Positions 1 to 48,027 of a stretch of DNA of 48,027 nt are shown here, in pieces (position 1 is the first letter of the stretch; each line of letters starts with the position of its first letter). A program made the translations under genes and the position numbers. The DNA comes from Candidatus Omnitrophota bacterium. Its GTDB lineage: Bacteria > Omnitrophota > Gorgyraeia > Gygaellales > Profunditerraquicolaceae. The stretch lies in contig JAGOOP010000001.1 in the NCBI GenBank assembly GCA_017992455.1, forward strand, positions 11,696-59,722, in the 5' to 3' direction. The notes below the pieces were generated by a model. That model did not search any database and was not told the DNA's origin. It saw only the letters and a program-made list of their open reading frames with translations.

Positions 1-59
1 CTTCCGGCATACATTGCCAGAAGACTTCACTGTCTCTGTGCTTCCTCGATTACGCTATA

Positions 60-87
60 AGTATACCACGCTGCTGCGACCTGTCAA
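60..87 (-). promoter_or_regulatory. Strong sigma-70 promoter reading off the left edge
   Basis: Read on the minus strand there is a perfect -35 box TTGACA (82-87), a 16-bp spacer and a -10 box TATACT (60-65). Initiation would fall near position 53 and run out of the window. The remaining bases show no clear start codon with a ribosome site, so the transcript could be a gene with a longer leader or an RNA. It lies just downstream of gdhA, which suggests a separate transcription unit. Confidence 0.6.
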
Positions 88-98
88 GTACAATCGTC

Positions 99-138
99 GG
101 GATTGTCCCTGTGAGAGATGTGTCACAGGGACAATCCC
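99..138. repeat. Perfect 16-bp inverted repeat after gdhA
   Basis: Arms 99-114 and 123-138 are perfectly complementary with an 8-nt loop. The structure starts 5 nt past the gdhA stop codon. No T-run follows on either strand, so it is not a classical intrinsic terminator, although it could stabilise the gdhA mRNA 3' end. The arm carries a GGGAC core like the palindrome at 1618-1656, so a REP-like mobile repeat is a reasonable alternative. Confidence 0.7.
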
Positions 139-143
139 AGCAA

Positions 144-1568
<1,425 letters not shown>

Positions 1569-1579
1569 TTAACATACGG

Positions 1580-1607
1580 ATTATAACACGGTAGACCTGC
1601 TTGTCAA
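1580..1607 (-). promoter_or_regulatory. Consensus promoter of gdhA
   Basis: Minus strand: TTGACA (1602-1607), 16-bp spacer, TATAAT (1580-1585), both hexamers perfect. Initiation is expected near 1573, giving a leader of about 92 nt. The TGA stop of the upstream glycosyltransferase (1604-1606) lies inside the -35 box. Confidence 0.75.
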
Positions 1608-3694
1608 ACCTTTTTTAATCTTGGGGACGGTTCTCTTCGAGAACCGTCCCCAAGATTTTCCAGGATCTTATCTGCCGCTGCCAGGACTTCTGCAACAGTA
1701 ATCGCTGAAAGGCACGCAAAACCCCTGGTGCAATCGTGGGCAAGGCATACGGCGCAGCCGGCGTCTTTATGCAATACAACGCTGTTCTTATTCACCGGGC
1801 CCCACCGCCGCGGGCTGATACCCGGCTGGTTCCTGCCGAATATCGCAATGACCGGAACGCCGATCGCGGCCGCAATATGCATGGGGCCGGTATCTGCGGA
1901 TATGACCAGGCTGCTCCGTCTGAAAATGCTCGCTGTCTCCGGAATAGGCGCCTTATCGATGCAATCTACGGCGGACGCGCTCATGTGCTTGATAACGCTT
2001 TGAGCGGTCTTTTTGTCGAGGCTGTCCGGCCCCGCGAGCACGACGATCTTACGGCCCTGCCCTGCCAGGGCATCGGCAACAGCAGCATACCGTTCAGGCG
2101 GCCAGATCTTCGAAGGGCAGCTTGCGCCGGGATTGATGACAATAACGCGATCTGACTGCCTGATGCCTGCGGCGCGGAAAAAATCATCCGCCCACTTTTC
2201 AGCGCGCCGGTCGCACGGCACAAAAAACTCTTTTTCCCGCGGCTCGATGCCGAGCGTGCGCACCATATCAAGCGCATAATCGCTTTCGTGTTTTTTGCCA
2301 AACTGTTTATCGTGGATTATGCGATCGGTCAACAGAAAGCCCATCTTACGGTTGTAGCCGATGCGCCGGGGTATCCCGCTCAAAAACGCTATCACATGAT
2401 CCCTGTTCGTCGGATGCAGGACAAGCGCACAATCAAACCGCTTTTGTCTCAGGCCGCGGATAAACCGGAAGAAACGGCATATATTCCTGTCGCATTCTTT
2501 CTTATCATACGCGATCACTTCGTCGATATACGGATTGCCCTCGACAACGGCCCGCGTATACGGCCGTACGAGCGCCGCAAGATACGCGCCGGGATACTGC
2601 ATGCGCAGTTCTTTGAACACCGGCGTTGACAGGACAAGGTCGCCCATGCGGTCGGTGCGCACGACAAGGATCCGTTTAAAGGCGGTTTCCGGGCCATGCG
2701 GGACCGGGCCGATGGCCGGTTCCTGAGCGAGCAATACGCCTGCCTGCCGGAAAACGTCGTCGACGGTGACCAGGCGCAAGCACGCCAGCGTCCCGAAACG
2801 GCATTGCGCCTTACAGCACGGCCGGCAGAATATCTCTTTTTTTACCACGGCTGACCGCCGCGACCACGGGCGGTATTTTCTGTCGTCGGTCGGGCCGAAA
2901 ACCGCCGCGACCGGAACATCCAGATAACTGGCCAGATGGGAATTGGCGCTGTCATTGGTGATCAAAAGCGCTGCCCGCTGTAAAAGCGCTGCGGTCTGGG
3001 AAAGGGTGGTCTTTCCCGTCAGATCGGTCACCGCGCTCCTGCACTGCTGCAGGATGCTTGAGCTGACCGCCGCATCAGCCGCATCCCCGATCAGGACGAT
3101 CCGTACCCCGTATGCTTCGATAAGCCTGTCGGCGAGTGCGGCAAACCGTTCGCCCGGCCACTGCTTGGTCGCGCTGCGGCTCCCGGCAGATACGATCACG
3201 ATCCTGTCGGTATCGCTGCTGCCGTTCTTCGCAAGCATGTCAGCCACCGCGTGCCTGTCTGCGTTGAGAACGGGCAACGATACGCGCGGAGCCTCGGCTT
3301 GACCGCGGATACGCACAGCCGCCGCCCTGGCCAGATGGACATCCTTCATGTGGCTGACGGGACGCAACGGCGATCTCAAACCGCATACCCGTATGACGCC
3401 CGGCAAAAGGAAGCTCAAAAGGCTGTTGCGCATATCGACGGCCATATCGAACTTCCTGCCGGCCAGATCAGCGAACAGGCGAAGTTTCGCTGCCGCCGGC
3501 GCATGCTTATCGTACACCACCAGATCGCTCACAACGGGATTATATTCGAACAGCTCGCGCGGCCGGGGGCCTGACAATACCGTGATAGCGGCCCGGGGAT
3601 ATCCGGCTTTCAAGAGATCCAGCACCGGCAGCGTCAGGATGCAATCGCCGATATTGCTCAGGGTGATGAACAGTATTTTACGTATTGGACGCAC
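1604..3694 (-). CDS. Tandem GT9-GT9 heptosyltransferase-like fusion
   Basis: Two complete glycosyltransferase family 9 (ADP-heptose:LPS heptosyltransferase-type) domains in one 696-residue chain. Copy one begins KILFITLSNIGDCILTLP and carries NDSANSHLASYLDVPVAAVFG. Copy two starts near residue 343 with RILVVRTDRMGDLVLSTP and ends with SADTGPMHIAAAIGVPVIAIFG. GT9 enzymes add heptose or related sugars to LPS core in the cytosol. The start is GTG and overlaps the preceding GT9 gene by 17 nt, suggesting coupled translation. The last codons, from about residue 679 on, are written by the palindrome at 1618-1656, so the native C-terminus was probably shorter. Sugar specificity is not predictable. 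Confidence 0.88.
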   Translation of the reverse strand: MRPIRKILFITLSNIGDCILTLPVLDLLKAGYPRAAITVLSGPRPRELFEYNPVVSDLVVYDKHAPAAAKLRLFADLAGRKFDMAVDMRNSLLSFLLPGVIRVCGLRSPLRPVSHMKDVHLARAAAVRIRGQAEAPRVSLPVLNADRHAVADMLAKNGSSDTDRIVIVSAGSRSATKQWPGERFAALADRLIEAYGVRIVLIGDAADAAVSSSILQQCRSAVTDLTGKTTLSQTAALLQRAALLITNDSANSHLASYLDVPVAAVFGPTDDRKYRPWSRRSAVVKKEIFCRPCCKAQCRFGTLACLRLVTVDDVFRQAGVLLAQEPAIGPVPHGPETAFKRILVVRTDRMGDLVLSTPVFKELRMQYPGAYLAALVRPYTRAVVEGNPYIDEVIAYDKKECDRNICRFFRFIRGLRQKRFDCALVLHPTNRDHVIAFLSGIPRRIGYNRKMGFLLTDRIIHDKQFGKKHESDYALDMVRTLGIEPREKEFFVPCDRRAEKWADDFFRAAGIRQSDRVIVINPGASCPSKIWPPERYAAVADALAGQGRKIVVLAGPDSLDKKTAQSVIKHMSASAVDCIDKAPIPETASIFRRSSLVISADTGPMHIAAAIGVPVIAIFGRNQPGISPRRWGPVNKNSVVLHKDAGCAVCLAHDCTRGFACLSAITVAEVLAAADKILENLGDGSRREPSPRLKKV
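1618..1656. repeat. Perfect 18-bp palindrome inside the end of the GT9-GT9 gene
   Basis: Arms 1618-1635 and 1639-1656 are perfectly complementary with a 3-nt loop; the core is GGGGACGG. It is translated as the last residues of the GT9-GT9 protein (around GDGSRREPSP). On the plus strand a T-run (1611-1616) precedes rather than follows it, so it is not a good terminator for either side. It resembles the GGGAC-type palindromes scattered in many bacterial genomes. Confidence 0.75.
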
Positions 3695-4718
3695 GGATAG
3701 CGGACCTCACGGCAGCACATACATCGTCGACGGATATCGCCTTCATGCATTGGTTATCGCGGCAATCGTTTTCATAACAGGGGATCGCGCAGCCGATATT
3801 TTTTCGCACGATCACCGCGCGGTCAGGCGGCACCGGCCCGGTCAATCGGGGGTCGGTGGGGCCGAAGAGCGCGACGATCCGGGGCGTTCCGGCGGCATTT
3901 GCGATATGGAGCGGCCCGGAATCGGCGCTGATAAAGACCGAAAACCGCGGGCACAAAGCAGCGAACTGTTTCAGAGACAGCGCCCCGCAGGCGGAAACGG
4001 AACCCGAATTCATTGATGACCGGATCTGTTCTGCTAACGGCCCGTCTTCGGGGCTGCCGGTAAAGATGATCTTCGCCCCGTACTCCGCGACAAGCCGATC
4101 CGCAAGCGCGGCAAAATTTTCTTTCGGCCACCGCTTCGGGCCCCAGTTGCCGCCGGGGTTCAGGCCGATGATGACATCCCGCACATGAATGGCGTTCCGG
4201 CGCAAGAACTCATCAACCGCCCTGCGGTCCTGTTCGCCAAATGCCAGATCCGCAAAACGGTCTTTTACCTCAAGCCCGGCGCCGGCGATAACGCCCAGAT
4301 AATAATCGACGCGGTGGACCGCGCGGATGTCGGGAGGGCGGATCCGCCCGGTCAGCAGGAATGCGCGCTTTGCGGTCGTATAACCGATCCGCTCTTGTAT
4401 GCCCGCCGCCCACGCGATGAATGCGCGCGTCATGGACCGATGAAGAAGGAATATCGCGTCGAACCTTTTTGCTTTCAGCATCCGGATGAACGCGCGCGTT
4501 CCGGCAAAGCCCTTATGCGCGCCTTTTTCGTCGAAGATGATGATCTCATCCAGATACGGATTGCCTTCGAGGACCGCGCGGCAGCGCGGCGGGATGATAC
4601 AGGCGAGATAGCTCTGCGGGTAGTTGTGCCGGATATTCCTGATAACGGCAGTGGAAAAAAGAACGTCCCCGAGCCAGTTCACATTGAATATCGCGATGCG
4701 TTCCCTGTTGTCCGCCAT
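3678..4718 (-). CDS. Glycosyltransferase family 9 (heptosyltransferase-like)
   Basis: A single-domain GT9 protein of 346 residues, expected to add a heptose or similar sugar to the growing LPS core on the inner face of the membrane. The N-terminus RIAIFNVNWLGDVLFSTAV is the family's glycine-aspartate acceptor-side motif, and SADSGPLHIANAAGTPRIVA with FGPTDPR is the C-terminal nucleotide-sugar site. The ATG at 4718 is preceded by AGGGGGA at proper spacing; the longer reading frame upstream has no family similarity. It sits between the polysaccharide deacetylase and the GT9-GT9 fusion in one operon. A Cys-containing tail (CAIPCYENDCRDNQC) resembles the tails of the other GT9 domains here. Confidence 0.88.
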   Translation of the reverse strand: MADNRERIAIFNVNWLGDVLFSTAVIRNIRHNYPQSYLACIIPPRCRAVLEGNPYLDEIIIFDEKGAHKGFAGTRAFIRMLKAKRFDAIFLLHRSMTRAFIAWAAGIQERIGYTTAKRAFLLTGRIRPPDIRAVHRVDYYLGVIAGAGLEVKDRFADLAFGEQDRRAVDEFLRRNAIHVRDVIIGLNPGGNWGPKRWPKENFAALADRLVAEYGAKIIFTGSPEDGPLAEQIRSSMNSGSVSACGALSLKQFAALCPRFSVFISADSGPLHIANAAGTPRIVALFGPTDPRLTGPVPPDRAVIVRKNIGCAIPCYENDCRDNQCMKAISVDDVCAAVRSAIRASNT

Positions 4719-4749
4719 GCTTCCCCCTGCCGCCAGGCTTTTGCCCGCC

Positions 4750-5532
4750 TCATTTATGCCTGTGTTCGCGGATGAAATTGTAGTATCCGCTCGTCTCAAA
4801 CCAAAAAACGAACAAATTCGCCGCACTCTCCGATATGCGGATCCGCTTGAGCGCGAACAGATCGTCATTGCGAAGCCTTTTCCCCGGATTGGTCGCTACG
4901 GCGGCCGCATATCCGGCGTCGATAACGCGCTGACGAACCTCATGGTTGAAGCGGCCCATCGGATATGCAAACGTTCTGACCGGACGCTCGAACATCCGTT
5001 CAAGCGCCTTTTTAGAACCGGATATCTCGCTGGTCAGTTCCGCCGGCACGGTGACATATTCGAGGAACGGATGGCTCATCGTGTGGCTGCCGAACGTGAT
5101 CAGCCCGGAATCCTGCATTTCTCGTATCTGGTCCCAGTTAAGCTTATCCGGCTTGCCGATATCATTGACGATGAGAAAGATCGTCGCCGGCAGGCCGTAT
5201 TTTTTCAGGACCGGGAACGCATACAAATAATTATCGATATACCCGTCGTCGAACGTCAGGACGAGCGCCCGCGCAGGCAGTTTCCTGCCGTCAACGATCA
5301 TGGCAGCTGCCGTCTCGAGCGGCAGGACATCATAGCTGTTTTTTTTGAGAAAGCGCATCTGGCGGTCGAACGCCTCGACCGATACGATAAGCCGGTTGCC
5401 CTCAGGCACCACGGGCTTCACCGAATGATACATCGCGATCGGCAGCACATATTGCGCGCGGATAAAAATAACGAGGATCGCCGCTCCAATGCCGATGCCG
5501 CCCCATATGATCAGTCTCTTCTTCTTAAACAT
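4750..5532 (-). CDS. Membrane-anchored polysaccharide deacetylase (CE4/NodB)
   Basis: A 260-residue protein with one N-terminal membrane segment (about residues 6-22) and a NodB-type deacetylase domain facing the periplasm. Metal-site motifs are visible: TFDDGY and the paired histidines of SHTMSHP. The family removes N- or O-acetyl groups from polysaccharides and glycolipid sugars. Inside an LPS operon it most likely trims an acetyl group from a core or O-chain sugar, which is inference. The ATG at 5532 has AGGAGG upstream and overlaps the end of the GT4 gene by 22 nt. Much longer upstream readings of the frame lie inside that gene and are rejected. Confidence 0.88.
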   Translation of the reverse strand: MFKKKRLIIWGGIGIGAAILVIFIRAQYVLPIAMYHSVKPVVPEGNRLIVSVEAFDRQMRFLKKNSYDVLPLETAAAMIVDGRKLPARALVLTFDDGYIDNYLYAFPVLKKYGLPATIFLIVNDIGKPDKLNWDQIREMQDSGLITFGSHTMSHPFLEYVTVPAELTSEISGSKKALERMFERPVRTFAYPMGRFNHEVRQRVIDAGYAAAVATNPGKRLRNDDLFALKRIRISESAANLFVFWFETSGYYNFIREHRHK

Positions 5533-6626
5533 TCCCGGTATACCTCCTCGGTGCGCAAAAGCATTTCTGCCTGCGAAAAATCGCGATTGATAAATATATG
5601 CGCATTCTCCCCCATGCGCCGGGCGCTTTCCGGGTCCGACAGGAGCTGACCGATCGCCAGCGCCAGGCCTGCCGGATCGGCAGGTTTCACAAGCAGCCCC
5701 GTGGTGCCTGCGCGGATAAGGCTCCTGATACCTCCGACGTCCGAGCCGATGCACGGCAGGCCCGCAGCCATCGCTTCCATAAGGCTCAGACCCAGGCCTT
5801 CCTTGAGCGACGGCAGCACGTATACGTCCATGACGGAAAGCATCCTCGCCGTCCCGGGGACCGTCGGAATAAAAAAGACGCTCCGCTCTATTTTCAAAGC
5901 GCTGACAAGATCCTTGAGCCGCCGCTCCATCGGCCCTTCCCCGACGATCAACAACTGCGCATCGGGATGCCTGTTGAGCACGAGCTTCATTGCGTGGATG
6001 AGATACTGATGGCCTTTCACGTCGGAAAGCCGGGCGATCAGGCCCACCACCGGGCCGTCAGCCAATCCGATCGATGCACGCAACGCCCTGCGTTCATCCG
6101 CCGTAATATCGCGCGCTGCGGCGAAAAAAGGGACGTCGATGCCGTTATGCACGAGCCTGATCATCCGCTCGCCGATGCCCAGGTCGAACACCAGATGCTC
6201 TTTCACCTGCTCGCTGACGGCGATGACCGTATCGCCCCAGCAGGGGAACAGCATCCGCGACAGCCGGCGCGTAAAAAACCCGTGGCAGGTCGTGACGTGC
6301 GGCGCGGCGATACAACGCTGCATCAGACAGCCGAGCACCTGGGTAACACGGGTCTGCGAATGGATGATGTCGATATGCCGGTGGCGCAGCTGGCGCGCAA
6401 GCAAGAGCGCGGACATGCCGAGCTTGACGGCATTGAGCTCCGATTTGGTCCTGATCGGGATCCGCAGATGGATGATGCCCTGCGTCGAAAAACGGATCGC
6501 CGCATCGCCGCCGCTTGAAGCGACGTATACCGTATGGCCGCGGCTGCGGAAACCCTGGGCAAGCGTCAGAAGATAACTCGTGATGCCGCCGACGTTCAAA
6601 TGGGTCGTCAGATAAAGGATGTTCAT
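5511..6626 (-). CDS. Glycosyltransferase family 4
   Basis: A 371-residue GT-B fold, retaining GT4 transferase. The N-terminus MNILYLTTHLNVGGITSYL has the typical GG loop, and the C-terminal domain has the E-x7-E signature in EGLGLSLMEAMAAGLPCIGS. It should transfer a sugar from a nucleotide donor to LPS core or a related glycan at the cytosolic face. Donor and acceptor cannot be read from sequence. It starts 3 nt after the GT4-GT9 fusion gene and overlaps the deacetylase gene by 22 nt, so it is firmly embedded in the operon. Confidence 0.9.
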   Translation of the reverse strand: MNILYLTTHLNVGGITSYLLTLAQGFRSRGHTVYVASSGGDAAIRFSTQGIIHLRIPIRTKSELNAVKLGMSALLLARQLRHRHIDIIHSQTRVTQVLGCLMQRCIAAPHVTTCHGFFTRRLSRMLFPCWGDTVIAVSEQVKEHLVFDLGIGERMIRLVHNGIDVPFFAAARDITADERRALRASIGLADGPVVGLIARLSDVKGHQYLIHAMKLVLNRHPDAQLLIVGEGPMERRLKDLVSALKIERSVFFIPTVPGTARMLSVMDVYVLPSLKEGLGLSLMEAMAAGLPCIGSDVGGIRSLIRAGTTGLLVKPADPAGLALAIGQLLSDPESARRMGENAHIFINRDFSQAEMLLRTEEVYRECLRRRD

Positions 6627-6629
6627 CGA

Positions 6630-8747
6630 TCAGGACGACTGCCTGCCGGCTGTTCGAGCCATGAGCTGCTCGATCGCCTGCAGCACTTCCTCGGGAGTGA
6701 TCAAGCGCATGCATCTGCGATGAGCGCATTTCGACTTGTAACAGGGGCTGCATGCCAGATTTCTGCGGATGACCGCGTAATAGTTCGCCGGCGGCACGTG
6801 CCGCTCGGGGTTCGTGGGGCCGAAAAGCGCCACGAACGGAGTATCCATGCACGCCGCGATATGAAGCGGGGCCGAATCGCCCGATATGTAGACCGCGCAT
6901 TCTTTGATCAAACAGGCAAGCTGGTTGATGGTGAAACGTCCGCACGCATCGATCAGCTTCAGGTTCTTCACGCTCTGGCACAGCATTGCGGCAAGACTCG
7001 AATCGGTCTCGGTGCCGGTAATGACGACCCTGATGTCGCGGCGGCCGAGCTCTTCGCACAGCCGGATGATATGCTCCACAGGCCAGACCTTGGATTCCCA
7101 CCGCACGCTCGCGGAAATGTTGATCCCGACGAGCTTCTGGTTCTCCGCCAGCCACTGGCCCTTCAGGAAATCCTTCACCGCTGCGGCATCCTGTGCCGTC
7201 GGAAAAAGTTCAAGATGGGGATCGCGCAATTCGATCCCGAGCGGCTTGAAGATCCTGAACTGATGCGCGACCGGGTCCAGAACGGTTTTATCGTCTTTTA
7301 CGCCGTGATTGAGCAGAAAACCGAATTTATTGTTCGCATACCCGTAGCGGTCAGGCGCGCAGGTGCACAATGCCAGAAGATGCGACCTGCGGTTATTCTG
7401 AAGGTCGATGACCATGTCGAAATGGCGGCTGCGCAGGCGCGACGCGAGCCCCCAGAACCCCCCGATGCCCTTGTCCTTGTTCTTCAGGTCGCACACAAGC
7501 AATTCATCGATGTGCGGACTGCGGGCAAGGATCTCTTTGTATGCAAGGCCGACCAGGAACGAAATATGATAGTTGCCCGGCGGGAATTTCCTGCGGAGCG
7601 CACGAACGGCCCCGGTCGAGAGTATGATATCGCCGATCGAGCTGAACTTCATGACGAGAATATTGAAATGCGACATCGCTTCCTCATATACCTCAAGCGT
7701 CCTGCGCACCATAAGGTCGACGGTATAACGGTCTTTGACCTTCTCATACGCGGCACGGGCCAGGGAACCGGCTAATTGCCTGTCCTGAAAGATCTTCACC
7801 GCTGCGTCGGCCATGGCCCGGGGATCCGCGGGCGGAACCAGAAGCCCCGTGACCCCGTCCTCGATGATATCCACGACCCCTCCCACGGCAGTGGCGACCA
7901 CGGGCACCCCGGCAGCCTGGGCCTCGATGATGACCCTGCCGAAGGCTTCCTGCGTCGTTGTCGCAAGGACCAGAAGGTCGAGATGGGACACGATCTCGGG
8001 GATGTCTGTCTGCGTGCCGAGAAACTCGGTGCAATGGGACAACCCGAGCCCGCGGGTCAATACCTTGACCTGTTCTTTGTATCCTTCTTTTGACGAAGGC
8101 GCATCACCGACGATCCAGACCTTCAGGTCCCGTATGCTCCGGGAGGCCTTATGCATGGCCTTGATAAAATCAAGGTGGCCCTTGATGGGAGTGATCCGGC
8201 CGATGATCCCGACATTGAACTCTTTTCTCCGTTTTTTCGCGGGATCCGTAAATTTGAATTTTTCGACCGCGACGCTGCGGGGAATAAGCCTGATGCGGTC
8301 GCGCGGCACACCGAAATCCTCGATCATATGCCGGCCGATAACGTTCGACGGCACGATCACCCGCTTGCCCCAGCCCATGCAAGAGCTGAAAAAATGCTTT
8401 TTATAATAGCCGTGGCAGGTCGTGATGAAAACGCACCGGGTGCGCCGGGCGGCGAAGAACGCGCTCCACGCCGGGGCGCGGCTGCGCGCATGCACGATGT
8501 CTATCTTCTCTTTGCGGATGATCCGGGCTATCTTCGGGATCATCGATATGATGCAAAAAACCGATTTACGGTGCACCGGCAGCTGGTAGTGAACGGCCCC
8601 GGCGGCGACAAGGTCCTTGACCATTTCTCCGCCGTTGGAAATGACCACTGCCTTATGGCCTCCGGCAGCCAGGCGCCCGGCCAGATCCACCGTGCCCCGT
8701 TCAACGCCGCCGACCCGCAATTCAGGAACTACCTGCAGAACATTCAT
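6630..8747 (-). CDS. GT4-GT9 bifunctional glycosyltransferase
   Basis: A 705-residue fusion. Residues 1 to about 345 are a GT4 transferase (MNVLQVVPELRVGGVERG at the N-terminus, E-x7-E within QEAFGRVIIEAQAAGVPVVA). Residues from about 350 are a GT9 heptosyltransferase-like domain (NILVMKFSSIGDIILSTGAV; SGDSAPLHIAACMDTPFVAL). The junction is continuous with no stop or frameshift. An internal methionine precedes the GT9 part, but no ribosome site stands out there. Two consecutive sugar additions by one enzyme are plausible. The start overlaps the LpxL-ELM1 stop by 4 nt (ATGA), so translation is coupled. Confidence 0.88.
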   Translation of the reverse strand: MNVLQVVPELRVGGVERGTVDLAGRLAAGGHKAVVISNGGEMVKDLVAAGAVHYQLPVHRKSVFCIISMIPKIARIIRKEKIDIVHARSRAPAWSAFFAARRTRCVFITTCHGYYKKHFFSSCMGWGKRVIVPSNVIGRHMIEDFGVPRDRIRLIPRSVAVEKFKFTDPAKKRRKEFNVGIIGRITPIKGHLDFIKAMHKASRSIRDLKVWIVGDAPSSKEGYKEQVKVLTRGLGLSHCTEFLGTQTDIPEIVSHLDLLVLATTTQEAFGRVIIEAQAAGVPVVATAVGGVVDIIEDGVTGLLVPPADPRAMADAAVKIFQDRQLAGSLARAAYEKVKDRYTVDLMVRRTLEVYEEAMSHFNILVMKFSSIGDIILSTGAVRALRRKFPPGNYHISFLVGLAYKEILARSPHIDELLVCDLKNKDKGIGGFWGLASRLRSRHFDMVIDLQNNRRSHLLALCTCAPDRYGYANNKFGFLLNHGVKDDKTVLDPVAHQFRIFKPLGIELRDPHLELFPTAQDAAAVKDFLKGQWLAENQKLVGINISASVRWESKVWPVEHIIRLCEELGRRDIRVVITGTETDSSLAAMLCQSVKNLKLIDACGRFTINQLACLIKECAVYISGDSAPLHIAACMDTPFVALFGPTNPERHVPPANYYAVIRRNLACSPCYKSKCAHRRCMRLITPEEVLQAIEQLMARTAGRQSS

Positions 8748-10690
8748 AATATCTTCCTTAAACCTTCAATAACCGGCTGTGCATCATTGAGGCGCCTGCG
8801 GCCGGGTTGCCCGCGCCATATCTGCGTGATCACGCTCTTCATCGTGGCCGGCGGGACGAGGTGAATGAATCCGCCGCGCTCAAGATCGGCCAGCACAGCC
8901 CGGTGCTTGCGGGACAGTCCCGGCGCCCGGAACACAACGACATGCGTGCCTGCGCTTGCCGCTTCCGACACCATTGAGATACTTTCAGGGGATATCACCA
9001 CGATATCAGAAACGTCAAGTATCCCGCCGACGCCGAAATCGTAATTACGCTCGCTGGCGATAAGAAGAAATTTACAGCGCTCATCCGCGGCGAACGTCTT
9101 CTTCAGCGTATCCTCCGCCTCCGACGACGTCCTGCGCGATGTGGTGGCAAGCAGCGTGCCGTTCAGTTCACGGACTGCGGCGCTTATGTGTCCCGAAACC
9201 TCCCGGACCATCGGCGCCGTCAAACGGAACCCCTTGGCATCCCCTCCGAGCAGCATGCCGATCACCGGAGCGGACAGGGAGCTTGTACCGATATGCTCGC
9301 GCAGCCGCTGCCCCTGCTCAGCCAGATATCCGCTGTCGATCAGGTTCAGCGCGCCCTGGGTCACCACGACATTGCGTGCCGTTGGCGGACGATCGTGCCG
9401 GGCGATCACAGCCAGATCGAAAAATCGCAGCGGCAGCCTTCCCGGCTTCATGATGACGAATGACTTTGCCTGATTTTCTATTGCCATGATCCGGTTCAAT
9501 ACCGCCAGGCTCGAGCCGCAGGATATAATGATATCGCACCGTACCGCAGCGAGGCCGCGGTACGAGCCGGCCGTCAGCGTCCGGCGCAGGCACGAAAGAC
9601 ATCCCTGGCAGGTTATCCGGTTCGTGAAAATACCGCTGACTGCCAGCAGCGCGCGAAACGCATGATGTTTCACCCCGACGGAAACCTCGCGTATCCGCGT
9701 TTCAATGCCTTTTTCTTTCAGATACCCGCTCACGATGCGCGCGAGCGCCTGCGCCTGGCGCACATGGCCGGTCTTGCCGTCGCTCAAGACGAGGATATCC
9801 CTGGATCGGGAATATTTCCAGATCCGGTAATGCCAGAGATACTCCTGCGGCTGCCGCCGGAGATGTCCCTCGAACAATCCGGCCAGATCCTGCAGGTTCG
9901 TCCGTATGTCTTCTTCGTCATCTCCGGTCCTTTTCAGCTTCACCGGAGGCTCGATCGTGAGCTTGATACATGGCCCGCTCGTCCGCGAACTGAACACCGG
10001 CACGAGCGCCGCATCGTATTTAAGCGCAAGCCGGACCGCGCCCGGCGCCATCGACGCATCCTTGCCGAAAAACCGCACCCCCACGCCGTTCCTGCCGCCC
10101 TGATCGATCGACATGCCGCAGGACTCATTGGCCCTGATAAGACGGATCAGCTCCCGGGCCTGGTCTTCGCGCCGTATGATCCTGCACCCTTTTGCCCTGC
10201 GGTAGGTGTTCAGCAATCCGTTGAGCCGCGGCATCTTCTGTTCCCGCACGAACAGGCTGAACGGGATATTCAGTTGCTGCGCGAGGATGCTTGATAATTC
10301 CCAGCTGCCTTCATGGACGCTGACAAAAAAAACGCCTTTTCCCCGCCGGAACGCCTCGGCGACATGCTCGAGACCGTCGATGGAAACATATTTCCGCGCG
10401 TATTCCCTGTCGATGACCGGGATCAAAAAGATCTCGACGATATTCTGCCCGAAACTGCGGTAATATTGCAGCGTAAGGCCGGCGAGCTCCTGCGGCGTAC
10501 GCGTATCGCCGAACGCGGCGCGCAGGTTCGCATACGCCCTGACCCGGTGCCTGACATCGAACGTATATACGATCTCTCCGAGCCGCCTGCCGATCCAGAA
10601 CGCGGCGCGCGGATGCAAAGAACGCAGAACCGGGCCCGCGGTCTTAAGCAGAATATACGCCGCGTAATCGGCGGCAGAATTGTTCTTCAT
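8744..10690 (-). CDS. Lipid A acyltransferase (LpxL-type) fused to an ELM1-like domain
   Basis: A 648-residue fusion. Residues 1-293 are a lipid A late acyltransferase of the LpxL/HtrB family; the catalytic H-x4-E motif is H126-E131 in HEGSWE. Residues 298-648 match the ELM1/DUF1022 family (DILVLSDGKTGHVRQAQALA at its start, SPESISMVSEA near its end), whose bacterial role is unproven but which often lies near lipid A genes. The ATG at 10690 lies inside the end of lpxK (47-nt overlap). Acylation of Kdo2-lipid IVA is the expected activity of the first half, at the cytosolic face of the inner membrane. The second half may be a GT-B-like enzyme or a partner for lipid hand-over; this is not established. 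Confidence 0.87.
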   Translation of the reverse strand: MKNNSAADYAAYILLKTAGPVLRSLHPRAAFWIGRRLGEIVYTFDVRHRVRAYANLRAAFGDTRTPQELAGLTLQYYRSFGQNIVEIFLIPVIDREYARKYVSIDGLEHVAEAFRRGKGVFFVSVHEGSWELSSILAQQLNIPFSLFVREQKMPRLNGLLNTYRRAKGCRIIRREDQARELIRLIRANESCGMSIDQGGRNGVGVRFFGKDASMAPGAVRLALKYDAALVPVFSSRTSGPCIKLTIEPPVKLKRTGDDEEDIRTNLQDLAGLFEGHLRRQPQEYLWHYRIWKYSRSRDILVLSDGKTGHVRQAQALARIVSGYLKEKGIETRIREVSVGVKHHAFRALLAVSGIFTNRITCQGCLSCLRRTLTAGSYRGLAAVRCDIIISCGSSLAVLNRIMAIENQAKSFVIMKPGRLPLRFFDLAVIARHDRPPTARNVVVTQGALNLIDSGYLAEQGQRLREHIGTSSLSAPVIGMLLGGDAKGFRLTAPMVREVSGHISAAVRELNGTLLATTSRRTSSEAEDTLKKTFAADERCKFLLIASERNYDFGVGGILDVSDIVVISPESISMVSEAASAGTHVVVFRAPGLSRKHRAVLADLERGGFIHLVPPATMKSVITQIWRGQPGRRRLNDAQPVIEGLRKIL

Positions 10691-11723
10691 TCTCGAAGAT
10701 CTCCAGCGTGACATCCAGGACGATACAATCGAATTCCGCGATCCCGGGCGCCAGAGCTGCAAGTTTCACCGCGTCCTTTTCGGTCGTGACCAGAACGCGG
10801 ATGCCTTGTTCGCGGCACTCCCGGCTGATCATATCCATATCAGCCGGCGAATACCGGTGATGGTCGGGAAACACGAATGCGGCCGCCACGCGCGCCTGCA
10901 GGGCGTCGACCGTGCGCCTGAACGAACCGGGATTGCCGATCGCCGAGACAAGGGCGACGGGACGGGCGCGCAGATATTCGGCCGTGCATTGTTTCGACGG
11001 GTCCGATAAGAACGAGCATCCCGCAGGTACATGGCGCGCTGCGACGATGAGCGCATGCGGATTCAGGCTTGCCAGACGGGCTTTAAGCGCATGCGGGTCA
11101 GCGCAAGCTTCCGTATTGGTCAGGACAAAGATACCGGCGCGCCTGAGCGCGGACAGCGGTTCGCGCAATATGCCGCGGGGGATCATGCATCCGTTGCCGA
11201 ACGGGCGCGCCGCATCCACAACCGCGATATCAAGGTCTTTCTTCAAGCCCCATTGCTGGAACCCGTCGTCGAGCAAAAGCGTATCCGCCCCGTAAACCCG
11301 CTGCGCTTCCACGGCAGCAGCACGCCGGTTGCCGTTGACGATCACCGGCACTCCCTGAAGTTTGCGCCATAACATGTACGGCTCATCGCCCATGCCGGAA
11401 GCATCCGGCGCAGGCGTTGTATTATTCCCGCGCTTTGACCTGCCGTAGCCGCGCGTCAAAACGGCGGTCCGACGGCCGTCATCCTTGAGCATCCGCGCGA
11501 TAAGCCGTACCAACGGGGTCTTGCCCGTGCCCCCCCAGGTAATATTGCCGACACTGATGATCTTTACCGGCAGAACAACGCGGTTGCGGCTGCGTATCCC
11601 GGACAGCACAACGATAACCGCGCCGTATAAAAGCGATAAAAGCCACAAAACACCTTTCAGGACAGAAGCAAAACCCCCTCCTCTCCTGTCTGTGGCAAGG
11701 TCTTTCAAATAGTCTGCAAGCAT
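10644..11723 (-). CDS. lpxK: Tetraacyldisaccharide 4'-kinase
   Basis: LpxK phosphorylates the 4' position of the lipid A disaccharide, the sixth step of lipid A synthesis, at the inner membrane. At 359 residues it is a little longer than the E. coli enzyme. An N-terminal membrane helix (about 24-40) precedes the Walker A site GGTGKT (64-69). Other family motifs are RGYG (91-94), GDEP (112-115) and the catalytic DDGFQ (152-156). The ATG at 11723 is chosen by homology; no good ribosome site precedes it. It is the first gene of the LPS operon, and a promoter lies about 28 nt further upstream. Confidence 0.95.
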   Translation of the reverse strand: MLADYLKDLATDRRGGGFASVLKGVLWLLSLLYGAVIVVLSGIRSRNRVVLPVKIISVGNITWGGTGKTPLVRLIARMLKDDGRRTAVLTRGYGRSKRGNNTTPAPDASGMGDEPYMLWRKLQGVPVIVNGNRRAAAVEAQRVYGADTLLLDDGFQQWGLKKDLDIAVVDAARPFGNGCMIPRGILREPLSALRRAGIFVLTNTEACADPHALKARLASLNPHALIVAARHVPAGCSFLSDPSKQCTAEYLRARPVALVSAIGNPGSFRRTVDALQARVAAAFVFPDHHRYSPADMDMISRECREQGIRVLVTTEKDAVKLAALAPGIAEFDCIVLDVTLEIFENEEQFCRRLRGVYSA

Positions 11724-11757
11724 CGTAACAACGGCAAACCGTCCCTGTTTTTCACTT

Positions 11758-11786
11758 ATTATATCGCTAAAGCATTCATTCCCCAA
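11758..11786 (-). promoter_or_regulatory. Promoter of the lpxK/LPS operon
   Basis: Minus strand: TTGGGG (11781-11786), 17-bp spacer, perfect TATAAT (11758-11763). Initiation is expected near 11751, leaving a leader of about 28 nt before lpxK. The leader carries ACAGGGACGG, reminiscent of the palindrome at 1618-1656 but without a full palindrome. Confidence 0.6.
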
Positions 11787-11832
11787 GCACTTTCGCGCCT
11801 GTTGCAATGATGCAATGATACGACATATCCTT

Positions 11833-14445
11833 TTATTGGAGTTCGATCGTAAGGACGTTGCAGGGCAGGGAAAGATGCGAGGCGGGGATCCTGACGCAGC
11901 CGTTTTCGGCATGATAGACCCGGCGGTTGACACGGACACGGCGCAGCGCATACGGACCGCTGCCGGACACAGGCCGGCAAAAAGTAAAGATCAGCCGCCT
12001 GCCCCGGTGGCTGCATTGCATGGTGACGGTCCGGCCGGAAAAATCTTCACGCATGAGTTTGGGGCGCAGGACCAGCATTCCCATGTCGAAGGTAACGCCG
12101 AGCACTTCTCCGATAAGCGTATGCATATACCAGCTCGCGGACCCGGTCAGATACAGGTACAGCCCCCTGCCCTGGCCGTTGAAATATTCAGGCAGCATGG
12201 GCGGGATGCACGCTGCGTCGCTTGCGGACATGCGGTAGAGCGATTCCATGACCTGACGGCCTTCTTCGACGAACATACGCGAATACAAAGCATTCGCCAG
12301 CATGACATTCATGTGGCTGAAGAACGCGCCGTTCTCCTTATCCCCGAACGCAAAACCGTATGCCCTGCCCAGGTCCAGAACGGGTTTTCGCATATCGGTA
12401 TTGAGCCTGAATCCCTGCAGCACAGGGTCATGCAGGTACGCGCGGATCGATTGCCATATTTGGCGGACCTGATCATCGGCAGCGACCCCGGACATAACAG
12501 CGAAAACCTGGGATGCCAGGAACATCGTGATGCGCCCCTGCCGGATCCCTTCGACACGCCGTGCCCTGTTGTCATAATATCCGTTGAAGAACCCGGCCTT
12601 CGAGAGCCATTCGCGCTGTCCCAGCCATTGCGCCATATGACAGGCCTTTGCCTGCAGGTCTTTGATCAGCCCGTCGATCGGTATCGCAACCATGTCCCCC
12701 GAAACGCGCTCGATCGCATCGTAATACTGCGAAAGCCGTTTTTGTTTTGCGTTCCAGCTGTCATATGCGACCCGGCGGCCGAGCGTATCGAGCAGCAGCA
12801 GCAGTTCACGCGTGACGGAAACAATCCTGTCCCTTTTCTTAAGACGCTCGAGGAACCGGCATATGTCCGCAAGATTATGGCTGTACATGCATGAGAACGC
12901 AGCCGATTCTCCCCTCTGCGGCGCCATATCGAGCCCGTCGTTCCAATCGGCATTCTCCAGCCTGGCGATATTATGAGTGCCGACATTGAAGAAAGGGACG
13001 AGGTTCTGAACGAGCAGATGCTCAAGTATCGTGGTCTTCAGGACCCTTCCAAAACGGTCCCTTTGGATAAAATCGGCCTGGCTGAATCCGGGATCAACCG
13101 CCTGCGCGCGGCGGAGCTGATGATCCCTGAAATACGTCGTCTTCCTTAACAGGATACCTATGTCGGCGCTGCGGTCGATATACGAACGAATGGTCAGATA
13201 CGGCCATACGCCATGATCCATCCAGACGCGGCTGATCGTGTTGCGGTCAGCCAGGAAACCATCTTCGGTGATAATAGTGGCATTGGACCCGTCAAGCCGC
13301 ACGCCCTGGAAACTGCGCTCAATAATAGCCTTCGCCTTTGCCGGCTCAGTCAATAAAAGCGTCAGCGCATCCTGCCACAGATCGCGCCATCCCCTGCCTC
13401 CTTTGCCGTAATCGAAATGGGGCAGGAACGAACAGCCGAATATCCTGCGCAGCGTGGGCTGAATGCCGACCCAGACAAGCCAGCCGTTGCGCTGCGGATC
13501 GTCGAGATCTATCGTTAATGAAGACACTCGTTCCTGCCAGCATTGCTTCGTGCGCTCAAGGCTCTTGAGCACGAGGCCGGACGTATGCAGTGCCGCGGTC
13601 GTACGCGCGATGCTGGCGGGAGAATCATCGATGCCCATGACCAGTATGTACCCCGCCTCCTGCCCGGGCCGCAGCTTCTTTGTGCAAAACCGCAATGCCG
13701 CGCACGCTTCCTTGCCGTCGAAACACGGGTCTTTCCTGCGCACGGGCGCAACCGGGCCCTCGACTGCGTCCGGGCGGAATATATCGCCCCGGCCGTAGAA
13801 CATATCGAGGGTCGGGAACTGCCCCGCAGGCGCACGGCCGTCGGATTCATATCCCCGGCAATAATAGATCGTCGTGTTGACAACATGCCCCTTCTCGTCA
13901 AAGATCATGGTCGGCTTGAGAAAGATGCCGTGGGGGTCCAGATCGACCCGGTTCAACAGCGAGCTGACATGGCGGTGGTCGCGAAGGTTTTTCTCGCCGC
14001 GGCCGTAAAGGGGGATGAACGATGTCGGCGTGATAGAAACGGTTTTCCTGCTGCGGTTACGGACCTTCACCTGCATGACTTCCGCTGCGCGATCACACGG
14101 CACGAAATTCAGGACCTCGACGTCCAGCGGGCCGCAGCGCTTGCGAAGCTTCTGGTACAACAGCCCTGTTTCCTGCTCCGCTACCGGCCCCTGCGAAAGC
14201 CGGAACAGCCTGTTATCCGCCCGTATAAAAAAATCCCTGCGGCATAAAGGGCTTGACCGCAGGTCCTCGACGCTTGCGGGCACGGTCAGGAAATGATTAT
14301 TATCCCGCTTGATGTCGCCGGACAGGTTCGGCCCGATGGCGCTCAGGATCGTGCCGTCAGGATTGGTCAGGGGCACATACCATTGAAACCGGTGTGCGCC
14401 CCTGACGATGAATGTCCCTTTTGTATCTATAAAACGGTACAGCAC
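11833..14445 (-). CDS. GH94-family glycoside phosphorylase-like protein
   Basis: An 870-residue protein resembling GH94 enzymes (cellobiose, chitobiose and 1,2-beta-oligoglucan phosphorylases). The family motif GWRDLWQD is at 352-359 and the catalytic Asp lies in DWND at 500-503. An N-terminal beta-sandwich region, an (alpha/alpha)6 barrel and a C-terminal beta-domain fit the length. No signal peptide is seen, so it should be cytosolic and split a beta-glucoside with phosphate to give a sugar phosphate. The start is GTG at 14445 with AAAGGG upstream, only 3 nt after the MscS-like gene stop. That pairing could link it to glucan turnover under osmotic change, but substrate is not predictable. 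Confidence 0.82.
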   Translation of the reverse strand: MLYRFIDTKGTFIVRGAHRFQWYVPLTNPDGTILSAIGPNLSGDIKRDNNHFLTVPASVEDLRSSPLCRRDFFIRADNRLFRLSQGPVAEQETGLLYQKLRKRCGPLDVEVLNFVPCDRAAEVMQVKVRNRSRKTVSITPTSFIPLYGRGEKNLRDHRHVSSLLNRVDLDPHGIFLKPTMIFDEKGHVVNTTIYYCRGYESDGRAPAGQFPTLDMFYGRGDIFRPDAVEGPVAPVRRKDPCFDGKEACAALRFCTKKLRPGQEAGYILVMGIDDSPASIARTTAALHTSGLVLKSLERTKQCWQERVSSLTIDLDDPQRNGWLVWVGIQPTLRRIFGCSFLPHFDYGKGGRGWRDLWQDALTLLLTEPAKAKAIIERSFQGVRLDGSNATIITEDGFLADRNTISRVWMDHGVWPYLTIRSYIDRSADIGILLRKTTYFRDHQLRRAQAVDPGFSQADFIQRDRFGRVLKTTILEHLLVQNLVPFFNVGTHNIARLENADWNDGLDMAPQRGESAAFSCMYSHNLADICRFLERLKKRDRIVSVTRELLLLLDTLGRRVAYDSWNAKQKRLSQYYDAIERVSGDMVAIPIDGLIKDLQAKACHMAQWLGQREWLSKAGFFNGYYDNRARRVEGIRQGRITMFLASQVFAVMSGVAADDQVRQIWQSIRAYLHDPVLQGFRLNTDMRKPVLDLGRAYGFAFGDKENGAFFSHMNVMLANALYSRMFVEEGRQVMESLYRMSASDAACIPPMLPEYFNGQGRGLYLYLTGSASWYMHTLIGEVLGVTFDMGMLVLRPKLMREDFSGRTVTMQCSHRGRRLIFTFCRPVSGSGPYALRRVRVNRRVYHAENGCVRIPASHLSLPCNVLTIELQ

Positions 14446-14448
14446 ACG

Positions 14449-15138
14449 TTACCCTTTGGACTTGAACTTCTCCATGATGTCGTTGACGGTTTTTTTGGCG
14501 ATATCCTGGCACCCGAACCCGAACGCCAGAGCGAACGCAAGGCCGAACGAAGCAAGCACGATGCTGATGATCAATTCGACGATGCGCGGGGCGATGTTCA
14601 GAGTTTCGAGCGTGATCATGACCGCGAACACGATCACGACGACCTCCACGATCTTTGACAGCAGATGCCCCTGCATCAGCCCCGCATTCGTCGCCGCGGT
14701 CTTGACGATATTACGCAGGACCGTCGCGAAGAACATGCCGAGGATCAGCATGAAAATGGCGGCGATGATGTTGGGCACATACAAAAGGATGCGGTTCAAC
14801 AGATCTGACGCCTGTACGATCCCCATGGCATTGACCGACACCACGAGCGTGACGAGGATGCCGAGCCAGTAGAAGATAGCTCCGAGCAGGTCTGACGGAC
14901 GATAGCTGATCCCGCCCTTCTTGAGCAGTTTATCAAGCTCGATCCGATCGGCCAGCTGGTCGAACTGGATGACCTTGCATATCTTGATGACGATATACTT
15001 GACGAGCCTTGATAGCAGCCACCCCACGAGCAGTATAAAAAGAACGGTGACCACGTTCGCCAGAAACTGCTGTATCTGGACAACGACGGTCTTGGTGGGC
15101 TCTATCAGCACTGATTGGACCTTATCCCATAACCCCAT
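14449..15138 (-). CDS. MscS-related conserved TM-helix membrane protein
   Basis: A 229-residue inner-membrane protein with about four to five hydrophobic helices and an internal repeat of the type found in the conserved-TM-helix family (Pfam PF05552), which is related to the pore region of MscS channels. The last helix (LASFGLAFALAFGFGCQDIA) resembles the glycine/alanine-rich MscS pore helix. The usual MscS beta-domain after the pore is missing, since the protein ends about 20 residues later. A channel or osmotic function is therefore possible but unproven. The ATG at 15138 has AGGAGG at 6-nt spacing, and a consensus-like promoter sits at 15168-15196. Confidence 0.8.
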   Translation of the reverse strand: MGLWDKVQSVLIEPTKTVVVQIQQFLANVVTVLFILLVGWLLSRLVKYIVIKICKVIQFDQLADRIELDKLLKKGGISYRPSDLLGAIFYWLGILVTLVVSVNAMGIVQASDLLNRILLYVPNIIAAIFMLILGMFFATVLRNIVKTAATNAGLMQGHLLSKIVEVVVIVFAVMITLETLNIAPRIVELIISIVLASFGLAFALAFGFGCQDIAKKTVNDIMEKFKSKG

Positions 15139-15167
15139 CGCACACCTCCTTGTTTTCACCTGTTACT

Positions 15168-15196
15168 TCTATATCACATCCGGCTGCCGCTGTCAA
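15168..15196 (-). promoter_or_regulatory. Promoter of the MscS-like/GH94 unit
   Basis: Minus strand: perfect TTGACA (15191-15196), 17-bp spacer, TATAGA (15168-15173). Initiation is near 15161, leaving a 23-nt leader with an AGGAGG site. The TGA stop of the MFS gene (15193-15195) is embedded in the -35 box, the same arrangement as at gdhA. Confidence 0.7.
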
Positions 15197-16464
15197 GCAA
15201 TTGTAGCGTGGGAGCTGACGCTCTTCTTCAACGCCGGCATGGAGTTATAAAAAAGGACCGCCGCTGCCATGCACAGGATGCCGCCGCCCAGAACCGTCAG
15301 CGGGGCGCCGATACGGCCGGCCACCGTGCCGCCGAGCAGAGTACCGAACGTCGCCATACCCATGAATGCCATGGTATAGAAGGACATGACCCTGCCGCGC
15401 TTAGCATCCTCGGTGATCATCTGAAGCACGGTATTGCTCACCACCATATGGGCCATCAGGCCGCTCCCCGCAAAGAACAAGAGCGTCACCGAGACCCAGA
15501 GATGGCGGGAAACGGAGAACAACAACAATGAAATACCGAAGACGGCTGCGGCGGCCGGCATGATGGAAAGCATGCGCAGGGGATCCTTCCATGCCGCCAG
15601 ATATGCCGCGCCTGCCAGAGCGCCCATGCCCACTGCGCCGGCAAGGAAGCCGAGCGTATGCGCGCCGCCGCCCAGTATATCCCGCGCAAAAACCGGCATA
15701 AGCACTGATTGCGACATGGCGATCAGCGACATCAATCCGATGAACAACAGGATGGACCGCCGCGGCGCAGAGCCGAATGTATAGGAAATACCCTCTTTCA
15801 GTTCCCGGATATGATTGGAGGGGTTTGCCGGACGGACATGCCGGGGCAGGCGCATGCGCGCCAGCGCCCAGAGCACGGCGCCGTAACTGGCCGCATTCAC
15901 CATAAAACAGATCCCTTCGGACCAGACGGTAATAAGAAAACCCGCCAGCGGCGGGCCGATAAGCCGCGCCAGGTTGAACAGGAGCGAATTAAGCGCGATG
16001 GCGTTGCCAAGGTCCTCTTTGCGGTCGACCATCTGGACAAGGAACGCATGGCGCGTGGGGATCTCGAACGCGCTGATGATGCCGAGCGTCAGGCTCAAGG
16101 CCGCGATCTGCCAGACCGCGATGTACCCCGACAATGTCAACACGGCGATCACCAGGGCCTGGATCATGGCGAGGACCTGGCAGATCACGATCATGCGGTA
16201 TTTATCCCATCGATCGGCGAATACGCCGGCAAAAGGGGCAAGGACAAGCGACGGCAGCTGGCTGGCAAAACCGACAATACCCAGCATTGCGGCAGAACTT
16301 GTCATACGGTACACCATCCAGCCCACGGCAATGTTCTGCATCCATGTGCCGATAAGGGAAATATTCTGGCCTATGAAAAAAAGGCGGAAATTACGATGGC
16401 GCAGTGCGCGGAATACGGCGGCCAGGCCGCGGGCCTCTCGGGGCAGTACCGGTGTGGGTTCCAT
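15193..16464 (-). CDS. MFS exporter (EntS-like)
   Basis: A 423-residue major facilitator with twelve predicted membrane segments, of the MFS_3/EntS-like branch. Its N-terminus (FRALRHRNFRLFFIGQNISL) and the loop VFADRWDKYRM are characteristic. Members export siderophores, drugs or other small molecules by proton antiport; the substrate here is unknown. The ATG at 16464 is chosen over a 21-residue upstream extension that would run into the EF-G terminator. A TATAAT box (16471-16476) lies only 6 nt before this ATG on the minus strand without a convincing -35, so a nearly leaderless transcript is possible. Confidence 0.87.
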   Translation of the reverse strand: MEPTPVLPREARGLAAVFRALRHRNFRLFFIGQNISLIGTWMQNIAVGWMVYRMTSSAAMLGIVGFASQLPSLVLAPFAGVFADRWDKYRMIVICQVLAMIQALVIAVLTLSGYIAVWQIAALSLTLGIISAFEIPTRHAFLVQMVDRKEDLGNAIALNSLLFNLARLIGPPLAGFLITVWSEGICFMVNAASYGAVLWALARMRLPRHVRPANPSNHIRELKEGISYTFGSAPRRSILLFIGLMSLIAMSQSVLMPVFARDILGGGAHTLGFLAGAVGMGALAGAAYLAAWKDPLRMLSIMPAAAAVFGISLLLFSVSRHLWVSVTLLFFAGSGLMAHMVVSNTVLQMITEDAKRGRVMSFYTMAFMGMATFGTLLGGTVAGRIGAPLTVLGGGILCMAAAVLFYNSMPALKKSVSSHATIA

Positions 16465-16480
16465 AGATGCATTATAGTAG

Positions 16481-16522
16481 CATAAAAACAAACGGGGCGC
16501 AAACCTTACGGCATGCGCCCCG
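16481..16522 (-). terminator. Rho-independent terminator of the EF-G fusion gene
   Basis: Minus strand: 9-bp GC-rich stem (16514-16522 with 16493-16501, 12-nt loop) followed by GTTTGTTTTT (16483-16492). It begins 27 nt after the EF-G fusion stop codon and lies just ahead of the MFS start. Confidence 0.8.
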
Positions 16523-16548
16523 GACAATGCCTTATTCCCTCCCGGCCG

Positions 16549-19500
16549 TTAGCCGGAACCCTGCTCTTTCTCTTTCTGCTTTTCCTCTATGATCTTTTTG
16601 GCGATCTCGGCGGGAACCTCTATGTACTTGCGGAACTCCATTGAGGCGTTCGCCCGTCCGCTCGATATGGAACGGAACGAAGACGTATAGCCGAACATCT
16701 CGGACAACGGCACCTCGGCGGATACGATCTTCTGGTTCCCCTTGGTCTCCATTCCCAGGACCTTGCCGCGGCGGGAGCAGATATTGCCGATGATCGCATT
16801 CACGTATTCTTCCGGCACGGTCACGACAAGCGACATGCACGGCTCAAGGAGGACCGGATCGCATTTCATGAAGCCCGCCTTGAAGCAGCCGATGGCCGCA
16901 AGCTTGAAAGCGATCTCCGACGAATCCACGTCATGATACGAACCGTCGACCACGTCGACCTTTACGTCGACGCACGGGTACCCCGCGTACACGCCCCGGC
17001 GCATGATATCCACGACGCCTTTCTGCACGGCGGGCATGAACGATTTGGGTATCGCGCCGCCCTTGATGCTGTCGACGAACTCCAGCCCCGTGCCGGGCGC
17101 GGGAGACAATTCAAAGACAACATGGCCGTACTGGCCGCGGCCGCCCGACTGCTTGACATGCTTGTATTCCTCTGTGCAGGACTGCCTGATCGTTTCCCGG
17201 AACGCGACCTTCGGCTTGCCGACCACCGCATCGACGTTGAACTCGTTCTTGAGCCGGTCCACGATGATCTCCAGATGCAATTCGCCCATGCCGCTCAGGA
17301 TAACCTCCTGGGTCTCCTCGTTGGTCTGCACGCTGAACGTCGGATCCTCATCGGACAAACGCGCCAGCCCCTTGCCCAGCTTATCCTGCTCAGCCCGGCT
17401 CTTGGCGGTGATGCTCAGGGATACAACGGGCACGGGGAACTGGATGGCTTCAAGCAGCACGGGATGCTCCATACTGCACAGCGTATCCCCCGTCGTCGTA
17501 TCGGAAAGACCGATCACCGCGACGATGTCTCCCGCATACCCGGCTTCCTTTGCCTCGCGGTGGTTCGCGTGCATCTGGAATATCCTGCCGATGCGCTCCT
17601 TTTTGTTCTTTGTGGCATTGAATACGTAACTCGACGATTGCAATACTCCCGAATACACGCGCACATACACGAGCTTGCCCATATGCGGATCTGACTGGAC
17701 CTTGAACGCAAGCGCCGAAAGCGGCTCATGCGCATCGGCGTTACGCTCGTATGCCTTGTTCTCATCAGCCGGATCCTTGCCCTGGACCGGAGGCAGGTCA
17801 AGCGGGGAAGGCAGAAACATCGTCACCGCATCCAGCAGCTGCTGGATGCCCTTGTTCTTAAAGGATGAGCCGCATAACATCGGAACGATCTGATTGCCGA
17901 TCGTGCCTTTGCGCAGCGCCCCGGCCAGTTCTTCATTGGTTATGGCCGCCGGCGCTTCCAGGTATTTCTTCATAAGGTCATCGTCGAGAGACGACGCCTT
18001 CTCGATGAGTATATGGCGGTATTTCTTTGCATCTTCCACATATTCCGCAGGGATATCTTCCTCATGATAGGTCTTGCCCTGCGTTTCTTCGTCATACACG
18101 ATCGCTTTCATCTTGAAAAGGTCGATGATGCCTTTGAAATTCTCCTCGGCTCCGAGCGGGATGACGACCGCGACCACGTTCGCCTGCAGCATTTTTTCGA
18201 TGCCCGCAAGCACCCCGAAGAAATCAGCGCCGGGACGGTCCATCTTGTTGACAAAGCCGATCTTGGCAACATGATACTTATCCGATTGATGCCACACGGT
18301 CTCGGACTGCGGCTGCACCCCGCCGACCGCGCAGAATACGGCCACCGCGCCGTCCAGGACGCGCAGACTGCGCTCAACTTCCGCGGTAAAATCCACATGG
18401 CCGGGAGTATCGATAAGATTGATCCTGCAGTCTTTCCAGAAGCAGGTCGTTGCGGCGGACGTGATCGTGATGCCCCGCTCCTGTTCCTGTTTCATCCAGT
18501 CCATCTGGGCCTTGCCTTCATGAACCTCGCCGATCTTGTGCGATCTGCCCGTATAATAGAGGATGCGTTCCGATGTCGTGGTCTTTCCCGCGTCGATGTG
18601 CGCCATAATGCCGATGTTCCTGACCTGCTCAAGATGCAGGTCCGCCGGGACCGGGACCGCCTCTTCTTTCCGGGACGGGGCCTGTTCTTCGGCAGGCTGC
18701 GGCTGTTCGACAGCGGGTTCGGATGATTGCTGCGATGCGGCATCAGATGCGCTTGGTTCAACCAATGCGGGTTCAGGGGCCGGGGGTTCGGACAATGCCG
18801 GTTCCGGCGCTGCGGGCGCAGGCGTTGCCGATGCCGGCACTCCCGATCCAGGCGCGGCGGGTTCAGCCGCCGTTGATGCCGGCGCGGACGGCTCCGGCGC
18901 TGCGGGTTCTGCGATCCCGGCGGTCCCGGGCTGCGGTACATCGCCGGCCGCTTGTCCCTGCGCCGCGACGTCTTTGAATTGCTGTTCAAGCCGCTGGGTA
19001 CGTTGGTACAACTCCTTGATCTTCTCGTCTTTTACTTCAAGCTGATGTTCCTTTTCTTCAAGCTCTTTTTCAAGCTCCGTGAATTCTTCATTGAGCTTTT
19101 TGAATTCTTTTTTCGGTATCCATTCGCTTTCTTCCAGCTGTTTTTTATAATCCGCTATCGTCTTCTGGAATTCCTGCACCCGGGCATTGGCGGCCGTGAC
19201 CGCCGCAGCATGGCCGATGACCTGATGCTTGAGTTTTTCTATCTCTTCCGCCTTGGCGGTATTGGCTTTTTCAAGGCCTTCGATGGTGATGTTCAGGTCG
19301 CGGATCTGACGCGACAGGTCAACGTTCTTGGAAAACTCGTGCGCAAGATCCTTTTCCTTGTCAAGAAGCTGCTCTTTGACGCCGGTGGCGTCTTTTTTCA
19401 GCTTATTGAACAGTTCTTCGTTCGCGTTGTCCCGGTCCTGCCTGCGCTGGAGGTCAGCGCGGGCGTCTGCGGCGTCTTTTTGCGCCTTCTCTATATCGGC

Positions 19501-19728
19501 GCGCGCTGCTGCGGTCTCCTGGCGCTCCTTTTCAAGCTCGCGCTTCGAATCCTCTATCTGCGCTTCAAGCTTGGCGATCCTGGCACTACGAGCCGCATCC
19601 TGCTGGGGCAACGGACCGGGGCCTTTTTGCCCGGCTGTCTGACTGGTCTGAGGCGCCCCGAACAGAAAATAGACGACCAGAAGGATTGCTGTTATGGCGA
19701 AAATCATAAGGATCGGAATATCGGGCAT
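16549..19728 (-). CDS. Membrane-anchored coiled-coil elongation factor G fusion
   Basis: A 1,059-residue protein. Residues 5-23 form a transmembrane helix; the following positive charges suggest the rest faces the cytosol. Residues 45-255 are a nearly uninterrupted coiled coil, and 258-352 an Ala/Pro/Glu-rich linker. Residues 363-1059 are a full-length EF-G: P-loop AHIDAGKT (376-383), DTPGH (440-444), NKMD (494-497), then the usual domains II-V. EF-G is the ribosomal translocase/recycling GTPase and is normally soluble. No in-frame ATG, GTG or TTG precedes the EF-G part closely enough to restore a free enzyme. The start at 19728 has AAGGAG at 8-nt spacing. It has its own promoter and terminator and is monocistronic, outside any str-type operon, so a second, normal fusA probably exists elsewhere. 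Confidence 0.93.
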
Positions 19729-19826
19729 CGGTGCTGCTCCTTATAAGCAGAAGCAGATGAATATGAAGACGGTTTCATCGGACTTCATACGCATCCGCTT
19801 TTTATATCTCATTGTTCCGGTTATAG

Positions 19827-19854
19827 ATAGTACACTATAACTATACCCTGCCAA
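19827..19854 (-). promoter_or_regulatory. Putative promoter of the EF-G fusion gene
   Basis: Minus strand: TTGGCA (19849-19854), 16-bp spacer, TACTAT (19827-19832). It gives a leader of roughly 90 nt. A/T-rich symmetrical sequence surrounds the -10. The call rests on hexamer match only. Confidence 0.45.
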
Positions 19855-19878
19855 CTGTTTTTTTTCAAGCATAGCCGA

Positions 19879-22143
19879 TCATTTTTCTGAAAACGTTTTC
19901 TTTATTCGGTGCGGCGGACGGTAGCGCCGCATCGACAGCGCGTTCGCGACGACCGACACCGAGCTCAACGCCATTGCCGCTGCCGCGATCATCGGATTCA
20001 GCAAAAAACCGTTCACCGGATAGAGCGCCCCGGCGGCAACAGGGATCGCTATCAGATTATAAAAAAAAGCCCAGAACAGATTCTGCTTGATCTTTTTCAT
20101 GGCATACCGGGACAGGTCGACGGCCACTACTGCATCGCGCGGATCGCTGCGGATCAGAACAATATCGGCGGCTTCGCGGGCGATATCCGTGCCGGAACCG
20201 ATGGCAATGCCGACGTCCGCCTGCGCAAGCGCCGGAGCGTCGTTGATCCCGTCTCCGATCATCGCGACGACCGCGCCCTGTTCCTGTATCTTTTGGATAT
20301 GGCGCTGCTTATCCTGCGGAAGGACATCCGCAAGCACCGCATCAATGCCGACTGCCTGCGCAAAAAATTCAGCCGTACGGCGGTGATCGCCGGTGATCAG
20401 GATCATCCGTTTGCCCATCCGCCGCAGCAGAACGACCGCCTCGGCAGCGGACTCGCGAAGCGTGTCGCCGACCGCCAGCATGCCTGCTATCCCCGCCCCG
20501 GCGGCAACGAACATCACGGTCTTGCCTTCCTCCTGCAAACGGCGGGCGTCTGCAAGAACGCCGGACGCAAGTTCGATATGCTTCAGGTCCATCGCCGCGC
20601 GGTTGCCAAGCGTGATATCTTCTCCGTTGACCGTTGCGCCGACCCCTTTGCCCGGGTACGCGATAAATCCGGCGACCGGACGCACAACGCATCCGCGCGC
20701 GGCAGCCTCCTGCACGACCGCCTCTGCGAGCGGATGCTCCGAATTTTTCTCGACTGACGCTGCAAGGCAGACGATCTCGTTGTCGGAGCGGGCATATGCG
20801 ATAATATCCGATACCCGGGGCTCGCCTTTTGTCAACGTGCCGGTTTTATCAAAAACGACCGTATCGATGTGCGCGCAGCGCTGAATGCTCGATGCCTGTT
20901 TGATCAGTATCCCTCTGGCTGCGGCAATGCCTGTCGCGACGATCACTGCGGCCGGCGTTGCCAGGCCGAGCGCACAGGGGCAGGCGATGATCAACACTGA
21001 AATGAATACGGAAAGCGCGAATGCCGCGCCGTGGCCGGAAATAAACCAGACGCCGAATGCGCCGACAGCCAGAACGATAACTGCGGGCACAAAAAAACCG
21101 GCGGCGGTATCGGCAAGACGCTGGATAGGCGGACGCGTTCCCTGCGCCTCCCGGACAAGCGATATGACCTGCGATAAAAACGTTTCCGCGCCGACCTGAA
21201 CGGCCTTGAACCGGAACGCGCCGGTTTTATTGACCGTGCCGGCGATAACCCGCTTCCCCGGTATTTTTTCAACGGGGATGGGTTCGCCGGTAACCAGAGC
21301 CTCGTCGACGCTCGAGTATCCTTCGGTCACAATGCCGTCTGCCGGAACGCGCACGCCGGGTTTTACGATGACGATGTCGCCGGGGGCCAGATCGCCTATG
21401 GGAATACTGCGCTCCTCGCCGCCGCGCAGGACAAGCGCGGTTTCGGGCGCAAGCGCCATCAGTTTACTTAACGCAGCCGATGTCTTCGTTTTCGCCGAGG
21501 ATTCAAGATATTTTCCCAGAAGGATGAACGCGACGATCAACCCCGCTGTCTCATAATACAAATGGGGATGGTCGTGCGCCCCGCCGGAGCGCCAGACGTC
21601 TGCGGTGAGGAAAATACTGTAGAGGTACGCGGACCCTGCTCCGAGAACGATCAGCGTATCCATATTGGCGCGGCGCGCCCTGATCGCCGCACCGAGGCCG
21701 CTGCCGAAAAAAAAGAAGCCGCAGATGATGATCAGAGTCGTCAGGACCAGCTGGAAAACGGCTGAATATGCGCGAAGGAAAGGATAAAGAGGGAAGCCGA
21801 AAACATCCGCCATGGCGATATACATGAGGGGCGCAGCGAGACCCAGCGAAACGGCGGCCCGCCTTCCGAGGGCACGGTGATCGCGGTCTTGGGCATGTCC
21901 GCCGGGACTGCCGGGCGCCGCGAGCGCGCGCGGGGTATAACCCGCATCGGTTACCGCGCGCAGGATGTCTTCGTCGCCGAGCACAGCGGGATCGAACGCG
22001 ACGAATGCCTGGCCGCTGGCGAAATTCACGCGCGCTTCTTTGATGCCGGGCATGCGCTTCAACCGCTCCTCAATGCCCAGAGCGCAGCCGGCGCAATGCA
22101 TGCCGCCGATACCGATAACGGTTTTTTTGACCTGTTGATCCAC
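19879..22143 (-). CDS. copA: Copper-exporting P1B-type ATPase
   Basis: A 754-residue heavy-metal P-type ATPase. An N-terminal HMA domain carries GMHCAGC (14-20). The transmembrane metal site CPC is at 388-390, the phosphatase loop TGEP at 285-288 and the phosphorylated Asp in DKTGT at 432-436. SEHPLAEA and GDGINDAP follow. It should pump Cu+ out of the cytosol. The start is taken as GTG at 22143 because AGGGG lies 4 nt upstream; ATG at 22170 would add nine residues without a ribosome site. It is last in a small module with a DUF4405 protein and a secreted desulfoferrodoxin-like protein, both plausible redox/metal partners. Confidence 0.94.
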   Translation of the reverse strand: MDQQVKKTVIGIGGMHCAGCALGIEERLKRMPGIKEARVNFASGQAFVAFDPAVLGDEDILRAVTDAGYTPRALAAPGSPGGHAQDRDHRALGRRAAVSLGLAAPLMYIAMADVFGFPLYPFLRAYSAVFQLVLTTLIIICGFFFFGSGLGAAIRARRANMDTLIVLGAGSAYLYSIFLTADVWRSGGAHDHPHLYYETAGLIVAFILLGKYLESSAKTKTSAALSKLMALAPETALVLRGGEERSIPIGDLAPGDIVIVKPGVRVPADGIVTEGYSSVDEALVTGEPIPVEKIPGKRVIAGTVNKTGAFRFKAVQVGAETFLSQVISLVREAQGTRPPIQRLADTAAGFFVPAVIVLAVGAFGVWFISGHGAAFALSVFISVLIIACPCALGLATPAAVIVATGIAAARGILIKQASSIQRCAHIDTVVFDKTGTLTKGEPRVSDIIAYARSDNEIVCLAASVEKNSEHPLAEAVVQEAAARGCVVRPVAGFIAYPGKGVGATVNGEDITLGNRAAMDLKHIELASGVLADARRLQEEGKTVMFVAAGAGIAGMLAVGDTLRESAAEAVVLLRRMGKRMILITGDHRRTAEFFAQAVGIDAVLADVLPQDKQRHIQKIQEQGAVVAMIGDGINDAPALAQADVGIAIGSGTDIAREAADIVLIRSDPRDAVVAVDLSRYAMKKIKQNLFWAFFYNLIAIPVAAGALYPVNGFLLNPMIAAAAMALSSVSVVANALSMRRYRPPHRIKKTFSEK

Positions 22144-22171
22144 TGTTCCCCTGCCCCGGCTGCATGCCAAT

Positions 22172-22384
22172 TTACCGGCGTTTCAGCACAACAGCCTTTA
22201 CCCAGCCCCAGTTGAGCGCCAGATGCACGATCAGAATCACAGGAAAGAATGCCGCGTTATATTTATGGACGCGATAGGCGGCGGGCGATCCGGTCAGTAT
22301 AAGCATAAATCCCGATATCACCTGAATGGATGCGGCAGCGAACAATACCGCATTCACCGCAACCAACGCTTTTGTCTTATCCAT
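22172..22384 (-). CDS. Small DUF4405-like membrane protein
   Basis: A 70-residue protein with two membrane helices. The second half HKYNAAFFPVILIVHLALNW matches the DUF4405 family, whose conserved histidines suggest haem or metal binding in the membrane. Nothing more specific can be said. It begins 3 nt after the desulfoferrodoxin-like gene and ends 28 nt before the preferred copA start, so it is part of the copA module. Confidence 0.72.
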   Translation of the reverse strand: MDKTKALVAVNAVLFAAASIQVISGFMLILTGSPAAYRVHKYNAAFFPVILIVHLALNWGWVKAVVLKRR

Positions 22385-22387
22385 GGC

Positions 22388-22729
22388 CTAAGATCCCGCT
22401 GTCTGCGTCCGGGACAGCGAACCGGAGCGCGAACAATCCGCCTGCACGGTCACGATATCCCCTTTTTTCAATCCCGGAACGGAAAAACGCGCCTTCTGCG
22501 TATTCCCGGCCTGCCGGACAAAATCCTCCTGAGCCGCCGGAACGCCGTTGAGGCTCACCCGGATGCTCTTGATATAATGGGCCGCAGGGTCTCCGACGGA
22601 ATGATGCACCGTCACGTCGATATCCTCGCCGGAGATGACGATCGTTATTTCCGACGGCTGATGGCCCAACGCAGGCACGGCCGTCAATACGGCCAGAGCC
22701 GCGCACAGCACGATCACCGTTATCTTCAT
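22388..22729 (-). CDS. Secreted desulfoferrodoxin-like protein
   Basis: A 113-residue protein with a signal peptide (MKITVIVLCAALAVLTAVPA, cleavage near GLG-HQ). The mature part HQPSEITI ... VTVHHSVGDPAAHYIKSI ... CSRSGS follows the pattern of desulfoferrodoxin/superoxide-reductase-fold proteins that are exported. It keeps several histidines and one cysteine, but whether the iron site is complete cannot be judged. The ATG at 22729 has AGGAGG at 5-nt spacing and overlaps the HAD gene stop (ATGA). A role in periplasmic redox or metal protection alongside copA is inference. Confidence 0.68.
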   Translation of the reverse strand: MKITVIVLCAALAVLTAVPALGHQPSEITIVISGEDIDVTVHHSVGDPAAHYIKSIRVSLNGVPAAQEDFVRQAGNTQKARFSVPGLKKGDIVTVQADCSRSGSLSRTQTAGS

Positions 22730-23415
22730 CGCTGCCTCCTTTTTCCCGCCTGCCCGCAGGCGCGTTCGATACATACCGGTATCTCCTCAAGCGTATCGGC
22801 AATATGATCTGCGCCGGATAGATATCCGGCAGGCAGGCTTGTGGTAAGCGCAATGCAAAACATGCCGGCGCGTTTCGCCGACTCTATCCCGAAAGGCGCA
22901 TTTTCGACAACGACGCACTCATGCGGCGACAACCGTAACAACCGGGCGGCTTTCAGGTAGGGCTCCGGATGCGGCTTGCCGCGACGGACCGTATCGCCGG
23001 TCACCATGCAGGAGAAAGAACTTTTCACGGATGCGGGCAGGATGTGTGCAACCTGGTCGTGCGGCGTTCCGGTCACCAATGCGAGCGTGTATCCTCGATC
23101 CGCAAGGCCGGCCAGAAAATCTTCGACCTTCGGGAAAAGGGTCCTCGTAAAATACTTCCTGAATATCTTCTGCCGCGCGGCAAAGACCGTGCGCATCAGG
23201 CGCGTTGTCGGCGCATACCCTCCCATGCGCAGGAAATCCGACAGGGACTTATCCCATTGCTCGCCTTCTCTGCGGTACACCTCGAAACACGAAACGCGCA
23301 CGCCGTACGGCCGCAATGCCTCGTACCATGCCAGAAAATGATACGGCATGGAATCGACGATAACGCCGTCCATGTCGAACAGGATCGCAGCGGGTTTTTT
23401 GACAAGATGCTTCAT
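22726..23415 (-). CDS. HAD-superfamily hydrolase (beta-phosphoglucomutase-like)
   Basis: A 229-residue HAD phosphatase/mutase. Motif I is FDMDGV (13-18), motif II lies in LVTGTPH (about 113-119), and the motif III/IV region reads GKPHPEPYL and VVENAPFGIESA (169-180). The helical cap follows motif I, as in phosphoglycolate phosphatases and beta-phosphoglucomutases. It dephosphorylates or isomerises a small sugar phosphate, identity unknown. The ATG at 23415 has AAGGA upstream; the 159-residue extension of the frame lies inside the STAS-PilZ gene and is rejected. The C-terminus is Arg/Lys-rich. Confidence 0.88.
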   Translation of the reverse strand: MKHLVKKPAAILFDMDGVIVDSMPYHFLAWYEALRPYGVRVSCFEVYRREGEQWDKSLSDFLRMGGYAPTTRLMRTVFAARQKIFRKYFTRTLFPKVEDFLAGLADRGYTLALVTGTPHDQVAHILPASVKSSFSCMVTGDTVRRGKPHPEPYLKAARLLRLSPHECVVVENAPFGIESAKRAGMFCIALTTSLPAGYLSGADHIADTLEEIPVCIERACGQAGKRRQR

Positions 23416-23444
23416 GGGAAGGTCCTTGCGGATGAACGCCGGCG

Positions 23445-24164
23445 TTATGCTACATCGCTGTCGAGGGGCATGTTCCTCTCGACGAACTGCAGTATCTTTT
23501 CCTGCGTGGCGCAATCGATATGGTAGAATTCCAGCCCCATGGCCGGATACAGCTGCGGCTGTATCTCTTTCTGCACGAGCCATACCACCTTTGCCTTGAT
23601 CTCCACTGCCGGGGCGACCGGCGCGAGCGAAAGCTCCACATCGAGTATCTCTCCGATATGATAGGTCTGCTTTGAGAACACAAGCAGGCCGATCGCGCTC
23701 AGGTTCAGCACTTTGCCGTGGTGGAATTCCTTGTCCCCGGGGGATCTGAACCGGATATCGATATCGAGCGCGAGCCGCTTGAACCTGCGACGGAGCTGTT
23801 TTTTCTGTATCTCCGTCAGCGAGATCGACATCTCGAGCTTCTTGAGCGCGGTCTGTTCGTCCGGATATATCTCGAACACCTTGTCGAGGCATACCAGATT
23901 GAACGTTTTGGCGACATGCTGAGGAACATTGATGAACGCCATGCGGCCTTTATGGTTGGCGACGTTCTTATAGGCGAGCGCGAGCGCCGAAAGCCCGGAG
24001 TAATCGATCAGATTCACGTCCGCCAGGTCGCAGATGATATCGCGGTAGCCGTCCTGGATGATCGTGCCGACCCGCTCGACCAGGTTTGCCGAATCGATGT
24101 CGATCGTGCCGGCCAGTTCGAGGATGACGACAACTTTTACCCTGCGCACTTTTATCTCAAGCAT
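23445..24164 (-). CDS. STAS-PilZ fusion protein
   Basis: A 239-residue soluble protein. Residues 1-110 are a STAS domain like anti-sigma-factor antagonists, with the phosphorylatable serine position kept in DYSGLSAL (S56). Residues 120-239 are a PilZ domain with the c-di-GMP signature R126-x3-R130 in RRRFKR and NLSAIG (154-159). It should therefore bind cyclic di-GMP and may couple it to a partner-switching pathway; the partner is not in the window. The gene starts 33 nt after waaA. The AAGGAG site lies 18 nt before the ATG, which is unusually far. Confidence 0.85.
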   Translation of the reverse strand: MLEIKVRRVKVVVILELAGTIDIDSANLVERVGTIIQDGYRDIICDLADVNLIDYSGLSALALAYKNVANHKGRMAFINVPQHVAKTFNLVCLDKVFEIYPDEQTALKKLEMSISLTEIQKKQLRRRFKRLALDIDIRFRSPGDKEFHHGKVLNLSAIGLLVFSKQTYHIGEILDVELSLAPVAPAVEIKAKVVWLVQKEIQPQLYPAMGLEFYHIDCATQEKILQFVERNMPLDSDVA

Positions 24165-24197
24165 ATGGATGTATAAACCGCCGCTCCTTTCAAGCGA

Positions 24198-25478
24198 TCA
24201 TTGTATCATGATTTGCCCGGCCCGCACGAACTCTTTTATGCAGGCAAGGGTGCGGTCTGTCGCGCCGGCATTCCTGCGTATCAAAGACCGCGCGGCGCGC
24301 ACCAGCTCTGCCGCCTTCTTTCCGTCAGCGAGCAGGGCCTCGACCGCCGATGCCAGCTCGCCGCAGTCGCGGACGAGGACCGCTGCCTTCTCGTCGAGGA
24401 ACTGCCGGGCAATATCCCTGAAATTGAACAGCGACGGCCCCACGATCACCGGCTTGTCGAGGAACGCGGGCTCAAGAAAATTCTGTCCGCCGTGCGGGAT
24501 AAGGCTCCCCCCCACAAAAACCGCGTCCGCGATCGCATAATACGACAAAAGCTCCCCGATCATATCGACGATGAATACGGCGCGCTCCGGAACAGGCGGC
24601 GCGGTCAGGCGCGAGACGCGGACCGGTTCAAACCCGGCGCGCCGCACGCAGGACTCGACTTCGCCGCTGCGCTCCGGATGCCGCGGCACGATGATGAGCC
24701 GGACGCGGCTGTTCTTTCGCGCGATCAGAGAGAATGCGCGCAGCACCTGCGTTTCCTCGCCCCGATGGGTACTGCCGGCAACAATGCATTGCTCGCCGGG
24801 CCGGATGCCCAGGCGCTCCTTTCGGCCGGCGTCCTGTTGAAGCGCCGCAGGAACGGGCTGGTCGTATTTCATGTTGCCCGTGACCCTGACGGCATCGGGA
24901 CGCGCGCCGAGAGAGATCACGCGGTCCGCGTCCCGCTGCGATTGCATGCAGAACAATGATATCCTGCGGAGCAACGGCGCGATGACCCAGCGGACCAGCC
25001 GGTACCCTTTTGCCGCCTTATCGGAGATCCTGCCGTTGACGATAATGACCGGGACCCTGCGGCTATGGAGCGCGGACAGAAGGTTCGGCCAGAATTCCGT
25101 CTCGGCAATGATAAAAAGGCGGGGCCGGATGCGGCCGAGGACCCTCTGAACGATGAAACTCAGGTCCAGGGGCAGGTATGTCACCGCGTCCTGCGGCCGG
25201 GCCAGCTTCGCGGCAATGCTGTTGCCCGTCGGAGTGACGGTAGAAAACACATACTGCGCGGCGGGGAATTCGGCGCTCAATCCCTGGAAGAGCCTGCGCA
25301 TATTCACCATCTCGCCGACCGAGACCGCATGGATCCAGACCGGGTCCGAAAATACGAGCCCTGCAGGGTATCTGCCGAGGCGCCGGCTGAACCCCGGATG
25401 CATCTTCTTCTTGAACAGGAACGCCGGAAGATACAGGATTATCAGAAGTAAATTGATCAGGTCATAGAAAATGAACAT
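24198..25478 (-). CDS. waaA: Kdo transferase
   Basis: A 426-residue 3-deoxy-D-manno-octulosonic acid transferase (GT30). It adds Kdo to lipid IVA at the inner membrane, a step just before the late acyltransferase encoded at 8744-10690. An N-terminal membrane anchor (FYDLINLLLIILYLPAFLF) is followed by the acceptor motif HAVSVGEM and the C-terminal GSTHRGEE and GGSLIPHGGQNFLEPA motifs typical of WaaA. Whether it adds one or two Kdo residues cannot be told. The ATG lies 14 nt after the xerC stop; the short gap holds a 12-bp palindrome GGGACATGTCCC (25479-25490). Confidence 0.95.
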   Translation of the reverse strand: MFIFYDLINLLLIILYLPAFLFKKKMHPGFSRRLGRYPAGLVFSDPVWIHAVSVGEMVNMRRLFQGLSAEFPAAQYVFSTVTPTGNSIAAKLARPQDAVTYLPLDLSFIVQRVLGRIRPRLFIIAETEFWPNLLSALHSRRVPVIIVNGRISDKAAKGYRLVRWVIAPLLRRISLFCMQSQRDADRVISLGARPDAVRVTGNMKYDQPVPAALQQDAGRKERLGIRPGEQCIVAGSTHRGEETQVLRAFSLIARKNSRVRLIIVPRHPERSGEVESCVRRAGFEPVRVSRLTAPPVPERAVFIVDMIGELLSYYAIADAVFVGGSLIPHGGQNFLEPAFLDKPVIVGPSLFNFRDIARQFLDEKAAVLVRDCGELASAVEALLADGKKAAELVRAARSLIRRNAGATDRTLACIKEFVRAGQIMIQ

Positions 25479-25492
25479 GGGACATGTCCCGT

Positions 25493-26353
25493 TCAGGCGC
25501 GCGGATGCGCTTTTGCGTATACTGCCTTAAGCCGCTCAGTGGTCAGATGCGTATAGATCTGCGTAGTCCCCAGATTCGCGTGGCCGAGCAGTTCCTGGAC
25601 CGTGCGCAGGTCCGCGCCTCTGTTGAGCATGTGCGTTGCGAACGAATGGCGCAGCGTGTGAGGGGACACTCCCTGCTTGAGCCCGGCCTTACGAAGGTAT
25701 TTGCGGAACATATACCGCACGCCGCGGTCGGAGATCCTGGCGCGGCGCGGGTTCAGGAACAATGCAGCGCTATGGGATTCCCTTTTTTCAAGGTAGCGGC
25801 GGATGGCCGACAGCGCCTGTTCGCCGATCGGCACGATCCGCTCCTTCTTTCCTTTTCCGCGGACCTTGACGATGCCGCTGATCATGTCGACGTCATCGTC
25901 GTTCAGACCCACCAGCTCGCTGATCCGTATGCCGGTCGAATAGAAAGTTTCCAGTATCGCCCGGTCGCGAAGGCCCGCCAGGTTCCCGGGAATGCTCGAT
26001 TCGATAAGGCGCACGGTGTCCTCTTCGGTCAGGAACTGGGGCAGATGCTTGTCGAGCTTGGGGCTGAGGATGCTGGCGACCGGATTTGCCTTGATGAAAC
26101 CTTCCCGCGTCAGAAACCGGAAAAAGGTCCGCAATGCGGACAACTTGCGGTTGATGCTGCGGGGCTGCAGATTTCTCTCCTTGAGAACGGCAAGATATTT
26201 GCGCACCGCCAGATAGTCGACTTTTTCGACCGGCTGCTCCTTGAGAAAAGACCGGAATTCCTCAAGGTCGAGCCGGTAATTCAATATGGTGTGAACCGAG
26301 TAATTCTTTTCGATCTCAAGGTATCTGGTGAATTTATCGACAAACCGCTCCAT
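25493..26353 (-). CDS. xerC: Tyrosine recombinase XerC/XerD
   Basis: A 286-residue tyrosine recombinase expected to resolve chromosome dimers at dif. The SAM-like N-terminal domain (1-105) is followed by the catalytic domain with R143, K167, H232, R235, H258 and the nucleophile Y267 in TTQIYTH, so all residues are present. The ATG at 26353 has GGAG at 7-nt spacing; the long upstream extension lies inside topA and is rejected. The order dprA-topA-xerC recalls the Firmicutes topA-trmFO-xerC layout, which is why xerC is preferred to xerD. No dif site was found nearby. Confidence 0.9.
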   Translation of the reverse strand: MERFVDKFTRYLEIEKNYSVHTILNYRLDLEEFRSFLKEQPVEKVDYLAVRKYLAVLKERNLQPRSINRKLSALRTFFRFLTREGFIKANPVASILSPKLDKHLPQFLTEEDTVRLIESSIPGNLAGLRDRAILETFYSTGIRISELVGLNDDDVDMISGIVKVRGKGKKERIVPIGEQALSAIRRYLEKRESHSAALFLNPRRARISDRGVRYMFRKYLRKAGLKQGVSPHTLRHSFATHMLNRGADLRTVQELLGHANLGTTQIYTHLTTERLKAVYAKAHPRA

Positions 26354-26370
26354 GCCGGGTCTCCGCGCGG

Positions 26371-28362
26371 TTATGTCCCGCTGCGGCCCTCGATTTTTTC
26401 CGGCAGCGTCCGTGACGTATACGTGCACTGCGGGTATTTCGTGCACCCGTAGAACATGCCGCGCCGCGAGCGCCGCTCGATCAATTCTCCCGCGCAGCCG
26501 GGCTGCGGGCACGCAATACCGGTGGTGATCGATTTCGACGCCTTGCATTCCGGAAAACCCGAACAGCTCAGGAACTTTCCCTTTCTGCCCCATTTTACGA
26601 TCATGGGCCTGCCGCACTCCGGGCACACCTGGTCCGTCATGATGACTTCCTTGACGATATTGCCCTGGGCAAACTCAAGGCTCACCTTGAACGGCGTATA
26701 AAAATCAGTCAGGACCTTCAAACGGTCGAGCTCCCCCTCGGCGATCTCGTCCAGTTCCTCTTCCATGAACGCGGTGAACTTGACGTCGATGATATCGGGA
26801 AAATACTCCACGAGCATATCGGTGACCTTGAACCCGAGTTCGCTCGGGTTGAGATACCCTTTCATCCGGTGGATATACCCCCGGTTGATAAGCGTCGATA
26901 TGATCGGCGCATACGTCGAGGGCCGTCCGATGCCTTCTTCCTCAAGGACCTTGATGAGCGAACTGTCGGAAAACCGCGGCGGCGGCTTGGTAAAATGCTG
27001 GGAGGGAACGAGTGCAACGAGTGCAAGCGGCTGATCCTTCTCAAGCGCCGGGATGCCGTTCGATTTTTCCTCTTCCGCATCTTCCTTATAGAGAATCGAG
27101 AACCCGGCGAATATCTCTTTGCTCCCTGAAGCCGTAAAGAGGTATTGGTCAGCGGCGACTTCGACCGTCGTCACGAGCGACCTGCTCGGCGCCATCTGAC
27201 AGGCGATAAAACGGTTATAAATGAGCTCGTAGATACGGAACTGTTCGTCGGTCAGATACGATCTGAGCTTTTCGGGCGGATGATCGATGAGCGTCGGCCG
27301 TATGGCTTCATGCGCTTCCTGCGCGAATTTTTTCGTCTTGTACACGGGAGGTTTTTCAGGGACGTATTCTGCGCCGAATTTCTTCGCGATCATGGCGCGC
27401 GCCTGGGCCACGGCGTCGGCGGCGATGTTCGTCGAATCGGTGCGCATATAGGTGATGAGGCCGACCGGCGCTTCTTCCCCGATATCGATACCTTCGTATA
27501 ACTGCTGGGCGATCATCATGGTCTTGACCGCGTTATACTTCAGCTTGTTGAACGCTTCCTGCTGGAGCGTGCTCGTGATAAAGGGCGCGGAGGGATTACG
27601 CTTCTTTTCAGACTGTTTGACCTGCTGGACCGTGAAATTCCTTTGCCTGATATCGGAGGCGATCCTGTCTGCGGCATCCTGGCTGCGGATCTCCGCCCTG
27701 GCGCCGTCTATCTTATCGAGCTTCGCGATAAAACTGCCCAGACCCGCGTACGAAGGGGAATCGGCGGGACGCAATTCCGCCTCGATCTCCCAGTATTCCT
27801 GCGGGGTGAATCCCTGGATCGCGCGTTCGCGCTCCACGATCAGGCGCAGCGCCACGGATTGCACGCGGCCGGCGCTCAGGCCCCGGGCGATCTTTTTCCA
27901 CAACAGGGGGCTGAGGTAATATCCGACGATGCGGTCCAGGATCCTGCGGCTGACCTGCGCCTCGATCATATTTTCGTCGAACTGGCGCGGATGCTTGAAC
28001 GCGTTCTTCACCGCATCCTGCGTGATCTCGTGGAAATTGACCCGCATGACCTTCTTGCCCTTAAAATACCTGTCCTGGATCTGCCAGCCGATCGCTTCTC
28101 CTTCGCGGTCGGGATCGGTGGCGATATAAATGATGTCCGCGTCCTTGCCTTCTTTTTTGAGGCTCGTGATGACCTTGCTTCTTCCCCTGATGACCGTATA
28201 GGAAGGCTCGAATCCGTTATCGACGTCGACGCCGAGCTTGCTTCTGGGAAGGTCGACCAGATGTCCCATCGAGGAAAGGACCGTAAAGCCCTTGCCCATG
28301 ATCTTGCCGATGGTCTTGGCTTTTGTGGGAGATTCGACGATGATCAAATGTTTAACGTGCAT
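26371..28362 (-). CDS. topA: DNA topoisomerase I
   Basis: A 663-residue type IA topoisomerase that relaxes negative supercoils. The Toprim domain holds E10 and DPDREGEA (83-90). The active-site tyrosine is Y305 in LITYMRTDST. Two C-terminal zinc ribbons are visible, one starting CPECGRP and one CPQPGCAG, fewer than in E. coli TopA. The start at 28362 has AAGGAG at 5-nt spacing and overlaps the dprA end by 11 nt. Sequence ends in a short basic tail. Confidence 0.97.
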   Translation of the reverse strand: MHVKHLIIVESPTKAKTIGKIMGKGFTVLSSMGHLVDLPRSKLGVDVDNGFEPSYTVIRGRSKVITSLKKEGKDADIIYIATDPDREGEAIGWQIQDRYFKGKKVMRVNFHEITQDAVKNAFKHPRQFDENMIEAQVSRRILDRIVGYYLSPLLWKKIARGLSAGRVQSVALRLIVERERAIQGFTPQEYWEIEAELRPADSPSYAGLGSFIAKLDKIDGARAEIRSQDAADRIASDIRQRNFTVQQVKQSEKKRNPSAPFITSTLQQEAFNKLKYNAVKTMMIAQQLYEGIDIGEEAPVGLITYMRTDSTNIAADAVAQARAMIAKKFGAEYVPEKPPVYKTKKFAQEAHEAIRPTLIDHPPEKLRSYLTDEQFRIYELIYNRFIACQMAPSRSLVTTVEVAADQYLFTASGSKEIFAGFSILYKEDAEEEKSNGIPALEKDQPLALVALVPSQHFTKPPPRFSDSSLIKVLEEEGIGRPSTYAPIISTLINRGYIHRMKGYLNPSELGFKVTDMLVEYFPDIIDVKFTAFMEEELDEIAEGELDRLKVLTDFYTPFKVSLEFAQGNIVKEVIMTDQVCPECGRPMIVKWGRKGKFLSCSGFPECKASKSITTGIACPQPGCAGELIERRSRRGMFYGCTKYPQCTYTSRTLPEKIEGRSGT

Positions 28363-29464
28363 ACGAACTCCTTATATATGTCCCGGCTGCCACCTGGGTG
28401 ATCATATGTTTCATCTGCAGATCCACCAATACCGACGACAAAGGGATCACGCCCATGTGCGTTTGTTCCATAAGTGCTTCCATGGAAACAGGATGATGAG
28501 ATATTATATTATATAAAGCCTCTTCCAGGCAAGATAAACTTCCCGAAGGAACGCGCTGTGGTTCCTGCGTGCCGCGGCCCGATGGCCGCGACAATGATAA
28601 AAAAGGCATGTTTTCGATCATATCCTCGATACAGGAAACGGGGCAGGCGCCGTCTTTGATCAAAGCGTTCGTCCCGTATGCCTGCGGAGTATCTATCCTG
28701 CCGGGAAGCGCAAATACGTCCCTGCCCTGGTCCAGGGCGCAATGGGCGGTTATGAGGCTGCCGCTGTTGCGGCCCGCCTCTATGACAAGGACGCCGAGCG
28801 ATAATCCGCTTATGATACGGTTCCTGCGCGGGAAATTGAACCGCCGGGGACCGGTGCTCACGGGAAACTCGGAGATCACCGCTCCGGATCGAGCGATCCG
28901 CTGCGCAAGCGCTTCGTTTTCAGGGGGGTACACGTTGCCCAGGCCGCTGCCGATCACGGCAAGGGTCCTGCCTCCTGCTTTCAGGGCCCCTTCGTGGCTG
29001 CGCGTATCGATGCCGCGCGCCATACCCGAAACCACTGTGATGGCTCTTTCGGCGCAATCCCTGGCAAAACGCTCCGCCTGCTCTATCCCGTACAACGAAG
29101 GGCTCCGGCATCCGACCATGGCTATGGAAAGAGCGTCGGAAGGCGCGATGGCGCCTTTGACATACAGAACGATCGGCTTGTCAACGGTGTAGCGGAGATT
29201 GCGGGGATATGCATCGTCATGCAGGGTGATGACATCAAGCCCGTGTTTTGCGATAAGAGCCAGCTCTTGTTCGAGCCCTGATCTGCCGAGCGAAGAAAGG
29301 TCTTGCGCGATCTTTTCCCCGATACCGGGGACGCGTGCCAGTTCGCCGGCCGGAGCGCCGACAACCGCTTCCGGGCTTTTGAAAACATCAAGCAGGCGCT
29401 GTAAACGGATACTGCCGATGTCCATCGACAGGTTCAAGGCAATAAGGGCCTCTGTGCGTGTCAT
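28352..29464 (-). CDS. dprA: DNA-processing protein DprA
   Basis: A 370-residue DprA/Smf protein. It has an N-terminal helix-hairpin-helix-like region (VPGIGEKIA), the central Rossmann-like DprA domain (SGMARGIDTRSHEGAL, GSGLGNVYPPEN, GTNALIKDGA) and a C-terminal winged-helix part. It binds incoming single-stranded DNA and loads RecA during natural transformation. The ATG at 29464 has GAGGAGG at 5-nt spacing. An 80-nt gap, unusually wide for this operon, separates it from aroK and contains the promoter-like motif shared with the SpoVG gene and the transposase. Confidence 0.95.
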   Translation of the reverse strand: MTRTEALIALNLSMDIGSIRLQRLLDVFKSPEAVVGAPAGELARVPGIGEKIAQDLSSLGRSGLEQELALIAKHGLDVITLHDDAYPRNLRYTVDKPIVLYVKGAIAPSDALSIAMVGCRSPSLYGIEQAERFARDCAERAITVVSGMARGIDTRSHEGALKAGGRTLAVIGSGLGNVYPPENEALAQRIARSGAVISEFPVSTGPRRFNFPRRNRIISGLSLGVLVIEAGRNSGSLITAHCALDQGRDVFALPGRIDTPQAYGTNALIKDGACPVSCIEDMIENMPFLSLSRPSGRGTQEPQRVPSGSLSCLEEALYNIISHHPVSMEALMEQTHMGVIPLSSVLVDLQMKHMITQVAAGTYIRSSYAR

Positions 29465-29491
29465 GACCGCCTCCTCACGTTTGCGCATCCG

Positions 29492-29536
29492 CCATAATAG
29501 ACGCGCGCACCCGGGCGAATCTCACTATTTTTTTAC
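29492..29536 (-). promoter_or_regulatory. Shared promoter-like motif, copy in front of dprA
   Basis: Minus strand order: A-rich tract, AGTGAGA (29520-29526), 15 nt, GCGTCTATTATGG (29492-29504). The ATG of dprA follows 27 nt later. TATTAT inside the second block fits a -10 box. The same two blocks with 14-nt spacing occur at 30390-30423 and 35263-35296. Confidence 0.6.
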
Positions 29537-29544
29537 GGGGAAGA

Positions 29545-30057
29545 TCACTGTCCTGCAGGAAGGAGTTTGCGGATGACCGTTTCGACGATCTCCTGGACGG
29601 AAAGATCGGTCGTGTCGATGAGGATGTCGGCCCGGCGGTACGCCGCATCGCGGTCGGATAATAACGACTGGATCCGTTCAAGGGGATCCCCGCTGCGCAA
29701 AAGGGGCCGGTGCGTCGTGACGCCGATGCGCTTGAGGATCTCCTGCGGCGACGCTGTCAGACAGATGCATGTGCCTGTTTCTTTCATGCGCGCCATATTC
29801 TCGGGGTCCAGGACGATCCCTCCGCCGCACGAAACGACGGTCATGTTTTTGCCGCAGACGGCGGCCAGAGACTCTTTTTCAATGCGGCGGAAATATTCCT
29901 CGCCCCTGGACTTGAATATCTCGGCGATCGCCGCGTTCTCTTTTGCTTCGATAGACGAGTCAAGATCGACGAAATCGACGCGCAGCTTTCTGGCGAGCGC
30001 TCTGCCGACGACCGTTTTACCGGTTCCCATAAATCCGACGATATAGATGTTCTTCAT
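29545..30057 (-). CDS. aroK: Shikimate kinase
   Basis: A 170-residue cytosolic kinase that phosphorylates shikimate for chorismate synthesis. The Walker A site GFMGTGKT is at 8-15; DLDSSIE and the shikimate-binding SCGGG follow, with the lid region containing RPLL. The ATG at 30057 is chosen by homology, since no clear ribosome site precedes it and the upstream extension runs through a hairpin. It is separated from aroC by the SpoVG-family gene. Confidence 0.95.
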   Translation of the reverse strand: MKNIYIVGFMGTGKTVVGRALARKLRVDFVDLDSSIEAKENAAIAEIFKSRGEEYFRRIEKESLAAVCGKNMTVVSCGGGIVLDPENMARMKETGTCICLTASPQEILKRIGVTTHRPLLRSGDPLERIQSLLSDRDAAYRRADILIDTTDLSVQEIVETVIRKLLPAGQ

Positions 30058-30068
30058 GGCGCGAGGCA

Positions 30069-30099
30069 GGGATGAGGGGCGCACAACGCCCCTCATTCC
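30069..30099 (-). other. Strong hairpin between the SpoVG gene and aroK
   Basis: A 10-bp perfect GC-rich stem (72-81 with 87-96 of the 30,000 series, 5-nt loop) that extends by three more pairs including one G-U. It begins about 14 nt after the SpoVG stop. No T-run follows in the minus direction, so it could be an mRNA-stabilising or partial termination structure that lowers aroK expression relative to SpoVG. Confidence 0.55.
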
Positions 30100-30112
30100 C
30101 GTCATCAGTCAG

Positions 30113-30370
30113 TTACTGCTGATACGCGCTTAACACCAGTTCGTTGAGGAACTCGCGCGCCTCTTTGGTCGCAGGGAAGAACGTATCGTACCACTTGCCG
30201 TCCTTCGCTTTTTCCTGAGGCATGGCAAGGAACATACCCTTTTTCCCTTCGACAACGCGCAGGCCCTTTACTACAAACTGGCCGATGGATATATCGGCAA
30301 AGGCCCTGGTCTTCGAGTCGCCTTCAAAACGGTGCAAACGCACTACCTGTACGTCCGGTGATCCGGTCAT
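30113..30370 (-). CDS. spoVG: SpoVG-family protein
   Basis: An 85-residue SpoVG-family protein. The signature is seen in RAFADISIGQFVVKGLRVVE followed by KGMFLAMP. In Firmicutes and spirochaetes SpoVG binds nucleic acid and modulates gene expression; sporulation is not implied here. The ATG at 30370 has a strong GGGGG/GAGG site. It lies between aroC and aroK but has its own upstream gap carrying the motif shared with dprA and the transposase, and a hairpin downstream, so it may be expressed separately from the aro genes. Confidence 0.88.
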   Translation of the reverse strand: MTGSPDVQVVRLHRFEGDSKTRAFADISIGQFVVKGLRVVEGKKGMFLAMPQEKAKDGKWYDTFFPATKEAREFLNELVLSAYQQ

Positions 30371-30389
30371 CCGACCTCACCCCCTTTCA

Positions 30390-30429
30390 CTACAATAGAC
30401 GCCGGGGATGGAGGTCTCTCACTTATTTT
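30390..30429 (-). promoter_or_regulatory. Shared promoter-like motif, copy in front of the SpoVG gene
   Basis: Minus strand: A-rich tract, AGTGAGA (30417-30423), 14 nt, GCGTCTATTGTAG (30390-30402), then GAAAGGGGGTG and the SpoVG ATG 19 nt after the motif. The stretch from the second block through GAAAGGGGGTG is nearly identical to the copy at the transposase. Confidence 0.6.
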
Positions 30430-31467
30430 TTACCGGATACGTTTGCAATAATGCGCATACCCGGCTTTTATGTCGGCGATGCTGTCCGAACCGAACTTTT
30501 CAAGGAAAGCGCCCGCAAGCACCTGCGCGACCGCCGCCTCCGCGACCACGCCCGCGGACTCGACCGCGCATATATCGGAGCGCTCGACCGACGCCTTCGC
30601 GGCTTTGCGCGAGACGATGTTAATGGAATCAAGCGGGTTCAACAATGTCGCTATCGGCTTCATGCAGCCGCGCACGACGATATCCTGGCCGTTGGAAATG
30701 CCGCCCTCAATGCCGCCGGCATTATTGGTGGAACGCACGATCCCTTTACCTTTTTCATACTGGATCGGATCGTGAACCTCCGAGCCGAACCGCTGGCCGT
30801 AACCGAACCCAAGGCCTATCTCAACGCCCTTGACCCCGGGGATCGCCATGACCGCCGCGGCGATCATCGCATCGAGCCTTCTGTCAGGCTGCACATAACT
30901 GCCGAGCCCCGCAGGAACGCCTGCCGCCCGGACCTCGAACTCACCGCCGACCGTATCCCTCCTGCGGACAGCCTCCCGGATCTTTTCGATCTTCGCTTCG
31001 CGGCCCGCTTCGCCGCCGATAAGAACGACGATACTGGTTATCCGGATGCGGAATTCCTGCAGCAGTATCTTTGCGAGCGCGCCGCAGGCGACCGTTGCAG
31101 CGGTGCTGCGGGCGGACGCGCGCTCCAATACATCGCGGATATCGCTGAAGCCGTATTTGAGCGCTCCTGCCAGGTCCGCATGGCCGGGCCGGGGAGCAAC
31201 AACTTTGTGCAGCCGTTCAATGCTCGCGTCCTTGTTCTCGATGAGCAATGCGACCGGGCTGCCGAGCGTTTTGCCTGCTCTGAGCCCGGACAGGACCTGC
31301 GCCCGATCATTCTCTATCTGCATGCGCTTGCCGCGGCCGAAGCCCATCTGCCTGCGTTTGAGCTCGGCATTGATGAAATCGACTTTCACCGTTAATCCGG
31401 CAGGCATTCCTTCGATGATCGCAACAAGGCCCTTGCCGTGTGATTCGCCCGCTGTCAATATCCTCAT
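30430..31467 (-). CDS. aroC: Chorismate synthase
   Basis: A 345-residue FMN-dependent chorismate synthase, the last step of the shikimate pathway. Family motifs are GESHGKGL at the N-terminus, the FGRGKRMQIE segment, RPGHADL, the RASARSTAA active-site segment and NAGGIEGGISNGQD. The ATG at 31467 has GAGGAGG at 5-nt spacing. It follows the nuclease gene after 13 nt. The C-terminal segment is slightly shorter than in E. coli, within the family's range. Confidence 0.97.
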   Translation of the reverse strand: MRILTAGESHGKGLVAIIEGMPAGLTVKVDFINAELKRRQMGFGRGKRMQIENDRAQVLSGLRAGKTLGSPVALLIENKDASIERLHKVVAPRPGHADLAGALKYGFSDIRDVLERASARSTAATVACGALAKILLQEFRIRITSIVVLIGGEAGREAKIEKIREAVRRRDTVGGEFEVRAAGVPAGLGSYVQPDRRLDAMIAAAVMAIPGVKGVEIGLGFGYGQRFGSEVHDPIQYEKGKGIVRSTNNAGGIEGGISNGQDIVVRGCMKPIATLLNPLDSINIVSRKAAKASVERSDICAVESAGVVAEAAVAQVLAGAFLEKFGSDSIADIKAGYAHYCKRIR

Positions 31468-31480
31468 CGCAGCCTCCTCA

Positions 31481-32050
31481 TTATTCGTTCCATAATCCGA
31501 GCTTATTGTCCCGCGCCCGGCGGTATAACCGCAGGAACTCATCCGCGTGCCTGACGTTCGGCGGATAGGTCATGACCGACGCATATCCCTGCCTGATGAT
31601 CTCGGCGTTCACGAACGTCCCGTCAGGCAGATATACATACGCGAGGAGCCTTTTATATTTATCGCGTTTCTCAACGTCGAACTCAAGCCGCACGGTCCTG
31701 CCTTCGACAAGCCCTTTGGTGAACAGATACGAGCGCCTGCCAAGGGCCTTAATAGTCTCTGCATCCCGGGCTGACCTGCGGGCATCCCGGTACAGTTTCT
31801 CGGATTCGTGCATTTCGGGCGTGTCGATACCGATAAGCCGCACGCGTTCGCCTGACGCAAGCTTGAGCGTATCTCCATCAACGACCCGCTCGACAAAGAC
31901 CGCATCGAAAGCGTCCGGATCGTCCGCGCGGCCCGGCCGCTGCGGAGTTTTCGCATACTGCGATACGATAAACGCCGCTGCGGCAATGGCCGCGGCAGCG
32001 AGCATGACAACAGGTTTTTTCTTGAACGATCTGCGGCCGCGCCTAGACAT
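31481..32050 (-). CDS. Membrane-anchored or secreted thermonuclease-like protein
   Basis: A 189-residue staphylococcal-nuclease-fold protein. A basic N-terminus and hydrophobic stretch (about 13-28) make a signal peptide or anchor, so the domain is extracytoplasmic. Core motifs are RVVDGDTLKL, RLIGIDTPE and the KRLLAYVYLPDG segment. It likely cuts DNA or RNA outside the cytosol. The gene overlaps the DUF3786 gene by 8 nt; AGGGAAAT precedes its ATG. Its place in an operon with dprA is suggestive of DNA uptake, but this is inference. Confidence 0.87.
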   Translation of the reverse strand: MSRRGRRSFKKKPVVMLAAAAIAAAAFIVSQYAKTPQRPGRADDPDAFDAVFVERVVDGDTLKLASGERVRLIGIDTPEMHESEKLYRDARRSARDAETIKALGRRSYLFTKGLVEGRTVRLEFDVEKRDKYKRLLAYVYLPDGTFVNAEIIRQGYASVMTYPPNVRHADEFLRLYRRARDNKLGLWNE

Positions 32051-32597
32051 ATTTCCCTATGAACCCCGCAAGCACAGCGATATCTTCGGTGCAGAATATT
32101 TTTTGTATGCTCTTGTCGAACAAAAGGTTTGCTTCAGGGCCGAACTCATCGTCCCCTGCCCATATCTCGATCAACAAGGGGACTCCCTCGAACGCCTGGA
32201 TCGTGATCGCCGCATCGGCCTGCTGCACCCTGGACCCGGAGACTTTTTCCAGAGCAACGTAGATGCTCTTCGGGTCATTGCCGTGTTTTTTGATGATCGG
32301 CTCGATGGCGCGCTTGCGGAACGCCGGGTAATATGCCTCGCCGCTCGGCAGCTCCTTGAACGATACCCATTCTCCTTCCGGCCGGGGCAGGCCGTTCAGC
32401 TTCGCCTTCAGGTAATGCAAAAGAAGGATGGAAATAAAATCCTTCGCAGGGACGTTGCATGATAACGACAGGACCTTTTTGCCAAAGACATCCACGCTAT
32501 ACTCGTCGCTGAAAAACTTCAGCGCAACCGGCCCGGCGCCGCCGTACAGCGCCGCGATATCGTCCCATGCTTTCTTCATTGCCGCATCGTACGACAT
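32043..32597 (-). CDS. DUF3786 protein
   Basis: A 184-residue soluble protein of the DUF3786 family. Recognisable segments are LLLHYLKAKLNG, WVSFKELPSGEAYY and the C-terminal GDDEFGPEANLLFD with TEDIAVLAG. The family is common in anaerobes and its function is unknown. It is the first gene of the long minus-strand array and is driven by a good promoter at 32607-32635. The ATG at 32597 would leave a leader of only two or three nucleotides; an in-frame ATG six codons later is the alternative. Confidence 0.8.
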   Translation of the reverse strand: MSYDAAMKKAWDDIAALYGGAGPVALKFFSDEYSVDVFGKKVLSLSCNVPAKDFISILLLHYLKAKLNGLPRPEGEWVSFKELPSGEAYYPAFRKRAIEPIIKKHGNDPKSIYVALEKVSGSRVQQADAAITIQAFEGVPLLIEIWAGDDEFGPEANLLFDKSIQKIFCTEDIAVLAGFIGKYV

Positions 32598-32606
32598 AAT
32601 AGAGCC

Positions 32607-32635
32607 ATTATATTCTTTATTTATGGATAAATCAA
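32607..32635 (-). promoter_or_regulatory. Promoter of the DUF3786-to-copA array
   Basis: Minus strand: TTGATT (32630-32635), 17-bp spacer, perfect TATAAT (32607-32612). Predicted initiation at about 32599 is practically at the start codon (32597). It interleaves with the plus-strand helicase promoter. Confidence 0.7.
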
Positions 32636-32652
32636 CGGTTTTAGCTTATAAT
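32624..32652 (+). promoter_or_regulatory. Promoter of the Ski2-like helicase
   Basis: Plus strand: TGGATA (32624-32629), 17-bp spacer, perfect TATAAT (32647-32652). The ATG begins 7 nt after the -10 box, so initiation should be at or next to the start codon (leaderless mRNA). GAGG lies only one base before the ATG, too close for normal ribosome binding. Confidence 0.6.
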
Positions 32653-32659
32653 GTGAGGT

Positions 32660-34537
32660 ATGAAATACGACCGTTTCCAGCAGGAATCCATCGATTTCAT
32701 CAATCAGGGATTTTCGGTGATCGTTTCCGCGCCGACGGGCGCGGGTAAGACCGCGATCGCCGAGCATGTCATCCGCCAGGGGCTCGAGAACAGGACGGGC
32801 GTCATCTACACCGCGCCCATCAAGGCGCTTTCCAATCAGAAATTCCGGGACTTCCAGGGCCAGTTCTCCGATTCCATCGGGATCCTGACCGGCGACGTAT
32901 CATTGAATCCCGAGGCGCCGGTCCTCATCATGACCACGGAGATATTCCGCAACAAGATCCTCGATGAACCCCAGTCCCTGGATAAATACAACTGGATCAT
33001 ATATGACGAGATCCATTACATCGACAATCCCGAACGGGGCACGGTATGGGAGGAATCGCTCATGTTCCTCCCCCGGCACATGCGGCTCGTCGGATTGTCC
33101 GCGACCATTCCCAATATCAAAGAATTCGCCGCCTGGATCGAATCGATCCATAAACACCCGGTCAAGACCGTCATTGAGGAGAAACGCCCGGTGCCGCTTC
33201 ATTTCTATTTCCAGTGCGGCAGCCAGATCGCCGATAACCTGAACCAGCTGAAGCGCATGGCATACGTCAAGGCGAACCGGCCCGCGCGTATCATCGACTA
33301 TGTGCGGGAACGCGAAGGATTCCCCTGCATATATTTCGTGTTCGGCAGGAAGCGCGCCGAGGACCTGGCGTGCGAGATCAGCGGGTATAATTTCCTTAAG
33401 GATTCCGAGCGGGAGCAGATCGTCGATATGTTCGAGGATCTGTGCCGCAAGTTCAACCTGACCAACGAGAAAAGCGCAAGCCTCATGCATCCTTTGATCC
33501 GGCAGGGCATCGCGTACCATCACGCGGGGATGCTGCCGACCCTTAAGGAAGCGATCGAGCGGCTGTTCACGAGCCGCCTGCTCAAGGTCATTTTCACCAC
33601 GGAAACGTTCGCCCTCGGCATCAACATGCCCTCGAGGTCGGTCATCTTCGACGACCTGCGCAAATTCTACGGCAAGTATATCCGGAACCTTAAAACGCGG
33701 GATTTCTACCAGATGGCCGGACGCGCCGGGCGCAGGGGCATCGATACGGAAGGATTCGTCTACTGCCGGATCAATCCGGCGCGCATCAGGATCGACGAGG
33801 TCAAAAAGATCATCTACAATCCGTCCGAACGGGTCAACAGCCAGTTCAACATCTCCTATGCGACGCTCCTCAATCTGTATGAAAAATACAAAGACGGCAT
33901 CGCCCGGATATATCCCCTCACGCTCCATTATTTCCAGACAAAGAAGAACCAGCAGGCCGAGGCGCTGCGCCTCATCGATGCAAAGCTGCGGCTCCTGAAG
34001 AACACGGGATTTATAGAGGAGGGCGGCCTTTCCGCCAAAGGCCTGTTCGCCAAGACCGTATACGGCTATGAGCTGATATTGTCGGAATTATACGCGCGCA
34101 ATATCTTCGAGCAGCTCGACGAGTTTGAACTCGGGATCCTGGCGGTATCGACCATATTCGAGCCGCGCAAGAACCAGGAAATAATGGCGCTCTCGAAAAG
34201 CGCGCGCAGGATCCGCGTTGCGTGCGAAGAAATATACAAAGGCATTAAGGACAGGGAGATGAAATACCGCATTTACCCCATAAGCAAAATGCCTTATTTC
34301 CACCTCTCTCAGGCAATGGAATACTGGCTGCGCGGGACGGATTTCGGAAAATTAGTGCGTTACACCGATACGGACGAGGGAGAGATCGTGCGGTATTTCA
34401 GGATGGCGATCCAGGTCCTGCGCGAGATCCACGACAACCCGGTCTCCTCGTCGCTTTTAAAGGAACGCATCAAGGAAACGATCCGCGTCATCAACCGCGA
34501 CGTCGTCGACGCGGAAAAGCAGCTGCGCGAAGGCTAA
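32660..34537 (+). CDS. Ski2-like DEAD/H helicase
   Basis: A 625-residue superfamily 2 helicase of the Ski2/Mtr4-like group. Walker A is APTGAGKT (24-31), motif II DEIH (116-119), motif III SATIP and motif VI QMAGRAGRRG. The C-terminal third has the helical character of the DSHCT region. It probably unwinds structured RNA, possibly with a nuclease; bacterial members are little studied. It is the only plus-strand gene in the window, with its own promoter and a leaderless-type start. Its last codons (GGC TAA) fall in the 29-bp inverted repeat of the transposase element. Confidence 0.9.
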   Translation: MKYDRFQQESIDFINQGFSVIVSAPTGAGKTAIAEHVIRQGLENRTGVIYTAPIKALSNQKFRDFQGQFSDSIGILTGDVSLNPEAPVLIMTTEIFRNKILDEPQSLDKYNWIIYDEIHYIDNPERGTVWEESLMFLPRHMRLVGLSATIPNIKEFAAWIESIHKHPVKTVIEEKRPVPLHFYFQCGSQIADNLNQLKRMAYVKANRPARIIDYVREREGFPCIYFVFGRKRAEDLACEISGYNFLKDSEREQIVDMFEDLCRKFNLTNEKSASLMHPLIRQGIAYHHAGMLPTLKEAIERLFTSRLLKVIFTTETFALGINMPSRSVIFDDLRKFYGKYIRNLKTRDFYQMAGRAGRRGIDTEGFVYCRINPARIRIDEVKKIIYNPSERVNSQFNISYATLLNLYEKYKDGIARIYPLTLHYFQTKKNQQAEALRLIDAKLRLLKNTGFIEEGGLSAKGLFAKTVYGYELILSELYARNIFEQLDEFELGILAVSTIFEPRKNQEIMALSKSARRIRVACEEIYKGIKDREMKYRIYPISKMPYFHLSQAMEYWLRGTDFGKLVRYTDTDEGEIVRYFRMAIQVLREIHDNPVSSSLLKERIKETIRVINRDVVDAEKQLREG

Positions 34538-34558
34538 AAACGGGGTCAGAATTATTTA
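34530..34558 (+). repeat. Left inverted repeat of the transposase element
   Basis: Twenty-nine bases, perfectly complementary to 35306-35334. It includes the TAA stop of the helicase (34535-34537) and ends just inside the transposase coding region. Confidence 0.85.
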
Positions 34559-35244
34559 TTTTTCAGCTCCGGGCGCCCCGGCGGCCTGAGAACGATCTCT
34601 CTTCCCGTCAACTGCTTGATCCGCGCTTTAAACCCTTCTTTTCCGACAATCCCGCCTTTCAAGGTCATTTCCCGTATCAATCCGGTTGTCCCCTCGTCTT
34701 CCGGCATTTGGAAGAAACGGCGATACTCGTGCTGACGTTCGTAATCCTGCGAAGCAAGACCCTCATACCAGGGATCTTGATCGACGATCGCGTAATCTTC
34801 TCCGTATGCCCGGCACCGGTAACTTGACCATCGGTATTCACCGGGAGACGCCGCCAGCCCCGCCCTGACAGGATTCATTTCAATATAGCGCACGCACGCG
34901 GCAAGATACGCGTCATCCTGGACCAGGGAACATTTAAACCTGCCCTCCCATAAGGTACCGGTGCGCCCATACGCCTTGTTAATGTAACGTACGTATTTGG
35001 CGCCGAGAAATTTCATGAACAAAGCGATGTTGTCCTCCTGTAACGGCGCAAGAAGCAAATGGATATGGGTCATCATAAGGCAATACGCATACAGGAGACA
35101 CGGATGTTTCTTTTTCGCCTCTTTGAGCACGTTCAAAAAGAAAAAGTAATCTGCATCCGTAAAAAAGATCTGCTGCCTGTTATTCCCCCGCTGGACAACG
35201 TGATGCGGCATGCCTGCAACGAATAAACGCGGTTTTCGAGCCAT
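34552..35244 (-). CDS. REP-associated tyrosine (Y1) transposase
   Basis: A 230-residue RAYT/IS200-like transposase. The N-terminus MARKPRLFVAGMPHHVVQRG and NNRQQIFFTDADY are typical. The HUH metal site is THIHLLL, and the catalytic Tyr lies in the helix preceding YIEMNPVRAGLA. GTLWEGRFK is conserved too. RAYTs mobilise short REP palindromes and are often kept as single-copy genes. The C-terminus is extended and ends within the left inverted repeat. The ATG at 35244 has GGGGGTG upstream and the motif shared with dprA and SpoVG. The frame looks intact. Confidence 0.93.
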   Translation of the reverse strand: MARKPRLFVAGMPHHVVQRGNNRQQIFFTDADYFFFLNVLKEAKKKHPCLLYAYCLMMTHIHLLLAPLQEDNIALFMKFLGAKYVRYINKAYGRTGTLWEGRFKCSLVQDDAYLAACVRYIEMNPVRAGLAASPGEYRWSSYRCRAYGEDYAIVDQDPWYEGLASQDYERQHEYRRFFQMPEDEGTTGLIREMTLKGGIVGKEGFKARIKQLTGREIVLRPPGRPELKNK

Positions 35245-35262
35245 AAAAACACCCCCTTTCTA

Positions 35263-35304
35263 CCATAATAGACGCAGAAAGAGGGTATATCTCACTAAAA
35301 AAAA
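35263..35304 (-). promoter_or_regulatory. Shared promoter-like motif, copy in front of the transposase
   Basis: Minus strand: T-rich tract, AGTGAGA (35290-35296), 14 nt, GCGTCTATTATGG (35263-35275), then GAAAGGGGGTG and the ATG 18 nt after the motif. TATTAT (35265-35270) fits a -10 box. Confidence 0.6.
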
Positions 35305-36078
35305 TTAAATAATTCTGACCCCGTTTTTAGCCTTGAGGTAATCACGCAGGACGTCTTCGTGGTCAAAAGCGAAATCGATATTTTTCCATTCCTCCGGACG
35401 GACGATCCGTATGCCCGCGGCGTCGTCACCCGCGCGGGGAATGCCTTTGCCTCTGGCGGCGAACACGGTGCAGACCGTGTGGAACCGCGGGTCGCGCTTC
35501 GGGTCCGAATACGTGTGAACCTGCCGGAGGCCGTAAATATCCAGGTTCGTCTCTTCCTTTGCCTCGCGGGCGGCGGCCTGTTCGAGAGATTCTCCGTAAT
35601 CGACAAACCCTCCCGGTATGGCCCAGCCGAACGGCGGGTTGCTCCGCCTGATGAGCACGATGCCGCCTTTATACTCGATGATGGCGTCCACGGTCAAGAA
35701 CGGGCTCTTTAACTTATGCTCGATATAATCCATGTACACGAGGGTGTTTTTCGTGCACGCCGCGTAGGCGCGGCTGCCGCGCGCGCAGATATCGATCGTG
35801 CGCAGCGAATGCGTTCCTTCGTGGAGCAGGCGGTATATCTCCTGCGCAAGGATCTTGGCAGTGGCAAGGAGGCACGCCGGATCGATGCCGGCGTCTTCGA
35901 TGACAAAAGCGGCGGACCGGCGTTTTGCCGCCGCGGCCTTGAGCAGGTTCCGGTGAAAATATTGCCTGATGCGGTCCTCGCGCGTCTCTCCCGGCGCAGG
36001 GATGACAAAAGATCTCAGGCCGGCCCCCTGTGCATGCCGCCTGACCGTAATGACCGTATTTTTGATCCTGAGGGCCAT
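35305..36078 (-). CDS. Nudix hydrolase with an N-terminal extension
   Basis: A 257-residue protein. The C-terminal half is an ADP-ribose-pyrophosphatase-like Nudix domain; the Nudix box spans 157-179 with E163, R171, E172, E175 and E176. It should hydrolyse a nucleoside diphosphate linked to another group. Residues 1-125 are not firmly recognised; TIDICARGSRAYAACTKNTL resembles the end of macro-like domains, which would fit ADP-ribose chemistry, but this is weak. The start is 1 nt after the yjbQ stop with GGAG upstream. The final residues come from the transposase repeat, so the native C-terminus is probably altered. Confidence 0.85.
   Translation of the reverse strand: MALRIKNTVITVRRHAQGAGLRSFVIPAPGETREDRIRQYFHRNLLKAAAAKRRSAAFVIEDAGIDPACLLATAKILAQEIYRLLHEGTHSLRTIDICARGSRAYAACTKNTLVYMDYIEHKLKSPFLTVDAIIEYKGGIVLIRRSNPPFGWAIPGGFVDYGESLEQAAAREAKEETNLDIYGLRQVHTYSDPKRDPRFHTVCTVFAARGKGIPRAGDDAAGIRIVRPEEWKNIDFAFDHEDVLRDYLKAKNGVRII
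35306..35334 (-). repeat. Right inverted repeat of the transposase element
   Basis: Perfect inverted copy of 34530-34558. On the minus strand it encodes the last eight to nine residues of the Nudix protein (KAKNGVRII). Confidence 0.85.
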
Positions 36079-36079
36079 A

Positions 36080-36496
36080 TTATTCTCCGATAATTTTGAT
36101 GATCACACGCTTCTTTCTCCTGCCGTCGAATTCCCCGTAAAAGATCTGCTCCCAGGGCCCGAAGTCAAGCTTTCCCTGCGTCACCGCGACAACGACATCC
36201 CTGCCCATGACCGTCCTTTTCAAATGCGCGTCTCCGTTATCCTCGCCGCTCAGATTATGGCTGTATTTCTCTTTTCCGTAGGGCGCCAGCTTTTCAAGCC
36301 ACACGCTGAAATCCTCATGGAGGCCCCCTTCGTCGTCATTGATAAACACTGAACTCGTAATATGCATGGCATTCACCAGGCACAACCCTTCGGCGATGCC
36401 GCTTTTTTTGACCGCTTCTTCGACAAGGGACGTTATATTGATGAACGCCTGCCGCTCTTCGGTATTGAACCAGAGATACTGGGTATGGGATTTCAT
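36080..36496 (-). CDS. yjbQ: YjbQ/UPF0047-family protein
   Basis: A 138-residue protein of the YjbQ (UPF0047) family, trimeric and metal-binding in solved members. Some have weak thiamine-phosphate synthase activity, but the true role is unsettled. Family motifs are [28 protein letters not shown] and [18 protein letters not shown]. Start and preceding stop overlap by 4 nt (ATGA), so it is coupled to the protease gene. Confidence 0.92.
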
Positions 36497-37278
36497 TTTA
36501 ATTTTTCCAGAATGAGCTTGTTTTCCTTATTATTGAACTGGACGTTAAATCGCTTGAGATACGACATGCCGAGGACGCCGTCATAAAGAACCTCTGCCTT
36601 ATCGTCGAGCATGATCGCGGTCTCCACCCTGGTCGCCTCGGCATCCTGGACGGAGATGCTGTCAAGAAGCACGTATTTGGCCCTGACCTTTCTGCCGTCG
36701 GCAAGGGTCAGGTCGACCAAATTTATCTTTTTATTCTCGGGAGTGTCAGACGCGCGGATCAGTCCGAGCCTTTCTCCCGCGGCGCGGGACAGCACGACGA
36801 TCGAAGCGCCGGTATCCACGAGCAGTCTGACCGCGAGCGCCTTATTAATGCGGGCTGTCGCGATCATATGGCCGTTCGCGTAGTCCATGTTCACTTCCTT
36901 CGGCAGCGCTTCCCTGCGCGTGCGTTCCTGTTCCTGCCGGACGCGCTCCGCCTCCTGCCATGCCCTGCGGGCGACATCCGCCTGGGCCTTATGCGCGCCC
37001 CATTGCCGGAACATCTCTTCGTTCTGTGCGGCGCTGTATTTCTCAATACGGCTGATCTCCGCGGTGCGCAAACGGATGGTGCCGATCTCTACTTCAAGTT
37101 CAACGGTATCCCTGCCCTGCGTCTTGACAAGGCATTCCATTTTCCTGCCGTTGGTCAGATACGCCATATCCGCATATACGGCTCCTGCTGCCGCCTCGAA
37201 CAGCACGCCCGCCGTCACGACCGCACATATCGTCCGTGCCGTCAACAACCCGTTATGTATTCTGGTATCGGCCGTCAT
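36493..37278 (-). CDS. Retropepsin-like aspartic protease, exported
   Basis: A 261-residue protein with an N-terminal hydrophobic signal or anchor (about 14-36). A short SH3-like segment ([14 protein letters not shown]) and a charged helical linker (about 85-125) lead to a clan AA aspartic protease domain. The active site is VDTGAS (154-159), one per chain, so it must dimerise. The domain should face the periplasm. The start overlaps the Dcd/Dut gene by 26 nt; GGGG precedes the ATG. The substrate is unknown. Confidence 0.85.
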
Positions 37279-37765
37279 ATCCCCGCTCTGTCTCAGTGAT
37301 CCTGGTGAACATCAGCTGTACGACGCGCGCATTCTGTTTGACCTGGGCGCCGGCGGGATTCCCGACGACAAGGATGAACTCGCTGCGGCCCTGGAACCCC
37401 GCATCCCAGACCCCGGTCTGCGTGAACATGCCCATGCGCAGAAGCGAACTGCGCGGGAACGCAATGCCGACCAGATCGCGGGGCAGGGCGACCGATTCAT
37501 TCGTCACGATCTTATATTCCCCCGGGCCAAGATGCCACCAGCCGAAGGCATCGGTATCTTTTTTCTTCCGCGCCTCCATGGCCGCATATTCCGGCAGAAC
37601 CCTCTCTTTATTGGAAAAATCGAGGCTGCCGGGGCCGCGGAACTGCCAGACCTGCCCGATGGTCAGATCGATGCCGTTGGGCGTCAGCTGGGTATCAAGG
37701 TCGATATAACCGGATACCAGGCCGTTCTCTGCGATACGGCGTTTGATTTCTTCGCGGTTAAGCAT
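37253..37765 (-). CDS. dCTP deaminase / dUTPase family protein
   Basis: A 170-residue trimeric Dcd/Dut-fold enzyme acting on dCTP or dUTP. The conserved phosphate-binding PRSSLLRMG and the strand GVWDAGFQG are present. The glutamate that activates water in dCTP deaminases (usually in a TLEL-like strand) is not at its normal place (GRSEFILVV), so dUTPase or bifunctional activity is as likely. With the dCMP deaminase at 44742 it would supply dUMP for thymidylate synthesis. The ATG at 37765 has GGAG at 7-nt spacing and overlaps ybgC by 8 nt. Confidence 0.85.
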   Translation of the reverse strand: MLNREEIKRRIAENGLVSGYIDLDTQLTPNGIDLTIGQVWQFRGPGSLDFSNKERVLPEYAAMEARKKKDTDAFGWWHLGPGEYKIVTNESVALPRDLVGIAFPRSSLLRMGMFTQTGVWDAGFQGRSEFILVVGNPAGAQVKQNARVVQLMFTRITETERGYDGRYQNT

Positions 37766-38174
37766 AGAGTTTCTCCCGGAGGTCGGCGGGGATCGGGCAC
37801 GGCTTGAACGCGGTATCGATAAAAGCGAGCACGGTCCGCGCCGTGGCGATGAGCGTGCCGGACTGATTGCGGATCTCATACGATAGGTCGATCCTCACGC
37901 CCGAAACCCCTGTCAGCCGCGTTTCGACCTCCAGCATGTCGCCGTAGTACGCCGGAGAAAGATAATCGATCTCCTGGCGGCTCACGACAAAATACCTGCC
38001 GCGCTTGACGTATGCCGCCACGCTGACGCCCCGTGCCTCAAGGAATATTGTCCGCGCCTCCTCCAAGATCTTCAGGTAATTGGCATAATACACGACCCCG
38101 CCGCAATCGGTATGATGATAAAATACCCTCACCCGGTATTGAACGGAGCCGCTCTTTTTTACCTGGTCTTCCAT
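37758..38174 (-). CDS. ybgC: Acyl-CoA thioesterase YbgC-like
   Basis: A 138-residue hotdog-fold thioesterase. The signature FYHHTDCGGVVYYANYL contains the catalytic Asp, followed by the conserved LEEAR segment. YbgC enzymes hydrolyse short or medium acyl-CoA or acyl-ACP and often lie next to envelope genes such as tol-pal. Here it follows the YnbE-YdbL fusion, overlapping by 16 nt. A Cys replaces the usual small residue after the Asp in the signature. No tol genes are in the window. Confidence 0.88.
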   Translation of the reverse strand: MEDQVKKSGSVQYRVRVFYHHTDCGGVVYYANYLKILEEARTIFLEARGVSVAAYVKRGRYFVVSRQEIDYLSPAYYGDMLEVETRLTGVSGVRIDLSYEIRNQSGTLIATARTVLAFIDTAFKPCPIPADLREKLYA

Positions 38175-38716
38175 ATCCCGTCGGCCTCGATGGGGGTTCC
38201 GGCCGGAGCGTCATTCTGAAGACGCTTCGCATACAGCTTCTGGACCTCTGCGACAGACGTCCCGTTCTTCTGAGCCACGGCGGAATAGATGATCATGCGG
38301 TCGGCATTCTCGGCGCTGATCAATGCGTTCGCCTGCGCATCCGCCCGGCCGCGCGCCTCGATCAAGCCCGATGCGTTCTCTCCGATAACGCCGCCCGATT
38401 CGTACTGCGAAAGCTGCGCTTTCCTGTCCCTCCTGCGTAATGCCGCCTGCTCGACGTCAGGACCGAGCCCCTCGTCGGCATACGCCCGGGACACAAATAT
38501 GTTCAGGCCGCTTTGTGTATCATTCCCTGCCGGTCCCCGGGCCGGCCCGGACACGATGTTCTCGATACTGTCGATATCCCGCGCCACGTGCTGATACACG
38601 TCGAGCCGCATTGAGATGTCGACCTTGAACGCCTCTTTGGGCGCTTCAACGCGCACGCGGGCGCATCCGAAAACACAGACGATGCATATCCCCGTTATCA
38701 TCATACTGATCTTCAC
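38159..38716 (-). CDS. YnbE-YdbL fusion lipoprotein
   Basis: A 185-residue predicted lipoprotein. The GTG at 38716 is chosen because GGAGG lies 6 nt upstream. The signal ends in a VFGC lipobox (Cys18). Directly after it, RVRVEAPKEAFKVDISMRLD corresponds to the small outer-membrane lipoprotein YnbE. The C-terminal 85 residues match YdbL/DUF1318 (GGVIGENASGLIEARG, NADRMIIYSAVAQKNGTSV, EADGIWKTR). In E. coli these are separate proteins that work with the AsmA-like YdbH in phospholipid transport to the outer membrane. A linker of about 45 residues joins the two parts. The YdbH-like gene is immediately upstream with a 2-nt gap. Confidence 0.85.
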   Translation of the reverse strand: MKISMMITGICIVCVFGCARVRVEAPKEAFKVDISMRLDVYQHVARDIDSIENIVSGPARGPAGNDTQSGLNIFVSRAYADEGLGPDVEQAALRRRDRKAQLSQYESGGVIGENASGLIEARGRADAQANALISAENADRMIIYSAVAQKNGTSVAEVQKLYAKRLQNDAPAGTPIEADGIWKTR

Positions 38717-38718
38717 GA

Positions 38719-39723
38719 TCAACCTCCTTGTCCGGTAAAATCATGCACAAGCGCCTGGAGTGTCCGTTTTCCGCCTTCACCCCGGAATTCGATATCGACG
38801 GCCAGCTTATTTTCGCGGGTATAAACCCGGGCACGCGCATCCTCATATCGATAATCGGTAAAACTCCTGCTGATCAATTCTCTCGCCTGGCCCGAACGCT
38901 CGGCGATCATATCGATCACCCTTTGATCGCGGATATTGAGCACCCCGCCGGGAGCAAGCGCCCTCAGCTCCGCATGGAGCAGGCCGAAGCCGGCAAAAGA
39001 GCCCTGAACGCCTGCCGCGCCCTGCACAACACCGCTCAACTCAAGCCGTTCGGCAAAACGAAGTTCCGAGATCATTACAGCCATGTCGATACGCGATACC
39101 AGAATGGACGCCTGATACGGCATCCCCTCCTGCAAGGAAACGCATGCGCTGCCGCGGGCCGTGCCGCCGAACAAAGGCGCGGATAAATTCGTCAGGCTCA
39201 GCGTATTGTCATCAAGCGCGGTATCCGCGCTGATGCCGCCGGAAGCGAACGCGCCGGCGTTCAATCTTTCTATCGCGAGCTTCCCGGACACGCCGGCAGC
39301 CGCGCGTAAGGAACCGTTTATAATACGGACACCCGCTCCCTGCATCACGGGAACATCGACCGCGATCGACGCTATCTCTTTGCCCCAGCGCGCAAAACGC
39401 AGCGCAGCGATCGCGCGTGATCTGCCGCCGGCCGCGCTCACATCGACCTGAAACTCATCGATCGTGATCCTGCCCGAAGCAGACGGCCGCACTGTTATCG
39501 AAGGGACTGAAATGCGGTAAATACCCGGCCGCTGTATTTCGATCCCTGAAAGGGTGCATGTTCCCGCCGGACGGATACTGCAGGCCCTGATCGTGACCCC
39601 GGCGCCCGGGAACACGCCCGCGATCGCATTTTTTGCCGCCCGCGTGATGATCTGCGGGGCGGCCGCGAACAACAGGGCGATAATAATGCCGCCAATATAA
39701 AAGACCGAAAAAAATCTGCGCAT
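38719..39723 (-). CDS. Short AsmA-like (YdbH-type) envelope protein
   Basis: A 334-residue protein with an N-terminal inner-membrane anchor (about 4-24) and a periplasmic part rich in beta-strands with alternating hydrophobic residues. The C-terminal region (ALAPGGVLNIRD, TDYRYEDARARVYTRENKLA) resembles the end of YdbH. Paired with the YnbE-YdbL fusion, it probably makes the inner-membrane/periplasm part of a phospholipid-transport bridge. E. coli YdbH has about 880 residues, so this protein is much shorter and may not span the periplasm alone. The ATG at 39723 is preferred to the TTG two codons upstream; no good ribosome site is seen for either. Confidence 0.72.
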   Translation of the reverse strand: MRRFFSVFYIGGIIIALLFAAAPQIITRAAKNAIAGVFPGAGVTIRACSIRPAGTCTLSGIEIQRPGIYRISVPSITVRPSASGRITIDEFQVDVSAAGGRSRAIAALRFARWGKEIASIAVDVPVMQGAGVRIINGSLRAAAGVSGKLAIERLNAGAFASGGISADTALDDNTLSLTNLSAPLFGGTARGSACVSLQEGMPYQASILVSRIDMAVMISELRFAERLELSGVVQGAAGVQGSFAGFGLLHAELRALAPGGVLNIRDQRVIDMIAERSGQARELISRSFTDYRYEDARARVYTRENKLAVDIEFRGEGGKRTLQALVHDFTGQGG

Positions 39724-39729
39724 CGGCAA

Positions 39730-41202
39730 CTACGGAACCCGCACGGCGATGCCCGTGAATGCCTTATCCAGGATCCTGGCAGACGGCGCCTTTGTCATTA
39801 CGCTCACCGCCGGCACGACGACAAACGGCACGAGCATGGCGATCGAAGAGGCAATGGGAGAATTATTCTGCCCGAGCGCAAAAAACAATACCACGCCCAG
39901 AAACAAACCTGCCGCCATGCCTGCCTGAACCCCCGCCAGCGTAGCCCGTTTCCAATACAGGCTGTACAAGAACGGTGCCATGAACGCGCCGGCAACGCAG
40001 CCCCACGATAACGACATGAGCGTCACGATAAAAGCGAAATCGTAACGCGCGATAAAATACGAAATGACAATGAACACGCCGCTTAAAAAACGCATCATCA
40101 TCAGCGAATTCTCTTTTGAGATCGCCGGGTTCACGTGCCCTTTATACAGGTCGATCGCGATCGCCGACGCAGAGACCAGAACGAGCGACGACAGCGTGGA
40201 CATTGACGCGGACAAAACGAGAAGCAGTATCACTGCCATAAGCAGGGACGGCAGATGCGCCACCAGCATGCCCGGAACGATCTGATCGAATGCCGGCTTG
40301 CCGGCCGCGGTCAGCGGAAGGCTCGAATAGAACAGATGCGACAGAGCGCCGGTGAAATATGCGATAAACGAGATGACGAACGCGAATACCGTGCTGACAA
40401 CGGCCGCCTTCAGTATCATGTTTTCATCCTTGATCGCGTAGAATTTCTGCACCATCTGCGGCAGGCCCCACGGACCGAACGAGGTCATGAACACAAGCGA
40501 TACCAGAAGCCACGCGCCGGGCGCTTTTGCCGCAGGCACGTGCTGCGCATAGACATCGGGCAGCGTGCTGACGGCATGGAAAAAACCTCCTGCCTTTTGC
40601 ACGAGGATGCATACCATGGCGACTGACCCGATGAGCATGACAAAACCCTGCAGGAAATCGGTCAGGGTGATGGCGAAATATCCTCCCATGATCAGATAGA
40701 TACCCGTAATGCCGATCATGACCAGCAGCGCATATTCATACGGCATATGGAACGCGGCTTCGAAAAGATGTCCCAGCCCCTTGAACACCGAAGCGGAATA
40801 CGGCAGCAGGAACACGAAGATGATGATCGCGCTTGCGATCTTGATATACGTGCCGCCGAACCGCTCATGCAGGAACTCGGGCATGGTCATGCATTCCAGG
40901 TTCTTGGACATCCGGCGGGTGCGTTTGCCCAGCACGATCCAGGCAAGCAGGGAACCGAACACGACGTTGCCCGCGGCGATCCACAAAGCGTTCAGGCCGA
41001 ATCCCCATCCGAGTTTGCCCGCGAAACCGATGAACAGGACCGCGCTGAAATACGTCGTTCCGTACGCAACGGCCGATATCCAGGGGCCGATCGTCCTGCC
41101 CCCGAGAAAAAAATCACCGAGCGTCCGCGTCTTTTTCATGCCCCAGAGCCCGATCCCGACCAATGATGCCAGAAACATGACCAGCAGTATGATCGAAAGC
41201 AT
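39730..41202 (-). CDS. Sodium/solute symporter (SSS family)
   Basis: A 490-residue inner-membrane protein with about thirteen helices, of the SSS/PutP-like family. Characteristic segments are GDFFLGGRTIGPWISA near the N-terminus, the family-signature region GWGFGLNALWIAAGNV, and ASMSTLSSLVLVSAS, where the Ser/Thr side chains of the second sodium site reside. It imports a small solute such as an amino acid, sugar or carboxylate with Na+; identity is not predictable. The ATG at 41202 has AGGAGG upstream. It is separated by 32 nt from cheC, the widest gap in this array. Confidence 0.92.
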   Translation of the reverse strand: MLSIILLVMFLASLVGIGLWGMKKTRTLGDFFLGGRTIGPWISAVAYGTTYFSAVLFIGFAGKLGWGFGLNALWIAAGNVVFGSLLAWIVLGKRTRRMSKNLECMTMPEFLHERFGGTYIKIASAIIIFVFLLPYSASVFKGLGHLFEAAFHMPYEYALLVMIGITGIYLIMGGYFAITLTDFLQGFVMLIGSVAMVCILVQKAGGFFHAVSTLPDVYAQHVPAAKAPGAWLLVSLVFMTSFGPWGLPQMVQKFYAIKDENMILKAAVVSTVFAFVISFIAYFTGALSHLFYSSLPLTAAGKPAFDQIVPGMLVAHLPSLLMAVILLLVLSASMSTLSSLVLVSASAIAIDLYKGHVNPAISKENSLMMMRFLSGVFIVISYFIARYDFAFIVTLMSLSWGCVAGAFMAPFLYSLYWKRATLAGVQAGMAAGLFLGVVLFFALGQNNSPIASSIAMLVPFVVVPAVSVMTKAPSARILDKAFTGIAVRVP

Positions 41203-41234
41203 TGAGCGCCCCTCCTGTTAAAAAGTGCCGCCGG

Positions 41235-41867
41235 TTAATCCTTGTCCTTGACCATCGCTTTGGCTTTCTTCAATATGACCTGCATCGACGCGGCGCTTAA
41301 GATGATGAAAAAGTTCCCCTCAACGTTGCGTTTGCTTTCCTTGAACACCGCTTCGACCAGGATCGTATATTCGCATTCCTCGGCGCGCAGGCCCATGAAC
41401 GCCAGATTCACGATCGACCGCGCGGCGCCGCTCGTCAGGGTCACGGTCGACGGGAACGCCGATATCCCGGTGAACGCGCTTAACGCGGACAGGTACGAGC
41501 TGACGACGATATTGCCCACCTCCTTGAGAGCCGAAATCCCTATCTCCGTCAGGTTGTCGGCATTATGCTTCACCGGCCCGATGACGACATCGACGAGCTT
41601 GAACGCATCCTTCTTCGGGAAGATCATCAGGGCATTCCCCTTGGCGCCGCCGAGGACCTGCATATGGATGCCGAGCACCGAATCCTCGGGATCCACGTGC
41701 AGATATGTATGTAATTTATTGATATTGATGACGGTCACGCCGGGAAGTTCAAGCTCGATGCGTTTCCCCAGTATCTGCGCAAGCGCCGTTGTCGCGTTGC
41801 CGACGCACATCGTCCCGATCTCCCCGAGAATATCCTTTTCAAACGAACTGAGCCTTATTTTTTCCAT
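41235..41867 (-). CDS. cheC: CheC-like phosphatase
   Basis: A 210-residue CheC/CheX/FliY-family protein that would dephosphorylate CheY-P. Two active-site motifs of the type D/S-x3-E-x2-N are expected. The second is intact: S112, E116, N119 in SALKEVGN. The first has D12 and E16 but T19 in place of Asn, so it may be weak or inactive. No other chemotaxis or flagellar gene is in the window, so a different response regulator could be the target. AAGGAGG precedes the ATG. Confidence 0.88.
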   Translation of the reverse strand: MEKIRLSSFEKDILGEIGTMCVGNATTALAQILGKRIELELPGVTVININKLHTYLHVDPEDSVLGIHMQVLGGAKGNALMIFPKKDAFKLVDVVIGPVKHNADNLTEIGISALKEVGNIVVSSYLSALSAFTGISAFPSTVTLTSGAARSIVNLAFMGLRAEECEYTILVEAVFKESKRNVEGNFFIILSAASMQVILKKAKAMVKDKD

Positions 41868-41876
41868 GCGCCCTCC

Positions 41877-43358
41877 TTAATGAACGGCCCGGCGGCCGGA
41901 CTTCATCCGTGCTTTTTTTATCAGCAGCCCGGCATACGCAAGCGCCTCTTTTCTTGTCGTTATGCTGTTGACCGCCAGCGTTTCCTCGAGTTCCCGCAAT
42001 ATGGCCCCCACCGCTTCGGACGGCGGCAGCTGGCCGAGCCGCATGATATCATGGCCCGTGACGAGCCTCTTGCGGGGAGCTTCCCTGTGCCTTTCGAAAT
42101 AAATCCGGATAAGGCGGAACATCAGCCGCTCATAGCGCGGCCTGATCTTATCGACGACGTCATACCCCGCTGTTGCCCGCTCGTCGGCAAGAGCGAGAAG
42201 CAAAACCGCCGGCGCTTCCCTGCCCGTGTCCCTGAAAAATCGGTATACCGCCCGCGCGGTCACCGCGGGCATGGACGCCAGATAGCCCGGGCGAAGATGC
42301 AGGAACGTGATCCGGGACAGCCAGCGCTGTTCGTCGTTGGACAGACGCAGCCGGCGGGCGATGTCGGCGGCCATCCGGCTGCCGACGCGCTCGTGGCCGT
42401 AAAACGAAACCCTGCCGTTGTCATATTTGAACGTGCGGGGCTTACCCGCATCGTGCAGCAGCGCGGCGAGCGTCAATAACGCGTATGCGCTCCTGCTTCC
42501 TGCCAGCCGCGCCTGCAGATACCCGGCAATGTCCGCGTTATGCATCAGCCGCCGGCACAACCGTTCGAGCGCCTCGACGGTGCCAAGCGTGTGCCGCCAT
42601 ATTTCAACACGCGTCCTGCCCGCGGAAAGCACGCGCTTCAAAGCCCTGATCTCGGGAAATACAAGCTCCAGGATGCCATGCGCATCCAGCGAGCGCAGGA
42701 ATCCGCCGCCGGCGCCGGATCCCAGCACTTTGAACATCTCATCGCGGATCCGTTCCGGCGACACCTTTATCAGACGCCTTCGTGTCCGGCCGGCCGCAGA
42801 CAAGCACGCGGGTTCGATCGTAAAACCGTATATTGCCGCGAGGCTGAACGCGCGCACAATGCGCAGCGGATCGTCAGCAAACGCCCGCTTATACATGATG
42901 CGCAGCCGCTTCTGCTTGATATCGAGCCGGCCTCCGCAGGGGTCGATGACGCGCCCGGCCGGACAAGGATCCTCGATCAGGTCGGCCAGCGCCAGACACA
43001 CGCTGTTGACGGAAAAATCGCGCAATGCGAGGTCCTCGGCGAGCGTGGGAGCGCGAAAATCGGAAATATCGATCGTATAGACCGGCCCGGGAGTCTGCAG
43101 GACAAGCCGGCAGCATCCGTGCGCCTCGTCAAGGACCACATAGCCGCACTTCAGACGGCGCGCGAGGCCTCTGCCGAACGGGATCGCGCCGCGGGCGATG
43201 CACAGGTCGATATCAGGGTCCTGTTTCTGCCTTCCCAGATATATATCGCGCATATATCCGCCGACGAGATACAGACCGGCCTTCTGCGCCGCCGCGTACG
43301 AATATATCTGCCGCAATACCTTCAGGTGAGGACCGCTTGCGCGCCGGATGATGTCCAT
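41877..43358 (-). CDS. CCA tRNA nucleotidyltransferase / poly(A) polymerase family
   Basis: A 493-residue class II nucleotidyltransferase. The nucleotidyl domain has LVGGYMRD with the GG at 33-34 and the metal-binding carboxylates D49 and D51 in DPDIDL; RDFSVNS and DPLRIVRAFSLAA follow. An HD domain is present (ALLHDAGKP and nearby). The family adds CCA to tRNA 3' ends or poly(A) to RNA; the HD domain favours a tRNA CCA role with phosphatase activity, but the two are hard to separate. The start overlaps nothing and lies 9 nt after the phosphodiesterase stop, with no clear ribosome site. Confidence 0.88.
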   Translation of the reverse strand: MDIIRRASGPHLKVLRQIYSYAAAQKAGLYLVGGYMRDIYLGRQKQDPDIDLCIARGAIPFGRGLARRLKCGYVVLDEAHGCCRLVLQTPGPVYTIDISDFRAPTLAEDLALRDFSVNSVCLALADLIEDPCPAGRVIDPCGGRLDIKQKRLRIMYKRAFADDPLRIVRAFSLAAIYGFTIEPACLSAAGRTRRRLIKVSPERIRDEMFKVLGSGAGGGFLRSLDAHGILELVFPEIRALKRVLSAGRTRVEIWRHTLGTVEALERLCRRLMHNADIAGYLQARLAGSRSAYALLTLAALLHDAGKPRTFKYDNGRVSFYGHERVGSRMAADIARRLRLSNDEQRWLSRITFLHLRPGYLASMPAVTARAVYRFFRDTGREAPAVLLLALADERATAGYDVVDKIRPRYERLMFRLIRIYFERHREAPRKRLVTGHDIMRLGQLPPSEAVGAILRELEETLAVNSITTRKEALAYAGLLIKKARMKSGRRAVH

Positions 43359-43367
43359 AGGGATGCT

Positions 43368-43841
43368 TTAAATAGTATGGATGCGGGCCGAGCCGCCGCC
43401 GAGATCGGCGACCGCGACGGTCGACACCCCCGATAACCAGCCGCACGCCTCGCCCGGATTGACGATAAGCTTCCGGCCCAGCGAAACGATCTCGGGCTTA
43501 TGGGTATGCCCGCAGATGATGATATCGGCTTTTTCCTTTTTGACGTCGAGCACAGAGCGGTCATGCGCCATCGCGATCCGGACTCCCCCGATCTCAACGC
43601 GCAGGACGCCTTCGACGATCCTGTTCGCGGATGCGCGCAGCAGCCCCGTTTTTTCGCCGTCGTTATTGCCCAGGACCCCCCGCCAGTCGCATGCCAGCGC
43701 GCCGATATGCGGTATCACGAACGGAGCGACAAAATCGCCGGCATGAAAAACAAACTGAAGCTTCTCTGAATTGAAAAAATCGACCGCGCGCTTGACCGCG
43801 GGAAGGTTATCGTGGGTATCGGCTATGATGCCTATGCGCAT
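43368..43841 (-). CDS. YfcE/MJ0936-type metallophosphodiesterase
   Basis: A 157-residue calcineurin-like phosphoesterase. All metal-site motifs are visible: ADTHDN (7-12), HAGD, GNND, AHDR and GHTH. Family members cut phosphodiester bonds in small or cyclic nucleotides. Its start codon overlaps the stop of the bifunctional nuclease gene (TAATG), implying coupled translation. The natural substrate is unknown. Confidence 0.92.
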   Translation of the reverse strand: MRIGIIADTHDNLPAVKRAVDFFNSEKLQFVFHAGDFVAPFVIPHIGALACDWRGVLGNNDGEKTGLLRASANRIVEGVLRVEIGGVRIAMAHDRSVLDVKKEKADIIICGHTHKPEIVSLGRKLIVNPGEACGWLSGVSTVAVADLGGGSARIHTI

Positions 43842-44251
43842 TATCGGTTCTTCTCGAACTCTTCCATCTGCCGGACGATGGAATCATCGACATAGATCGG
43901 GACATGCGCGCGGACCGCCAGGGCGATGGAATCGGACGGCCGGGCGTCTATGGAACGCTCCTGGCCTTCGGCGGTCCTGATCATAAGCTTGGCGTGGAAC
44001 GTATTCTCTTCCAGCTTATCGATGACCACCCGTTCGATCACGGCGTTCAACGAAACGATGGTTGCGTATAAAAGATCGTGCGTCAACGGCCGGGGCGGGT
44101 TGAACCCGCTCAGTTTTATCTTGATGGACGAGGCCTCATGGAGGCCGATGACAATGGGCAGGATGCGGTCGCCGCTCTTTTCTTTCAACACGATCAGCTG
44201 TCCGTCGCGCTTCTCGTCTATGACGATCTTGCTGAGCTCCATTTCGATCAT
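43841..44251 (-). CDS. Bifunctional nuclease domain protein (DUF151)
   Basis: A 136-residue protein of the bifunctional-nuclease/DUF151 family, with LPIVIGLHEASSI, RPLTHDLL and the diagnostic SIDARPSDSIALAVRA. Members have RNase and DNase activity in vitro; in vivo role is unclear. The ATG overlaps the nrdR stop by 4 nt. A short acidic/basic tail ends the protein. Confidence 0.93.
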   Translation of the reverse strand: MIEMELSKIVIDEKRDGQLIVLKEKSGDRILPIVIGLHEASSIKIKLSGFNPPRPLTHDLLYATIVSLNAVIERVVIDKLEENTFHAKLMIRTAEGQERSIDARPSDSIALAVRAHVPIYVDDSIVRQMEEFEKNR

Positions 44252-44745
44252 TTCGACCGGGCCTCCCCTTTTCTCTTCTTCCGTGCCGATCGTTCCTTGT
44301 TGAGCATGTCCTTGAGCTCCGTCATGAACTGCTCGACGTCCTTGAACTGCCGGTACACCGAGGCGAACCTGACATAGGCGACGTCATCGAGATATTTAAG
44401 CCGCTCCATGACGAGCTCGCCGATCCGTGTCGAAGAAACCTCCCGTTCGGGCTTTTTCTGGATATGGCGTTCGACGAGCGACAGCGCCTCTTCCATTTTA
44501 TCCATGCTGATCGGCCGTTTTTCGCATGCCTTGATAATGCCCTGAAGGATCTTCTGGCGGTCGAACGGCTGGCGGCGCCCGTCGCGTTTGATCACCATCA
44601 ACGACGGCTCCTCGATATATTCATAGGTCGTGAACCGCTTGCCGCATTTCAGGCATTCGCGCCTCCGGCGGATCGCGCGGAAATCCTGAATAGAACGGGA
44701 ATCAACGACTTTGTCCTCTTTATATCCGCAGAATGAACATCTCAT
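44248..44745 (-). CDS. nrdR: Transcriptional repressor NrdR
   Basis: A 165-residue NrdR. The zinc ribbon uses C3, C6, C31 and C34; an ATP-cone domain follows (about 49-139) with [11 protein letters not shown]. NrdR senses dATP/ATP and represses ribonucleotide reductase genes through NrdR boxes. The ATG at 44745 has GAGGAAGG upstream and overlaps the dCMP deaminase stop by 4 nt; a longer reading frame upstream lies inside that gene. The C-terminal tail is strongly basic. It stands with other nucleotide genes (dCMP deaminase, glyA). Confidence 0.96.
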
Positions 44746-45221
44746 CGTCTTGCCTTCCTCACCTTGATGCCGGCCTTTTTCAGGAAATCCATCGCCATGG
44801 GGTCCGGATACCCGTCTGCAATGACGATCTCGGAGACACCCGCATTGATGAGCATCTTGGCGCAGATGATGCACGGCTGATTGGTGATATAGACCGTGCT
44901 GCCCTTGACGCTGATACCGTACAGCGACGCCTGGATGATCGCATTCTGCTCCCCGTGCAGGCCCCGGCACAACTCATGGCGCTGGCCCGAAGGTATCTTC
45001 AGGCGGTCGCGCAGACAGCCGGTCTCACGGCAGTGGGCGAGCCCGCTCGGCGCGCCGTTATACCCGGTCGCGAGCATCCGCTTGTCTTTCACGATGACCG
45101 CGCCGACACGCCGGCGCAGGCAGGTCGAACGCTGAGAGACCAGATGCGCGATCTGCATGAAATATTCGTCCCAGCTTATCCGGGAATGCGCCTGCGGTTT
45201 TTTCCGTATTCTCTTGATCAT
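44742..45221 (-). CDS. dCMP deaminase
   Basis: A 159-residue zinc-dependent deaminase converting dCMP to dUMP, the thymidylate precursor. The zinc site is H89-x-E91 in HGEQNAI with C117 and C120 in PCIIC. The N-terminal [11 protein letters not shown] is typical of ComEB/dCMP deaminases. It starts 6 nt after glyA, with AAGGG upstream of the ATG. Together with glyA (folate one-carbon supply) and the Dcd/Dut enzyme it fits dTMP synthesis. Confidence 0.94.
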
Positions 45222-45227
45222 GATCCC

Positions 45228-46484
45228 TTACGTTATCGTGCCCTGCAATTCGGGGTAGAGCGGATATTTTTTCGTCATTTTCAACACTTCTTTCCTTATC
45301 CGGGCAAGCGCCTTGTCGTCATTGCGATCACCGATCGCCCCGTCGATGCAGCCGGCGATGATATCGATATCATCTTCCACCACGCCTCTCGTCGTAATAG
45401 CCGGGGTCCCGAGCCTGATGCCGCTTGCCTGTGCCGGCGGCAAAGGATCATACGGGATCAGGTTCTTATTGATCGTGATGTTGACCTTTTCGAGCAAGGA
45501 CGATGCTTCTTTGCCGGTGATATGTTTCGACGTCAGATCGACCAGGACCATATGATTGTCGGTGCCGCCCGATACGATACGAAATCCCTTTTCGTCCAAT
45601 TGCCGCGCGAGCCGGCGCGCGTTCTTGACGATCTGGTTCTGATACTGCCGGAACGAATCCTCCCGGGCAAGCTTGAAGGCAACGGCCTTTGCGGCGATCA
45701 CATGCATCAGCGGCCCGCCCTGCATGCCGGGAAAGACGAACGAATCAAGCTTCCGTGCCCATTCCTTTTTTGCCAGGATGAACCCTCCCCGCGGCCCCCG
45801 CAGTGTTTTGTGGGTCGTCGACGTCACGATGTCCGCATACGGCACCGGCGACGGATGGATCCCGGCGGCGACCAGGCCGGCGATATGCGCCATATCGACG
45901 AACATAATCGCTCCGACGTCATCGCAGATCTGGCGCAGCCGCTTGAAATCGATCTCGCGCGAATATGCGGATGCGCCGGCGAGGATCATCCGGGGCCGGT
46001 GCTTCTTCGCCATCGCGGCAAGAACGTCATAGTCGATGCATTCCGTTTTCCTGTCCACGCCGTAGGGGATCGCCTTATAGAACATGCCTGAGAAATTATG
46101 CGCATGGCCGTGGGAAAGATGCCCTCCGCATGCCAGGTCCATAGCCATATAGGGATCGCCCGGCTTGAGAGCGACAAAAAATACGGCCATGTTCGCCTGG
46201 GTGCCGGAATGCGGCTGAACGTTCGCATATTCGGCGCCGAAGAGCGCCTGCGCCCGCTCGATCGCGAGTTCTTCGATGACATCGACATGTTCGCACCCTC
46301 CGTACCACCGGCGGCCGGGGTACCCTTCCGCATATTTGTTCGTCAGGACAGACCCCTGCGCCTCAAGGACCGCGACAGAAGTAAAATTCTCCGACGCGAT
46401 CATTTCCAGATTATCCTGCTGGCGCGTTATCTCTTTGCGGATCGCGCCGTACACATCGGGGTCAAGGCTGCGCAAATGCTTCAT
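45228..46484 (-). CDS. glyA: Serine hydroxymethyltransferase
   Basis: A 418-residue PLP enzyme interconverting serine and glycine while charging tetrahydrofolate. The PLP-binding lysine lies in [15 protein letters not shown]. Other family segments are [23 protein letters not shown] and [10 protein letters not shown]. Length is canonical. The start overlaps the rpiB stop by 4 nt (ATGA). It supplies one-carbon units for purine and thymidylate synthesis, fitting the neighbouring nucleotide genes. Confidence 0.97.
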
Positions 46485-46942
46485 CTTCCCTTACACCGTA
46501 TCCCTTCTTCGATCTTCTGTATCTGCCGTAAACGCCTCAGGTGCCTGCCGCCTTCGAACTTCGTGGACAGCCATACGGACAGGATCCGCTTTGCCTGCGC
46601 GTGCGTGACGAACAGGGACCCGAGCACGAGGACATTGCTGTCATTGTGCAGGCGCGACAGCCGGGCCGCTTTCATATTATAGCACAACGCGGCCCGCACG
46701 CGCCTCAGTTTGTTCGCGACGATGGAATTACCGATCCCCGATTTGCAGACAATGACCGCTTTTGCATATCTGCCGGCCGACACTTCGTGCGCCGCCGCGT
46801 ACGCGGTCTTCGGGTAATCGCACCGCTCCGTCGAGTATGTGCCGGCGTCCTTGACGCGGTAGCCTTTTTTCTGCAAAAAAAGCTTCAGCGACTCTTTCAG
46901 TAAAAAACCCCCGTGGTCCGCACCGATGACTATTCTTTTCAT
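46481..46942 (-). CDS. rpiB: Ribose-5-phosphate isomerase B
   Basis: A 153-residue RpiB interconverting ribose 5-phosphate and ribulose 5-phosphate. The N-terminal GADHGG, the catalytic base C66 in CKSGIGNS and H99 in HND are at the positions of the E. coli enzyme. The usual CGTGIG loop reads CKSGIG, an uncommon variant that could alter sugar preference. It overlaps the upstream gene by 4 nt. RpiB next to glyA and Sua5 is a common bacterial arrangement. Confidence 0.94.
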
Positions 46943-48000
46943 ATGATCTGGCTCACCTTCTCGACCGCTTCCTTTATGATCCCGAGCGTATGTCCGTAAA
47001 ACCTCATATCCCTGCCCATGGGATCGGGGATATTAAGGTCAGTGCCTTCTACGCGGGCAAATTCCTTGAGCAAAAAAAGCCTGTTCTTGACCGCGGGATG
47101 CATCTGCAGGATCCGGTGTTCCTGCGCCCCTTCCATGACAAGAATGAGATCGGCCCTGTTGAGCATGTCCCCGGTCACCCGGCGCGACCGGTGCGCAGAT
47201 ACGTCGATGCCCTCGTGCGCAAGAAGCTCTTTCGTTTCGAAACTCGCGCCAAGCCCTTCCGCCATCATGATCCCGGCTGACAGGACTTCGACATCCGTAC
47301 GTTTGAGGTCCGCCAGCTTTTTCTTCAACAATGCCTGCGCCATGACCGACCTGCAGGAATTGCCGGTACAGACGAACAATACGGTTTTGGTAGCGGCGAC
47401 TTTCAGGATATCGCGCGCAGGAACCGCGCCTTCGCGCAGGACCTTCACCGGCCGTACCGTGACATCCACGACCGTTGATTCCCTGCCCTGCCTCGTATCG
47501 CCGGCATCGAGGCCCAGATCCACTTTGTTCTTCAGATCTTTCATCGCCGCATCGAACGAAACCGGCGCCGGCTGGCCCGCACGGTTGGCGGACGGGCATA
47601 TCACAGGCACATCGGCCAGGGCGATCACGCGCCGGGCAATATCGTCGTCGGGCATACGCACGCCGATCGTGCCGGACGACGCGGCCTGAAAGACAATGGT
47701 CAGCGGCCCCGGCCAGAAACGGTCCATGAGCTTATACGCCGCCACCGGGACTTCGCGCACCATGCTCTCGAGCTTGTCTTTATCGTCTATATGCAGAGAA
47801 TACGGCTTATTGCCCGGCCGCTCCTTGACTGCATCGAGCCGCTTGACCGCGGCGGGATTGGAGCCGTCAACGGCAATGCCGTATACGGTCTCGGTCGGGA
47901 TCACGACAAGGCCGCCGTCCCTGATAACGTCTGCGGCCTGCAGCAAATGATCCTCATTCGGGGACTTCCGGCTGACCGTGATGATCTTTGCCCCTGCCAT
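46939..48000 (-). CDS. Sua5/TsaC fused to a low-molecular-weight phosphatase
   Basis: A 353-residue fusion. Residues 1 to about 200 are a YrdC/Sua5 threonylcarbamoyl-AMP synthase for the tRNA t6A modification: PTETVYG (35-41), K59 and R61, SANRAG (137-142), STVVD (175-179). Residues 205-353 are a low-molecular-weight tyrosine/arginine phosphatase with the P-loop CTGNSCRS (211-218) and DPMG near the end. In Firmicutes the two are neighbouring genes (ywlC, ywlE); here they form one chain. The ATG at 48000 follows AAGG at 9-nt spacing. It opens the array toward rpiB and glyA. Confidence 0.92.
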   Translation of the reverse strand: MAGAKIITVSRKSPNEDHLLQAADVIRDGGLVVIPTETVYGIAVDGSNPAAVKRLDAVKERPGNKPYSLHIDDKDKLESMVREVPVAAYKLMDRFWPGPLTIVFQAASSGTIGVRMPDDDIARRVIALADVPVICPSANRAGQPAPVSFDAAMKDLKNKVDLGLDAGDTRQGRESTVVDVTVRPVKVLREGAVPARDILKVAATKTVLFVCTGNSCRSVMAQALLKKKLADLKRTDVEVLSAGIMMAEGLGASFETKELLAHEGIDVSAHRSRRVTGDMLNRADLILVMEGAQEHRILQMHPAVKNRLFLLKEFARVEGTDLNIPDPMGRDMRFYGHTLGIIKEAVEKVSQII

Positions 48001-48004
48001 ATGG

Positions 48005-48027
48005 TTATACCTTCAATTTGACGGCCA
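48005..48027 (-). CDS. Possible 3' end of an upstream gene
   Basis: One minus-strand frame reads AVKLKV and stops at TAA (48005-48007), 4 nt before the Sua5 fusion start. Tight spacing in this array makes a preceding gene likely, but six residues do not identify it. Confidence 0.25.

Follow-up and report, generated by a model that had tools for sequence, protein, structure and literature searches.

Divergent, interleaved promoters with predicted leaderless starts between a Ski2/Mtr4-like helicase gene and a DUF3786 gene in Omnitrophota

Introduction

Leaderless genes preceded at close range by a -10 box, as well as overlapping divergent promoters, are already known in bacteria. According to the accessible text of the two reports, the leaderless genes of Deinococcus and other Deinococcus-Thermus members (PMC12340547) and the TA-led genes of Zheng et al. 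2011 (PMC3160421) are alike in having the -10 box 6–7 bp before the start codon and no SD sequence, and leaderless mRNAs were inferred or shown in both. Divergent promoters with overlapping polymerase sites have been reported at lysG-lysE of Mycobacterium tuberculosis (PMC5648196) and at the EcoRV restriction-modification genes (PMC5333194), and lysE has in addition a leaderless start (PMC5648196). In the bidirectional promoters of Escherichia coli and Salmonella the two directions share a near-symmetric -10, and starts are 7–25 bp apart (PMC12825309, PMC10268837), as far as the accessible parts of these papers tell.

The locus analyzed here separates a helicase gene from a DUF3786 gene in a window of 48,027 nucleotides from the genome of a Candidatus Omnitrophota bacterium. 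It combines features of these systems, and differs from each of them. About one third of the Deinococcus genes are described as leaderless, whereas in Omnitrophota such genes are a small minority, with one gene recurring phylum-wide and as part of a divergent pair. Unlike the Omnitrophota pair, lysG-lysE and EcoRV encode a regulator protein within the pair, and a double leaderless layout is not described in the accessible parts of those reports. Bidirectional promoters of the E. coli type are also different, since the Omnitrophota promoters do not share a -10: they have separate -10 boxes and abutting -35 hexamers, and predicted starts lie approximately 48–60 bp apart in 25 compact pairs. Novel aspects are the lineage, the combination of abutting -35s with leaderless starts on both sides, and the depth of conservation at one gene. 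No description of such a layout was found in the accessible open-licence literature dealing with leaderless genes, with promoters or transcription starts in Omnitrophota, or with conserved leaderless orthologues.

The DUF3786/helicase intergenic region

The window derives from a genome assembled in 58 contigs, and the nearest named loci reside in Omnitrophota MAGs (up to 73% protein identity). The rightward gene (32660..34537, plus strand; 625 aa) is predicted to be leaderless. Its product features DEAD, helicase C and C-terminal DSHCT domains, all above the Pfam cut-offs, and is by sequence a Ski2/Mtr4-like helicase, with a putative role in RNA unwinding. The best relatives of solved structure, by sequence, are yeast DOB1/Mtr4 and Ski2 (E ~1e-107); these eukaryotic exosome helicases rank well ahead of archaeal Hel308. 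The leftward gene (32043..32597, minus strand; 184 aa) encodes a DUF3786 protein, has a predicted leader of 0–3 nt, and heads a run of thermonuclease-like, aroC, SpoVG-like, shikimate kinase-like, dprA and topA genes (26371..32050, minus strand). Close spacing suggests that the run from DUF3786 to topA is co-transcribed. A search of the window against Rfam gave no match.

The two ATGs, at 32597 on the minus and at 32660 on the plus strand, delimit a gap of 62 bp. The helicase -10 box, TATAAT (32647..32652, plus), ends 7 nt 5' of the ATG, and follows at 17 bp a weak -35-like hexamer, TGGATA (32624..32629, plus; 4/6 consensus bases). The DUF3786 -10 box, also TATAAT (32607..32612, minus), ends 9 nt 5' of its ATG, and is separated by a 17-bp spacer from the -35 hexamer TTGATT (32630..32635, minus), which adjoins the plus -35. 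The abutting hexamers form a composite element (32624..32635), the core of which, GATAAATCAA, corresponds to residues 32626-32635. The pair spans 46 bp (32607-32652), in the order minus -10, plus -35, minus -35, plus -10; the two promoters thus face opposite ways and have overlapping spans, as in overlapping divergent sigma70 promoters. Each matches 10 of the 12 sigma70-type consensus bases, the top score in 10 kb (with one tie).

Two interleaved promoters with perfect TATAAT boxes, ending 7 and about 9 nt before the helicase and DUF3786 ATGs, had been noted in a preliminary description of this DNA. The distances are confirmed by reading the sequence, and coordinates, spacing and orthologues all agree with the interleaved arrangement. 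It had also been proposed that the genes cannot be fully transcribed at once because the boxes overlap. The hexamers do not overlap at all: the -35s touch at 32629/32630, and it is the spacers that interleave. Mutual exclusion itself stands as a fair inference from this geometry.

Neither gene features a properly spaced ribosome site, as previously noted. A GAGG located 1 nt 5' of the helicase ATG is too near to function as SD, and nothing SD-like is found upstream of the DUF3786 ATG in the window. An in-frame TGA (32654..32656, plus), read directly between the -10 box and the helicase ATG, 4–6 nt 5' of the latter, rules out an upstream start.

Conservation of the -10 boxes and lack of SD sequences

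A scan of 10 kb identified 10 promoter-like sites, against 6.6 +/- 2.7 expected. Since this is near the chance number, consensus matches alone are unconvincing, and the orthologues decide. Of 80 helicase loci collected, one (L026) was dropped because it begins inside the helicase gene, and the upstream regions of the remaining 79 feature TATAAT at a near-fixed distance. Box positions were scored in 77 loci, as the alignment shows no start codon at the corresponding position of L040, and the upstream sequence of L076 is shorter than 60 nt; 78 were counted where 40 nt sufficed. A -10 box matching at least 5 of 6 residues ends 5–9 nt before the start in 66/77 orthologues, and is perfect in 61/77, orthologues being non-independent samples. 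After removal of similar loci (at least 80% alike over the last 50 nt) figures were 50/60 and 45/60, respectively. In five other upstream bins of 7 positions, perfect TATAAT boxes were found in 0–1 of the 77 loci. DUF3786 was identified by tblastn in 48 of the 79 loci, some of which end too early to tell; a -10 box (at least 5/6), mostly TAAAAT or TAGAAT, is located at 5–9 nt in 40 of the 48.

SD sequences of at least 5 nt were found in none of the 77 helicase loci, and in one of the 48 DUF3786 loci. The anti-SD in the 16S rRNA of the window's genome is intact. A group I intron (RF00028, 54.4 bits; L115:3030-3784, in G000 contig C5) interrupts the sole 16S rRNA gene found in this genome near its 3' end, upstream of the anti-SD. 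Two hallmarks of TA-led genes, a -10 ending about 5–9 nt before the start and no SD, are found.

The distance between -10 box and helicase ATG peaks at 6 nt (33 loci) and 7 nt (24 loci), in agreement with the 6–7 bp given for the leaderless Deinococcus genes (PMC12340547). At 6 nt, the expected first RNA base is the A of the ATG. The base preceding the ATG is a pyrimidine in all 33 loci of the former group and in 21 of the 24 of the latter, totalling 54/57, compared with 59% of the genes called in the window's genome (binomial probability ~9e-10, to be read with the non-independence of orthologues in mind). The bias is weak at DUF3786 (11/16 at 6 nt, 4/11 at 7 nt). Possible first bases in the window are G32658 for the helicase (2-nt leader) and, on the minus side, A32600 for DUF3786 (3-nt leader), so that a leader of 0–3 nt is a fair claim. 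Helicase proteins are alike from the first codons across orthologues, and the next in-frame start is located at least 19 codons downstream, or beyond the 39 codons checked. The distance of the -10 in orthologues and the absence of SD sequences back the earlier suggestion that both genes are leaderless; leaderless or nearly leaderless (0–3 nt) starts are well-supported predictions for the two.

Distribution in Omnitrophota

The helicase -10 box was found in 40 of 55 genomes outside the window's family, in 18 families; counting the window's family, it occurs at least once in 19 of 24 families. The box is missing in families f50 (0/6), f52 (0/2), f55, f56 and f58 (0/1 each). Other bins of the same width gave 1–7 matches across the 67 genomes surveyed, some of which are also loci of the 77-helicase set, so that the two counts are not independent. 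The survey covered 69 of the 97 matching genomes (the window's own excluded), corresponding to 29 loci returned by the search and 40 picked by hand, mostly in list order, before their upstream sequence was viewed; two (G089, G106) had no start, which left 67. No helicase match was detected in the sole genome of the same genus.

In a tree of the 79 helicases, compact pairs are found on both sides of the midpoint root, and the state of the -10 box needs 10 changes. The -35 hexamers abut exactly in 21 of the 25 compact pairs, and the minus -35 is TTGATT in 23 of the 25. The exact composite core pattern was found in 19 of 285 genomes, 17 of which belong to the window's family; a shifted-spacing control was found in 4 of 285. 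Judging from these counts, the exact core is largely confined to the window's family, whereas the leaderless-type -10 reaches wider.

Rarity of leaderless-type starts in the genome

A survey of the -10-to-ATG distances at first genes of this genome, suggested in the preliminary description, places leaderless-type starts in a small minority. Perfect TATAAT boxes at 5–9 nt mark 6 of the 160 first genes called in 504 kb, against 0–3 in six other bins of 5, and three of the six are inside the window. Boxes matching at least 5/6 residues precede at the same distance 12 of the 160, against 6–11 in the other bins. The idea that leaderless starts are a general habit of this genome was dropped, as only 6/160 first genes fit it. 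Among first genes of relatives, helicase and DUF3786 left out, 2/100 have such a perfect box. Genes were called by a simple codon-usage caller, which will have set some starts wrongly and missed the L106 pair described below.

The statement that most other genes here have strong AGGAGG sites does not hold: SD sequences of 5 nt or more precede 12 of the 39 genes called in the window, or 15 of the 39 when all plausible starts are considered, the gene caller being a rough one. An MFS gene (window 16464, minus) had been put forward as a third leaderless case. The TATAAT 6 nt before its ATG is there, but is not conserved: none of 19 other orthologues has a perfect box and 3/19 have a 5/6 match 5–9 nt before a candidate start, and this third case was rejected. 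The MFS N terminus is not conserved among orthologues.

Of 21 divergent pairs called, DUF3786/helicase is the sole one with a -10 (at least 5/6) at 5–9 nt on both sides. A second divergent pair of this genome is found at L106:10595 (minus) and 10677 (plus), with ATGs 81 bp apart preceded by TATAAT at 9 and 5 nt; one product looks GIY-YIG-like by eye, and the N terminus of the other is signal-like.

Altered loci

At nine loci (L010, L022, L028, L037, L038, L039, L044, L058, L059) the core is replaced by the block TATTATATTGCGGTT or near variants, and TATAAT is still found 6–7 nt before the helicase ATG.

A hairpin-bearing repeat separates the helicase -10 box from the ATG in five loci (L006, L007, L023, L046, L047), and in these lineages the leaderless arrangement is broken. 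The repeat is dispersed (2 to 18 matches per genome), and had no match in a search of Rfam. The five loci are not all grouped in the tree; the repeat may have entered the same spot several times independently, or a single old insertion may have been lost in sister lineages.

Five other loci (L008, L018, L019, L025, L032) are without DUF3786; the minus promoter sequence is present, and faces a thermonuclease-like gene.

Discussion

The region is best explained, and in our view probably, as a compact divergent promoter of the housekeeping sigma type, which would yield leaderless mRNAs both ways from directions that compete. Each direction would use a -35 and a -10 of its own, set with the -35s back to back and the spacers interleaved. 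Transcription would begin at, or about 3 nt from, each ATG, and the leaderless mRNAs would be translated without SD. The footprint of RNA polymerase is large enough to cover the opposing promoter. Polymerase bound one way would hence cover the other promoter, and the directions, on geometric grounds, would exclude each other; the helicase gene and the run from DUF3786 to topA would in this way compete for polymerase.

The plus -35 is a weak element, for which no fit is found in L015, L016 and L029, and the core GATAAATCAA may be seen mainly as the site for some regulator of both genes, the plus -35 being incidental. No other block is as well conserved as this core, which is close to symmetric (GATNNATC) and is still found in some loci at which one promoter alone could make use of it. 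Moreover, TTGATTTATC is retained before several DUF3786 genes located apart from the helicase, so that GATA may be conserved for reasons other than a plus -35. Against this stand the facts that TTGATT is explained as the minus -35, 16–17 bp from its -10, and that 504 kb of the window's genome contain just two copies of the core, so that no wide regulon is seen; a regulator site as the main role is accordingly rated a rather improbable reading. A much more improbable one, to which we give very little weight, assumes longer leaders made from promoters further upstream and translated without SD, the near TATAAT being incidental A+T-rich sequence. SD-less initiation on leaders may exist, since over half of the called genes lack an SD of 5 nt; but TATAAT recurs in perfect form and at one distance in 61/77 orthologues, and in many families, which cannot be incidental.

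Compaction could by itself produce the layout: two promoters packed into about 60 bp would leave leaders no space, and leaderless translation as such would not have been selected for. Genomes are small, and gaps measure 49–66 bp in 24 of the 48 loci with DUF3786. However, where the genes lie apart the -10 is still kept by 17/23 helicase and 17/24 DUF3786 genes, the helicase -10 is kept in 26 of 31 loci without DUF3786, and the arrangement is kept in other families too; 34 of the 67 helicases with a -10 are without the core. Compaction alone is thus unlikely, and the layout is probably not its mere outcome. As far as orthologous sequences indicate, the leaderless arrangement usually outlasts the separation of the genes or the loss of DUF3786. 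The helicase start remains leaderless in loci with an altered -35 region or partner gene, and for this reason seems to be maintained in its own right.

What such a start may serve is a matter for speculation. Work in other bacteria, in its accessible part, deals with selective translation under stress (PMC3898074), and selective translation of the helicase mRNA under stress would be, by analogy, a guess. Leaderless initiation of the helicase might, as a tentative and rather doubtful extension of the divergent-promoter reading, be a regulatory trait held since early Omnitrophota, the mRNA being translated by a route disfavoured by SD-led mRNAs (e.g. by intact 70S under stress), while the abutting -35s would tie its output inversely to the topoisomerase I run, and act as a ratio switch without a regulator protein.

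The mechanism is of known kinds; what is new is how deeply it is conserved at one gene. Gene finders that rely on SD sequences may place starts of this type wrongly. Natural variants exist in which the partner is lost, the -35 is replaced, or a hairpin repeat is inserted between -10 and ATG, so that why a gene stays leaderless becomes directly testable. An uncultured phylum gains in this way a clear, testable leaderless case, at one gene and across deep divergence, while most of its other genes are not of this type.
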